Assembly (NCBI GenBank): GCA_037447655.1
Contig: JBBHKE010001133.1
Span: 19,499 to 83,498, forward strand
Origin: Zygnema cylindricum
Taxonomy: Eukaryota > Streptophyta > Zygnematophyceae > Zygnematales > Zygnemataceae
Reading direction: 5' to 3'
Length of the DNA: 64,000 nucleotides
Shown here piece after piece: positions 1-64,000 of this stretch. The position numbers were made by a program, and so were the translations under genes. The stretch's first letter is position 1, and the number at the start of each line of letters is the position of its first letter. Under the pieces are notes generated by a model, which worked only from the letters and a program-made list of their open reading frames with translations, made no database searches and was not told the DNA's origin.

Positions 1-926
1 TTTTCAAACCTGTGTAAAGTACAATTTATAATAAACATTTGTACCAGTAAAGTGAGTAGTTAAACAAAACGTTTGTTATAATCATTTCCCCTTTTCTCCT
101 TTTGGGTTCTTTAACTTTTCGTGTTTTGAACCTTCTTACGAGTCTATTTGTGTTTCATCCCTCTTAATTCGTACGAGGTTCACACTCCTACTTGCGAACC
201 TTTATTGTGGTACCCCTCACGTGCGAAATTACTATCTTCTGTTTAGTAGATGGTTGTATATTTAGCAGATGTTTAAACCATGTGGCGGGTAACAACAATT
301 GCAGTTCTTTAATAATCGTAGTGACGTTTAAATCCTAATTTTCCAGGAGGGTTGATGCACTGCCGTGGTCGAGGGGCAGCGGTACATGGAGGCGTAGATC
401 GGACGCCGGCGACGGTTGGCGTGCGGGTGCCCGTTTGAACAGAAGGGGGAAAGGAATGTAAGGATTACGGATGGGGGCCGCACCTATGCTTTTGCCCGTG
501 GGCGTGCGGTTGGCAGCGGCCGCAGGCTAGATGCGGAGGTACATGGCGACGGGGAGCTGGTGCCGTCACGTAGTTGGGAGGACCTTTTAATCCTAAATTT
601 GCAGTGATGCTAATAATTTCTTGACGTTAACAACAATGGGCGGTGTACCAAATTTGTAGACGATTTATATGTTGGTAGATGATTTGTCTTCTATCATTAA
701 AGCGTGCACTCCCCATGGTGTTATTTCCAAGCGTTCATCCTCACACTTGGAGCATGCTTAATTCTCCCTACTTTGTGTTTATCTGAGCATTCTTCCAAGT
801 TTTGTGCTTTTCAATTTCTTGGGTTTTCCTCTTTTCCCCTTTACTAATATTGTTTGCAAAACAAATTGATGAGTGAAATGACCATGTTTACAAATAATAT
901 TTAACATGAAATGTGTCCAAACTTTT
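1..926. repeat. Perfect 436-bp mirror repeat (reversed, not complemented)
   Basis: Position x equals position 927-x for every x from 1 to 436, which I checked block by block across the whole arm without a mismatch. The right arm (491-926) is the left arm read backwards on the same strand, not its reverse complement. The central 54 bases (437-490) are not mirrored. The left arm starts at the window edge, so the structure may continue upstream. The sequence is mixed, not homopurine, so it is not an ordinary H-DNA mirror repeat. GTAC, common across the window, occurs about five times in the left arm and about twice in the right, where CATG takes its place. This suggests the left arm is the native orientation. 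No convincing gene lies inside; a 63-codon open frame across the centre has no support. Confidence 0.97.
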
Positions 927-1730
927 CAAAGGAAGAGGGAACGATTTGTCGTATTACAAAATTGCTAGTTTTCGAATTTGTTCAACATCATTACAACAAA
1001 CATGATAGAAATCGTCCCAAGAGGCCCGAGGTGGAAGTTCCAAAGAGGGTTTAAGTAAGTCACTCGTCAAGTACATTGCATGTTGCTACTAAAATTACTA
1101 ATACTAAAGCAGTATAAGTCATGTTTTTGTTCACTTAGGATTGTGTACAGCTGCACTTTGCCTCTTAAGCATGGTGAACTAATGTGGTTTTGAGAAAGCG
1201 TTAGTTCATTGTCGTTGTATGGTTAGTGTCAACATACATTATAGTCCCATTATTTATCAATTTGTATTAGATGAATAAAAAGACATTAGATGAATAAAAA
1301 GACATTCTCATTTCTGTGGTCGCTAGTACTATTGAATGTATTTGCACAATTTGGTGCATTAGACTTATAACGTGCACGATGAATAACACATTTTATCTTA
1401 CGACAGTGGTTAAACCTTGTTTCGTTTGGTACCTTTTCTTAATATGCTCCGCCCCTCTCCTACATAACATTTACAAGACACCACACTCACGATTACAACT
1501 TGTTGCTAGCTTCAAACCATAACGACCTAAAACTTCATAGAGGGCAAAGAATGCATTCGATAAGTTTTCAATTATCCTCTTGTTTGTGATACTTACGCTA
1601 TGGAAAATTGTGAAGACCTTTTTTTTCAAATGAAAACGATTCAATAAAAAAAACTTTGCAAGTTAATAAGTTTTTAGCGTAAGAGCGATAGTAGCTCTAC
1701 AACGTGAATCGCTATTAATAATAATTAGTG
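927..1730. other. Non-genic AT-rich stretch with one 20-bp tandem duplication
   Basis: No gene or recognised element is visible here. A short tandem duplication of a 20-base unit containing TTAGATGAATAAAAAGACA lies at about 1264-1305. Confidence 0.5.
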
Positions 1731-2190
1731 TTGTGTATCGACAAAACTCTTATCGCGATGAATTCGATACATCGAACATCGAATGGTCAAAGGACCCGAT
1801 ATATTGCTCCGGGACCAATAAAATAATCGCTATATAATTGGTGGGAGGTGGTGTTCGTACAGCTTTAGTACGAAAATAATGTATGGAAAATCGTACGGCA
1901 AACTCCCCCCCTCGCCCCCCCACCCGCCCCTGCATGCGGGGCTCCCCGTGGGGGGAGGTTGGGCTGGGGGGTGGGGGGGTGCTGAAATTGTTTTGGAACC
2001 CAACGTCGCTTCGACATATCGCGGATTAAACATTTCAGGTTATAAACATATCGACATATCGAGACAATATTTTGTTAAACGTCGTGGTATTGAGCTTCTA
2101 GATATATCGAGACGATATATCGATTATCGGGTACCCAAAAATAAGTACGTATTGAATATTGGCAAGGGGGGCCTCATTACACAACACCAC
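1731..2190. mobile_element. Small TIR element, MITE-like
   Basis: The segment opens with GTGTTGTGTA (about 1731) and closes with its reverse complement TACACAACAC (about 2179-2188), giving a roughly 460-bp element without coding capacity. Its interior is rich in CGATAT/ATATCG words. A related stretch lies near the right end of the window (about 63235-63407), again ending in ACACAACAC. The C-rich and G-rich runs at 1906-1975 create spurious proline/glycine open frames. The target-site duplication is unclear. Confidence 0.5.
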
Positions 2191-2202
2191 ACCACAATAC
2201 AA

Positions 2203-2687
2203 AGGTCGCAAAAGTCAAAATTTCAGATACCCTAATCCGTTGTTTTTTTTTTTCAAAATCTGAACACCCGAAATCCGACCGGGTTATGTCACGCTCCGAA
2301 ATTGTTACCCGGTACCCGATACGCGTTTACGAAAAAAAAGTTAATCGAAGCTCGATTTCTCGCGAATACCCGTACCGGACCGTACCCCAATAAGTACAAA
2401 ATTAGTGGTACATCTCCCTTATACCTTCCACGATACCAAGAGTATAAAGTACAATAATGTTGCATACAGTACAGTTCTGTAATGTACAGTACTGTACTCT
2501 ATTGGAACGTACCCACGAAACCTTATTTTTTTTTTCCTATTTTGCTTACCCAGGCATACCCGATTTTTTTTTTTTTTTTTTTGAATCAGCGGGCCGAATC
2601 TGGCCGCCCCCCAAAATTTTGCACCCGAATCCGTTCCGAATCCAACGCGGCCGATCGGGTACGGATACGGGTACCCGATTGCGACCT
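2203..2687 (+). mobile_element. TIR element copy 1, ends AGGTCGCAA/TTGCGACCT
   Basis: A non-coding element of about 485 bp with terminal inverted repeats AGGTCGCAA (2203-2211) and TTGCGACCT (2679-2687). It contains many GGTACCCG-type words and long T runs. A second copy lies in inverted orientation at 3154-3599 and a partial third at about 63570-63765. The short open frames inside have no supporting features. Confidence 0.7.
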
Positions 2688-3153
2688 CTGCTACAGTACA
2701 GTAGTAATAATATCATATAGGCGGCCGTACTTTACAGCTCTTAAACCTAAAATAGAATTAACAGTACCGTTGTTTTCTTCACGATAACATAGGTACTGTT
2801 TAACTACATAACTATTTATTAGAGGGTGTTTAAACAGTGGAATGTACGAAATGTGCACGAATACGATGTACGAACACTGCTAGTTAGGTTTTATTAAATT
2901 ACTAGAAAGTGTCAAATACGAGAAAGTGAGTGTCGTCGACACGAGACAGCGCACTATGTTTCGTTTCGCAGTAATAGTTATCACATGTTCAAATGTCGAT
3001 TATGTGAACACATAGTAATCGGCTGCTCTATGGGAATGTGGATGTGAATTACTGTGATGTGTGTTAATTTAATGATATGTTTGTTAGGTTTAGGTCGTTG
3101 GACCCGTTGCTTAACACTAATCATTTATGTACTCAAATAGCGATTCACGACAG
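2688..3153. other. Non-genic spacer between two inverted TIR copies
   Basis: I see no gene or repeat of note in this stretch. Confidence 0.4.
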
Positions 3154-3599
3154 AGGTCGCAAACGGTTAACCGAAACCGTAACCGACCGTTAACCGACCG
3201 CCCGCGTCGGATCCGGAATGGATTCGGTTGCCAAATTTGGGGAGTCGGGCAGATTCGGGCCGGTGATTCTTGAAAAAAAATAAAAAAATTGGTTACGGTC
3301 AGGTAAGCAAAAAACGAAAAAAAATGAAGGTTTGTACTGTCCATACTATCTAATATAATTGTACTTTGTACTCTTAGTATCGTGGAAGTACGTGACATAG
3401 TTTTGTACTTTTTCGGGTATGGGCGGGTACGGCTAGTCACAGATAATCGAGATTCGGTTAACCTTTTTTTCGTAAACGCGTTTCGGGTAACGGTTAACAA
3501 TTTTGGAGCGTGACATAACCCGGTCGGGCGTCGGGTACTCAGATTTTGAAAAAAAAAACGGTCGGCTTCAGTTATCTAAATTTTTGACTTTTGCGACCT
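3154..3599 (-). mobile_element. TIR element copy 2, inverted relative to copy 1
   Basis: The segment begins AGGTCGCAA (3154-3162), ends TTGCGACCT (3591-3599), and reads as a diverged reverse complement of 2203-2687. Matching landmarks include the paired T and A runs, the GTACTTTGTACT-like segment and the TGACATAACCCGG segment. With copy 1 it forms a large imperfect inverted repeat. Confidence 0.7.
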
Positions 3600-4240
3600 C
3601 TGATTCACGGTGTAGTTTACCGTTTGATGGTGTGGCATACTATGGGCAGGTGCTTTAATTGGAGAAATATTATTCTACATCGCGGTTAAAAAATTAGGCG
3701 ACTTAATTAGAGTTTAATAAAAGGTTTACTTATCTATATGGCCTCTGGTTTAAACCTCGATACATGTGTTTCTGATTTACTTTTTGAAGCCGCGCCAAGA
3801 AAAATCAGCGACTACACAAAGGAAATCTTGCCATGAATCGACATCGTTTGTTTGGACGGTTGGGACAACCTGAAATTGGCGGCTAGTCCATGTTTAATGA
3901 ACGACTCTTAGGCACCAAATCTGGCATCCGTTCAATACATTTTCCGTTCCAATGGCCAAGTCAAAAAGTCTAAAAGTCTAAACCCCGATCGCTTCTGTCG
4001 TCCCAACCACGATTCCGGCGAACATCTATGGTAGTGGTTTTGACATGCATGCAAGGTCTGGAATTTTCATACCCTTGGAAAGGTTCGAACTGATCTCTAT
4101 CAAAAATGTCTATATACTGGAGTATATATACTAAGAAATTGCCATAGGCCCATAGCAACGCCCATAGAGCGTCTCTCTCAATCACTTCTCCTTCCTACCG
4201 GCCGTTATCACCTTAAGCCCCGCATTCCTCTCGGTAGTTC
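3600..4240. other. Non-genic stretch upstream of the 4326 ORF
   Basis: No gene is recognised. It is the likely upstream flank of the small ORF at 4326-4610. Confidence 0.35.
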
Positions 4241-4248
4241 TATAAATA
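4241..4248 (+). promoter_or_regulatory. Candidate TATA box
   Basis: TATAAATA lies 78 bp upstream of the ATG at 4326, a plausible spacing for a short 5' UTR. It is a sequence match only; no transcript start is visible. Confidence 0.4.
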
Positions 4249-4325
4249 CTTGATAATAAGGATCCTACGTAATAATCGAATTTTGTTCAAAGTGCCCTGT
4301 CTAAGGTTAGGACCAAACTCTGTAA

Positions 4326-4610
4326 ATGGGGAATGTGGATTCGGTTCCCGTCGCATTACAGGTGAAGTCTTTAGTTCAAGCATGTTCCGGTGATATGGCT
4401 GGAGCTGAAGCTACTCAACACGCCTTTTCAAAACGTTGTGCGGTGATCTCCCAGTTACGCTCCGCCGGGGAAGCGATGCTGGGCAATGAAGAAGCCGCAC
4501 TCCAAACGCAGCTTGAATTCACTGCGCCGGAAAATTTAGCAACGCAGGCAGGCTTGATTAGTGCGATCCTCGGACCCGTCGCAGGTGCTTTGGAGAAGCG
4601 CTTGCCCTAG
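4326..4610 (+). CDS. Small intact ORF (94 aa) with a two-fold internal repeat, unknown function
   Basis: The frame is clean and opens with ATG directly after an in-frame TAA (4323-4325), so the start is well defined unless an unseen intron precedes it. Residues 9-34 and 40-65 are two copies of one motif, offset by 31 residues, sharing the pattern V..Q..S....A..G...A...TQ..F. The rest is Ala-, Gln- and Leu-rich and looks soluble, with no signal peptide or membrane segment. Codon use is balanced and there is no low-complexity bias, unlike the spurious ORFs nearby. A TATA-like box lies upstream and a perfect hairpin follows the stop. The repeat recalls tandem GD-x-x-x-A-x-x-TQ type helical repeats in uncharacterised eukaryotic proteins, but that is memory, not a search. 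I cannot assign a function. It is the best host-gene candidate in the window. Confidence 0.6.
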   Translation: MGNVDSVPVALQVKSLVQACSGDMAGAEATQHAFSKRCAVISQLRSAGEAMLGNEEAALQTQLEFTAPENLATQAGLISAILGPVAGALEKRLP

Positions 4611-4617
4611 CTGGTTC

Positions 4618-4635
4618 TGGCCACGGTTGTGGCCA
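4618..4635 (+). other. Perfect hairpin just after the 4326-4610 stop codon
   Basis: TGGCCAC and GTGGCCA pair exactly around the loop GGTT, starting 8 nt after the stop. It would form a stable 3' UTR stem-loop. Its role is unknown. Confidence 0.55.
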
Positions 4636-6689
4636 TGAAGTAAACACGTGAGGAAAAGCATCGGCATCAGATGAGCACGGAGAAGGATGAGATGAATACC
4701 AAGACGGTGATTGGAAGATCGTGTAATCATGTCATTTTCATTGATGCTTGTGTTTTTGTGTTACGTTTCAGTGGTTGTAAGAAACGAGCGAAGACATCGT
4801 CTGTTTTTCTGTTCGTTCGATGCATATATCGCATCAAGGACATGACATTGTAGATTGTCTTAAGGTTGCAAATGACAGACACTCAGATTTTGTACTGTTC
4901 AATACAGGGAATAACATGTGTACGTCCAGTTGACTCCTGTGTTTGTTGTGTTTGTTACTGTTGCCAAATGAATGTGTTAGCTACTTTGTACTCGTTCGTT
5001 TTTGTATTATGTAGGTTTATACATAAATGAATATGTGATGTGTTTACTGTTTATCAACCGAACCATGTGGTCATATTTGACAAAAAGGCGAACTTGCGGC
5101 ATATGTTTTGAGTATGTATACATTGTTTAGTTCATTCCTGAGTGTAATACTTGTCGTGTTCAGTTACATTTCAATATCATTACCTTTTATCCTGGATACA
5201 CCTTGCAATGTGTCACTTTAGAAAACCAACGACTTAGGCAATTTCTAATTACGGTTTACACATTTTTCAACATGAGCATGAAACCAACAAATGCGTGCAA
5301 ACATAATTTCATCGATGCATTTCCACTATCACCATGCTTAGCAACTTCACATCGTGGTTAAGTCAATTGTATGGTTATGGGCTAGAGTGATGTTGAAAAT
5401 TAAAAAGCCCTTCACACCCTTTCAATTTTTTTTTGCCAATGTCAGAACTCTTCAAGCTGTCTGAGTTAAACAACAATAATAGCGGATATTTTCAACTTGT
5501 ACCTTGATGTTTGGAGAGCCCTAAAACAACAGAAGAGCGGAAATTACCTCTGAAGTAATAACATTTTTTTGGAAATAGGTGCAAAACCATTAATTAAATG
5601 AAGCTCGGTACATCTGAAAGTACGGTTTCACATACAGCTCCTACTGACCATTTGACGTCATTACAAAGTTTGTTATTGTTCTGTCAATTGTCCAAGAAGT
5701 CAAGTTCTGTCTGCACGATATTTTTTATCTGTTAATTGCATGCTCTTTTCACACCGGCAGTGACATTATTTGTGTTTATGTCACTGCTATTTCCTGCCTT
5801 TTGTAGAAAGCAGACTAATGGCGAATTTGACGACAATGGTATACTCACAATCAGATGTATCATTTGAAAATTTTGGTCGACAAGGTTTAGACATTAAAAA
5901 TTGCAAAAAAGAATTTTGACATTCAAATACATCAACTTACACTTAACATTGAAAATTATTCACGAGATTCTCATTAGTAAAGTTGTGTTGTTTTTTTAAA
6001 TTAGATTTTTACCTCTAAGAATGATAAACTCACAATGGAATTTGTTCATAAGACGCTGACATTGTTGGGAGGATTTTTTTACATTCAAACTTTTTGGTAC
6101 GATTTAAACTTACCAATAAGATTCCGACATTCTGACGTCATCAGAAGGGCCGCTGAGGCTGATGTTGCCAGATCCGGCAACAGATCTTTTGACGGGAAGA
6201 ATCCTACAGTCAAACTGGTCTTCAACATTAATATTTCCCATGAATATTTATTAAAACAGGAAGCTGAATTGGCATTCAAGCTCATTGACAAGATTTCAAA
6301 TCTAGACATAATTTTTTTTTAACAGAACATGAAATTTTGACATTCAAGCTTGTTGGTACGATTTCAAACCTACAAATGAGACTCCAACATTCAGACTGGC
6401 GGGGAGATTCTTACAGTCGAATTGCTCCTCAATATTCTTTTCTTGAGAAGTTTCTTGCCGGAACTCTGACCGTCAAGCTCAATGGCTAGATTCTAACGTT
6501 TAATTCAAAATTTTCCGGATGAGCTTTAAACAGGCGAAAAAGTAATAGTTTCTGGGTAGTTGTAAAAGTAGAATGTATTTTTAGAAAGATGTCCTTTTGT
6601 TAGTTTTTCCTTCGTCCCAAGTCAGTATTTAAAGAATGTGATGTATGCTTGAAACAACAAGTGCTGAGCGAACTACTATTGGACGCTCG
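4636..6689. other. AT-rich non-genic stretch
   Basis: No gene is recognised. Between about 5880 and 6480 phrases such as GACATTCAAAC and AAGATTTCAAATCT recur loosely, suggesting an old degenerate repeat. The open frame at 6035-6322 is hydrophobic and low in complexity, with no recognisable domain. Confidence 0.35.
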
Positions 6690-7560
6690 AGATCTGCCGT
6701 TGACTAGATCGGCAGTTGCAAGCGTAGTTCGCTGCAACACCACTTTGACTTGCTGTGACGCGTGGCAGGTTGAAAATTCAGAACGGAGGAACGCGCCGAG
6801 TTGCTGTGGCCGGCAGGAAAAGCCGTATTGTAGCAGCGGAGAACACTGTAGCGCCTCATTGAAGAACCGTGCCGTGTACCGTGTAGCTTGTCCGTGAGCA
6901 GACGCTCCAGCGATCGAAAATCTGAACCGTACTGTACAGTCAACCCTTCGGTTTCAGAATTATTGCAGTATCTAATTTCGAGCACCTGACGTCCACTTTG
7001 GTCGAATGGAAGTCTGGTCGTCGTCCCGCGCGTGTACACCATAGTTCAAAGATAGGCGTTTTATGGTAGGCCTTTGGTCGGCGACTTTAGCGTAAGTTGT
7101 GTTCTGGGCTTTTCATGTGATCTTCTTAGATCGCTACTTTGATCAGCGACCGTCCGATCATCCGAATCTGACGGTGTAAAGAAATATTTTTGGTTCGAAT
7201 GTTTTAATTGGTCCAATTTTTGGTCCGAATGTTTTAATTGGTCCAAATAGGTCCGAATACAATATGGGTCTTAAGGTCATATTGTATGTTTTGCATACAA
7301 TAGGCATATTGTATGGGCCTACTTTCACCTGCTTTTGAACTATGGTGTACACAAAGGAACGATTTCAAACGCGGTAGATTCTGTACGCGGTTGACTACTT
7401 CCAAAGAGCCACGGCAGTCTCGGCCGGTGCGACGTTACGGTTATTCCTGCCGGCCATCGCAATTCGCCGCGTTCCTCCAGTCTGATTTTTCTAACCTGCA
7501 GCACGTCGCAGTCAGTCAAAGTGGCGACGCAGCCGAGCGTACGCCTACAACCGTCGATGT

Positions 7561-8111
7561 TGTTACGATTCATTGAAAGAATCGTACGCGCGCGAAATCA
7601 GTTCGATTTCGCGAAGTACCGTACCTTCCAGATTTTACCGAAAGTACTCATACGTACGTTTCTATAAATTTCTATTCGTTTTGCGAAATGAATTTGTCGT
7701 TTCGTTTCGCGTTTAGATTGTCGTACGTTTTTAGATTTTTCTAGTACTTTCGTTTTGGTTTGTCGTTTTGCAATGTTTCAGTCCTTAGTGAAATTTAGAG
7801 TATTCTAGCTTAATCTGCGGACAGGTGGCAGATTTCTGGAGGCTTCTTGGCGGCGCACGCTCACACGAGTCACGCCATGGATGGTATTGTATTTAAGGGA
7901 CGCCATGACTGTGTGTTAATTAATCAATGAGAAATTGGAGGATTATATGGAGTAATAGAAAAGATAGAGAAGAAATTGTAATTTCAGTTTTTTGTTAATG
8001 TGAGAATTTTATGAAATCTCTCTTCAATGTTGATTCAATGTTTTATATTCTGAATGCTTCTGCTGCTATAAGTGTTTGTAAGTGAGCTCAAATTTATTTA
8101 TCGATCCTTTC
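7561..8111 (+). repeat. 5' LTR of copia A
   Basis: Begins TGTTACGATT and ends CCTTTCA. It matches 13006-13577 almost throughout. The sequence TATTGTATTTAAGG near 7886 could serve as a promoter element, but this is unproven. Confidence 0.93.
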
Positions 8112-8112
8112 A

Positions 8113-8127
8113 TTTGGTATCGGTGCG
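8113..8127 (+). other. Primer binding site of copia A
   Basis: TGGTATCGGTGCGGG starts two bases after the 5' LTR. Its first seven bases equal the usual plant copia primer site complementary to the 3' end of initiator tRNA-Met (TGGTATCAGAGC). It then departs, so another tRNA or a mutated site is possible. Confidence 0.65.
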
Positions 8128-8169
8128 GGTAGAGCTCCATTGTGATATCTCCTTGCCTAATGTTGGCGC

Positions 8170-9690
8170 ATGGGGGGAAAGGACAAAAAGAAGTCCCCTT
8201 TCACTCCCTCCTCTTCAGCTACCCCAGTTTCTAATATTTGGGAAAATTTGCCGACTCTCGAGGATCCTCCTAAAGAAGAGAAAGAGTTCAGTTTTACCGG
8301 AGCCGCATTTGAGTCATCATTCCCCACGGATTCGGTTGATCAAAATAGAGGTGTCGGTGGCTCGATGTCTGACAATCAATTGCGAGAGTATTTGGAGCAT
8401 TTCATGCGTCGGATTGATGAGAAGTTCTTGGCCGTGGATAGGAGGTTTGATGAATTAACTCACGGTGATCCGGATTCTGATCCGGATGGAGATGATTCCG
8501 ATGATAGTGATGGGGAGGCAAAGAAAGTGAAAGATAAGAGGGGGAAATTTAAGTTTGATGACGATTCTGATTTAGAAGAAGATAGTCAAGGAGGAGTGGA
8601 AATATTTCAGATGCCCGGAAAGACTGTCGTATTCAATGAATCGAATTACCCTTCGTGGAAGAAATATATTCGAGCTCAATTGATTTTGAGAGGCCTTTGG
8701 AAGGTCGTCAATGGAGATGAGAAAATGCCGGTTGGAGATGCTAAGGCTCGTCGTTTGTCGAAGCGAAAGAATCTTGCGGCCATCACCGGATTAATGCAAA
8801 CTTTTTCGGTATCCGTGCATGATCATTTCCTCACGCATAGCACCGCACACGGATGTTGGAAGGCGTTGGAATCCCAATTTGAGAGGGGAATCCAAAACAA
8901 GGGCCAATATATGTTTTCCGATTTCATGCAATTTAAAATGAAATCCAACGAATCTTTTGACGATGCCGTGAAGAGATTCAATATCATTGTGGAGCAACTT
9001 CTTAACAATGGGAGAGTGATCACGGAGGAGGACAAAGTAACCGGATTTTTGAATGCGTGACCGGATAAGTGGATCCACCTCAAGGAGATTTTACTTGCGA
9101 GGGAAAATAACACCTACAAGTTTATTGTGAATTATTTAAAGATGGCGGAGAGTAATCGTGTTAGCTCTTCAAAGGGCTCTTTGAACACGAGATCCTTGAA
9201 TGTGAACGCTCCCGAATTCGCAGACTTACATTATTTCCGTGGAAGTGGGGGTGGAAAAGGAGGAGGTACGAGATGCCGTGGAAATTGGCTTGATAGGGGC
9301 GGAAATTCGAGACCTCGGTCCGTCCAGAATGATAATAGCAACGTCTTGTGTTTCCGTTGCAACCGGCTTGATCATTTTTTGGCTTCTTGTACGAAAAAGG
9401 AGAAAGAATGCTTCAATTGTGGGAAACTAGGCCACACGAGCCAACAATGCTACTCTAAATTTAGTAGCGGAGGAGTAAGAGGCGGTCGCAGCTTTGGAGG
9501 TCGCGGTCGCGGACGTGATAGTGGTCGTGGTCGTGGACGCTATGGCGGTCATGGCGAAAGCCATGGAAATTTTGTTGACTTGGGAAATTTTGATGGAGAC
9601 GAAGGAGGACAAACGTTCACTTGTCTCCACCTCTCTATTGATTCATTAAGTGAACCAAGTGACGCACGCGAAAAGGAGGTGGAAAATTGA
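8170..9690 (+). pseudogene. gag: Copia A gag with two zinc knuckles, one internal stop
   Basis: Gag builds the particle and packages RNA. The frame runs from ATG 8170 to TGA 9688-9690, with one in-frame TGA at 9058-9060. Residues 1-140 are acidic and probably disordered. The copia gag core follows (about residues 155-330), with FNESNYPSWKKYIRA and a W-x-x-L-x-x-x-F region. Two C-x2-C-x4-H-x4-C knuckles start near residues 394 and 413 (CFRC..., CFNC...). A Gly/Arg-rich tail follows, resembling an RNA-binding RGG tail. The frame ends just inside the start of protease, which lies in the +1 frame. A start upstream of 8170 is unlikely because the LTR and primer site lie there. Confidence 0.9.
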
Positions 9691-11419
9691 CAAGGGAGCG
9701 TCTCACCACGTGTGTACGGACGCAACACTTTTTGACGACATGCGCTCACTTACCGTACCAAAGTTAATTACGGTAGCAAGTGGACAAACGATTACGGTTG
9801 GTAAAGTGGGTACCGCTCGATTGAATTTACCTACATGGGAACGTTTTGGAAATGAAGCTATTTCGGAGGCGCGTCTATTGAATGTCCTATATATTCCGGA
9901 TGGTTCAGTGAATCTATTAAGCGTACCTCAAATTCAGCGTGCCGGTGGAAGCGTAGTCGCTAGAGGTGATTCGGTGATTCGTATATATCGCGCAGACGGC
10001 AAATTAATCGGCGAAGGCGAAGTCACCAATTCGATGCATAGTCGACTTTTATGGAAGCGACCGAGGAAGAATGCTACTTCCACGGGTATCCTAAATCAAA
10101 TCTCGGAATTAAAGGGAGATTTAACGTTATGGCACCATCAGATGTGTCATACATCCGAAGGAAATTTGAGGAAAATGATAAAAACGGCATGTGTAAGAGG
10201 ATTAGATCTTGCTACCGGCGAAAAAGTAAATGGGTGTGATGGATGTAGTCAAGGACGACAAATTCGTAAATCACATCCAACAAAGGATGTGAAATTTCGG
10301 GCTCAACATCCTTTGGAGCTTGTCCACGTTGATCTATGTGGACAAATTAAGCCGGAAAGCCTTGGAGGAAATCGATTTATTATGGTCATCGTTGATGATT
10401 ATTCAATATTTTCGTGGGTTCGATTATTGAAGAGGAAATCGGATGCTCTTCAAACTTTTATTGAGTGGCATGCATTTGCCGAAAGACAATGCGAACGGAA
10501 ATTGAAAGCCATTCGTTCGGATAATGGAGGAGAATTTATCGCATTCGAAAGGTATTGTAAGGAGAAAGGAATTACCCAACAATTTACTTCACCTTATTCT
10601 CCGGAATCGAATGGAGTAGCCGAAAGGAAGAATAGGACCTTACAAGAAATGGTGAGGGCGATGGTGCATTCGGCCGGTCAAAGTATCTCATTATGGGGAG
10701 ATGCTATCCTCACGGCCAATTACATTTGTAATCGGAGACTTACTTCGGTTTCCGGTGATAAAACACCATTCGAATTACTTTATGGGCGAAAACCGGCTCT
10801 CCATCATCTCCGAATATGGGGATGCCGCGCTACGGTGTATGTGGATCAAGTGAAAAGGAAAGGGAAATTTGCGGCAAGAAGTTGGCCCGGAATTTTCGTG
10901 GGCTATAGCACGAAAGGAAATCTTTATCGTGTATTTGATCCTGTTCGTCGCATTGTGGAAGAATCTAGAAATGTCAATTTTCATGAAGACTTAAAATCGG
11001 TTATTGAGAAATCGGCGGAATTGAAGAAGAATCTTGATTTTTATGAGGTAGACGATGTTGCCAATTTCCCGAAAATTGAGGACTCAGATTCGGATGAGGA
11101 ACCGGAATCCATTGTTAACATCAAGAAGGGAAAATCAAATGTTAATTCGAGTTTGGAGAAATTGGACATTGACATTGATGTTCGGAGAAATGTGAGCTGT
11201 AATTCCAAAATGTCGACGGAAAGTCTAAAATCTTCGAGTTCAAAATCGAATGTGGACGAGGAGGAGAAGATTGTGGAACAAGTTCCGGTCCTTAGACGGA
11301 GTACTCGAGAGAATAGAGGAAAGAAACCAAATCGACTTTCTTATGACAAAATTGGTGGAGAGAATTCCAATTCCCATTATTTCGTCTCCGATGTGAAGGA
11401 GACGAAATTCCTTTTATAA
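9650..11419 (+). pseudogene. pol: Copia A pol, part 1: protease and integrase
   Basis: This frame opens after a TAA at 9647-9649 and overlaps the end of gag by 41 nt in the +1 frame. The protease start reads WKIDKGASHHVC; the catalytic Asp is present but the following Ser/Thr is Lys, so activity is doubtful. The zinc-binding HHCC region follows (LWHHQMCHTSEG ... GCDGCSQG). The integrase core has all three acids: D in HVDLCG, D in RSDNGGEF and E in PESNGVAER. A GYSTKGNLYRVFD segment leads into a charged linker, RRSTRENRGKKPNRLSYD. The frame closes at TAA 11417-11419, and RT continues in the same frame directly after it. Without a gag-pol shift or splicing it could not be expressed. Confidence 0.93.
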
Positions 11420-11425
11420 CAATTA
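11417..11425 (+). promoter_or_regulatory. Candidate leaky stop between IN and RT in copia A
   Basis: TAA CAA TTA lies in frame between integrase and RT. CAATTA fits CARYYA, the 3' context that makes the tobacco mosaic virus replicase stop leaky. Copia B has a stop at the same alignment position in the same kind of context (TAG CAA TCA). Readthrough is inferred, not shown. Confidence 0.6.
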
Positions 11426-12975
11426 ATGTGCGAGAATTTGGCCGGCGATCCTCAATCATACGCAGAGGCGAGAAACTCGTGTGATTGGGAAACGAAGTGG
11501 AAGCCGGCATGGGAGAAGGAGTATAAATCAATTGTGGAAAATCGGACATTTGAGGAAGTAAAATTACCGAAAGGAAAGAAAGCTATTGATGCGAAATGGG
11601 TCTTCAAAACTAAAACTGGTGCATCGGGTGAAGTAGTAAAATATAAAGCGAGACTTGTATGCAAAGGATTTCAGCAAAGAGAGGGGGTAGATTACACGGA
11701 GACGTATGCCCCCGTTGTGAAATTCGACTCTTTAAGGATTATTATGGCGATTGCCGCTGCAAAGAAGAAACACGTTCATCAAATGGATGTGGAGACCGCG
11801 TTCCTAAATGGAGACTTAGAAGAAGAGGTTTATATGAAGGTACCCGAAGGCGTGACATCACAAGAAGGCACGGTATGGCGTCTTCGCAAATCGCTCTACG
11901 GATTGAAGCAAGCGCCTCGCACTTGGTATTTACGACTACACAAGGTACTTTTGGATTTTGGTTTCACACGTACGATCTCGGATTCTGGAGTGTAGGTGAA
12001 AGGACAAGGAAAAGATCAAATTATATTTTCGGTTTACGTCGATGATTTCTTGATGACGTCGGATAGTTTGGAACATATACGCGAATTGAAAGCGTACTTA
12101 CGACAACATTTCAAAGTCACAGATCTTGGCGAAGTAAAATATATTTTGGGAATTGAAGTTATTCGAATAAGAACGGGGATATAAAGTTAAGTCAAGCACA
12201 ATATTGTAAAGAGGTATTAAATCGGTTTTCTATGCTTGACGCAAAACCAATTTCGACGCCTGTGGACGCGAAAAGTCAATTGCGAAAGTTCGAGGAAGAA
12301 GCGACGGTAGATGTACCGTACCGCGAAGCGATTGGAAGTTTAATGTACCTAAGTGTTGGTACGCGGCCCGATATTTCGGCCGCCGTTTCAATTGTAAGTC
12401 GATATTGCCAAGCGCCAAAGAAATCACATTGGGAAGCCGTCAAGCGTATATTTCAATACTTGGCGGGTACTAGCGATATCGGTCTTGTTTTTAAATCTAA
12501 AAGCGAATCGTTGGAATGCGTCGGATATTGCGACGCCGATTGGGGCGGAGATTTCGATTCGGGAAAATCAACGTCTGGATACGCATTCGTGTTTGGTGGA
12601 GCGGCGATCTCGTGGAGTTCACGACTCCAACCAACCGTGGCATTAAGTTCAACAGAGGCCGAGTATATGGCGGCGTGCCACGCAAGCAAGGCATCAATAT
12701 GGATAAGGGAAATGTTAAGCGAGCTTGGATTTTCGATTGGATGCTTAAAATTTTTTACGGATAGTATGAGTTCAATGGCACTTGTGAAAAATCCCGTATT
12801 TCATAAGCGCACTAAACATATACGGATTCAATGGCATTTCGTACGAGATTTGGTAGCGGCAAAAGAAGTGGAATTTTTGTATGTATCGACACTTGAGGAA
12901 GCTGCCGATATGCTTACTAAGGCGGCGACGTTTGATGTGCTTTTAAGAGGAAGACCTAAACTAGGATTATTCTGA
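11420..12975 (+). pseudogene. pol: Copia A pol, part 2: reverse transcriptase and RNase H
   Basis: It continues in frame from the IN stop. RT landmarks are YKARLVCKGFQQ, the catalytic-site block HQMDVETAFLNGDLEEEVYM, SLYGLKQAPRTWY and the YVDD box near 12030. A TAG at 11993-11995 replaces a Tyr codon (TAC in A2). A 1-base change near 12170-12180 (IRIRTGI*) shifts the frame relative to A2. RNase H then runs 12232-12975 with CDADWGGD, the STEAEYMA acid and FTDSMSSMALVKN, ending ADMLTKAA. The 3' part is about 95% like A2. Both lesions make this copy non-functional. Confidence 0.95.
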
Positions 12976-13005
12976 CGTAGACGATTCTTCAATGAAGAGG
13001 GGGGA
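12976..13005 (+). other. Polypurine tract before the copia A 3' LTR
   Basis: GAAGAGGGGGGA sits directly upstream of TGTTACG (13006). It is the expected plus-strand primer for reverse transcription. Confidence 0.75.
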
Positions 13006-13577
13006 TGTTACGATTTATTGAAAAAATCGTACGCGCGCGGAATCAATTTGATTTCGCGAAGTACCGTACCTTCCTGATTTTACCGAAAGTACTCATACGT
13101 ACGTTTCGATAAAGTTCTATTCGTTTCGCGAAATGAATTTGTCGTTTCGTTTCGCGTCTAGATTGTCGTACGTCTAGTTTAGTACGATAGTACTTTTAGA
13201 TTTTTCTAGTACTTTCGTTTTGGTTTGTCGTTTTGCAATGTTTCAGTCCTAAGTGAAATTTAGAGTATTCTAGCTTAATCTGCGGACAGGTGGCAGATTT
13301 CTGGAGGCTTCTTGGCGGCGCACGCTCACACGTGCCACCCCATGGCTGGTATTGTATTTAAGGGACACTATGACTGTGTGTTAATTAATCAATGAGAAAT
13401 TGGAGGATTATATGGAGTAATAGAAAAGATAGAGAAGAAATTGTAATTTCAGTTTTTTGTTAATGTGAGAATTTTATGAAATGTCTCTTCAATGTTGATT
13501 CAATGTTTTATATTCTGAATGCTTCTGCTGCTATAAGTGTTTGTAAGTGAGCTCAAATTTATTTATCGATCCTTTCA
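13006..13577 (+). repeat. 3' LTR of copia A
   Basis: TGTTACGATTT...CCTTTCA, 572 bp, matching the 5' LTR. It carries a short duplicated GTACGTCTAGTTTAGTACGA-type insertion absent from the 5' copy. It is followed by the GATGT duplication. Confidence 0.93.
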
Positions 13578-13598
13578 GATGTAGCCAACGGCAGATCT

Positions 13599-13985
13599 GG
13601 GGAGTCCAAAATCATTTCTCTTCCTTTATATTCACCCCACTCACAATTTCAAGCTCACAATAATCTCTTTATATAGTGACTCGGGACGGAGGAGAATACT
13701 AACAACGGATCAACCATCTAAGAATACATTCCTCTGTTGCACAAGCTTATTATAAACTACTTGGAATTCTAATCTTTGTCTTTCGTCAAAAGATCAACCA
13801 TGGTGATTTTAAGTGAGAGGGAGAGGACAAATAAGAATCTCACGGCTAAGGCAAATCCCCCCCCCCCCAAACTTGGTTGGAGGTTGATAATGTGTGCTGT
13901 GGCAATGGCGATGAGCTAGACTATTTCTTGTGCAGAGGCTGCACGCAGTTTCGGAATGAGGTTGGACGTTGAAAAAATGTCGAAC
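13599..13985. other. Non-genic spacer
   Basis: No gene is seen. It contains a run of 12 to 13 C at about 13858-13870. Confidence 0.35.
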
Positions 13986-14371
13986 TGAAAGGATCGATAA
14001 TACACCCAGAGCTCAATAAAAAACAATTATAACAGCAGAAGCATTCAGAATAGAAAACATTTAATCAACATTGAAGAGACATTTCGAAATAACTCTCACA
14101 TTAATAAAACCGAAATTACAATTTCTCTTCTATCTCCTTTATCCCTTCTATTCCTCCAGTAATCCTCCAATTGATCATTGATTAATTGATTACACCATTC
14201 CATGGTGTCCCTTAAATAACACACTAGCCATGGCGTGGCACGTGTAAGCGTGCGCCGCCAAGAAACCTCTAGAAATCTGCCACCTGTCCGCAGATTAAAC
14301 TAGAACACTCAAAATTTCATTAAGGACTCAAACATTGAAAAAAGACAAGCCAAAACGAAAGTACTACACAA
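13986..14371 (-). repeat. Inverted, truncated LTR of the copia A family
   Basis: TGAAAGGATCGAT at the left is the reverse complement of the A LTR 3' end. The match then runs, diverged, back through the LTR middle to the segment complementary to CTAGTACTTTCG. The LTR 5' third is missing. It is fused at about 14371 to a forward RT fragment, apparently at a shared TCT. Confidence 0.85.
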
Positions 14372-15371
14372 ATCTAATTCTAGAGTGTACGTGAAAGGAC
14401 AAGGAATGGATCAAATTATATTTTTAGTGTACGTCGATGATTTCTTGATGACGTCACATAGTATGAAACGTATACGCGAATTGAAAGCGTACCTACGTCA
14501 ACATTTCAAAGTGACATATCTTGGCGAAGTAAAATATATTTTGGCGATCGAAGTGATTCGTAATGCAAACGGAGACATAAAGTTAAGTCAGGCGCAATAT
14601 TGTAAGGAGGTCTTAACGCGGTTTTCTATGCTTGACGCAAAACCAATTTCGACGCCTATGGACGCGAAAAGTCAATTGCGAAAGTTCGAGGAAGAAGCGA
14701 CGGTAGATGTACCGTATCGCGAAGCGATTGGAAGTTTAATGTACCTAAGTGTTGGTACGCGGCCCGATATTTCGGCCGCCGTTTCAATTGTAAGTCGATA
14801 TTGTCAAGCGCCTAAGAAATCGCATTGGGAAGCCGTCAAGCGTATATTTCGATACTTGGCGGGAACTATAGATATCGGTCTTGTATTCAAATCTGAAATT
14901 GAATCGCTGGAATGCGTCGGATATTGCGACGCCGATTGGGGCGGAGATTTTGATTCGGGAAAATCAACGTCCGGATATGCATTTGTGTTTGGTGGAGCGG
15001 CGATTTCGTGGAGTTCGCGCTTGCAACCAACCGTGGCACTAAGTTCAACGGAGGCCGAGTATATGGCGGCGTGCCACGCAAGCAAGGCATCAATATGGAT
15101 AAAAGAAATGTTAAGCGAACTTGGATTTTCGATTGGATGCCTAAAAATTTTTACGGATAGTATGAGTTCAATGGCACTTGTGAAAAATCCAGTATTTCAC
15201 AAGCGCACTAAACATATACGGATTCAATGGCATTTTGTACGAGATTTGGTAACGGCTAAAGAAGTGGAATTTTTGTATGTATCGACACTTGAGGAAGCTG
15301 CCGATATGCTTACTAAGGCGGCGACGTTTGATGTGCTTTTAAGAGGAAGACCTAAACTAGGATTATTGTGA
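14372..15371 (+). pseudogene. pol: Copia A2: RT C-terminus and RNase H fragment (open frame)
   Basis: A single open frame from the YVKGQG segment before YVDD to the end of RNase H (328 codons from ATG 14385). It has YVDDFLMTS, CDADWGGD, STEAEYMAA and FTDSMSSMA, and tracks copia A codon for codon, which exposes the lesions in A. It lacks gag, protease, integrase and the RT fingers. The upstream junction is with an inverted LTR, so it has no normal promoter. It is a rearranged remnant despite its open frame. Confidence 0.9.
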
Positions 15372-15403
15372 CGTAGACGATTCTTCAATGAAGAGGGGGA
15401 ATG

Positions 15404-15640
15404 TTACGATTCATTGAAAGAATCGTACGCACGCGGAATCAGTTTGATTTCGCAAGTGTACTTTTTTGAATGAATCGCGAAAGTACTATTTCGTGAAAGT
15501 ACTAGTATGTTTGTTTCGCGAAATATATTTGTTGTTTCGTTTCGCGTCTAGATTGTCGTACGTCTAATTTAGTACGTTAGTACTTCTAGTTTTGTCTAGT
15601 ACTTTCGTCTTAGCTTGTCGTTTTGCTATGTTTCTGCCCT
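15404..15640 (+). repeat. 3' LTR of copia A2 (variant)
   Basis: TGTTACGATTCATTG at 15404 follows a purine tract (AAGAGGGGGAA) and matches the first 240 bp or so of the A LTR. From about 15640 it diverges completely, so the LTR is either recombinant or a different subfamily whose 3' end I cannot place. Confidence 0.8.
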
Positions 15641-16284
15641 TAGTGAGAATTAGTTTGTGGCTGAATAGTGACACGTGGCATCATGTGATAAGGCCACTCA
15701 TAGAACACATTTCACAACATGGTGAAGCATACAGAGATATAAATGCATCCAGGCATTAGAGACAAGTGAGATGCAGGCATTAGAGACAAGTATCTCACAC
15801 AAACATTACATTCATAGAATTCAAGGAATTAAGACATGACATTTATTCTGAGTCTTTCTGTACATAGAGATAGATAGCATTAGAATTAGGAGGATAATTC
15901 AGCTTTATTAGTGTAGAAAGTTTAGGAAACAATTGTACTTTGTTGTCCTATCTTATTAATCAAATCCAAGCTGTCTAAACCTGCCTCTCTTTAATTTACC
16001 TATCTATGCCTTCTCCCTTCTCTAATCTATCCCCTGTGATACTCTAAGGTCCACCCTAGCGGTGTATGTTTGGGACGCGACTACTTTAGCCTGAGGCCAC
16101 GGGCTACGGTGATTGTTCCAAACTAATAGTCTTAAGTTCTCACATTTTTTTTTATCCAATTGATCAATTTGATGTCTTCTTCACGTCTAATTTTATCATG
16201 TACAGCTTAACCAGATGTTGGTAGTTACATGAGCACCGCAGTTCACTTGGTAGAAAAAATTCTTATGATTTTCTTCTCCGACAA
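15641..16284. other. Unassigned stretch, possibly the rest of the A2 LTR
   Basis: No gene is recognised. A duplicated GCAGGCATTAGAGACAAGT-like unit lies at about 15750-15793. Confidence 0.35.
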
Positions 16285-19200
16285 GGTGCAACTAGTTCTT
16301 AGTCTAGGCGATTGTAAATACTTTATCATTTGTTTTTTTTTTTGTGCAGGAAATTTTTCATTTTCTCTCATATTTATTCAATCAAAAATCATTTTATTTA
16401 TTTTATTTTCCTTTTGTTAATTTTTGCATTACATGCATGGCAACAGGAAAAGATGTTGCTACCTGGTTTGACTTCTTTTTTGAATTTCTCAGATTTTTAG
16501 GCAAATTAGTTGCCCGTTCTATGTTTGACTTTCTGTAAGATTGTTTCTGGCACCCATTTACTGACGCCGTTCATGGTTTAATACGTCTTTTCTTTCTTTT
16601 GATTTTCGCATAGGTCCTGGCAAATTTGTTGTAGTTGATTTTTTTTTTTTGCTTATCGGAAAAGCTTACAACTATTGGACTATGGAAACGTCCCTCAGAA
16701 ATTCTGTCTGTTCGAGTACTTATTTCCCAAATGACCACCTGCCCCCTGCCCCTGCTGCCTTGTGCTGATAACCTGCTTTGCCTTTTGGCTGCCATTTAAA
16801 AGGAATATAAATGGTTAACACGATACAACAAGTCAATCGAAACCATGAAGAACTGCAGAAAATACAATTTTTTAAATGTTTCTTCATTTTCGGAAACGGT
16901 TTGGCATTACAGTCATTCACTATTTATATAAAGATTTCTTCAAACGTGAATTTTCGACGAGATTTACTCCAAACAGTTGATGTAAATTCACTAACTTTCA
17001 TCAATTCTTAATGAGTACCGTTAAATATGCCTTAATTTGACGAATGTAAATAAAAGGGCCACGTATATTGAATAGATTTCACAGAATCTGAAGGAAATCG
17101 ACTATATTGCAATGAGTACTGAACGAAATTGCGGAATTGAAGAATATCCTGTTTAATCTAACTAAATTTAGACAACATTCTATTGAATTGATGGAATTCA
17201 ACTGAATATTACAGAAATTCATTGAAGCTCTCCTAATTAGCCAGAATCTTGTTGGATCTGACATAAATTCGATTGACTCTTGTCGACTCGTTTGGAATTT
17301 CAATGGATAAACGGAGGTTTTGTAAAAATCTACATAGTACAGCTGCATTTACTTGATCTGCTTCAAATTAGCTCAGGTTAATTGACATTTAAATGCACCG
17401 TATTTCAAAATTTCGATTGAATTTGACTGAACCAAAGTGAATTACTAGAAAAAGCTGGTTGTGTTTAGCGAACTTTACCGAATCTGAGAAAAAGCGACAA
17501 AAGGTATTATGTAGAGTAGGTAACACAATTAAGGGAGGGAATTCGTTGTATCAAAAATGTGCAGCGTGACTGTATGTGACAATTTCTCTCTTACTTGTTG
17601 AAATTTACCTTTAAAAAAAATCACTGTTACAAAAAAGGAAACCAATGGAGCTGATGGGATTCCATCTTTTCGAGTATGACATCGCTCGACAACCCTGTGG
17701 ATAAAGGATAATGCAAGAAGGAGGCCATACAGGATAGGAAGAAGCATGAGATGGAAGATTGAATTAGGGTGAACATTTATGATGAATTATGAGGTTATAT
17801 ACAAATGTCACTCTAGGCCCATTCCTTTGACCAAAGACAAAGCGAGTTTAATTTTAGAACAGACTCAATCACAGAAATACAGCCAAATTTGGAGCCACAA
17901 CAGCTCCTGAATTTCACGTACACGATACCCTGGCCTAAAATAATGGCCAAGACTAAGGTCGGATGTCGGAATAGAGTTCTAAGCGAAGGGACGAGGTTAA
18001 CATTCGGGCAGGAAGTACTTTTAATAATGTGTTTTTTGATGCGGACCAAGAATTAGCTTGTTTCCTTACTATTTATATGAAAACGTGTTTTACCTAATCG
18101 CACAAACAAATTACGAAACACACAATCCTACTTTGGTCCTCTTAACGAAGCAATCTCAAATGTTAAAACATTGCATTTGGCCAATATCATTTGTGATTGC
18201 GGAATTTTACGGATTTAGGCTTGAGAATACACAAATTCGATCACAGGGTTAGGTGTCTTCTCCTCCCTTCTCTTTGACTTCTCTTATCTCCTTCTTTCCA
18301 AACCCTTCTTTCATCCACATTGTTCCCAAACTACTTCATGCCTTCCTCTACACTGTTTCCAAACTACTTCGAATTCCTATTTTCCTCTATCGCACAAAAC
18401 CATTTTCTTCCTTCTGGTCTCCTTGTCCACCTGCTGCCTCACCTCTTTTCCTAGAACTTTTTTTCTTTGTTCCTCCCTTTCCCTCTGCCTTGCTTCCTTT
18501 TGCCGATCCTTTCAACCTTTTCCCCTCACTCTCTCTCCCTCTCACCTCCCCCGTAAACAGGCTTTTTTCATTAAAATCGTCTCCCCCACCTCTCTCCCCT
18601 TCTGTCCTCCCCCTAAATTGTTTCTCTCCCTTCACCAAATAGTTTCTATCCAGCTCCCTTTTATTTCGTTTCCAGTTCACTCAATCCCAATCCAATCACC
18701 CGTTACCTTCCCCCTAACTGCGCCGTGTTTTACCGCCTTCTTTCGTTTCTCGGGTTACATACAAACATTCCCGACGAAACGTTGAAACACATTTCACCTC
18801 CCTCTCCTTCCCACTCCCGTGTAACGCTGAACGTTTAACCACCTCTCTGTCCTTCCCTATTCGTTTTGTTCCCCTTATCCACCCTCTTGTCTTCCCTTTA
18901 AACTCCATTCGGTCCCCCTTTTTTTCCCTCGGCCACATTCCCTTCCTCTCATAAAAAGTGCATGAAATCTCCTCAATTGCCGTTCCTTCCACTGACTTCG
19001 CCGCATCCACCTCCTTTCCTCTCCCTAAAATCCTTCCTGCACCGTTTATTTCCCACGTCCATCTTCCTTTCCTCCCATTAGAAATACATGCGCCTACCTA
19101 TCTGCTCCGATCGACCCTCCTTACCCAGAAACAATTGGTAAAATGGTTTTATATTTGGTAATGTGTCGTTGTGTGCACGGAAAGGATAATGGTCGCACTA

Positions 19201-20545
19201 GAGAATGGCTAATTAAACCTACACCACAAATTGACATTAATAACGACACATGATATTTTTTTTTTCCTTGTGAAGATTGAATGCTGAACCTTTAGTTCCA
19301 AGGTTTTCTTTTTCGGCTTTCTCTGCAGTGTCATCCAATGTTTATAATGAACTCGAATTCGAATGTCTGTAACACTTATGGTTACGGGAATACAAGTTCT
19401 TCTAGGTAAGATACCATTTCCCCCCATGTTCAATGGCACAATCTAGTTGAGATGGTGGTGTGATCAATCTGTCGCTTTTCACCAGATTCAGTCAAAATAA
19501 CGTAGAGACAAGCAACATTAACTCAATTTCCAGTTTGATTCAATCGAAATTACCGAAACACAATATAAACACACAAACACTTATATTTATTTCATTTAAA
19601 TTCGGCTGTTTTTGGGCAGATTCGGTAATCACAAATTGTACTTCGTCTAGTTAAAGGAGTTTTGCAAAAATTCCATTCATTCCATTGAAATCCCAAAAGC
19701 TTCGAATTGATTTAATTGAACTCGGACAATACATGTCAGATCCAACAAAATTTTGGCTGGTTGAGAGAGCTTCAATCAATTTCCTAATTCAGTTAAATTC
19801 CATGAAATTCAGTCGAATGTAGTCTGATTTAGTTAGATTCAACATGACATTGTTCAATTCCGTAAGTTCGTTCGCTAATCTCTAAAATATAGTCAATTTA
19901 TTTCAGATCCAAAAAAAATCTAGTCAATGTACATGGCCGTTTTATTCAAATTCGTCAAGTTCAGGCACATTTATTTGCCATTTGAAAAATCGAAAAATGA
20001 AGCGGAAAAAAATCAAAGCAGTTGAGAAAATAATGTTATGTCGAAAAAAGTTATCAGCAAATGGCAGAAGAGGGCAGGGGGCAGCAGGTTTTTTGGGAAA
20101 CAAGGCAGGTGAGCAGACAGAAATTTCTGAGGACGTTTCTATGGTTCAACAGTTGTAGGGTTTTCCAATAGGGCTGGAAATTTGTTTGTTTCTCAATAAC
20201 AGCAAAGTAGCCTGTGTCGATGAAAAAATCAAAAGAAAGCAAACAAGACGCATTAAATCATGAACGCTCTCAGTAAATGGGCGCGAGCAACTGGCTGACA
20301 GAAATGCAAAGATGGATCAAAATTTTGGTAAATTAAAAAAAGAAGTCAAATCAGGTAGCAACAACTTTTTGCTATTTCCATGCACGTAATGCAAACATTA
20401 ACAAAAAATAAGACAAAAAGGAAAAAACTGATTCTTGATTGATAACATATGAGGGGAAACAAAAAATTTCCTGCACAAATAATCAAAAACAAATGATCAA
20501 GTATTTAAAACAACCTAAACTAAGAGCTAGTTGCATCTTTTCAAG
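16285..20545. mobile_element. Large fold-back structure, arms of about 1.1-1.2 kb
   Basis: About 16285-17500 reads as a diverged reverse complement of about 19480-20545. Anchors include GTGCAGGAAATTT / AAATTTCCTGCAC, the GATGTTGCTACCTGGTTTGACTTC segment and its inverse, and the CCTGCCCCCTGC-rich stretch against GGGGGCAGCAGG. No transposase is visible. The outer boundaries are approximate and no clear target-site duplication was found. It may be a fold-back transposon or an old inverted duplication. Confidence 0.75.
17500..19480. other. Spacer of the fold-back element, with a CT-rich core
   Basis: No gene is recognised. Between about 18245 and 19085 the + strand is strongly pyrimidine-rich. 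The Ser/Pro/Leu-rich open frames there (for example 18253-18642 and 18423-18785) are composition artefacts. Confidence 0.5.
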
Positions 20546-20788
20546 ACGTCTTGAACATCACACAATTCATCGATAATTCATATGTTTTGAATAAGTTAAA
20601 CAAACTGTTTTGTAAGATTATGCTCAATTTTTACTCATACTTATTATTACTCATATTTTTACTCATTTGAATCTGAGCTCAATTGAGTCGATACTGATAA
20701 TAAAGCGACGTAAGTTGAGGGGGAGGGGGAGGGGGAGGGCTTTCCACTCTAAATAAGGAAAGCGTAGCCCTAGTAGAAAAGCGGAACA

Positions 20789-21133
20789 GTGAGGTCCATC
20801 GGATGGCAAGGCGTTGAGGAGGAAGTGGAGGACGAGTCCGAGGAGGAGAAAATGAATAAAAGGATGAAATTTGCCAAAAAGTATGAGACTAAGAGAGTGA
20901 GAGTCGAGGAGGAAGAGGACGAAGAGGAAGAGGAGCATTCTGAGGAGTCCCATGAGGAGTATTATGAGCGGGAGGAGGGAGGGAGAGGGCATGTAGGTTA
21001 CCGGAGTGTGGGAAATTATCTGCCAAAGTTTCGGCGCGAGAGATATGCGAGTCGCTCGGTGGGCGACAATGGAGAGGGTGGAGGGAGAGGAAGTGGCGTG
21101 TACTATAGGGAGGAGGAGTGGACGTACCGCTAG
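20789..21133 (+). CDS. Acidic low-complexity ORF inside the direct-repeat unit
   Basis: An open frame of 114 codons, rich in Glu, Arg and Gly: an acidic block at about residues 8-63 with runs of E, then a Gly/Arg/Tyr-rich tail with YRSVGNYLPKFRRERYASRS. It could be a charged nucleic-acid-binding protein of the element, or only a product of the purine-rich sequence. No domain is recognised. The AT-rich repeat upstream could hold a promoter, but none is clear. Confidence 0.3.
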   Translation: MRSIGWQGVEEEVEDESEEEKMNKRMKFAKKYETKRVRVEEEEDEEEEEHSEESHEEYYEREEGGRGHVGYRSVGNYLPKFRRERYASRSVGDNGEGGGRGSGVYYREEEWTYR

Positions 21134-21179
21134 AGGGAGGAACCACTTTGGGACTTTGTGGGTTTTGAGATTTTGTTGA

Positions 21180-21720
21180 ATTTTGAAAGAAAGTGAAGAA
21201 GGAGAAAAATAGGGGAATGTAATAAAAGAAGAGGAAAAGGAAAAGAAAAGGAGATGAAAAGACGATAGAAGAAGAGAAGAGAAAAAAAAAGAAGAGAAAA
21301 GAGTGGAGAAAAGAAGAAATACGAACGAATAAGAAATAAAAAAGAAGAAAAGAGGAACGAAGAGAAGAGAAAAGATGTTTTGTAGTTGTAGGAAGACTTT
21401 CGTGTTTTTTTTTGTGTTTTTGATTTTGTTAGTTTTTCTATACTTAAAGAAGAGAAAAGAAGAGAAAGGAAGAGAATGGAAGAGAACGAAGAGAAAGGAA
21501 GAGAAAGGAAGAGAATGGAAGAGAACGAAGAGATATGGTAAAAGAAGGGAGACGAAAAGAGGATAGAAGAAGAGAAGGGAAAAGAAAAGAAGAGAAAATA
21601 AGTGGAGAAAAGAAAAATTAAGAATGGAAAAAGAAATAAAAAAGAGGAAAAAAGAAAATAAGAGATGATATGAAGCTTTAGGAATTTTTCCATTTTTTTT
21701 TTGTTAGCTTTTTTGGATTT
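21180..21720 (+). repeat. GA-rich purine tract
   Basis: AAGAGAAAAGAAGAGAAAGGAAGAG-type repeats fill most of this stretch, including a tandem AGAGAATGGAAGAGAACGAAG unit at about 21470-21535. The long minus-strand Ser/Phe/Leu frame (21130-21693) is an artefact of it. Confidence 0.8.
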
Positions 21721-22223
21721 GTTTTTTTGGAGGGTTAGTGTTTTTATAATTTTTATGATGTTCTATGATTCTATTTGGAGACGGAAAGAAAGGTTTACAA
21801 TTTTTTACAAAAACGAGAGGCCATTTGGGACCTAAGGAATTTTGTTTCTTTTATGTTTTTGCAAAAACTTTGAAATTTTACAATATCAACTTCTTTTTTT
21901 TTTTCTTTTTCGCTTCCAGTGAAAAACCATGGTTGTATCGTTTTTATTTTGTAATTTTTCGAGCTTTTATGGATGAACTTTTTTTTTGTTTTCCTGCTTT
22001 GGACAATAAATTTTGTTTTTTTGCTTTATTTTCAAATGCATGTTTTCTCACCGTACAAAGTTTACAAAAACTGTAATTCATAAATTTGTATGTTTTGAAT
22101 AAGTTAAATAAATTGTTTTGTAAAATTATGCTTAATTGTTACTCATACTTATTGTTACTCGTATTGTTACTCATTTGAATTTGAGCCCAATTGAGTCGAT
22201 ACTGATAATGGGAGACATAAAAT

Positions 22224-22608
22224 TGATAGGATCACGGATGGAAGAAGAAAACGAAGAATGCAGTCGGGCAAGAACAACAAGAAGAGATCAACTCCAAAGA
22301 AAAGACAAATTATATTTCACGAATTCTTACAAAGATCCTTACAAGCGCCTAAATTACAAACAACTATACAACTTATCGTGCGACGTACAAAGTCTGTGAA
22401 ATCACAACAGAGTACTACCGGAACAACATGAAGTACGTGGTACTGTACGAAACAATATACCGTCGTACAAACCAAACCAAACCAAACCAAACCAAAAAAC
22501 TATAACTAATTAAATCACACTACGCCACACACAAATCACACGCTAACCACATAATTTATATTACGGCGCTCAACAAAACTGAGACGCCGTTTCACAAAGA
22601 ATCTAACA
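22224..22608 (-). repeat. 3' LTR of copia B
   Basis: On the minus strand it begins TGTTAGATTCTTTGTGAAACG (22608) and ends near TATCA (22224). It includes a run of five GGTTT units. The right-hand LTR has the same start but a different middle. Confidence 0.7.
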
Positions 22609-22636
22609 ATTCCCCTCTCTTTGTGAATCCCCCCTG

Positions 22637-24220
22637 TTAAACTGAAAACAATCCCAGTTTAGGTCTACCCCGTAAAAGGACATCATAGACCGCCGCTTTC
22701 GTTAACATATCTGCGGCCTCCTCCAAAGTTGACATGCATAAAAATTCGATTTCCTTCGCAATGACCAAATCTCGTATGAAGTGCCACTGTATCCGGGTGT
22801 GTTTCGTCCGTTTGTGGAAGACCGGATTTATCCGGATGTGTTTCGTCCGTTTGTGGAAGACCGGATTTTTCACCAGAGCCATCGAGCTCATGCTGTCAGA
22901 GAAAATCTGCAAACAACCAATCACAATGCCCAACTCACCGAGCATCTCTTTTATCCAGACAGATGCCTTCGCAGTGTGACACGCTGACATGTACTCAAAT
23001 TCTGTAGAGCTTAGCGCAACCGTAGGTTGGAGTCGCGAACTCCAAGAAACTGCCGCACCCCCCAGAATGAAAGCGTATCCAAACGTAGATTTTCCACTGT
23101 CAAAATCTCCTCCCCAATCTGCGTCGCAGTAACCGATACACTGCAAGGAGCCTCGTTTTGTTTTATATACCAATCCGTACTCGATCGTACCGACTAAGTA
23201 GCGAAGTATCCGTTTTACCGCCTCCCAATGATTTTTTTTTGGAGCATTACAATAACGACTGACGACAGAGACTGCCGCCGCAATATCCGGACGTGTACCC
23301 ACACTTAGGTACATAAGACTACCAACTGCTTCACGGTAAGGTACTGACACATTTTCTTCCTCTTCGTACTTTCTGTATTGTACTTTTGGATCTAATGGCG
23401 TCGAGACACACTTCGCGCCAATCATGCCAAATCTAGTCAAGACTTCTCTACAGTACTGAGCTTGACTTAATTTAATTACGTTTTCGCTAGACCTTATGAC
23501 TTCTATCCCCAATATGTACCTCACTTCTCCAAGATCTGTCACTTTAAAATGTATACTAAGGTACTCTTTTAATTTATTACTAATAGACAACGTGTCACTA
23601 ATATTTAGGAAGTCATCGACATACACAGAAAAAATAATTTGGTCCTTTCCCTCTCCTTTCACATATTTTCCATAATCCGATACTGTCCGATCAAAACCAT
23701 AATTAGTAAATACCTTATGAAGACGAAGATACCATGTCCTCGGCGCTTGTTTTAATCCGTACAAGGATTTTCGCAGCCGCCATACTTTTCCTCCTTTCGA
23801 AGGCACACCCTCGGGCACCTTCATATACACCTCCTCTTCTAACTCTCCATTTAAAAAGGCCGTTTCTACATCCATTTGATGTATATGCTTATTCCCCGCG
23901 GCCGCAATAGCAATTATCATTCTCAAAGAATCAAACTTAACAACCGGTGCATAAGTTTCCGAATAATCAACCCCCTCTACTTGTTGAAAGCCTTTACACA
24001 CCAATCTAGCCTTATATTTTATTATCTCCCCCGTAGCACCAGTTTTTGTTTTAAATATCCATTTAGCATCAATTGCCTTCTTCCCCTCCGGTAAACTCAC
24101 CTCCTCAAAAGTTTTATTATCAATAATGGATTTTAATTCCTTCTCCCACGCCGGTTTCCACTTATCCTCCCAATCCATAGAACTTCGTGCCTCGGCGTAA
24201 GATTGGGGATCGCCGGGCAT
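22637..24220 (-). pseudogene. pol: Copia B reverse transcriptase and RNase H (long open frame)
   Basis: Open for 527 codons from ATG 24220. It has YKARLVCKGFQQVEGVDYSETYAPVV, the HQMDVETAFLNGELEEE block, SLYGLKQAPRTWY, the YVDD box near 23611-23624 and RNase H motifs CDADWGGD and STEFEYMSA. A 39-bp tandem duplication at 22791-22868 repeats NPVFHKRTKHIRI in the RNase H C-terminal region and probably disturbs folding. The frame is continuous upstream with integrase except for the TAG at 24239-24241. It is the most intact RT in the window. Confidence 0.92.
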
Positions 24221-24232
24221 ATTTTCGGTTAA

Positions 24233-24241
24233 TGATTGCTA
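24233..24241 (-). promoter_or_regulatory. Candidate leaky stop between IN and RT in copia B
   Basis: On the minus strand, TAG CAA TCA separates integrase from RT in frame. CAATCA fits CARYYA. The position aligns exactly with TAA CAA TTA of copia A, where the next shared residues read GDPQSYAEAR. Confidence 0.6.
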
Positions 24242-25724
24242 CAAAATAAATGCCTCTTCCGAGGCCGCCGAAATAAAATAGTTGGAATTTTTGATATTTC
24301 CACCTTTGCGATCAAATGATAACCGATCCGGTTTCTTCCCCTTTGTCTCACGTTGACTCCTTCTCAAGGGGATGTTATCTTCTTTTTTTATTTGCGGATT
24401 TTTCGATTTCGGTTTCTTCGTCGTGGAAAGAAGCACTCGGAGATTTAGAACTTATAGATCGGTGAGTGTCCGAAGACATTCGAGATTTTTCACTTCGGAT
24501 CCCGTCAAAATTAATTAATTCCGGATGAGTTTCGGAATTAGTTTTCCCCCTCTTAATATTGACGATCGGATCCGCCTCATTGTCGGAATCCAAATCATCA
24601 AGATGAGGAAAAGAGAGAGTCTCATTCATTTCAAGAAAATCATGATTAGTAGAGAATTTTTCGGAACGAGAAATAGCAACTTTGAGATCCTCATGGAAAT
24701 TCACATTACGACTCTCTTCAATGACATGCCGAATCGGATCATAAACCCGGTATAAGCTCCCTTTGGAGCTATACCCCACAAAAATTCCCGACCAACTACG
24801 AGAAGAAAATTTACCTCGTCGTTTGACCGATTCGATGTACACCGTCGCACGACACCCCCAAATTCGCAAATGATGTAGTGAAGGCTTTCGACCATACCAT
24901 AACTCATGAGGAGTCTTGTCGCCCGAAATAGAGGTAAGTCGACGGTTACAAATATAATTAGCCGTTAAGATTGCATCTCCCCATAAATACTCCTTCCTTC
25001 CCGATCTGTGAATCATCGAGCGCACCATTTCTCGAAGTGTACGATTTTTGCGCTCAGCGATTCCATTCGATTCCGGTGAGTAAGATGCCGTAAATTCTTG
25101 TCGGATCCCCCATTTCTTGCGATACGGATCAAATGCCTTAAACTCCCCTCCATTATCGGATCGAACCGCTTTTAACTTTCTCTCACATTGTCGCTCGGCC
25201 ATAACATGCCACTCTTCGAATTTTGCTGATGCGTCCAATTTGTTTTTAAGAAGGTATACCCATGTGAACGGTGATTAATCGTCCACAATCACCATTATAA
25301 ATTTGTTTCCTCCTAAACTCTCAAGTTTAACATCGCCACATAAATCCACGTGTACCTTTTCAAGTGGGTGAGTTGACCGAAAGTCAGAGTCCTTTGTAGG
25401 ATGCGGTTTTCGGATCTGACGCCCTTGACTACATCCGTCACAATCGTTGACCTTTTCTCTTGACGTCAGATCTAAGTCGCGCGTGCAACCGGCTTTGATC
25501 ATACGTTTCAGATTTTGTTCTGACGTATGGCATATGCGATGATGCCATAGCGTTAGATCTCCCTTAATTTCGGCGATCTGGCTTATGGTGCCGTAATCAT
25601 TACGTTCGAATTTCGGCCGCCTCCACAAAAGACGACTATGAAATGCGTCAAATACTTCGCTCTCACCGATTGTGACTCCATCAGATCGTACGATTTTGAT
25701 TGTCGAGTCTTCCAAAGCGTACAC
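24239..25724 (-). pseudogene. pol: Copia B integrase
   Basis: The HHCC region (LWHHRICHTSEQN ... DCDGCSQG), D in HVDLCGD, D in RSDNGGEF and E in PESNGIAER are all visible. The tail GYSSKGSLYRVYD and RRSQRETKGKKPDRLSFD match copia A. Lesions: a TAA at 25272-25274 after IVDD, where copia A has Tyr, and a frameshift in an A-rich stretch near 24400-24430. It ends at the shared IN/RT stop. Confidence 0.9.
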
Positions 25725-25995
25725 GCTCGCACTATATCTCTGGATTTAGGGTACGCTCAAAATATTCGCTGAGCCGCCCGGAATATAAAGCACATTTAAC
25801 AGTTGGATCTCAAAGATTCGCCCAGATCCATTTGGATCTAGCGAAATCAAGTCAAGTCGTACAGTTCCAACTGTACCAATAGAAATAACTTGACCACTGG
25901 CGACAGTAATAATTTTAGGTACGGTCAAAGTGCGCATTTCATCGAAAAGTGTGGTGTCCGTACATACGTGATGCAAAGCACCGGATTTAATAATC
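25725..25995 (-). pseudogene. pol: Copia B protease region
   Basis: The protease start aligns with copia A (HHVCTDTTLFDEMRTLTVPK), but the active-site segment reads IIKSGALHH, so the catalytic Asp position is Lys. A TAA replaces Gln in SVPQIQ. The pol frame is +1 relative to the gag frame that ends in VDY*, the same arrangement as copia A. Confidence 0.85.
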
Positions 25996-26337
25996 CACTC
26001 CTTCTCGTTTTGCGTTTACGAGGGACGAAGTTTCGTTTGTGACACTTAGCGTGGGAAAAATTATCTGTCCTTCGTCCCTCTCATCATTCTCTCCAACGAA
26101 ATGTCCATGGCCGCCGAATCGGCTGCCACGACCACCGCGCCCCCCTGTATCAAATCGGCCAACGCCACGTCCATTAAATCTGCCGTTGCCGCCGCCGCGA
26201 CCGCCGCGGCCGCCGCCGCCGTTAGATCTCGCGTAACATTAAGGACTAAAATGTCCCCATCTCCCGCAATAGTGGCATTGTTTCTCCGTACCTGGGCATG
26301 ATGAGGACATATGATTGGCCTTGTTGCAGTGAAAACA
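25985..26337 (-). pseudogene. gag: Copia B gag C-terminus: zinc knuckles and Gly/Arg tail
   Basis: The minus strand encodes CFHCNKANHMSSSC and CHYCGRWGHFSP-stop-C, two C-x2-C-x4-H-x4-C knuckles, the second broken by TAA where copia A has Gln. A long [10 protein letters not shown] tail then ends at VDY* just inside protease. The gag core that should precede it is absent and replaced by an inverted fragment. Confidence 0.85.
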
Positions 26338-26344
26338 TGTCACT

Positions 26345-26490
26345 GCAGAACGAATCCGACTTATGAATTTATCGTGAATTATCTTAAAACCACCGAGAGA
26401 AATCGTGGAGGTCCTCCTAAAGCTTCGGCCTCGGGTGGATCTCTGAACGCATCCTCCGAAGAACCCGCGGATCTAAATTTTTGTAAGGAT
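26345..26490 (+). pseudogene. gag: Inverted gag fragment inside copia B
   Basis: The + strand encodes FIVNYLKTTERNRG and, further on, EEPADLNF, matching copia A gag (FIVNYLKMAESNRV ... EFADLHYF). All other copia B coding is on the minus strand, so this 145-bp piece is inverted. It abuts the LTR at 26491. Confidence 0.85.
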
Positions 26491-26952
26491 TGATTCACAG
26501 AAGGATGGAAGAAAGACTGAATATAATGCGGAAGCAAGAGAATGCAAGAAGAGGACACTGTAGCAAAAGACAAATATATTTCACCGGAATTTTTCCCCTC
26601 TTACAAAAGATAAACTTTCACCCAAATGACTAAGTCCTAAATACTCCAAACTAGTACCAAAAGGTACTACTCTATCGCACTTCGTACAAAGGTACGCGCG
26701 CGAACCAATCAACACAAGGTTCCAAAAAAACGACACACTGTACGCGGTACTACACGAAAATATGAGACCGCCGTACATAAATAAAATATCAACTGAAAAC
26801 ATATGACTGCCGTACAATCCCAAAGTACTACGCACGCCAAAACAAAACAACACACGTACTACGCACACCAAATCAAAACAACACATGTAACTATATAAAT
26901 TATATTACGACGCTCAACAGAACTGAGACGTCGTTTCACAAAGAACCTAACA
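26491..26952 (-). repeat. 5' LTR of copia B
   Basis: On the minus strand it begins TGTTAGGTTCTTTGTGAAACG (26952) and ends near GAATCA (26491). It shares the first 60 bases or so and the GGATGGAAG end with the 22224-22608 LTR, but the middle is different. Confidence 0.7.
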
Positions 26953-28790
26953 TGTTTTTCTACAGTGTTTAATTTCGAATTTTAGCAAAAATTCTTGTGG
27001 TGACGGTTTTACTTTGGTTGCCATCGCTTAAGAGGGTTGTTCCATTAGGTGGTCTCAGTAAACGTCGAAAATTCGTTTACTGAAGCGACCATTCCATTGT
27101 GTCGGGTCAGTAACCGACATTTTTTTCGCGTAGCACATTTTGATTGGTCCACTTTATTCATGAATGCGATTCTGGTAATCTTTACAGAATCTCTGACAAC
27201 AAATTGTGACCACATAGTTTTACCAACGAAGGTAAAAATTGACTCGTACGATGTATTGAATAGAATCTGTACGGGCGGACGAAACTTATGATTTGTAAAA
27301 GCGTACGAAAATGTCAGAATGGTTAGTGGATGGCTACAGAAGCGTGAAACAATATCCTCCGTCAAAGATTTTCTTGCGGCTTCCGGTGGCCTCGCATCCT
27401 CCGTGGCGGAAGGCACATGTCATACGTGACGTGTACCCACCTGGTCGCGCTGTCGTCGTGGATATTTGTTCACTTTTCCACGAGGCGTAATGCTATTCGT
27501 TCAGGCGCTAAGAATTGACCTACTCCGGGTCACTTGTTGCGAACTGAAAGTGTCAGACGATGGCGTATCCGACCATGCATCCGACGGTCCACGTTTACGC
27601 CCTTAAATGTGGAGAATCAAATCCCTCATTCAGTAGGCATGTTTTTCTGACATTTTATTTTTTTTGGTACGGCACTGTACAAAACAGTACCGTTTTCTGT
27701 AAACAACAGCATATTTTCCCTAATGGAACCTCACCCTAAGGGAAATAGGCTCCGTAGTTTCATTGCCCACATTTTGCGCTCTCTGAAACCCAGGTGGTTT
27801 CTTTCAATGTCACCCTTCGTTTAACATCCACCCTTATTAACTGAAAACAAGTCAGGCGTTCCCTAGTTGCATTGTTTTAATATTGTTGGTAAGTGGGTTT
27901 TTCGTCAATAGTTCAAAACTTTAAAAAGTACGCACGGAATTTTTTAGAATACCAGCGAAAGCAGACGCCGATTTACTCTGTGGACTCAATTCATCCCGTA
28001 AATGTCACCCGAGGAAAGTTAAAAGTGTCTAAAATGCAGAAAAGTAATTATTGGGCTGCTCCCGAGTTCATCATGTCGAAGGGTATTAATTAAAGCCATG
28101 AAATTACAATCTATATGACAGTCAACATATGATGAATCTCTTGTAAGCTGTCTTTCCATTTGCAAATGACATTTTATTTTCCTGCGGTCGAAGATGCAAA
28201 GGAAAAGGAAATGGAAGTTCTCCGACGTAATCTAGGCGTTTTTTTATAACAAGCGGCATAGTGACTGCTCTAGGGCAATTAAGCTATCAGTTTGGGTATT
28301 GCATGGTAGTGGTAACAGAAAAGTGATAAAACAGAAGTTATACGAATACGAAGAAATATCTAAAAGTAAAATTATAGATTTTGGAGACAGAAAACTGACT
28401 CTTCCAGGACTACACCCTAGTGATAGTTTTACTTGTAGTGACCGTTGAGAAGTTCACAAGCATGACCACTGTTTCGGACTGCCAACAGAGTAATACATAA
28501 CCATAATCTTTACACTGTACCACCATCGTTTTTAGTGTTAAACCATTGTAGGGCAGTCAAAGGCGTGTAGCTTTGTGATTGGCCAGTGGATTTGATTACT
28601 GAGGCAAGCAATCGAAAGGTAACAAACATACCCTTCGTTTCTGATGTCAGGATGAAAATCCGAAAACTGTGTGATGAAAATAAGTACTTTGACTGCCCGA
28701 AAAATGTTAAACTCTTATATAGATCGGCGGTGTAACTAGCAGCAAACTGTTTTAGCAAAAATAGCTCTTTACTGGTTTTATTCACTCTAC
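26953..28790. other. Non-genic stretch, possibly intron or upstream of the LysM-like exon
   Basis: No further exon is recognised. A perfect hairpin CAGTAAACG / CGTTTACTG lies at 27056-27082. The open frames at 27045-27416 lie over it on both strands and have no support. Confidence 0.35.
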
Positions 28791-28803
28791 ATTTGCTTTT
28801 GCA

Positions 28804-28998
28804 GGTGTGTGCTTTTAGGAGGCAATTAAATCCACCCGGACCGTGTACTAATTGGTACAGCATGAAATCCAGAGAGACCTGCAGTTCAGTGATAAACGAT
28901 AAGCTAGGAGGCAATGGCACTCTCTTCTATTTTCTCAATCCTGGAATTTACTGTGACACCTATTTTACCGATCGAGCAAGCGATTCCGGTCCAAGACA
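28804..28998 (+). CDS. LysM-like exon of a host gene (partial)
   Basis: An open segment flanked by an acceptor (pyrimidine-rich ...TTGCTTTTGCAG, ending 28803) and a donor (AAGACAG|GTAAAC near 28998). It encodes CTNWYSMKSRETCSSVINDK ... FYFLNPGIYCD. The spacing C..WY.......TC..........F..LNPGI.C is that of a LysM carbohydrate-binding domain (usual form GDTC...LNPGL.C). LysM domains bind chitin or peptidoglycan-like glycans, usually outside the cell. The Gly-Asp before TC is Arg-Glu here, and I cannot find the flanking exons. The exon may be real, partial or decayed. The minus-strand frame 28510-28920 is its shadow. Confidence 0.5.
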
Positions 28999-29335
28999 GG
29001 TAAACTTTGACTCTTTCCACCCTATCCATTAAAAATAGATTTAAAAACCCGCGGCCGTTTTCCCTGCAGCTTCTCATGTTGCCTTAATTTTGTTTCTACA
29101 TCAATTGCTTGCCATTCTGCGTGACTTAATCTCTCCTCCTTTATTTCGGAGCGAGCAAAGGTTTTCCAGTCCGAGACAGGTAATCTTTGACCCATTTCCG
29201 GCCTATCCATTTAAAATAGATTTTTAAACCCACGGCTTTTGCAGCTTCTCGTGTTGTCTTAATTTTGTTTCTCCATCAATTGCCTGCGTAAGCTTTGCCA
29301 TTCTCTATACCTTAATCTCTCCTCCTGCCTCGATT
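28975..29335 (+). repeat. Tandem duplication (about 180 bp) of the LysM exon's donor end
   Basis: About 28975-29153 and 29154-29335 are diverged copies. Both start AGCAA.., contain GTCC(A/G)AGACAGGTAA, then CTATCCATT..AAATAGATTT, then GCAGCTTCTC.TGTTG.CTTAATTTTGTTTCT, and end in CTTAATCTCTCCTCCT. The exon/intron junction is therefore present twice. Confidence 0.85.
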
Positions 29336-30233
29336 GTAGTTCTCACCCTCATCTTCTCTGCATATTAGACCCTTGATGTTTATCAGAACTCTTTAATGTC
29401 TCCGTATGCATTTTGCTCCACGGTGTTAGTTCTCGTTTCTCTACTTCCTTTTCTGACTCCCATCTTAATCTCCTACCTTGAGATAGATCCAAATGTATGT
29501 TCCAACACATACTGTACTTCTAATTCTCATTGCTTAAAAACGTATATTTTTTTCACTGATTTGTTTGTACATTCTACATTCTAGTCCCTCACAGAATAAC
29601 TATCGGTTGAAGAGTATAATGACAGTAAAGATCGTGTAAGTTTTTGTTAAAAAAAATAAGGAAAAACTTACGGGAAGCTTATTCGCATGGTATTGTTATT
29701 TCCCCACAAAGCTGTAATGAATTTTGATTTGCAAAAGAATGAAATTATTGAAACTGTAAAAATTGCATAAATTTTTTTTTCGTTTCCCCACGAGAATATG
29801 ATCAACATTTGAGTTCAATATGCAGTTCGACATATACATAACGTGAAGGATAAACGGGAAATGTGCGAACAAAAAAGGATACGAGTTGCAATTTTTTTTC
29901 TTTAAAAAGCCTTTAGCAAATGACTTTTGTATAAGGCCTCTTCAACTTCCCACCATATGTGACGAGGCCTTAAGGCATGTGCTTCAAAAAATGTTTTTTT
30001 TAAAACGGCCTCCTAAACATCTTACCTTATGTGATGAAGTGTCCATGCATGTGCCTTTAAGTAGTGTACATAGAGATAAAAATATAACCAAGGAGGTTGA
30101 CGACCATTTTTGGAGTACATATAGAAAAAAATTACATTACTATGACCTCACTTTTTAAAATTGGGGAATTCCTAGCGTATAAATGTTTATCTTGAGTTTG
30201 TGTTTTTTGACAGAATAGTCCGTTTGGGCATAG
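29336..30233. other. Non-genic stretch
   Basis: No gene is recognised. The frame at 29886-30158 shows a loose internal duplication (CDEALRHVLQ / CDEVSMHVPL) but no domain I know. Confidence 0.3.
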
Positions 30234-30738
30234 GATCCCCTCTCTCCCTCTCCCTCTCCCTCCCCCTTTCCCTCCCTCTCCCCCACCCCCTCCACCTCCA
30301 CCTCTCGCTCTCTCTCCCCCTCCCCCTTCCCCCCCTCGTCCTCCCTCACCCTCCCCCTCCCTCCCCATCCCCCTCTCCCTCCCCCTCCCCCTCCACCTCC
30401 CTTCCTCTCCCTCTCCCTATCCCTCTACTCCTCCCCCTCCCCTCCCGTTCCCCTCCCCCTCCTCTCCCCCTCCCTCTCCCCCTTCTCTCCCCCTCCCACT
30501 CCACTCCCCCTCCCCCTCCCCCTCCCCCTCTCCCTCTCCCTCTCCCTCTCCCTCTCCCTCTCCCTCTCCCTCTCCCTCTCCCTCTCCCTCTCCCTCTCCC
30601 TCTCCCTCTCCCTCTCCCTCTCCCTCCCCCTCTCCCTCCACCTCTCCCACCCCTTCCCCCTCTCCTCTCCCTCCCAATCCCCCTCCCCCTCCCCCACCCT
30701 CTTTTTCCCTCCCTCCTCTCTACCTCTCTCTCTCTTAT
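30234..30738 (+). repeat. CT-rich tract, left half (TCCCTC hexamers)
   Basis: An almost pure pyrimidine strand, with a near-perfect CTCCCT hexamer array at about 30527-30625. It is continuous in character with 40523-41300, from which copia C separates it. The Pro/Leu/Ser frames and minus-strand Gly-Glu frames here are artefacts. Confidence 0.9.
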
Positions 30739-31386
30739 TGTTTTGGAAACTTGTAGTCCTCTCTATATCTAGTGTGTGAGAAAGAGATTCAAGACTTAGT
30801 CACTTTTGTGTACAGACTGAATTATAGTAGACAAGTGTTAGTGTGGTATGTAGCTTCGAAGGGAGTACACAGACGTGGTACACCCCAGGGACACGTGTCA
30901 GTCCATAAGACGACAGAAAGAATCAGCCGTCATTTTAGAAGTGAAATATTGACTACGCAGTCATTTCAGGTACTTATCATTCTGGCGGCCGTCAAATTTA
31001 AGTTTGATGTAAATATTTCCGTCTATTAGGGTTTAGGGTTCTAGTAGACTCACTTATATATATAGGACTTAGATTACTATTGCAGGAAGGAATTCCTTAT
31101 ATGCAAAATATGTGAAGCAAATTTTGGGGTTTATTAGTTACAAAAAATCATTGTGATCTTTTAGCTGAATTGTTTAAAATTATGCATGTGGATTCCTTGT
31201 GTTATTCTCTTTACTTTGGCAAATTTTCACACCTAGGATGTGTCTGGTTTGTTTCAGACTTTATTGTGAAGTCAGCAGTTTGTGGGTTTATCGTGAGAGT
31301 TTCTTGTTGTGTACCTGTATTATTATTATGGCAACTGCTGGTGCTTCTTCTACTTTGGTTGCAACACCAGCTGCATCATTACAACA
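30739..31386 (+). repeat. 5' LTR of copia C
   Basis: TGTTTTGGAAAC...ATTACAACA, 648 bp, matching 39887-40522. It contains TTAGGGTTTAGGGTT and TATATATATAGG near 31025-31065. The gag ATG (31328) lies inside the LTR. Confidence 0.93.
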
Positions 31387-32130
31387 GGTTACGCGCCTAA
31401 CCTCACGGATCCCGATATTTAATGGGCAAAAATATGTGTATTAGGCTGATTTGACTAAGTCCTACCTTAAGCAAGTAAAATTGTATGATGTGGTTTCCGG
31501 TGCTCTTCCGGATACAGATCCAGATTTTGACAAGAAAAATGAAGATGCATTGCATGTTCTCAAATTTCTCTTGTCGAAAGATCTGAACATGACATATATC
31601 TATATCTTTACGGCATCTGAAACATGGAAGGCTTTGCGAGAGTCTTATGTCCTAGCTAATGAGCAGAATGAAGTTATAACTGCTAGAAAATCTAGGATTA
31701 TAAATATACCGGAGGTGATATGAACTCATATTATAATGGCGTTGTTAAAAAATGCATGTTCCGGGGGGGAATTTCATCCATATCATCAAGCTATGATTTT
31801 AATGAGAGGGCTTCCTACTGAATATAAAGGATCTAAAGTACAGTTAAAAAGGTTAGAGAAGAGTAGATGGAATATAGTTGTAGCGGAAGCTTGTATTTTA
31901 GAGGAAGTGTCCACTCAGATAGCCCTAAACGGTGGAAATCCAGCAGTTGCTTGCAATGCTCAAACATAAAGGCCGGCTGGATTTTCCGGAAATAGGAATT
32001 TCAACCCTAATCCAAATTACAGGCAATATGACAGGTGTGCCTGTTGTTTTATTTAAGGTCATGTTTTCCGGCTGTGTCCAGCATTTATAAAAGTGTGTGA
32101 AACAGGAAATTGACGAGCGGGATGGAAGGT
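31328..32130 (+). pseudogene. gag: Copia C gag
   Basis: The ATG lies in the LTR (MATAGASSTLVATP) and reads through the primer site into RIPIFNGQKY, then a copia gag core with SETWKALRESYVL and ILMRGLPTEYKG. One zinc knuckle follows near 32035 (CACCFI-stop-GHVFRLC). In-frame stops occur at 31442 (TAG), 31721 (TGA), 31967 (TAA) and inside the knuckle. Confidence 0.85.
31387..31399 (+). other. Primer binding site of copia C (decayed)
   Basis: GGTTACGCGCCTA follows the LTR end directly. It resembles GGTTATGGGCCCA of element F with a few changes, so it is probably a mutated half-tRNA-type primer site. Confidence 0.5.
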
Positions 32131-33683
32131 GCGACAAGAGGATTCATCATCAAAATTGCAGTCATCAAAACTGCCGGTTAAAAATGCGGGGTTCTTTGCA
32201 ATCGACGAGATGCCACAAGACAAAGAAGCGGAAGAAAAGGACGATGTGGTCAGATTTCCACAATCATATGATGATGAGTTCTTTACACTTGCAAAGGATC
32301 TCATGGAAGGACCTCAAGAGAATGGGTGGATTATGGACTTCGGGTGCTCCTCCCACATGTGCGGCAACCTGGCTTACTTCAAAACCCTTACTCCAATTCT
32401 CACTTGTCAAATTAATTACGCAGATGACAGTGGTGTGGAGGCTACGGCAAAGGGAATTGTGGAGTTAGCATGTGACATCAATGGTCAGATTGTAAAGAGA
32501 ACCTTACATGATGTTCTCTATATTGAAAATTTTTAAAAAAGCCTGTTTTCCGCTGCAGTAGCAGAAATGAAGGAATTTGAAATTGCAGAAAAATGGGAAA
32601 AAGTTAGTAAGCAAAGATGGAAGAGTAGCCTTAGTAGGAACTCGAGGCCCAAACTTGTTGTACCGGATGAACTTGGCTAATGAAATTGACTTTGCATACT
32701 CCAGTGTCCCTTGGAAAATGTTTTGTGGCATAAAAGACTTGGTCATGTTCATCATGAAAGGCTTGATAAAATGGTAAAACAAAATATGAAAGAAGGTGTC
32801 AAATTAGGTAAAAAAGATTCTCATGTTTGTGATGGATGTGCTTTGGGAAAGCTTCATAAGCTGCCCCTACCTCAGGCAGAGGATGATAGGGCCAAGGATT
32901 TCCTACAAATAATTCATTTGATGTGTGGGGACCGTCAAAGTCCCTTCACTTAGTGGCAGCCGATTTTTGGTCACTTTTATCGATGATTTTTTAAGATATA
33001 GCAACGTTTACTTTATGAAGGAGAAGAGTGACGTGTTTAATCACTTCAAGCATTTTCGGGTTTGGGCGGAAAAGCTTCACGAGAAACCGATTCTTTCCCT
33101 TCGGTTCGACAACAGAGGTTAACATATATCCAATGTATTTTCAGATTATTTAAAAGAAAATAGCATCTCTTGTCAGTTTACAATTCCCTATACTCTGGAG
33201 CAAAACGGAGTATCTGAAAGACTTAATTGAACTTTAACGGAAAGTGCAAAATCTATGATGTTAGATAAAAGGATAGATTTCAAATTTTGGGGTGAGGCTT
33301 TTTCTTGTGCTTCGTATATTAAGAATAGAATAGAAACTAGTGCGGTCAAAGGTAAATCACCCAATGAAGTGTGGACTAAAAAGAAACCTAATGTTAGTCA
33401 CTCTAGGATCTTTGGTAGTAAATGTTTTATTTTAAATAATCGTCCTATTTTTAAGCTTAGTCAGAAATCTGCTCCCTGGATATTTATGGGATATGATGAT
33501 GCTCCCTGGATATTTATGGGATATGATGATGAGTCTGTAGGCTATAGAGTATACAATACGGATAGAAAAACTCTTCAAGTTGCTAGAAATATTCAAGTTA
33601 ATGAAGAGAGTCAATTGGTTGATGTTTTTGGCATGACAAATTTTGAAAAAGATGCCAAAATTCAAGAATATGTAATTTTTTAA
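32129..33683 (+). pseudogene. pol: Copia C protease and integrase
   Basis: Protease reads WIMDFGCSSHMC; the catalytic Asp is kept but Phe replaces Ser/Thr. The GAG-pre-integrase region has LWHKRLGHVHHERL and CDGCALGK. Core remnants are FIDDFLRYSNVYF and RFDNRG, with GVSERLN-stop-TL in place of the conserved E-R block. A perfect 30-bp tandem duplication (33471-33500 and 33501-33530) repeats APWIFMGYDD in the C-terminal part. Several stops and at least one frameshift are present. Confidence 0.88.
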
Positions 33684-34315
33684 AACCTTCCTCATTCTTC
33701 TTCTACAAATTCTTCCTCAATGGATGGAGGATCAACTCCTAGACTTATTTTTGACAATCCGGATGTTCAATCTAAACAGCATATTAAACATCCTCCTCCT
33801 CCTCCTCCTCCTCTTCCTCAACGGACACGTACAACTCCAACAATTTTAGCCTCACATTTTCCGAGGGGAAAAAGGCAAAGTGGCAGGCTGCGAGGTGAAC
33901 AAGTGGAGCTTACTCTATTTTTTACTAGTACGATGGAACTGGTCACCATACAAGAGGCTTTTTCAGCTCCATAAAATGATCAATGGATTTCCGCGGTGAA
34001 CGACGAAATGAGATCGATAATGGAGGCTCAAAATTGGGAGCTTGTTGAGCTTCCGTCGGATCGAAAAGCAATCGGTTGAAAGAGGGTCATTAAAGTTAAG
34101 TTGAACCCTGATAATTCTATTTAAAGATATAAGGCTCGGCTTGTTGCAAACGGCTATAATCAAAAGGAGGGAATTAACTATGAAAAAACTTTCTTTGTGG
34201 TTGTCCGGTTTCCAACTATTAGAATTTTGTTGTCTTTAGCAGCCAATGAGGATATGGAATAACATCAAATGGATGTTAAGACAACATTTTTGCATGGAGA
34301 CTTAGAGAAAGTAAT
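33684..34315 (+). pseudogene. pol: Copia C reverse transcriptase, first half
   Basis: Visible blocks are RVIKVKLNPDNSI, RYKARLVANGYNQKEG and HQMDVKTTFLHGDLEK, ending mid-domain at 34315. The rest of RT lies beyond element D. Stops fall at several positions (for example 34078, 34123 and 34260). Confidence 0.88.
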
Positions 34316-35502
34316 TGAAACTCTGAGACCTCCATTGGCCCTCAGAATATGCAGATCCAAAAGAAGCTAATCTAGATAGTGCCGACTCCAAGTTGATATA
34401 AACCCAAATGACTGACCCCTTGACAATCAAAACCTCATTATAGATTCACCCCTATGAAATAACACTTTCTATGTGCTCAGACACAGTTCCACCACAGAAT
34501 GCAAAGTTAGAATATGAGATTTGGACACATTCACCCACTTTGACTTTCCCTTAGAAATGCAGCCACCCTGGCATACAAAAACTCTGACCGACTACACCCC
34601 TGTGTAGCATGGACTCCCTTGAGTCCGCAGCAAAAAGAATCACTGAAAATGGTCAAGTAAATTGATAGTTATGGCTGGCCAAAGTTTGCCATTTATACAG
34701 GGTGCTCTCTGGGAGAGGCAGCTACCTACCCAAAATTTTCTAAGTCCTATTTCCTCTCTAAAACTCTATCTACTGAAGTACGGCACCAATCAAATTATTG
34801 TGTCCTACAAAAAAGTACAGGTGCCGGTGTACTTTCTGTACGGCCATTGTACTACATGGCCAAAATGTCGATACGTGTCAAATCAGGATTAGTTCCTGTA
34901 ATCTCCGGAATTCTCGTAGTCCAATGTTATCACGCCACGTGTCATCTGACGTGGCAAAGACTGTTAAACGCCAAAAATGCCTTTTTCGTGATCGCGGCGC
35001 CTATCGTGGCCGTCCGATCAAAACCGGCTATAATCCTAGCCGCTGAAATTCGACGCGCGGTATTTGTTTCGCTATCCAAACAAATGTGCGGTATCCGTTC
35101 TGTCCCCATACCGTACTTCGTACTTAATTAAACTGTATCTATGTACTAAGTATCTATTAGCCGTTAAACGGATTTATCTACATATGACGATTTATATATT
35201 TGTCAAACCCTATATATCGTAATATTTGTTCTAGACATAACGGTTAGAGCTAACGGCTACTGCGGGTTGATGGACGGTAGGTACCAGGATCAATTCCTGG
35301 GTCCGTCAACTAACTTTTGGTAAGTCTACCTAATTTACCCCCCTTTCTTCTCTAGAGAGCCTAGGCAGCCATGGCTCTAGCTCCCTATCCAGCCTTCAGT
35401 GACTACAACGAGTGTGGGGGCTTGGAAAGGGGAGTTAGAGGCAGACCGCCTCAGCTCTTTTTCTATCCTAATACAGACCTAGAAAATACTCAAATATCAA
35501 CA
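34316..35502 (-). repeat. 3' LTR of element D
   Basis: On the minus strand, TGTTGATATTTG...CAGAGTTTCA, 1187 bp. The + strand frame MALAPYPAFSDYNECGG (35371) lies inside and recurs in the other LTR, so it is not a gene. Confidence 0.93.
35239..35319 (+). other. tRNA-like segment antisense in the D LTR
   Basis: GGTTAGAGCTAACGGCTAC resembles a tRNA D-arm/A-box region. CCAGG-ATCAATT-CCTGG forms a perfect T-arm-like stem-loop inside an outer stem (35266-35275 with 35301-35310, 9 of 10 pairs). A T-run follows. It is tRNA-derived in look but not a complete tRNA. The other D LTR copy is at 38399-38481. Confidence 0.5.
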
Positions 35503-35613
35503 CTCCCCTTATTTTCTAGTCTATTTTTCATTCAACTTCCACAAACAAGTAAACAATCACCCCCTCCCCTTTTTCCTTTTCTTTTTCCTTTTTCCTTTTC
35601 CTTTCATAAAACT

Positions 35614-36021
35614 TCAGTATTTAACACAATGCATTAAATGAACTGAAATGATAATTGTATCACACATTTTATTTAACATCCCATTTTTCTTAAATCCGAG
35701 CAAAGATTTTATCCACTTCATCACTCTTTCATCCACACACAAACCGATTTCCCTCTTGCGATCCAAACAGCTTGCCCCATTTCCAATCTGCAACATACAC
35801 CTAGATGCTAACCCTTTTACAAGCACATCTTCGTCACACCAAGTAGTGATGTCAAATCCATCCACCCCCAAATATTCCCAAAAACCACTAGTCCCCACTA
35901 AGTTCCTCATAAGATCTACATCTTTCGTACTCATATTTTTATCCATGATAATTACCCCATTTTTTGAACTTCCCTCACTCTCTCCCATGGAATTCTTTCC
36001 ACTATTACTTTCTAATTTAAT
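35614..36021 (-). pseudogene. Element D: C-terminal extension of unknown function
   Basis: The frame continues directly from the gag frame after one TGA (36022-36024). It encodes about 124 residues from MGESEGSSKN, with a Cys/Trp/Leu-rich stretch FDITTWCDEDVLVKGLASRC. No protease, integrase or RT motif is seen, and I do not recognise it. Confidence 0.45.
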
Positions 36022-37503
36022 TCACAATAAATATTTCTTCTCCCCTAAACCTTTAATCAAATATTTCTCTTCTCCCCTATCCTTTGAAACCTCTTCGAGT
36101 TTCACTTCTCCCCTTTCCTCGGAATCCGTTGAAGTCTCCCTTTCCGACCAGTTTTCTGGTTCCCTATTATCTATAAAGTTATCCTGATTAATTTTATCTT
36201 TTCTATTTTCACTTATGGATCCTAGAACTGACTTTCTCATTTCAAAGTCATACACTCTACACTCCTCGACATCCTCAAGTACCTCCTCTCTCTTTACTTC
36301 CCTTATACCTCCAAAAGCACACTGTTGCCTTCGTGCAATTACTGTGTGCTTTTCTTTCTTCCCCATACTACTAATCCGGAGAAGCTCTAAAATATCTTCA
36401 TCCTCTTTCTCCTCTTCCCCTACTTCCTCCTCATCCACATTCCAACTTCTAAGTTTTTCCAAACAAGGGCATTCCTCCATATAATGACCCAGTTCCCTAC
36501 AAAAGAAGCAAGCCCCCTTTTTCAAAGCTCCCCTTTCTTTTCCTCTCCCTCTCTTTCCACCAAAGTTCCGATAAGGTTTACCTTTGTCTTTCTTTCTCTC
36601 ATCACGCTTCCGCTCGTCACCACCGTTCCTCTCATCACGTTTCCGCTCGTCAACGACGTTCCTCTCATCACGCTTCCGCCAATCACCACCAGCTGAAAAT
36701 GCATTGACCCTGTCCTTTCCCCTACGAAGCTCCAAAGTGCTTTCCCTTACAAGATTTATCCCCATGGTAAAGCTCCAAGTCCATGAGGAGCCATCAATTG
36801 CCTACATACGATAAATAATGTTTTCGTACTCACTTCGGAGTTTTATAAGTAGTGTATTAATCTTACTCTCCTCAGATTCTACACATCCCGCACTAGCTAG
36901 CTCAACATATAACGCAGCAATATCATTGCAAAAATCTATCATGCTATCGCCTTTATAAACATAGGCATCTATTTCCTGTTTTACTAATTGCTGCCTCTGA
37001 ATAGTCTCACTCTTATAAATCTGAATTAGTACTTCCCATATCTTTGAAGACTTGGTTAGACTTAAAAGAGTGATAGCTATCGACTTAGACACATATCTAA
37101 GTATGAGATGTTTTGCTATAGTGTTTTTGTATTCCCATATTTTTTTGTCATTTTCTTCAGTTTTAATCCCTACATGTGATACCATAGCTGAGAGCCTAGC
37201 TCCCCTCACCATAGGTGTCCCTTTTTCCTTCTCCCCTATTTCCCCATCCACGGAAAGATTCTTCCCTTCACCTTCCGTTGCATCTGAGCTCCGGATAATA
37301 TTCCGGGCAGCCTCAGATGAATCTCCATAGTAAGCTCCTCCAAAGCCAGGTGGCGGACATCTCACTTGTCCCAAAACAATTCCCCATAAGTGTTTCTCAA
37401 AAAGCAATCCGGCTATTGTAAACTCCCAATAGGTGAAGTCTGTTCCATCAAACATAGGCACCCTAGATGGTGGGCCCATAACTTGAAACTCTGAGACCTC
37501 CAT
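36022..37503 (-). pseudogene. gag: Element D gag with zinc knuckle
   Basis: The frame opens at ATG 37503, within the LTR, and reads through the primer site (QVMGPPSRVPMFDGTDFTYWEF). A gag core follows (IWEVLIQIYKSETIQRQQLVKQE), then one in-frame TAG (36802-36804, Gln in element F), a Lys/Arg/Asp repeat (KRDERN three or four times) and one knuckle CFFCRELGHYMEEC. RRQQCAFGGIREV matches the residues just before protease in element F. A segment ECRVYDFE resembling the post-integrase GYRVYD region follows at once, as if protease and integrase had been deleted. Confidence 0.85.
37469..37483 (-). other. Half-tRNA-type primer site of element D
   Basis: The + strand GGTGGGCCCATAAC (37469-37482) equals the anticodon-arm sequence of plant initiator tRNA-Met as I recall it. 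The element's minus strand is therefore complementary to that tRNA. It lies directly after the 5' LTR end. Confidence 0.75.
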
Positions 37504-38664
37504 TGGCCCTCAGAGTATGCAAATCCAAAAGAAGCTAATCTAGATAGTGCCGACTCCAAGTTGATATAAACCCAAATGACTGACCCCTTGACAGTCAAAA
37601 CCCTATTATAGATTCACACCTGTGAAATAACACTTTCTGTGTGCTCTGTTCCACCACAGAATGCAAAGTTAGAATATGAGATTTGGACACATTCACCCAC
37701 TTTGACTTTCCCTTAGAAATACAGCCACCCTGGCAGACAAAAACTCTGACCGACTACACCCCTGTGCAGCATGGACTCCCCTAATTCCGCAGCAAAAAGA
37801 ATCACTGAAAATAGTCAAGTAAATTGATAGTTATGGTTGGCCAAAGTTTGCCATTTGTACAGGGTGTTCTCTGAGAGAGGCAGCTACCTACCCAAAATTT
37901 TCTAAGTCCTATTCCCTCTCTAAAACTCTATCTACTGAAGTACGACACCAATCAAATTACTGTGTCGTACAGAAAAGTACAGGTGCCTTTGTACTTTCTG
38001 TACGGCCATTGTACTACATGGCCAAAATGTCGACACGTGTCAAATCAGGATTAGTTCCTCTAATCTCCGGAATTCCCGTAGTCCAATGTTATCACGCCAC
38101 GTGTCATCTGACGTGGCAAAGACTGTAAAACGCCAAAAATGCCTTTTCTGTGATCGCGGCGCCTATCGTGGCCGTCCGATCAAAACCGGCTATAATCCTA
38201 GCCGCTGAAATTCGACGCGCGGTATTTGTTTCGCTATCGAAACAAATGTGCGGTATCCGTTCTGTCCCCATACCGTACTTCGTACTTAATTAAACTGTAT
38301 CTATGTACTAAGTATCTATTTAGCCGTTAAACGGATTAATCTACATATGACGATTTATATATTTGTCAAACCCTATATATCGTAATATTTGTTCTAGACA
38401 TAACGGTTAGAGCTAACGGCTACTGCGGGTTGATGGACGGTAGGTACCACGATCAATTCCTGGGTCCGTCAAATAACTTTTGGTAAGTCTACCTAATTTA
38501 CCCCCTTTCTTCTCTAGAGAGCCTAGGCAGCCATGGCTCTAGCTCCCTATCCAGCCTTCAGTGACTACAACAAGTGTGGGGGCTTGGAAAGGGGAGTTAG
38601 AGGCAGACCGCCTCAGCTCTTTTTCTATCCTAATACAGACCTAGAAAATACTCAAATATCAACA
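37484..38664 (-). repeat. 5' LTR of element D
   Basis: 1181 bp, a close match to 34316-35502, with the same ends TGTTGATA and GTTTCA on the minus strand. It includes the tRNA-like segment at 38399-38481. Confidence 0.93.
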
Positions 38665-38669
38665 GTAAT

Positions 38670-39860
38670 TTATATGAGGCAACCTGAAATATATGCAGAG
38701 ACCGGAAAAGAAAATCTGGTCTGTAAATAGCTGATATCTTGGTACAGTTTAAAGCAGGTTCCACATTAGTGGAATGTGAAACTAGATGAGTTTGTAACTG
38801 GTCTCGGATATGTAAGGATTAGTTCAGATCACTCAATCAACGTTATGGAAGGGGAAGATGGAAAAAATTTACATTGTGGTGTATGTAGATGATTTGTTGC
38901 TACTATGTAAGTCATTCAATGAGATTAATAAAACAAAGGCAGCCTTGAATTCCAGATTTGAGATGAAAGATTTAGGAGAGGCAAAGTATATTCTTGGAAT
39001 TCAAGTAGTAAGGGATAGAGATAGAAAAATAATCTATTTAACGCAGCAGGAAGCGGTTGGGAATATGCTTGAAAAGATTGGCATGGCAGAGGCAAAAGGA
39101 AGTGCCACTCCCATGGAATTTAAGCAAAAGGTAGAAGGCATGGAAATTAATAGAGGAGTCTTTTTGATGACACCTTGGAACCAGGAAAGGCAAGTTCTAT
39201 GGCTCCCATTCCAAACCGACTGATTGTCCGCAGCCTAATCTACTTCATGAACTGCACACGGTCGGATATTGCTGCAGCAGTTGGTGCCTTAAATCAGAGT
39301 TTACAAAATCCGAGTAGATCGAATTGGGAGGCAATAAAGAGGGTTCTTCATTACCTTGTAGTGACAATGAATCTGCGACTTGCTCTCGGTGGAGATGACG
39401 TCAAAATTCAGACTTGGAGTGATGCGAGCTACGGAAACATGCCAAGCTGCAGCTCCACCGGATTCATTCTGAAGATTGGAAGTGGAATATGTTGCTGGAG
39501 CAGCAAGCTTCATATAGTCAAAGCTCAGTCTATGATGGAGGCTGAATACATGGAATCCAGCTCCACTGTCAAAGAGTTACTTTGGGTAAAGTCTCCCAAG
39601 AACTTCATTTCATGCAAGCAGGACCACAATTAGTTTGGTGTGACAACCAGGCAGCTATAGCGATTCCATCTAACCCAATTCATCACTTCAAAAGCCAACA
39701 CATTGATATCAAGCTGCACTTTGTAAGAGAAAAGGTGATGAACAGAATTTTAAAACTCAGTTATCTGCCGGATGAGAAGATGCTAGCAGATTTGATGACT
39801 AAACCTCTACCTGCACCTAAATTGCAATTTTGTAGAGAGGCATGTGGACTTAGTGGCTGA
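38670..39860 (+). pseudogene. pol: Copia C reverse transcriptase second half and RNase H
   Basis: It resumes with YMRQPEIYAETGKENLVCK and FVTGLGYVRISSDHSIN, then VVYVDDLLLL near 38877 and KDLGEAKYILGIQVVRD. A frameshift near 39175 leads to RNase H: TRSDIAAAVG, TWSDASYG, MMEAEYMESS, WCDNQAAIAIP and HIDIKLHFVREKV, ending ADLMTKPLP. A stop at about 38728 and two frame changes disable it. Confidence 0.92.
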
Positions 39861-39886
39861 GAGAGTCTAAAGGTTTAGGGGAGTGT

Positions 39887-40522
39887 TGTTTTGGAAACGT
39901 GTAGTTCTCTCTATATCTAGTGTGTGAGAAAGAGATTCAAGACTTAGTCACTTTTGTGAACAGACTATATTATAATAGATAGGTGTTAGTGTGGTATGTA
40001 GCTTCGAAAGGAGTACACAGACTTGGTACACTCCAGGGACACGTGTCAGTCCATAAGATAGCAGACAAAAGCAGTGTTCATTTTTGAAATGAAATATTGA
40101 CTGTGTAGTCATTTTAGGTACTTATCATTTTGGCGGCCTTCAGATTTAAGTTTGATGTAAATAATTCCGTCTATTAGGATTTAGGGTTCTGGTAGAACAC
40201 TTATATATAAGACATATTACTCTTGTAAGAAAGAACTCCTTGTATGCAAAATTGTGAAGCACTTTTTTGGGGTTTATGAGTTACAAGTATCATTGTGATC
40301 TTTTAGCAGAATTGTTTCAAATTCTACATGTGGGTTCTTTGTGTTATTGCCTTTACTTTGGCAAATTTGCAGACCTAGGGTGTGTCTGGTTTTTTTCAAA
40401 CTTCATTTTGAAGTCAGCAGTTTGTGGGTTCATTGTGAGAGTTTCGTGTTGTTTACCTGTGTTATTATTATGGCAACTGCTGGTGCTTTTTCGGCTGCAA
40501 CACCAGCTACCTCATTACAACA
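39887..40522 (+). repeat. 3' LTR of copia C
   Basis: TGTTTTGGAAACG...ATTACAACA, preceded by the polypurine-like TTTAGGGGAG. It matches the 5' LTR with scattered changes. Confidence 0.93.
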
Positions 40523-41300
<778 letters not shown>

Positions 41301-44300
41301 ATGAGCCTTTTTTGTTGGCTCTCCTATGTTTATTTCTTCTTCCACAGGGATGTTTGCATCGGCACTAATGTCGGCAGCTGATCGAATCTATGTAAGGGAA
41401 TTAATCCTGTAAGAAAACCTCGGACAATATTGAAGGCCGTACCTCGGACAATATTGAAGGCCGACAACTGTCCCGGTTTGAGAAATGCACATTGCAAAAA
41501 ATATTTGTTCAAGGCTTTGAATAATTATGCTTGCACATCTCCCAGTCTCGCTTGGCTCAATTCTACTACAAAACATACTATTTGTGTTCACAAATAGAGA
41601 GAGAAGGAGACTTGAACAAGAATTATTGACGTTTTATTGAATTGACTATGAAAATTTGGTAGGAAGGGGAATGAGAAGATGGTAGTGGGAGGAATGATTG
41701 CGTTGATAAAATCGTAAAGTTCTCGAAGAATTTTATTATTCCCTAAACTTCTTAAACTTGATTCTTTTGTAAGTTGTGACAAATGCTCATTTTGTGTTTC
41801 TTTTAAAGCCGACAGTATGTTTATAAAAGATTCAGTATAACATAGGGATTAGCAGCTGAGCAATTTTTATAACAGGGATTTCTCTAACTAAAAATACAAA
41901 TAACTAAGGGCTTCAATCGTCGACTTATTATCTGCCTTTCCTATATTGTATTTCTATTTCCTTCGTATTTTCTTTGGCTATAAATAAAAGAAGATTTGTT
42001 AAGTTAGGATATAATACAAGACATCGCTAGTACGGGAGCTTTTGTTTTTATTTTCTTTCTGTTTTTTTTGCAAAGTTTCCAATTTTTGTTTTCTTCACTC
42101 AGTTTGAGTTCATGTACATAAATCTTATTATCTTTATTTTTAATATTACTGTTAATTAGCAAGAATGGTCACTTCAAACTTTAACCAAGTACAAACAACA
42201 CATGATACACACTACACACTTTACCTAATGTAGAAGTTTGCGGAACGATTATCATTTTTGCTTCAGAACCGTTTATTTAGTTTCCCTTGAGGTTTCACAA
42301 ATTATCCCATCACGCGTGGTCGATAATATCTTGCACTGTGTCTTTTTTCTCGATAACGCTTTTTCTTTATCATTTTGATCGATGTTGTTTGCTCGGTGTT
42401 GTTTTTCTATATATGGTTTTTCTCAATATTGTTTTCTCGATACTGTTCTTCACGTTAATGTTATCCTTGATATTTTTTTGCTCGATGTTCCCTGTCCTAT
42501 TATTGAAGACATTGGGACAAGAAACCCATCACTCGTCGTGGATCCAGTAGCCCGGTACATTGGATTCGCTCCACATGAAAGTGTTATGAAGGGTTTGGGT
42601 TTGTAGATGAACGGGCTTGATGTGATTGGGAGTCGAAAAAACATAGACGCCAAAGTTAAGTACTTGATAAGTTTAAAGATGATTTAAGTTGTTATTTTTG
42701 TTTTCTCAAACCAATCAAATGAATGATAAGGCTTACTATCCATCAATAAAAAAAGAAGGTTGTTTCCATGATTCCATACTTTTATATGCAATACAGTATT
42801 GTTTTTTTTTCTTTTTTCAAAGATAATAACATTATCGCAGATCAGACCAAGATTCTCTAGGAGTCTAGGTGTAAGCATTGACCGTTCAACTAGTTTTAGG
42901 TCCTCATCCGAGAAGCAATCTTTGTATCCGGTTCTTTAGATGGCGACTTCCCTTGGGGAGGTCGGTAATCATCTATAGAAAGTGTAGCATTGCTACCCCT
43001 AAATATCATAGATTCATGCCACAATGGACTATCACTGAAGTTTTCACATATCGCAAATGCCATGTGCCTTATAACGAGGTGGACACCAAGACACCAAATC
43101 TAACATAAAATCTTTGTTGAAGATATCTCGTCACGCTCTTTTTATACAAATTATACAAATCTTTATACAAATTATATACCTTTGGTCGCCTATTTGAAAA
43201 CCTTGAAATAGGTCATCTTTGATCATCTAAAGACTTGAACAGCGTGTCACTTGGGAGACCTCAAGAAACGGGTAACTTTGTCCCTGAGGCAACCTCACCG
43301 ATAGGGTAACTTTCAAACTACCCCCTTAGCAATCGTTTTTCACCAGTAGTGTTGGAAATGTCAATGCATATAGATCAAGCCGCCACCTCCACTAGTGAGT
43401 CTTTAGCTGTCTATCTTACGTTCGTGCCCGTCCGATCATAAAATTCTAGCAATTTAGAAGCTACTTGTCCTTTTCAAGAAGTACATATTTAGACACGGTC
43501 CATGCCCGTGTAACGGGCATGATGATAAATAGGACACGGTATGACAGGATTCGAGACGATTTAGTGCCGTTAATTCTTTGCTCAATTTTGCGTCAATCTT
43601 TGTGTTATTTTTGGCCGCATCTAGAAATATCCGTACAAACGTCAAGAATAGTACAATATTACTTAAACGTTTTAATAAACAGAACATGGTCCATGCTTGT
43701 ATAACGTGCATTGGTTTACTAGTCACATTAAAAAACAAACAAAGAAAAGTGTGTGAACAAAAGGTGAAAACGGTGTTACAATGATAGGATACATAGTAAT
43801 ACTCACCACGAAGTTTCTTTAGCGTATATGAATAATTACCGTGGTTTACGCTAATTAAGAATTTGAAAATTTTGAAAAAAAACATACATTCTAATTGTTT
43901 AATAATTCTAATTTGGGTCTTTGAAAAAAGTAAATGTAGGTCGCAAACATGCTTACACTAATATAGGTATTTGTACAAAATCTGACAAATAGTACACAAA
44001 TCGTATGTTCACACAGTCGAAACGTGGTTGTTGGACGAATATATGGGAACGTGATATTTGACAACCCGATTTGATCCCCTTTTAAGACAGCATATTCTCA
44101 TGCTTCCGCGGCTACTAAACAAAATGAATTGTACTTTTCACTTCAATAGGTACATTTTTGTACGGTTGACTCTGACCGTACACCACACTATTTAAAAGAT
44201 GACGTACTTCCGTTTTGTACAGTACTAAAAAATTAACCCTAAATAGAGTAAAGAAAAAAATAGAATGAACTACGCTAATGGAGAATAATAAAAAAAAAAC

Positions 44301-45108
44301 GGGACGGAATTAGCGTACACTACGCTAATAACGATTGGCGGTGTACTGTGATCAAATGCTAAATGCTGCCAAGGCAGCCTGGTACCGTGGTACGATATCT
44401 TTGCAAAGCTTACGATAGGATTTACCTTCATAACTTTCAAAAGCACTGAACGTTTAATTAGCAGTAACTTCAGTGTTTTCTATCTTAATATTTTCATCCC
44501 ATGGAACTTATAGGTGATTTATTCATTTTTCAGCTTAAGCGAACCACTATTAAAGAACTCGTTATTCTTTGCTAAAACTCTCTAATTTTCACTCCATAGG
44601 GGGTGAACATTTCAATAAAGGCTCCAATGTTTCTGAAAGTCAACAGGCCGACTACTTTCTAAGTATATCTTGCCGTCTGGGAAGCTCTGTTTGTCTTTGT
44701 TTCTGATTTAAAGAAGGGTGTTAAGTGGGGACAAAAAGACAAGTAAAAACGGGTTCAACCACCAAACCACTCAAAACCACCCATCAGAACATGGCACTCA
44801 TCATGTATAATCATTAAAATCATACTACCAAAACAATTCACATGCTACAAACAACCGCAGTAAAGAAAAAAGTACCATACACACAGGTGACTTTGTAGCG
44901 TCAATTTCCATGATAGAACAATATTTTACTACACACGAATGAGCATACAACACAAATATAGTCACTTCGGAGGGAAAAAACAATACAAAAATTAACAACA
45001 ATTGCTATACATTCAGCTTTTATCATGGAGCTTAGCTCTACCACCATGCAAGGCTCAAGGGTCATCTTTCTGTTGTCATGCCGCATTGTGTCGGTTGCTC
45101 GCGCGCAC
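41301..45108. other. Non-genic stretch with small repeats
   Basis: No gene is recognised. It holds a 25-bp tandem duplication (CCTCGGACAATATTGAAGGCC twice, about 41419-41464), loose TGTTTTCTCGAT-type repeats at 42380-42490, and perfect hairpins at 43501-43521 and about 44159-44180. Confidence 0.4.
43501..43521. repeat. Hairpin CATGCCCGT-GTA-ACGGGCATG
   Basis: A perfect 9-bp stem with a 3-nt loop. A degraded relative (CCATGCTTGTATAACGTGCATTGG) lies near 43688-43711. They may mark the two ends of a small old element. Confidence 0.5.
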
Positions 45109-45268
45109 GATATCATGTCAGCACGCGCGATATTCGACGCGCGCGCACGATATTTTACACTCGCGCACGATATTGTGCACGCGGTGCCGATATCACGTAC
45201 GCACGCGCGATATCACGCATGCGCGCATGATATCATACAAGCTTGCACGATATTTCGGCGAGCGAGTA
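45109..45268. repeat. Minisatellite: eight GATAT boxes at exact 20-bp spacing
   Basis: GATAT begins at 45109, 45129, 45149, 45169, 45189, 45209, 45229 and 45249. The 15-bp spacers vary but are mostly alternating purine-pyrimidine (GCACGCGC-like). Open frames over it (45002-45271, 45025-45291) only reflect the repeat. Confidence 0.95.
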
Positions 45269-45317
45269 TGATTTTGTTTCGCACGTGCTAGTTTTCACGT
45301 CGGTTGATGTTTTTTAT

Positions 45318-45344
45318 GACGTGTACGCGATTCGCGTACACGTC
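45318..45344. repeat. Perfect 12-bp palindrome with a 3-nt loop
   Basis: GACGTGTACGCG and CGCGTACACGTC flank ATT, 50 bp after the GATAT array. Confidence 0.85.
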
Positions 45345-47724
45345 TAATGGAACATGGACTAATTTCGTGCGTGGTACTGTTTTGTTTCGTGCGCAGGTAC
45401 ACACTTTTCGAGTATTTCGTGCAATACCTTTCATTTTGTGCTAGACCTTTCATTTCGTGCAGTATGCTTCGATTCCTTGCGTAAGCATACGATTTCGAAG
45501 TATGTATGTGGAGTATCGTTTGGAGGTGAATCGCGATTCCCGGGTGACGCTTCGATACACTATTTTTTTTTTTTAAGTCGCGATCCCATGTAGGTTCGCG
45601 CGCAAATGTAGTTAGGGAGGGTTTTTACCCTCGGACGGTGGATTTTGTCAGGCGTACGACATATGATGTTGGCCGCCTATTAGCCAACATCTTAAGTAGT
45701 TTCATGCATGTAAAGTAGACTAGACGTAGGCTAATTTTGCTTAGGCCTAGCGTAGCTCTTACTTAGCTTAATTCTCAGACTTAGAGAATTTAGCTTTTGG
45801 ACAAGAATTTTCTCTAGGCAGCGGAGCTTTTCTCTTGCTCTCTCTCACCGATTGCCCATGCTTTTTCTTTCTTATTGCTAGCTAGCTACAGTGGCTAGAT
45901 AGGTTAAGAATATTTGCCCTTGTTTGTGCCTCGTTTTTAATCCACACGGCTTCGGCCAAGTCCGGAAGGTATCCCTCCAAATTTGTCTTTTTGGCGATTG
46001 GTGGAGTGGAGGCTTGAGGTGTGGCATCTTCTGTCAAGCTGCGCCGTTCTTTAGACAGCTGGACGGTTTGTTTGCGTGTATTTATGTGTGTGGCATTTCA
46101 GTTTTCTTGGAAAACTCTAATATTTGGCTAAATCTGATTTTATTGGTTTTGGTTGAAAGTGATTATTTTGCTTCGTTGCTTTCATTTGAGATAACTCTTG
46201 TAAAGAATACGTAGAAGACCCGAGAGCCTAGTGGCTACCTCGCGGCCTAGTATTCTTGTCCAAAAGTACATTTCCAAAAGACTAACCTTTCAAAAGCTTT
46301 AATTATTCAAAAGCTTTTATTTGAATTAAATTATTAAAAATATCAAATTGATTTTATATAGAAAAAAATATCACCTTTCATTTTCAGTGTTGGCTCTTAG
46401 TTTGGTCTCTTCTATTTTCTTTCCGATTTACATTTCATTATCAGTTTTGCTTTGAAATAAAAATATTATAAAAATAATTAAATTAATTAAATTTATAAAT
46501 TTTATTTTATTAAAAAAAAAAAAAACATTTTGCTTTGTTCATTTTCTTTCTTTCTTGGAATCCTTTTTTTCTATCTTGTTGGCACTCCATTTCTAGTCTG
46601 CAGATTTAGGTCTGATTTTTTGTCATTAGAGTTAATCTTTGGAATTAGGGTTTGGCCGCAGATTTAGGGTTTGGGCCGCAGATTTATGGTTTGGGCGGAT
46701 TTAGGGTTTATTTTTTGGAATTTTTAACCCTACGTCAGCATATTACCATTTCTTGGTCGCAGATTTTTGATTTTTACAGCGTGGTATTAAGGTTTGGGGA
46801 ACCTTTTTGCCCAATTTTTTTCGTACTTTGTGTTTTATCTTGAACTTTTCTCAATATTTCTTATTTGTCTTTCTTTTGGTGCAACTTACTTTGCTATCTC
46901 GTTGATGATTTGTTTGTGTTCAATTCTTTCTTTTCCTCTTGCCAGCTTTAATCATTCAGAACACATAACAAAATTAAAATATATATTCATTATAATAAAA
47001 TTGCACGAATTATAACATATAATAATCACTGCTTAATAGTTGGGTATAACGTGGCATAGAGCTGATATGCATACCGTAGCAGGATACTAATTGCCTGGGT
47101 GTTGAGTCGTGGACCTGGGTACGATAATTCGAAACAGAGGCGCATCACTTTCTTCAAGACTTTGCAAAATCCGCCTTGCTTCAACCAAGTACGGTTCACT
47201 TTTAATACTCGCCAGAGTATTAAAGGTGTTTGTAAGTATTCCGATGCCTTTCGGGTGCAAGAACGTTACGATATAGAGTGGACACTCGTGTAGGGAATCG
47301 GTGTGGATCGGTTTCTATTATGAACCTTTTTTTTTGAGCATTTGCATTTTCCCTGCTTTCCTTGCATGCTATCTGGCCGTGAGTGGCCTTGAGTTTCCCT
47401 GTGATTATCTATAGTGGATTTTCTTCCTAGATCTTACCGTGGGTGGCATTGTTTAGACAATTTTTTGTCTGTGCCGCTGTAGATCTGCATCGAAAGGTGC
47501 TTGGATAGTTCTCTGTTTGTTTTTATAGATCTGGCCCTTCGGCCTTGCCCATTGTTTACAGGGTAGAGGTTTTGGTATTTCGACTTTTTGCTAGATCTCA
47601 CCACTGGGTCTTAATAGAGACTTCGTGTGTTGACTTTATTTTGTGGTTTGGCCTTCTATTTGACGCACCTCGATTAGGCCATTCCGTTCTTTCATGATCG
47701 TAATTGAGGGTTTTCTCTTCGTGT
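45345..47724. other. Unassigned stretch upstream of unit G
   Basis: No gene is recognised. It could include a long leader or LTR. A short tandem repeat of TTTAGGGTTTGGGCCGCAGA-like units lies at about 46646-46710, and an A run at about 46511-46525. Confidence 0.35.
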
Positions 47725-48662
47725 ATGCCCACGGATTGGGATAACTTACATTACCAATCTGGATCTACCCGCGGCGGGACAATTTTCCGTCCACCGCAGT
47801 TAGATCTTTCCAGTTTCTCTAAATCTACAAACGCACCATTTTCGGCTGCGATCCTTGAATCTCCGTCAGTTCAACCATTATTGACCACAGTCTCCTCATT
47901 ATCATCGATTTCCTCTAGGTCATACCTGGGTAGAACCGAAAGAGACTTTTAAGAGGGAATATTTTCCCATCCTCACACATTTCCGTTTCCGGTCAGTCCA
48001 AATTTGATACGACCCGTCCATTCCTCTTTTGACGACATGGCTTCCTCTTTGGAGCGGTCCATGAGAAGGATGTTATTTTTCTTCTTAGGTTTGTAGGACA
48101 CCATGTCCTTATTTCATTTCCACATGCTCTATGACAAGGAAATGGGAGACTTAGCCTTCCGATATCAAGATCGGTTTGACCCCAAGGTCGCTTTCTCTCT
48201 CCTCGACCGATACCTTTGGGGTTCAGCTCTCACTTTAAATACACGGAAGTATGAGAGTATCCGTCAAATGACAGAGCACTCCCCACCATTTGCAGGTTTC
48301 CCAGTCGTTCCAGGCCAGGTAGAAATTCCCTACCAAGCGGCTGTTCTGACAGCATTGGACGTTAACAGGATGAGCTATATCTAGCCATCCCCGAGATTCC
48401 TCAGCACTATGCTGTGGCTACCATTGCGGCGGTTCCAGCTAGATCAAGAGGATTAATTCTTTTACGTGATGTCAAGCTAGAGTGCTTTTCGGGCACCCCT
48501 GTATATTACCGAGGATTTCCGTACCCTTCCGACCCATACTGTTCCCAGATTATAGAGATACAAGCACAACCAGCCAAATGGATTATAGTATTTCCTCAAT
48601 GGAACAAGACGCACTTTATTTCGCGCATAACGGAGGCCGGACGACAAAGTTCTGCCATCTAA
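47725..48662 (+). pseudogene. Unrecognised broken ORF X at the left of unit G
   Basis: One frame runs from ATG 47725 (MPTDWDNLHYQSGS) with two in-frame stops to 48384, encoding a Ser/Pro-rich N-terminus and then DLAFRYQDRFDPKVAFSLLD. A frame change near 48370-48384 leads to ELYLAIPEIPQHYAVATIAA and GFPYPSDPYC, and it ends at TAG-like 48660-48662. The last 60 or so codons lie inside the direct repeat and are kept in its second copy. Composition is protein-like rather than random. I do not recognise the family; a gag/capsid role is only a guess. Confidence 0.4.
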
Positions 48663-49641
48663 AAGATCGCAGTTCCGTTACATAGCACTAGCTTCCACCA
48701 GCCCTAGTGGGGGGTACATTGTGGATTGCCACGTAGACTTCCGTACTATAATCTAGATTATGCTGTTAGCTGTTTGTAGCAATTCAGTTCAGGTTCAGCT
48801 GACCAGTGTTCCATTTATTAAATTAAGTCAAAGCTTGGCACTTCCGTGTCCTTTTCGTACTTTGTCTTAAAACTGTGGAACGAATAACAACTTTCGGCCG
48901 CGGATCTAGCCGTGGTCAGAGGTCTAACTTTTTGCCCTAAGTGTAGTACACATTATTTTGTCTTATGTCAGTTTGGTTGTCGTTGCTTGCCGCTCATTGG
49001 CTAATAGCGTTGGTTTGACATTTGGACCTAAACTAGACAAGCTTTTGCTGTATAAGGCACTTGGGGCCGAAGGAGACGGGATACTTTTCAGTACTGTCTC
49101 TTGTGAAAACCCTCAAAAAATCCAACAAACCTTCTTTTGGAAGAACCTTTGTTTTGTTTTGACTCTATTGCCATATTTGTTTTGGATCTATCCATGATGG
49201 GAATCATAGTTCGGGTTGGTAGTTGGCACTATCGTCCCTTTGGGTGATTTTTGGATTTTTCGCTGCTTCAAACTGAGAAGAGTCTAGTCGGTTCCTAACT
49301 GCGGGCACCGAGGGTTGAAGGAGTTCCATACCTATTTACATTACCATTGGGGAGTGTTCGCCTTTTCTCATTGTCATCGTAAATTGCCGGGGTATGTTAA
49401 GCTTGCTTTGCCATCTTTTATATCTTCCATCTCATATTTTATTTTTGTGGTCAAGGTGATATTTTTAAATCTGAAACAATCATTCCTATTTATTTCTATA
49501 TGTCAACGTGGTAGTGCATTTGTATATTCGCTTATAGTTTCTTTTGCTTTGGCGTGAACTTCCCGGAGTAAAATTGCAACTTCCTAGTATCAAAACAGTG
49601 TGTTTTGAGGGACCAAATGTTCTAGACTTCCCGTGGATAAA
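48470..49641 (+). repeat. Unit G direct repeat, copy 1
   Basis: Starts TGTCAAGCT and ends near CTTCCCGTGGATAA. It matches 52248-53418 with about 95% identity by eye. It carries the end of ORF X, then non-coding sequence. It could be an LTR, but no primer site or CA end is clear. Confidence 0.75.
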
Positions 49642-49770
49642 GCACAGTACTGAAAGGTCACCTTGTGTTCTTGGATTAGAGGGGATAGGAGCTTTTGACT
49701 TTAGAAGCTCTCTTTGTGCAAGTGAGTTTTAGTTACTTTCATTTCTACTTCTTTCGATACCTTTGTCATC

Positions 49771-52247
49771 ATGGGGGGAGGCGAAGCTCAAGATAAGAAT
49801 CTCTCCGGTGCCAGGCCGGAAGAACGGGAGAATCAAGAAGCACTAGCACAAGAGGAAGAGTCACAAGCTCCCGAAGAATCCGTCTCTTTCACCTCGGTTG
49901 TAAACATAGAGTGGTTTCTTGAGGGGATGATGCCTGAGCCTGTTAGGGTTGAGACTCCTCCAAAACCGCAAACTTTGCCCCCATCTCCTCCTAGCCTCAC
50001 TCCTGAACATTTTCCTTCCTTGGCAGAGGCCTCTAGGGCCTTTGCCGAGGAAATAAGGGAGTCCAGAGCACAAGCTCAAGATAGAAACCAAGTGTCGCCC
50101 CTGGGCTAGGCAAAAGTGGCAAGCTCAGCGAGAGCCCCATTTGGGTCCTCTTTCGGAGGTCGGGTTTCATACCAGATCAAAGATTTCCAAGGCCGAAAAT
50201 CAGATTAACCCTGCGGTTTTGGCGGATCCCAGCCACCCTGGTCGAAAGGAACTCCTTGCTCTACACGACCTTCATGAGCTGAAGTTGAAGCAGGAGTTGG
50301 TGCAGAGAGTTGATCAGTCAGATCGAGCCAGGGTGATTAAACCAGTGGGAGGGGTGGTGGAGATTCTAAGCAGCTCTTCGGAGAGTGGTTCCTTACAGTT
50401 TTTGCAGGAAAGGCCTAGGAGGGCTCCTCCCTCTCGCCCTCCTCCATCTTCTTCCCAAGACACTGCAGCTAACCGACCGTCCCAGGTGCGCCATGATCCT
50501 AAGTGTTGTAGGGGAGCAGGTGGCAGCGAGAGAGGGGCTCCAGAGCCAATGAGGGGGAAGAAGTTTGACGACAAGGATAGCAAGGGTAGATTTGCACGTC
50601 TTCCCAAAGAAGAAACGTCCCCAACGCCGGCGCTAGTCTCCACCGAGAGATCTTCCCCTAAGGAACCCCGTGTTCGCCCTGACGGAGGGTTCTGGCAATC
50701 CGAACCTACTGACCCGGAGGTTCTGGAAACACGATCAAAGGAGTTGCCCAAGGGATTGCGGCGAGCCAGGCCAAATGATCTAGATATTCTAGGAGTGGGG
50801 ATAGAAAAGGGCACACGAATTAGTGGAGGTTTTGAAATCTCAAGGCCATGCAACGGCGAGGGCCAAACCTGCCACTGTAGTTTGGGAGACCTTGGAGGAG
50901 GAAAGGAGAAAGTTGTGGGAGCAGGAGTTGAGCCTCATCCGGGAAGCTCGGCGGAGGTCAAGTGGGATCCTCAGTGGGCGGATCCCTCCTACACCAGTAA
51001 CAGAACTCTAGTCGAAAACTCCACCCCAGGCTCCTTCCTCGGAGACTGGTCAAGAACCTCCTCTTCAGCGAGAAGAAGGGGCAGACACAAGACCTAATAT
51101 TGGGGGTTTGGGTGCAAGATTTATCGTCTGAACTCGTTGCGGCTCCATGGGAAGAGCCTACTTCTGTTTCAGTGGAGGTTTCTTCAGCTGTGGAAACCTT
51201 AGTGGAATTACGACCGGAGGAGAGAATCCACATCCCCTTGAGACCTCCCACACCTCCTTTGCCTCTACCCAAATTGTCTCCTGATCTTTCTTTCCTACTC
51301 CTCCTCCTCATACCTCTCACCCCCAGGACCCTGTAGCAGAGCCCCGGGGCGTTACCACCTCCTCTCCCTCACCTTACGTTTCCCTTACTGGAGTAGACCG
51401 CGGGTCACCAGGTCCACAGAGCCTACCCTAGAAGCACGACGTCTACTCACCTCCTCACAGACGATCGCCATCCTCCAGTTCAGGAACTCCTCCTTCTGAA
51501 ACTTCCCGAAGACGGCCCCGAGAACAAACCCCTTTTAGAAAACAAACACCTTATCCTCAAAACCTACCCTCTTCTCCGTCTTCTTCTCCATACCTTCCCC
51601 GGAATCCACCTTTGAATCGACCTCGGATCCACATCCCACACGAAGAGACAGCTCTTGGGGACGAAAGATATTCTCGGGGATAATGAGGAGTGGATATAGG
51701 GGAGAGGGCCCCGTCTACTACCCCCGGCCAGACAGGTCATCAGCCGCAGATATCCTCCGCACCTACGGGAACAGGAGTCCTCCTCGAGGTGAACACCATT
51801 TCTCCAACAATCTTCTCGAGCACTAGTACTTCCTCTGCGGGAAGGGAAACCACACCTTGCAGGACAGCACCTTCCACTAGAGGAGGAAACGGTTCCGATA
51901 CCGAGGAAGAGGACAAAAGAGTCACTTCGCCGGCCCAGTTTGTCAGTCCCACCGGCATTTCCTATTCTCAGTTCACCCAATCAGCAGAAGAAGAAAAGGA
52001 AATGGGGGACATTCAGATATTTACGAGGATAGTTTGGGGATTGCTTTCTCTGATTTCGAGTTGTTATGGAAATCTTTCACCCAATCGGAAATCAATAAAT
52101 ACAGGGGAGGAGCCATTCCAGATGACTTCGAAACCACTCTCTTTCCCATGATGGTCAACTACCTCTCTGGAGGGGCGTTGGTAGACTATAAGGAGCGTCA
52201 ACCTCTCTTGATGGCTTACCTTAGAATTCTCGGGCACGCTCGACAGC
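49771..52247 (+). pseudogene. Unrecognised Pro/Ser-rich ORF chain Y in unit G
   Basis: Several overlapping + frames look like one decayed coding region. 49771-50109 (MGGGEAQDKN, acidic, Pro-rich) is followed by 50141-51097 (RSKISKAENQ, HDLHELKLKQELVQRV, Arg/Ser/Pro-rich), 50823-51011 (EERRKLWEQELSLIREARRR, probably helical), 51100-51336 and 51690-51980 (disordered Ser/Thr/Pro). 52034-52247 then has a folded-looking end (FELLWKSFTQSEINKYRGG, DYKERQPLLMAYLRILGHAR). No protease, integrase or RT motif is seen. A gag-like structural protein is possible but unproven. Confidence 0.35.
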
Positions 52248-53418
52248 TGTCAAGCTCGAGTGCTTTTCAAGCACCCCTTTATATTACCGAGGATTTTCGT
52301 ACCCTTCCGACCCGTACTGTTCCCAGATTACGGAGAAACAAGCACAACCAGCCGAATGGATTATAGTATTTCCTCAACACAACAAGACGCACTTTATTTC
52401 GCGCCTAACAGAGGCCGGACGACAAAGTTTTGCCGTCTAGAACATCGCAGTTCCGTTACATAGCACTAGCTTCCACCAGCCCTAGTGGGGGGTACATTGT
52501 GGATTGCCACGTAGACTTCCGCACTGTAATCTAGATTATTTTGTTAGCTGTCTGTAGCAATTTAGTTCAGGTTCAGCTGACCAATGGTGCATTTATTACA
52601 TTAAGTCAGAGCTTGGCACTTCCGTGTCCTTTTCGTACTTTGTCTTAAAACTGTGGAACGAATAACAACTTCTGGCCGCGGATCTAGCCGTGGTCAAAGG
52701 TCTAACTTTTTGCCCTAAGTGTAGTACACATTATTTGTCTTATGTCAATTTGGTTACTGTTGCTTGCCGCTCATTGGCTAATAGCGTTGGTTTGACTTTT
52801 GGACCTAAAACTAGACAAGCTTTTGCTGTATAAGGCACTTGGGGCCGAAGGAGACGGGATACTTTTCAGTACTCTCTCTTGTGAAAACCCTCAGAAAATC
52901 TAACAAACCTTCTTTTGGAAGAACCTTTGTTTTGTTTTGACTCTATTGCCATCTTTGTTTTGGATCTGTCCATGGTGGGAATCAAAGTTCGGGTTGGTAG
53001 TTGGCGCTATCGTCCCTTTGGGTGATTTTTGGATTTTTGGCTGCTTGAAAATGAGAAGAGTCTAGTCGGTTCCTAACTGCGGGCACCGAGGGTTGAAGGA
53101 GTTCCATACCTATTTACATTACCATTGGGGATTGTTCGCCTTTTCTCATTGTCATCGTAAATTGCCGGGGTATGTTAAGTTTGCTTCGCCATCTTTTATA
53201 TCTTTCATCTCATATTTTATTTCTATGGTCAAGGTGATATTCTTAAATCTGAAACAGTCATTCCTATTTATTTCTATATGTCAACGTGGTAGTGCATTTG
53301 TGTATTCGCTTGTAGTTTCTTTTCCTTTGGCGTGAACTTCCCGGAGTAAAATTGCAACTTCCTTGTATCAAAACAGTGAGTTTTGAGGGACCAAATGTTA
53401 TAGACTTCCCGTGGATAA
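52248..53418 (+). repeat. Unit G direct repeat, copy 2
   Basis: Starts TGTCAAGCTCGAG and ends near GTGGATAA. In the ORF X frame it still encodes GFSYPSDPYCSQI and THFISRLTEAGRQ up to a stop near 52440, but the upstream frame differs, so here the coding is only a carried-over tail. Confidence 0.75.
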
Positions 53419-53661
53419 GGGGCACCGACCCGATAAACTAGGAACCCAACCCCTTTTCCTCGGTTCGATGGGGAAAGGAAGGGGGAGGGGAGATCTTTTC
53501 GCCTTCCCATGCACTCATTCCTATTCCCGGCCCTTCTTCCCCTCCTGTTTGTGCATTCATGTCTATGGGAGGGATGGGGGCAGCAGTGGGCATGATCTTT
53601 ATTATGGGAAGCCTTTGCATTGGTAGGTTCTTTGCAAGACTGAGGCCAACCACTCCGGGCA
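53419..53661. other. Short unassigned stretch before copia E
   Basis: No feature is recognised. It is G/C-rich with GGGGGAGGGG runs. Confidence 0.3.
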
Positions 53662-55554
53662 GTGGGCCCTTCCCTTGGAATTCTCGAGCACGCTAACTAT
53701 GAAAGTTTTAGAGAAGATGACATTCTTTCACGTACAAGTCAGACCAAAAAGGACTCGGCTGTGGAAACTCCATTGACAACATTACCCGAAGCGGAAGACG
53801 TGGTGGAAATTGATTCGGAATCAAGGGAGAGGGGAGAAGCCGAGATTGTTCGAAAGAACCCACGAAAACCATCTATTCCTGCCACTTATTTTGAGGGGGG
53901 AAGGAGAAGTAGCAAAAGGTTGCAAGAAAAATAGGTTAATATAAAGGAAACAAAACTATTTCATCAATATGAACCTCAGACTTTTGGAGAAGCGATATCT
54001 TCTCCAGAAAGGAACTGGTGGAAGACACCCATCAATGAGGAGATGGCCTCAACTATTGCAGCCGACACTTAGGAGCTGGTGGATTGTCCACCTAACCAAA
54101 AACGAATCGGTTGTAAGTGGGTGATAAAATTAAAACTAAACCCACTTAATAAAATTGAGAGTTACAAAGCCCGGTTTGTGGCAAAAGGATTTACATAGAA
54201 AGAAGGAATCGACTACGAGGAAACCTTTGCCCCGATCGTTAGAATTGACTCTGTCTGTATACTTCTGAGTCAGGCAGCAGCGGAAGACATGGTGGTGCAC
54301 GAAATGGACATCAAGAGAGCCTTTTTGCATGGAGAATTGGAAGAGGAGATCTTCATGCGACAACTGGAGGATTTGTGGAGGAAGGAGAAGAGAGTAAAGT
54401 ATGCCGGCTGATAAAATCTCTTTATGGTTTGAAACAGGCGCCTCGACAGTATAATAAGAAGCTTGATGAGTTTATTACCGGTCTGGGATATATCCGGATC
54501 ATCTCAGATCACACAATCTAGTTTTTGAAGATGATAAAGGTGTTATTTTTATTGCAATTTTTGTTAATGATTTGCTTGTATTAAGTAAATCAATCGAAAA
54601 AATTAAATAAACTGAAAACTGATCTTAAGGGGAGATTTGAGATGAACGATATGGGGGAGGCAAGATATATTTTGGGAATTCAAGTAGAAAGAGACTGAGA
54701 AAGAAATATTTAAGATTGACTCAAAAGGAAGCAATATGGAACATGTTGGAATTATTTTAGATGGATAAAGCTAATAGTTGTACAACTCCAATGGAGTTAA
54801 AGAAGGGAAGTGAGGGGAGTGAGGAAGAAGGATTCATAGTTTTTGATGAGGAATTAAGTCTTGAAGAACAGAAGTTCATGCAGACTATTCCTTACAGGCA
54901 AGTAGTGGGAAGCCTAATCTATTTTATGAATTATACCCGGCCGGATTTAGCTGCAGCTGTAGGAGTGCTGAGTAGAAGTCTAAATGCTCCCACTAAGAAG
55001 GATTGGGAGGCAACTAAGAGAGTCCTTAGATATTTGATAGGAACTATGGATCTTTGGTTGCATTTGGGTGAAGAGAATACTTACATCACTACTTGGAGTG
55101 ATGCTAGTTATGGTGATGCACCGATGAGGAGATGTACGTCTGGATATGTAATATTTACGGGTGATGGGGCTTGTTGTTGAAGTAGCAAACAGCAAAAGGT
55201 TATTGCTAAGTCCACCATGGAGGCTGAGTATATGGCCTTTTGCTTTGCTGTAAAAAAATGATGTGGGTCAAGTCTTTGCTTCGTGAACTTTGTTACCTTA
55301 ACAGTGGTGTGCAGAATTATTTTTGTGATAATGAGGCAGCAATCGCTATATGTGCCAATCATAAACATCATTTTAAAGCTAAACACATTGTCATTAGACT
55401 CAACTTTGTTAGAGAGAAAGTAAAAAACAAAATAATCAGTTTAGAGTACCGACCAGATAACGAGATGGTAGTAGATATGACGACAAAACCTGTGCCTTCC
55501 TCTAAGCTAATTTTCTGCAGGGAGAAGTGTGGTCTGAAATTAAAGATTGACTAG
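53662..55554 (+). pseudogene. pol: Copia E pol fragment: linker, RT and RNase H (5'-truncated)
   Basis: It starts in the integrase-RT linker (GGRRSSKRLQEK, stop 53932), then RT with GCKWVIKLKLNPLNKIESYK, ARFVAKGF-stop-KEGIDYEETFAP and HEMDIKRAFLHGELEEEIFM. SLYGLKQAPRQ follows at about 54420. The catalytic box reads FVND in place of YVDD (about 54565). RNase H has YTRPDLAAAVG, TWSDASYGD and MEAEYMAF, then a frame change and YFCDNEAAIAICANHKHHF. Several stops and frameshifts are present. Gag, protease and integrase are missing. Confidence 0.9.
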
Positions 55555-56639
55555 GAAATAAGGGGAGTGTATAAATTGATGGTTCTTTTAGTATTTTCTA
55601 GGTCTAAAATGAAATGCTGAAAAGAAGCCTAGGCAGTCTTCCTTTAACTTCTCTCTCTAACTCCCACACTTGTTGCAGTCACTTAGAGGTTGGGGAGGAA
55701 GATAGATCCGTTGCTGCCTATGCTATCCAAAGATTTACGGGTAATAGATTAGTTGATTTATGGGTAGTAGAATAGTTCATTTACTAAAAGGTGAGTTGTC
55801 GAATCCAAGATTTGACCTTGTACCTATGGTCCATAAAAGCTGGCGATAGCCGGTAGACTTATCTATTAAACATAGGACTATTGTTAAGTGATATAGGGTT
55901 TAATAATTATATAAATGTTACCACGTAGGCTAATTCATTTAATGATAACTATATACAAGATACATAGAGTCAATTATGAAAAATACGAATTACGAGTATA
56001 GAGAAGAAACGAGTACCGCGCATTTGTTTTGATAGTAAAACAAACACAACGCAAGTATTTATGACAGCTACGATTGAAATCAGCATTCGATCGGACGCAA
56101 GGAAAGAATGCCGAGATCGCACAAGAGGATTTCGGTGGTTTGTGGTCACCTCCACATTGGATGACAAGTGGCCCTATGACATTGGATTTCGGCATCTCGA
56201 AGGATTACATAAACGAATCTGAATATAACATGTGCCGACTTTTTGTCCATGTCGTACAATGTCCATACAAAAAGTACACCGACAGCTATACCTTTCTGTA
56301 CGACACAAATATAAGATTGGTGCCGTACTTCAGTTGATAGAGTTTTATAGAGAGATAAGAATAAGAAAAAATTGGTAGATAAGACCCTCTCTCCTAGAGA
56401 GCTTCTGTACAAAAGGTCAATTTTGACCCTCCATAATTTAGTACTTAAGGGAGAAATTTAGAGATTCTTTTTGCTATCGACTGAGGGGATTCTTGCCTTC
56501 ACAAGGTTGAAGGCGGTCAGACTTTTTGTCTTCCAGGGTGGAAGTTATTCTAGGTGAAACACATAGGGGTCAGGGTTATCCTAGATGCTTCTTGCAAGCT
56601 GTCCATTCTGAGGACTTATGGAGGTCTCACTGTTGTTGA
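55555..56639 (+). repeat. Polypurine tract and 3' LTR of copia E
   Basis: AAATAAGGGGAG precedes TGTATAAATTG (LTR start 55568). The LTR follows the D LTR layout in the opposite orientation, including TTTTCTAGGTCT, a ..GTACTTCAGTTGATAGAGTTTTA segment and TGGAGGTCTCA near its end (about 56639). A tRNA-like segment lies antisense at 55786-55870. Confidence 0.8.
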
Positions 56640-56651
56640 GGATCCATAAGT

Positions 56652-57638
56652 TGCAATTATGTGTCCTCCATTGGACTACAGAATTCAAGAAGCCTCCATA
56701 TAGTTGTTAACTAACTAATTTTCAATGACAACCACAGCTACCAAGCAAACAAGCTGACAATCTGATTACAACCTTGTGTAGGTTGGACTCTTATGAGTCC
56801 GTTGGAAAAATAATCTTTGAAAACGCCCAACCAAGCCATTAGTTATAGGGTGGCAAAAATGCCAATTTATACAAACTCTCAAAGAGAGAGAGGATCATCT
56901 ATCAGATTTTTCTAAGTCCTAGTTCCCTCTCACAACCCCTATCTATTGACTGTATAAACCAATCCAAACATTGTACAGTACAAAAAAGTACTACTACCGA
57001 TGTACTTTTTGTACGGCTTTTGTACGAGAAGGCCATTAATTGAACACGTGTCCACTTTTCATTCGTCTGTACATTCATTGGAATTCCCGCGACCGAATGT
57101 CATCTCTCCACATGGTGCCAGGTCATGCCACGTCACAAATCCCCAGAGTGATCATTCCTCGATCTCGGCAATGACGTGCGTTGTCTGATAGAATATTATT
57201 TGATCTTAACCGTCGAAACAAATGTCTAATTCATTTGTTTCATGCGGATTCATATCCGTACTGTATTTACTCCGTTCCATGTAATTATGTTTGTATTTCC
57301 GCTAATCAAAATAACTACCGTAACATTGTTTTAATATCTTTCAAACCCTATATACTTTAGCAAACATCTACAATAGACCAGTGAGAGCTAACAGCTACGC
57401 CATGCTCTGCCGGTCGGTGGTTCGAGTCCTACCAAACTCAACCTTTTTTTGAAAGTGACTTACGTCGCTCTTTAGTCTTGCATAAGTGGAGCTGAGGCAG
57501 CAATGGCTCCACTACTCTCTCTCTCTCTTTTAGTGACTACAACAAGTATGGGGAATAGGGAGAGAGAGGTGGAGACAGACTGCTTGCCCTCTCTTCGCTC
57601 ATTATCTATCAAAACCTAGAAAACATTTATTTTCAACA
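56652..57638 (-). repeat. 3' LTR of copia F
   Basis: On the minus strand it starts TGTTGAAAATAAATG and ends near ATAATTGCA. It matches 61339-62371, with more divergence than the D pair. Confidence 0.88.
57375..57451 (+). other. tRNA-like segment antisense in the F 3' LTR
   Basis: GTGAGAGCTAACAGCTACGCC then GGTGGTTCGAGTCCTACC (B-box GGTTCGAGTCC) then a run of seven T. It has the order of a Pol III type 2 promoter and terminator, but no complete cloverleaf. The second copy is at 62060-62134. Confidence 0.55.
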
Positions 57639-58500
57639 CTCTCCATTTTTTCTAGTCTAGTTTTAATTTTTTCTTCAACTCGCATTTTTCCCATAAACTC
57701 TCGTTCCTCTGAACTCATCTGATCATCTAAGATCATCACTCCTCCTTCTACACTCCCATCACTTACTTTTTTCAAGTCCATCGGAGTGGTACAGCTGTTA
57801 GCATTTTCCATCTAGATTTTCTCAAGCATATTACCTATTGCTTCTTTCTGTGTAAGTCTGATAATTTTCTTACCCCTATCTCTTTCCATTTCAATCCCCA
57901 AAATATATCTTGCCTCACCTAAATCCTTCATATCAAATTTGCTTCTAAGAAATTTCTTTAACTTATTGATCTTTTCCAAAGATTTACTCAACACAAGCAG
58001 ATCATCCACATAAATTGCAATAAAAATGACACCGTTCTCATCTTCAAACATATAGATAGAATGGCCAGAACAGATACGGATATATCCCAGACCGATAAAA
58101 AACTCATCTAGTTTCTTATTCCAGTGTCGGGGAGCCTGCTTCAGTCCATATAAGGACTTTATGAGCTTGCAGACTTTGCTCTCTTCTCTTTATTCCATGA
58201 ACCCCTCGGGTCGCCTTATGAAATTTTTTTCCTCTAACTCACCATTAAGAAAAACAGTCTTAATGTCCATCTGGTGTATTTCCATGTATTTTGCTGCTGC
58301 CAGACTGATGAGAATCCATACTGATTCAAATTGAACAACTGGAGCAAAGGTCTCCTCATAGTCATTCCCCTCCTTTTGCGTGAACCCCTTTGCTACCAAT
58401 CGAGCCTTTTATCTCTCAATGGCATTATCTGGGTTCAGTTTTAGTTTAAATACCCATTTACACCCAATAGGTTTTTCTGTCTGGGGGACAATCCGCTAGT
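57639..58500 (-). pseudogene. pol: Copia F reverse transcriptase fragment
   Basis: Blocks visible on the minus strand are VAKGFTQKEGNDYEETFAPV, HQMDIKTVFLNGELEEKNFI, AIYVDDLLVLSKS near 58010 and KDLGEARYILGIEMERD. After SSEEREFMGKM, where copia E continues into RNase H, the sequence jumps to unrelated residues and the LTR. RNase H is therefore deleted. In-frame stops lie near 57809 and 58187. Confidence 0.88.
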
Positions 58501-59618
58501 TCCCAAGTATTTGCTTCCATGATAGAAGCCATCTCATCATTTATGGCTGTAATCCATCTTTCTTTCTCTGGACTATTCACTGCCTGAGAGAAAGACTGAG
58601 GCTCATCTCGGTGAGATAGCTTAGTTACCTTATGAGCAGCTTGTTTTTCCTATATCCTTTTGCTGCTCCTCCTTCCTCCCTCAAACTCCGAAGTTGGAAT
58701 GGATGAAAGTCTTGGATTTCTTCTCAATGTCTCATCAGCTACCCTTTCCATGGAAGTCCACTTTTGTCCGCCTCTTCTATCTCCTCAAAGTCCATAGGAG
58801 TATGTGAGGTTTCCAGTGAGTCTCTTGTATCTTGGATCTCCGCTGAATCTGCAATCACGGTTTCACTCAAGTCCCTTTCGGAAACGACCAAGTTTTCCTC
58901 ACTTTCGGACTCAAATCTGATTCTTATCTTCTTTGTATTTTTTAAGGGGTCAAATGACTTCCCTTCATCCATGACAACTAAAAATTTGACCAAAATGATA
59001 TCTTTCTTTGCTAAGTCATATACTCTATATCCCTTAACATCCTCATCATATCCCACATAGCATCTAGGTTTTCCTTTAGCATCTAGTTTCCAGTATTTCC
59101 TATCCGTATCAAGACTACAAACTTGGCTACTGAATACTTTAGGGTGTGAGATATCTGGTTTCCTTCCAACCCATCTCTCATAAGGTGTCACTCCCTTTAC
59201 AGTTTAGGTAAGGACTCAATTCTTAATGTAGTTGGCACAGTTCATTGCTTCTACCCAAAATCTCTTTCCTATTTTCTTGTCTGCTAACATACTGCATGCA
59301 CTATCTCCTAGTGTTTGATTGACCCTCTCAACTACCCCATTTTGTTCTAGGTTATATGGTACAATTTTCTGGTGCTGCACTCCCTCATCTCTCATATATT
59401 CCTCAAACTAGTTAGAGGTATATTCCCCCATTATCACTCCTTATCCTCTTAATGGCGGATTCAGGCAACTTCTCACTCAAGGCTTTATATTCTTTGAAGT
59501 AAGTTGATGTTTCAGACTTTTTTTTCAGAAAGTAGACTCTAGAGTATCTAGACCAGTCATCCTTATTGTCATCATAAACCTCTTTCCTCCAACCGAGGGT
59601 ACTTTTGCAAGTCCCCAA
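58501..59618 (-). pseudogene. pol: Copia F integrase
   Basis: The integrase core begins in the preceding frame (LVHTDIWG ... KRFMMT) and continues here with RVYFLKKKSE and RIRSDNGGIYL. The zone with the catalytic Glu near 59310-59400 is broken by frame changes. The C-terminal part is clear: TPYERWVGRKPDISHPKVF, GYDEDVKGYRVYD and an acidic linker. Confidence 0.85.
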
Positions 59619-61335
59619 ATATCTGTGTGTACCAAATCTAACATTTTCTCACCTCTATATGTTGCGGCTTTGTGAAAGAGAAGCCTATGAGCCTTACCTT
59701 GAGCATAGCACATGCAATCATCCATCATTTCATTAACGCCAAACTGAATGGCCTCTACTTCTCCAAGCTTTTTCATTTCCCTCAACCTATCAAAATGCAC
59801 ATGCCCCAACCGCTTATGCCAAATGATTAACTTAGGAACACCAACATAGTAAACATTCTTCTTTTCATTACTTAGGTTAAGCCTAATCACTCCTTGGCTT
59901 CCCTTATTTGTCGTGAAATAAACTTCATCCCCATACTTAGCTGTAAAGACTCCCTTTCTAAAGAAGGTTTCAAACTCTTTGTCATCTAACACAGACGTAG
60001 AGACAAGATTTTTACTGAGCTGAGGAATGTAGAGTACATTTGAGAATGTAAGTATAGAAGTTTTACCCTCCACTAACCATTTCAGATCTGCTGATCCCAC
60101 TAGATCTGTAGTAACCACTCTCCCATCCCCATGCTTTATCTCTACAGTAGGGATCTTTCTTAAATTAGTGAAGAGTTCTTTATCACGACACATATGCATG
60201 GATGCACCTGAGTCGATGATCCATCCTTCCTGTGGAGCTTCTCGAATTGCTCCTAGGGCACACTTATGTCTCCGAGGGATCTCCATCTCCTCCAGACTCT
60301 CGTCAAGAAGAAGATCCCCATCCTCCTCATAGGACTCATCCTCGGTATCTCCTGTCACTTTTGTTACCACAAGTGCATTTTTCTTCCCTACGGAAGAACC
60401 CCCTCCACGGTTCTCTTGGAGCCTCAGCTCCGACAGCTTGACGCAATCTGCGATGAAGTGTCCCGACTTTTTGCAAAAATGACAAAGACCATTTGGGGGG
60501 CTCGTTCCCCCACAATGATCTCTTTTCCCTGCGTAAGGTTTCTTCGGTTCCATCCCCCAATGGTCCCCTCCTCTTGCTAGAGCTTGAATGCTCTTTACTC
60601 CTCTCCTAATCTCCATTGTGTTTTCCTGCACAAGTATCATCCTGACCACTGTGCTCCATTTATATGAACTATCACGCTTTTCTTGTACTCGGTACACAAT
60701 GTTCTCGAACTCATTTAGTAACTTCATGATAAAGGTGTTAACTTTCATTTTCATTCTACTTGTTCACCCGGCACTTTCTATCTCTATATACAAACAAGAA
60801 AGATCATTACAGTAATCTAACATCTTTCCTCCTTTGTTAATGTAACTCACTAGCTTTTGCTTAGCCAACTGGAGCTCCTGAATAGTTCCAGCTCTGTAAA
60901 TCTCCACCAAACTCACCCACAACTCCTCGGCCTTGTAAATCTGAAGATGAGGGGTGGCCAAAGCTTGATTGAGGTGTCTCAGAATGAAGTTCTTGGCAGC
61001 CATGTTTACATCCTCCCACATTTGAGTATCGTTCTCCGTGGTCTTCACGTTCGCCGCTCCCGGTGTTGTGGCAATAGGAGTGAGGGGTGTCTTTTTCCTT
61101 TTCCCCTTTTCGGCCACACTGCTGTCCCCATCATCTGCATCCTCCGTTGGGGAAGTCGTTGCTGCTGGAAACCTTACTTCTCCAAAAGGTGGTGGAGTTC
61201 CCGAAAAGTGGATGTTTCACTTGTCCACTCACGATACCCCAGTATCGTTTTTCGCACAAAGCTCCCATCATCATGGCTTCCTAATAGATAAACCCTGATC
61301 CATTGAAGGTAGGCACCCTAGAGGGTGGGCCCATA
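59525..61335 (-). pseudogene. gag: Copia F gag, protease and start of integrase
   Basis: Gag starts at the primer site (VMGPPSRVPTFNG) and continues with 61117-60764 and 60754-59525, interrupted by a TGA near 60764 where element D has Cys. One knuckle CHFCKKSGHFIADC is present. Protease is intact at its centre (WIIDSGASMHMC), and IIWHKRLGHVHFDRL with CMCYAQGKAH marks the pre-integrase zinc region. Gag and pol share one frame here, unlike copia A and B. Confidence 0.9.
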
Positions 61336-61338
61336 ACC
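61324..61338 (-). other. Half-tRNA-type primer site of copia F
   Basis: The + strand GGTGGGCCCATAACC equals 15 bases of the anticodon arm of plant initiator tRNA-Met (from memory), so the element RNA would pair with it. It begins at the base next to the 5' LTR end. Confidence 0.8.
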
Positions 61339-62371
61339 TGAAACTTTGTGTCCTCCATTGGAATACAAAGTACTGGAAGCCTCTAGATAGTTTTTAACAA
61401 ACTGACTTTCAATGGCAACCACTACTACCCAAGCAGATAAACAGACAATCTAATTGCTTTCGTGTGCAGCTTGGACTCCCCTTAGTCCGTAGGAAAAAGA
61501 ACCTTTGAAAACACCCAACCAGGCGATAAGTTATAAGCCGGCAAAAATGCCAATTTAATACAAACTCTCAAAGAGAGAGAAGACCACCTACCAGATTTTT
61601 CTAAGTCCTAGCTCCCTCTCACAGCCCCTATCTACTAACTGTACAAACCAATGAGAATATTGTGCAGTACATAAATGTACTACTGCCGATGTACTTTTTG
61701 TACGACCTTTGTACGAGAAGGCCATTAAGCAGACGCGTGTCCATTTTTCACTCGTCTGTACATTCCTCGGAATTCTCGCGACCGAATGTTATCTCTCCGG
61801 GTGGCGCCAGGTCATGCCACGTCACTAAATGCCAAAGTGACCATTCCGAGATCTCGGCGATGACGTGTGCCGTCGGATGGGATTTCGTATTTGATCAGTC
61901 GTCGAAACAAATGTCTAATTCATTTGTTTCGTGCAGAATCATATTATACTGATTTTTATCTGCTCCATGCATTTATGTCTCTATTTTCGTTCATCAGAAT
62001 ACCTACCGTAACACTGAATAAGTAATTATCAAACCCTTTATTCTCTAGCGAACTTCTACGACAGACTGGTTAGAGTTACCAGCTACGCCATGCTCTGCCC
62101 GTCTGGGGTTCGAGTCTTGCCGGACTCAACCTTTTGTTGAGAGTGACTTAGGTCACTCTTTAGTCCTGCACAAGTGGAGCTGAGTCAACCATGGCTCCAC
62201 TTCTCTCTCTCTCTCTCTCTTTCAGTGAGTACAACAAGTATTCCAATCTCTATCTCTCTCTTTCAATGACTACAACAAGTATGGGGGATGGAGAGAGAGA
62301 GTTGGAGACAGACTGCTTGCGCTCTCTTCACTTTTTATCTATTTAAACCTAGAAATTATTTATTTTCAACA
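61339..62371 (-). repeat. 5' LTR of copia F
   Basis: On the minus strand, TGTTGAAAATAAATAATTTC...CACAAAGTTTCA. It contains the tRNA-like segment at 62060-62134 and a CT run with a local duplication of the TCAGTGAGTACAACAAGTAT unit near 62222-62281. Confidence 0.9.
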
Positions 62372-63230
62372 CTGACGAACACATCTATCAGACTACCGCC
62401 ATTTACAACAACCATTTTTTTGAACCAATTATAACTAGGCTACACTTATTTGAGAAAAAACTAAGTTTTTATAAAATAGTAAAAAACTAAAATTATATAT
62501 TCATTCATTCTAACGGATTATCAGGAATTTGTAGAAGAAGAGGAGAATAGGACACAGATTTTGAATATGATGGATTTGGAAATTTAAAACATTGATTATT
62601 TAAAAATTGGATTTTGATAATTTTGACATGGCAGATTTAGGAGATTCGGATTTTAAAAGATAGGAATTGCAAAATTTTGAGATTTTGAATATGGTGGATT
62701 TGGAAATATAAAACATTGATGATTTAAAAATTTGATTTGGCAAGATTTGAAGTATTGAGAATTTGGGCATTCAATTTTTAACATTATGACATTTAATTCA
62801 TTATATAAGTTGGTGAATTGAGGCGTCGGGGACATGTATGTTAACGCCTCTAAGCTGTACTAGAAATATGACTAAAAAATATCAAATCTGTCTTAAATAA
62901 CGCCATGTAACGAATTAATGCATATGGAATATGCGGTAATAACGCATAATCGTCCAAATTTCAAGTTATGCATGTATTTTGACAGACCTTGTTTCAGATT
63001 GTTTGTAAAATGGACTGAAAATACATTAATTTAAAAAATAACAGTCAAAAGGACACTGAGGAAGGGTATGGGAGTGTGGAACCCAATTAAAACCCCATTA
63101 AATTACAAATAATCAAGGAAAAATCCATGATTTTTTATCGAAATAGCGGGGAAAGTGGTTTGCTGCTAGTCCCAGGAATATGACGTCCAGTTGAGTGTAC
63201 TGGAAATACATTTATCTGTACGGTTTGTAC
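62372..63230. other. AT-rich non-genic stretch
   Basis: No gene is seen. A loose repeat of GGATTTGGAAAT..AAAACATTGAT..TTTAAAAATT occurs at about 62572-62612 and 62697-62733. Confidence 0.4.
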
Positions 63231-63234
63231 ATAT

Positions 63235-63407
63235 ATCCCCGATAGTTATCGATATCAGTGTTATCGCCGATAAATACCAATAAACATCGGTTATATATCG
63301 GCGATGACACCGATAACAATATATCGTACCAATATATCGATTATTGGGTACCCAAAAAATGGTCCATATCGTTTATCGACAAATCCTTACCGATACACAA
63401 CACTATG
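63235..63407 (-). mobile_element. Fragment related to the 1731-2190 TIR element
   Basis: CGATAT-rich sequence with ATATATCGATTATTGGGTACCCAAAAA, close to the end of the 1731-2190 element, finishing in GATACACAACAC. No left end is found. Confidence 0.5.
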
Positions 63408-63569
63408 CTTTACTGTATAAATAATGATGGCAGATCACGTGAACCTAAATAAACGTCATGGAGAAATTACAATTTTTTTTTTTTTTTAATGGGATTGATA
63501 CACAAAAAAGAATTAATGACACTAATTAATTGTTAGCACTAATGATTTTTATAGTCTTATAATGATTCA

Positions 63570-63765
63570 CGGTGTACTGTACAGTGCAGTATTGTCCATA
63601 CTATACAACATAATTTTTTTCCATACTATACAACATAATTGTTGTCCAAACAATACAACATAATTGTTGTCCATACTATACAACATAATTGTACATTGTA
63701 CTTTTGGTATTGTGGAAGGTATGAGGGAGATGTACCACTAATTTTGTTTTTAGTTAGGGACGGGT
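63570..63765 (-). mobile_element. Partial third copy of the AGGTCGCAA element
   Basis: GTACTTTTGGTATTGTGGAAGG and GAGATGTACCACTAATTTTG match the reverse complement of about 2395-2445. Within it a unit of 24-25 bp containing ATACAACATAATTG is repeated four times (about 63594-63695). The element ends are missing. Confidence 0.6.
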
Positions 63766-64000
63766 GTTGAGATTCAGAAAAAGTGGCCATAAGATAGTAC
63801 AATTACAAGACAGGAAGCTGAGGAAAAACAACTATCTATGTGAGAAAGCAAACTTAATTACTGAACAAGAAAGAAGAACGATTAATAACACGAAAAAATA
63901 AGCACTATGCCAAAAACGCAGTTAGGAAAAATTGGAGAGAATCATTTAGTACATTGAAGTTTAATTTTTAATGTAAGCATTGTAGTTTTACAACCAACGT

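Follow-up and report, generated by a model that had tools for sequence, protein, structure and literature searches.

The window analysed here is a stretch of 64,000 nucleotides of Zygnema cylindricum DNA, located at C847:19499-83498 in a genome assembly of 352,776,454 bases and 2,689 contigs. It opens with a mirror: bases 1-436 equal bases 926-491 read backwards and without complementation, and all 436 of the 436 pairs (base x against base 927-x) are the same. Between the two arms lies a 54-base centre, in which mirroring falls to the chance level (7 of 27 pairs). The original prediction had described a perfect 436-bp mirror around a 54-bp unmirrored centre, and this description was confirmed to the base. 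Its further statements, that the sequence is reversed without complementation instead of forming an inverted repeat and that the identity lies beyond chance, also hold: 5 of the 463 pairs across the mirror axis are complementary, and the probability of a 436-base mirror run arising by chance at one axis is ~10^-256. An inverted repeat or hairpin chimera, either of which calls for reverse-complementary arms, was thus rejected as a description of the structure. No 14-base match to the left arm's reverse complement occurs within the window. The coordinates of the mirror and of related features are collected in Table 1.

Table 1. Mirror structures, N runs, and other elements (window positions unless a contig is named)
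Feature	Coordinates	Strand	Description
Left arm	1..436	.	Reversed, non-complemented copy of 491-926; very probably spurious; abuts the gap at C847:17750-19498, just outside the window
Centre (Y)	437..490	+	Native, continuous with the right arm; boundary to the very probably spurious arm at ~435-437
Right arm (X)	491..926	+	Native; source of the reversed copy
Dispersed repeat piece	437..582	+	Conserved upstream part of the other copies is absent here
First N run	C847:17750-19498		1,749 N
Second N run	C847:141367-141901		535 N
Second gap-edge mirror (L023)	C847:141902-142069		Exact; arm 141902-141975 (74 bases), CT-rich 20-base centre, partner 141996-142069
Third N run	C1031:39526-39535		10 N
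Third gap-edge mirror (L037, L038)	C1031:39536-40018		Arm 39536-39666 (131 bases), 221-base centre, partner 39888-40018
Fourth N run (L017, L039, L041)	C450:134401-136900		Exactly 2,500 N
Open frame	4326-4610		94 residues
Copia-type retrotransposon	7561-13577		Direct repeats 7561-8112 and 13006-13577, 93% identical
Second copy of the 3' part of the copia element	14377-15653		90%

Elsewhere in the window (927-64000), exact mirror runs with a base entropy above 1.5 bits reach at most 17 bases; the 436-base arm is far longer than any such mixed mirror. The six longest runs of any composition in the same interval span 57-59 bases and consist of TC repeat, and a word search of the window found two self-mirroring 18-base words. 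Either arm contains 153 T, 102 A, 96 G, and 85 C, with purines at 198 of the 436 positions, in agreement with the mixed composition that had been proposed. In the portions of the literature consulted, DNA mirror repeats and H-DNA motifs have mirror symmetry on a single strand in common with this structure; H-DNA motifs are described there as homopurine-homopyrimidine, whereas the arm here is mixed and very probably spurious. An H-DNA mirror repeat was rejected as a candidate on these grounds. A 24-base word of the right arm had no hits in the genome_contigs and viral_contigs collections, a 24-base word of the left arm had none in viral_contigs, and bases 1-926 gave no match against plasmids.

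The base preceding window position 1 is N, and the left arm has no upstream continuation; 436 bases is therefore the full arm length as far as the assembly reaches. This N is the last of the 1,749 in the first run, and the anomalous sequence thus abuts the gap exactly. Since the run ends where the window starts, the start of the window and the start of the mirror both fall on the gap edge. The sequence to the left of this gap (C847 before 17750) runs out in a TC microsatellite, which may have caused the gap.

The whole of C847 (239,985 bases) was read and contains two gaps. The second is likewise followed by a mirror, exact in every pair, that begins on the first base after the N run. In bases 1-41500 of another contig, C1031, there is one gap, and again a mirror starts on the next base. 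Within bases 1-40000 of that contig, this mirror was visible as 113 bases, clipped by the end of the stretch; the gap-edge rule foretold an arm start at 39536, which the following 1,500 bases bore out. At all three loci, the layout read rightward from the gap is the same: gap, reversed X, Y, X. At a fourth gap, on C450, no mirror was found within 2,600 bases rightward, and none was found on its left edge either; this gap, with its round length, may be of a different origin from the odd-length gaps. The runs of 1,749, 535, and 10 N look like scaffold gaps. Although an N run alone is no proof of a gap, the argument for an artefact stands on more than the origin of the N runs.

In this sample of four gaps, three of the four right edges carry a mirror (two of three if the first-found gap is left out). 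Three of the four left edges carry none, and the remaining one is a TC repeat, which mirrors itself and cannot tell either way. Measured from the edges without any composition filter, mirror runs extend over 436, 74, 131, and 6 bases at right edges and over 36 (the pure TC repeat), 6, 4, and 8 bases at left edges. As a control, 1,000 random positions in C847 gave a 99th percentile of 11 bases for the right side and 9 for the left, with largest values of 25 and 34, respectively.

Mirrors were also sought away from the gaps. A scan of C847 for runs of at least 20 bases with an entropy of at least 1.5 and partners within 20 kb found, away from gaps, mixed mirrors of only 23-29 bases, between the left arm and a repeat copy at 12340-12733. 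Low-entropy repeats in this contig mirror over longer stretches, for example 94-96 bases at 138786-138965. Away from its gap, C1031:1-41500 yielded only self-overlapping runs of 16-19 bases (entropy of at least 1.4, partners within 6 kb). Apart from these short runs, mirrors of mixed composition in C847 and the 41.5 kb of C1031 were thus confined to gap edges.

Related copies elsewhere in the genome reveal which arm is native. A search with bases 1-926 returned at least 165 matches, and the best 40 of 218 candidates were scored. Besides the window itself and a match on C2040, there are 38 scored copies that reach ~582, with 30 starting at 435 and 8 at 432-459; the other rows among the matches listed for this query start at 528 or later. 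Bases 584-2421 are colinear with C2040 at ~90% identity (95% for 584-926), and bases 491-582 match a dispersed repeat family. The left arm (1-432), searched against the 352.8-Mb genome, matched only itself. Within this genome, only one arm therefore has homologues, an outcome that the original prediction had named as the mark of an assembly or data error.

Seven of the 38 scored copies, six from loci L003-L008 and one at C847:12271, were aligned. They are 0.91-0.98 identical to the centre and 0.87-0.96 identical to the right arm over its first 92 bases. Over the 60 bases upstream of the centre, identity between the window and the seven copies is 0.44-0.49, against a background with a mean of 0.43 and a maximum of 0.58 among 200 comparisons. 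Among themselves, the copies are 0.73 to 1.00 identical over those upstream bases (median of 0.92 across 21 pairs). Because the copies match the centre and the right arm and agree on another upstream sequence, native sequence extends through the centre into the right arm, whereas the left arm stands in the place of other sequence; all seven aligned copies contradict it. The dispersed repeat to which these copies and window bases 437-582 belong also includes C847:12271-12800, which lies ~7.5 kb upstream within C847 itself, and its other copies carry tandem units of ~68 bases downstream.

A comparable picture emerged at the C1031 mirror, for which 1,129 first-look candidates were obtained and 40 scored, giving 40 non-self rows. 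Of these, 39 start at query position 345 or later (X occupies 353-465), and X at this locus belongs to an abundant repeat. The one remaining row, on C1917 at 78%, covers 137-359 and therefore the centre (Y occupies 132-352); in the C1917 copy, the centre has the same orientation, with X ~440 bases further on. The reversed arm (query 1-131) is covered by none of the 40 scored non-self rows and, when searched alone against the genome, matched only itself, so that no further reversed copy came to light. The locus at C847:141902 has no second genomic match.

Orientation statistics point in the same direction. Held-out Markov models of orders 2 to 5 favour the right arm as the native one by 7.5 to 11.9 bits, and 0.2 to 1.0% of 630 reversed held-out stretches score as high. 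A separate test with 144 held-out stretches agrees: five of them score as high at order 1, one at order 2, and none at any order from 3 to 5. The arms at the other loci have the same sign at weaker values, namely 0.6 to 4.0 bits for the 74-base arm and 1.8 to 6.5 bits for the 131-base arm. The centre of the window mirror scores between -0.8 and +0.7 bits and is undecided by this measure; its orientation is settled by the repeat copies. The centre at C847:141976 leans reversed by 0.8 to 1.7 bits, which is no clear signal. At C1031 the centre leans reversed by 2.2 to 4.9 bits, although the C1917 copy speaks against this lean. The original prediction had suggested, from GTAC counts, that the left arm is native and the right reversed. 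These counts do favour the left arm (5 against 2, with 302 GTAC against 215 CATG in the rest of the window), but GTAC is one weak 4-mer among many, and both the k-mer spectrum and the genomic copies show the opposite arrangement.

Taken with the gap context, these observations make it almost certain that the mirror arose during assembly of the genome, through a software error where sequence resumes to the right of a scaffold gap; the organism's own DNA very probably contains no such feature. The original prediction had left the choice between an unknown process and, more probably, a data artefact; the gap edges, the repeat copies, and the absence of matches to the left arm uphold the latter part and speak against the former. 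Were some biological process to make reversed, uncomplemented copies of DNA, the mirror would exist in the organism; the exact identity and a run beyond chance speak for this reading. We know of no enzyme that makes such copies. Moreover, the arm begins on the first base after the gap in three of three cases, always on the right side; the repeat copies hold another sequence in the place of the left arm; and no pair of mixed composition occurs away from the gaps in the contigs scanned, save the short cross-matches and self-overlaps described above. The probability of such a process is, in our view, practically nil. The co-occurrence of mirrors and gaps could also be read in reverse, with real mirror repeats breaking the assembler such that gaps fall beside them. 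However, arms that are reversed without complementation share no long words on either strand and should not confuse an assembler based on overlaps or k-mers; the arm also reaches exactly to the gap base and is contradicted by the repeat copies. This explanation is exceedingly improbable.

Two further explanations place the error at other stages of data handling. As the mirror begins at base 1 of the window, the reversal might have been planted or made during preparation of the window and be absent from the public assembly. That coincidence is explained by the window starting where the N run ends, and the same structure stands at two places in the genome outside the window, leaving this a highly improbable origin. 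Errors in reads are the other candidate: hairpin or strand-switch chimeras, in which flanking sequence is duplicated about a short centre, could have been assembled. These chimeras carry the duplicate as a reverse complement, which the low count of complementary pairs contradicts, and the exactness over 436 bases, together with the gap-edge rule, points instead to the handling of strings. A read-level origin is thus very unlikely.

How software could generate such a string can be outlined for the preferred reading, an assembly artefact at the gap edge. A gap-filling or end-extension step would take X from the right flank as its seed. As a flank on the right of a gap needs leftward extension, strings must be turned round; the seed X, once turned, would find Y. 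If only Y were then turned back, the seed would be left reversed and uncomplemented before Y, yielding reversed X, Y, X. An alternative route to the same string would be for a reverse-complemented seed to be complemented without being turned. In the parts of its description consulted, one published program (PMC9575681) treats the right flank by a separate "left extension" that uses a direction flag; it is cited as an example of design and not as the culprit. The seed account would explain why the arms are exactly identical yet uncomplemented, why the centre differs in length (54, 20, and 221 bases), and why the mirrors stand on one side only, which fits a single branch of a program. It would not cover the variable length of X (436, 74, and 131 bases) or the clean gap on C450. 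We tentatively suggest, as a possibility short of the probable, that a seemingly undescribed gap-filler fault planted reversed, uncomplemented flank copies at right gap edges throughout this assembly and perhaps in other public genomes that the same program produced. Should the gap frequency of C847 and C1031 hold elsewhere, the affected edges would number roughly in the thousands.

The artefact is ordinary in kind and unusual in form. Misassembly at gap-closing sites in draft genomes likewise leaves erroneous sequence bordering a scaffold gap, according to the sections consulted of PMC9575681. The misassembly classes given in those sections are relocation, inversion (onto the other strand), and translocation; a reversed, uncomplemented copy falls outside them. 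A limited literature search, mainly of titles and the openings of abstracts, found no description of reversed, uncomplemented flank copies at gap edges, and a phrase match in PMC9635638 proved irrelevant in the part of the text consulted. Although biologically of no importance, the finding matters for the quality control of assemblies and is worth reporting to the keeper of this one. Searches for direct or inverted repeats are blind to reversed copies, and reversed blocks put false sequence into gene and repeat annotation. The signature of gap, reversed X, Y, and X on the right side is, however, easy to screen for and trim.

The window also holds elements of other kinds. No tRNA and no Rfam family at gathering score were detected, and the 94-residue open frame has no Pfam match and no protein hit at an E-value of 0.001. 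Retroelement domains were found in two of the seven open frames tested. Named plant hits assign the reverse transcriptase to the Ty1/copia type, and its best listed hit shows 61% identity across 99% of the query; together with the retroelement domains, this makes a eukaryotic host very probable. The forward long terminal repeat of the copia element has at least 42 matches in the genome, with the best 40 of 391 first-look candidates scored.
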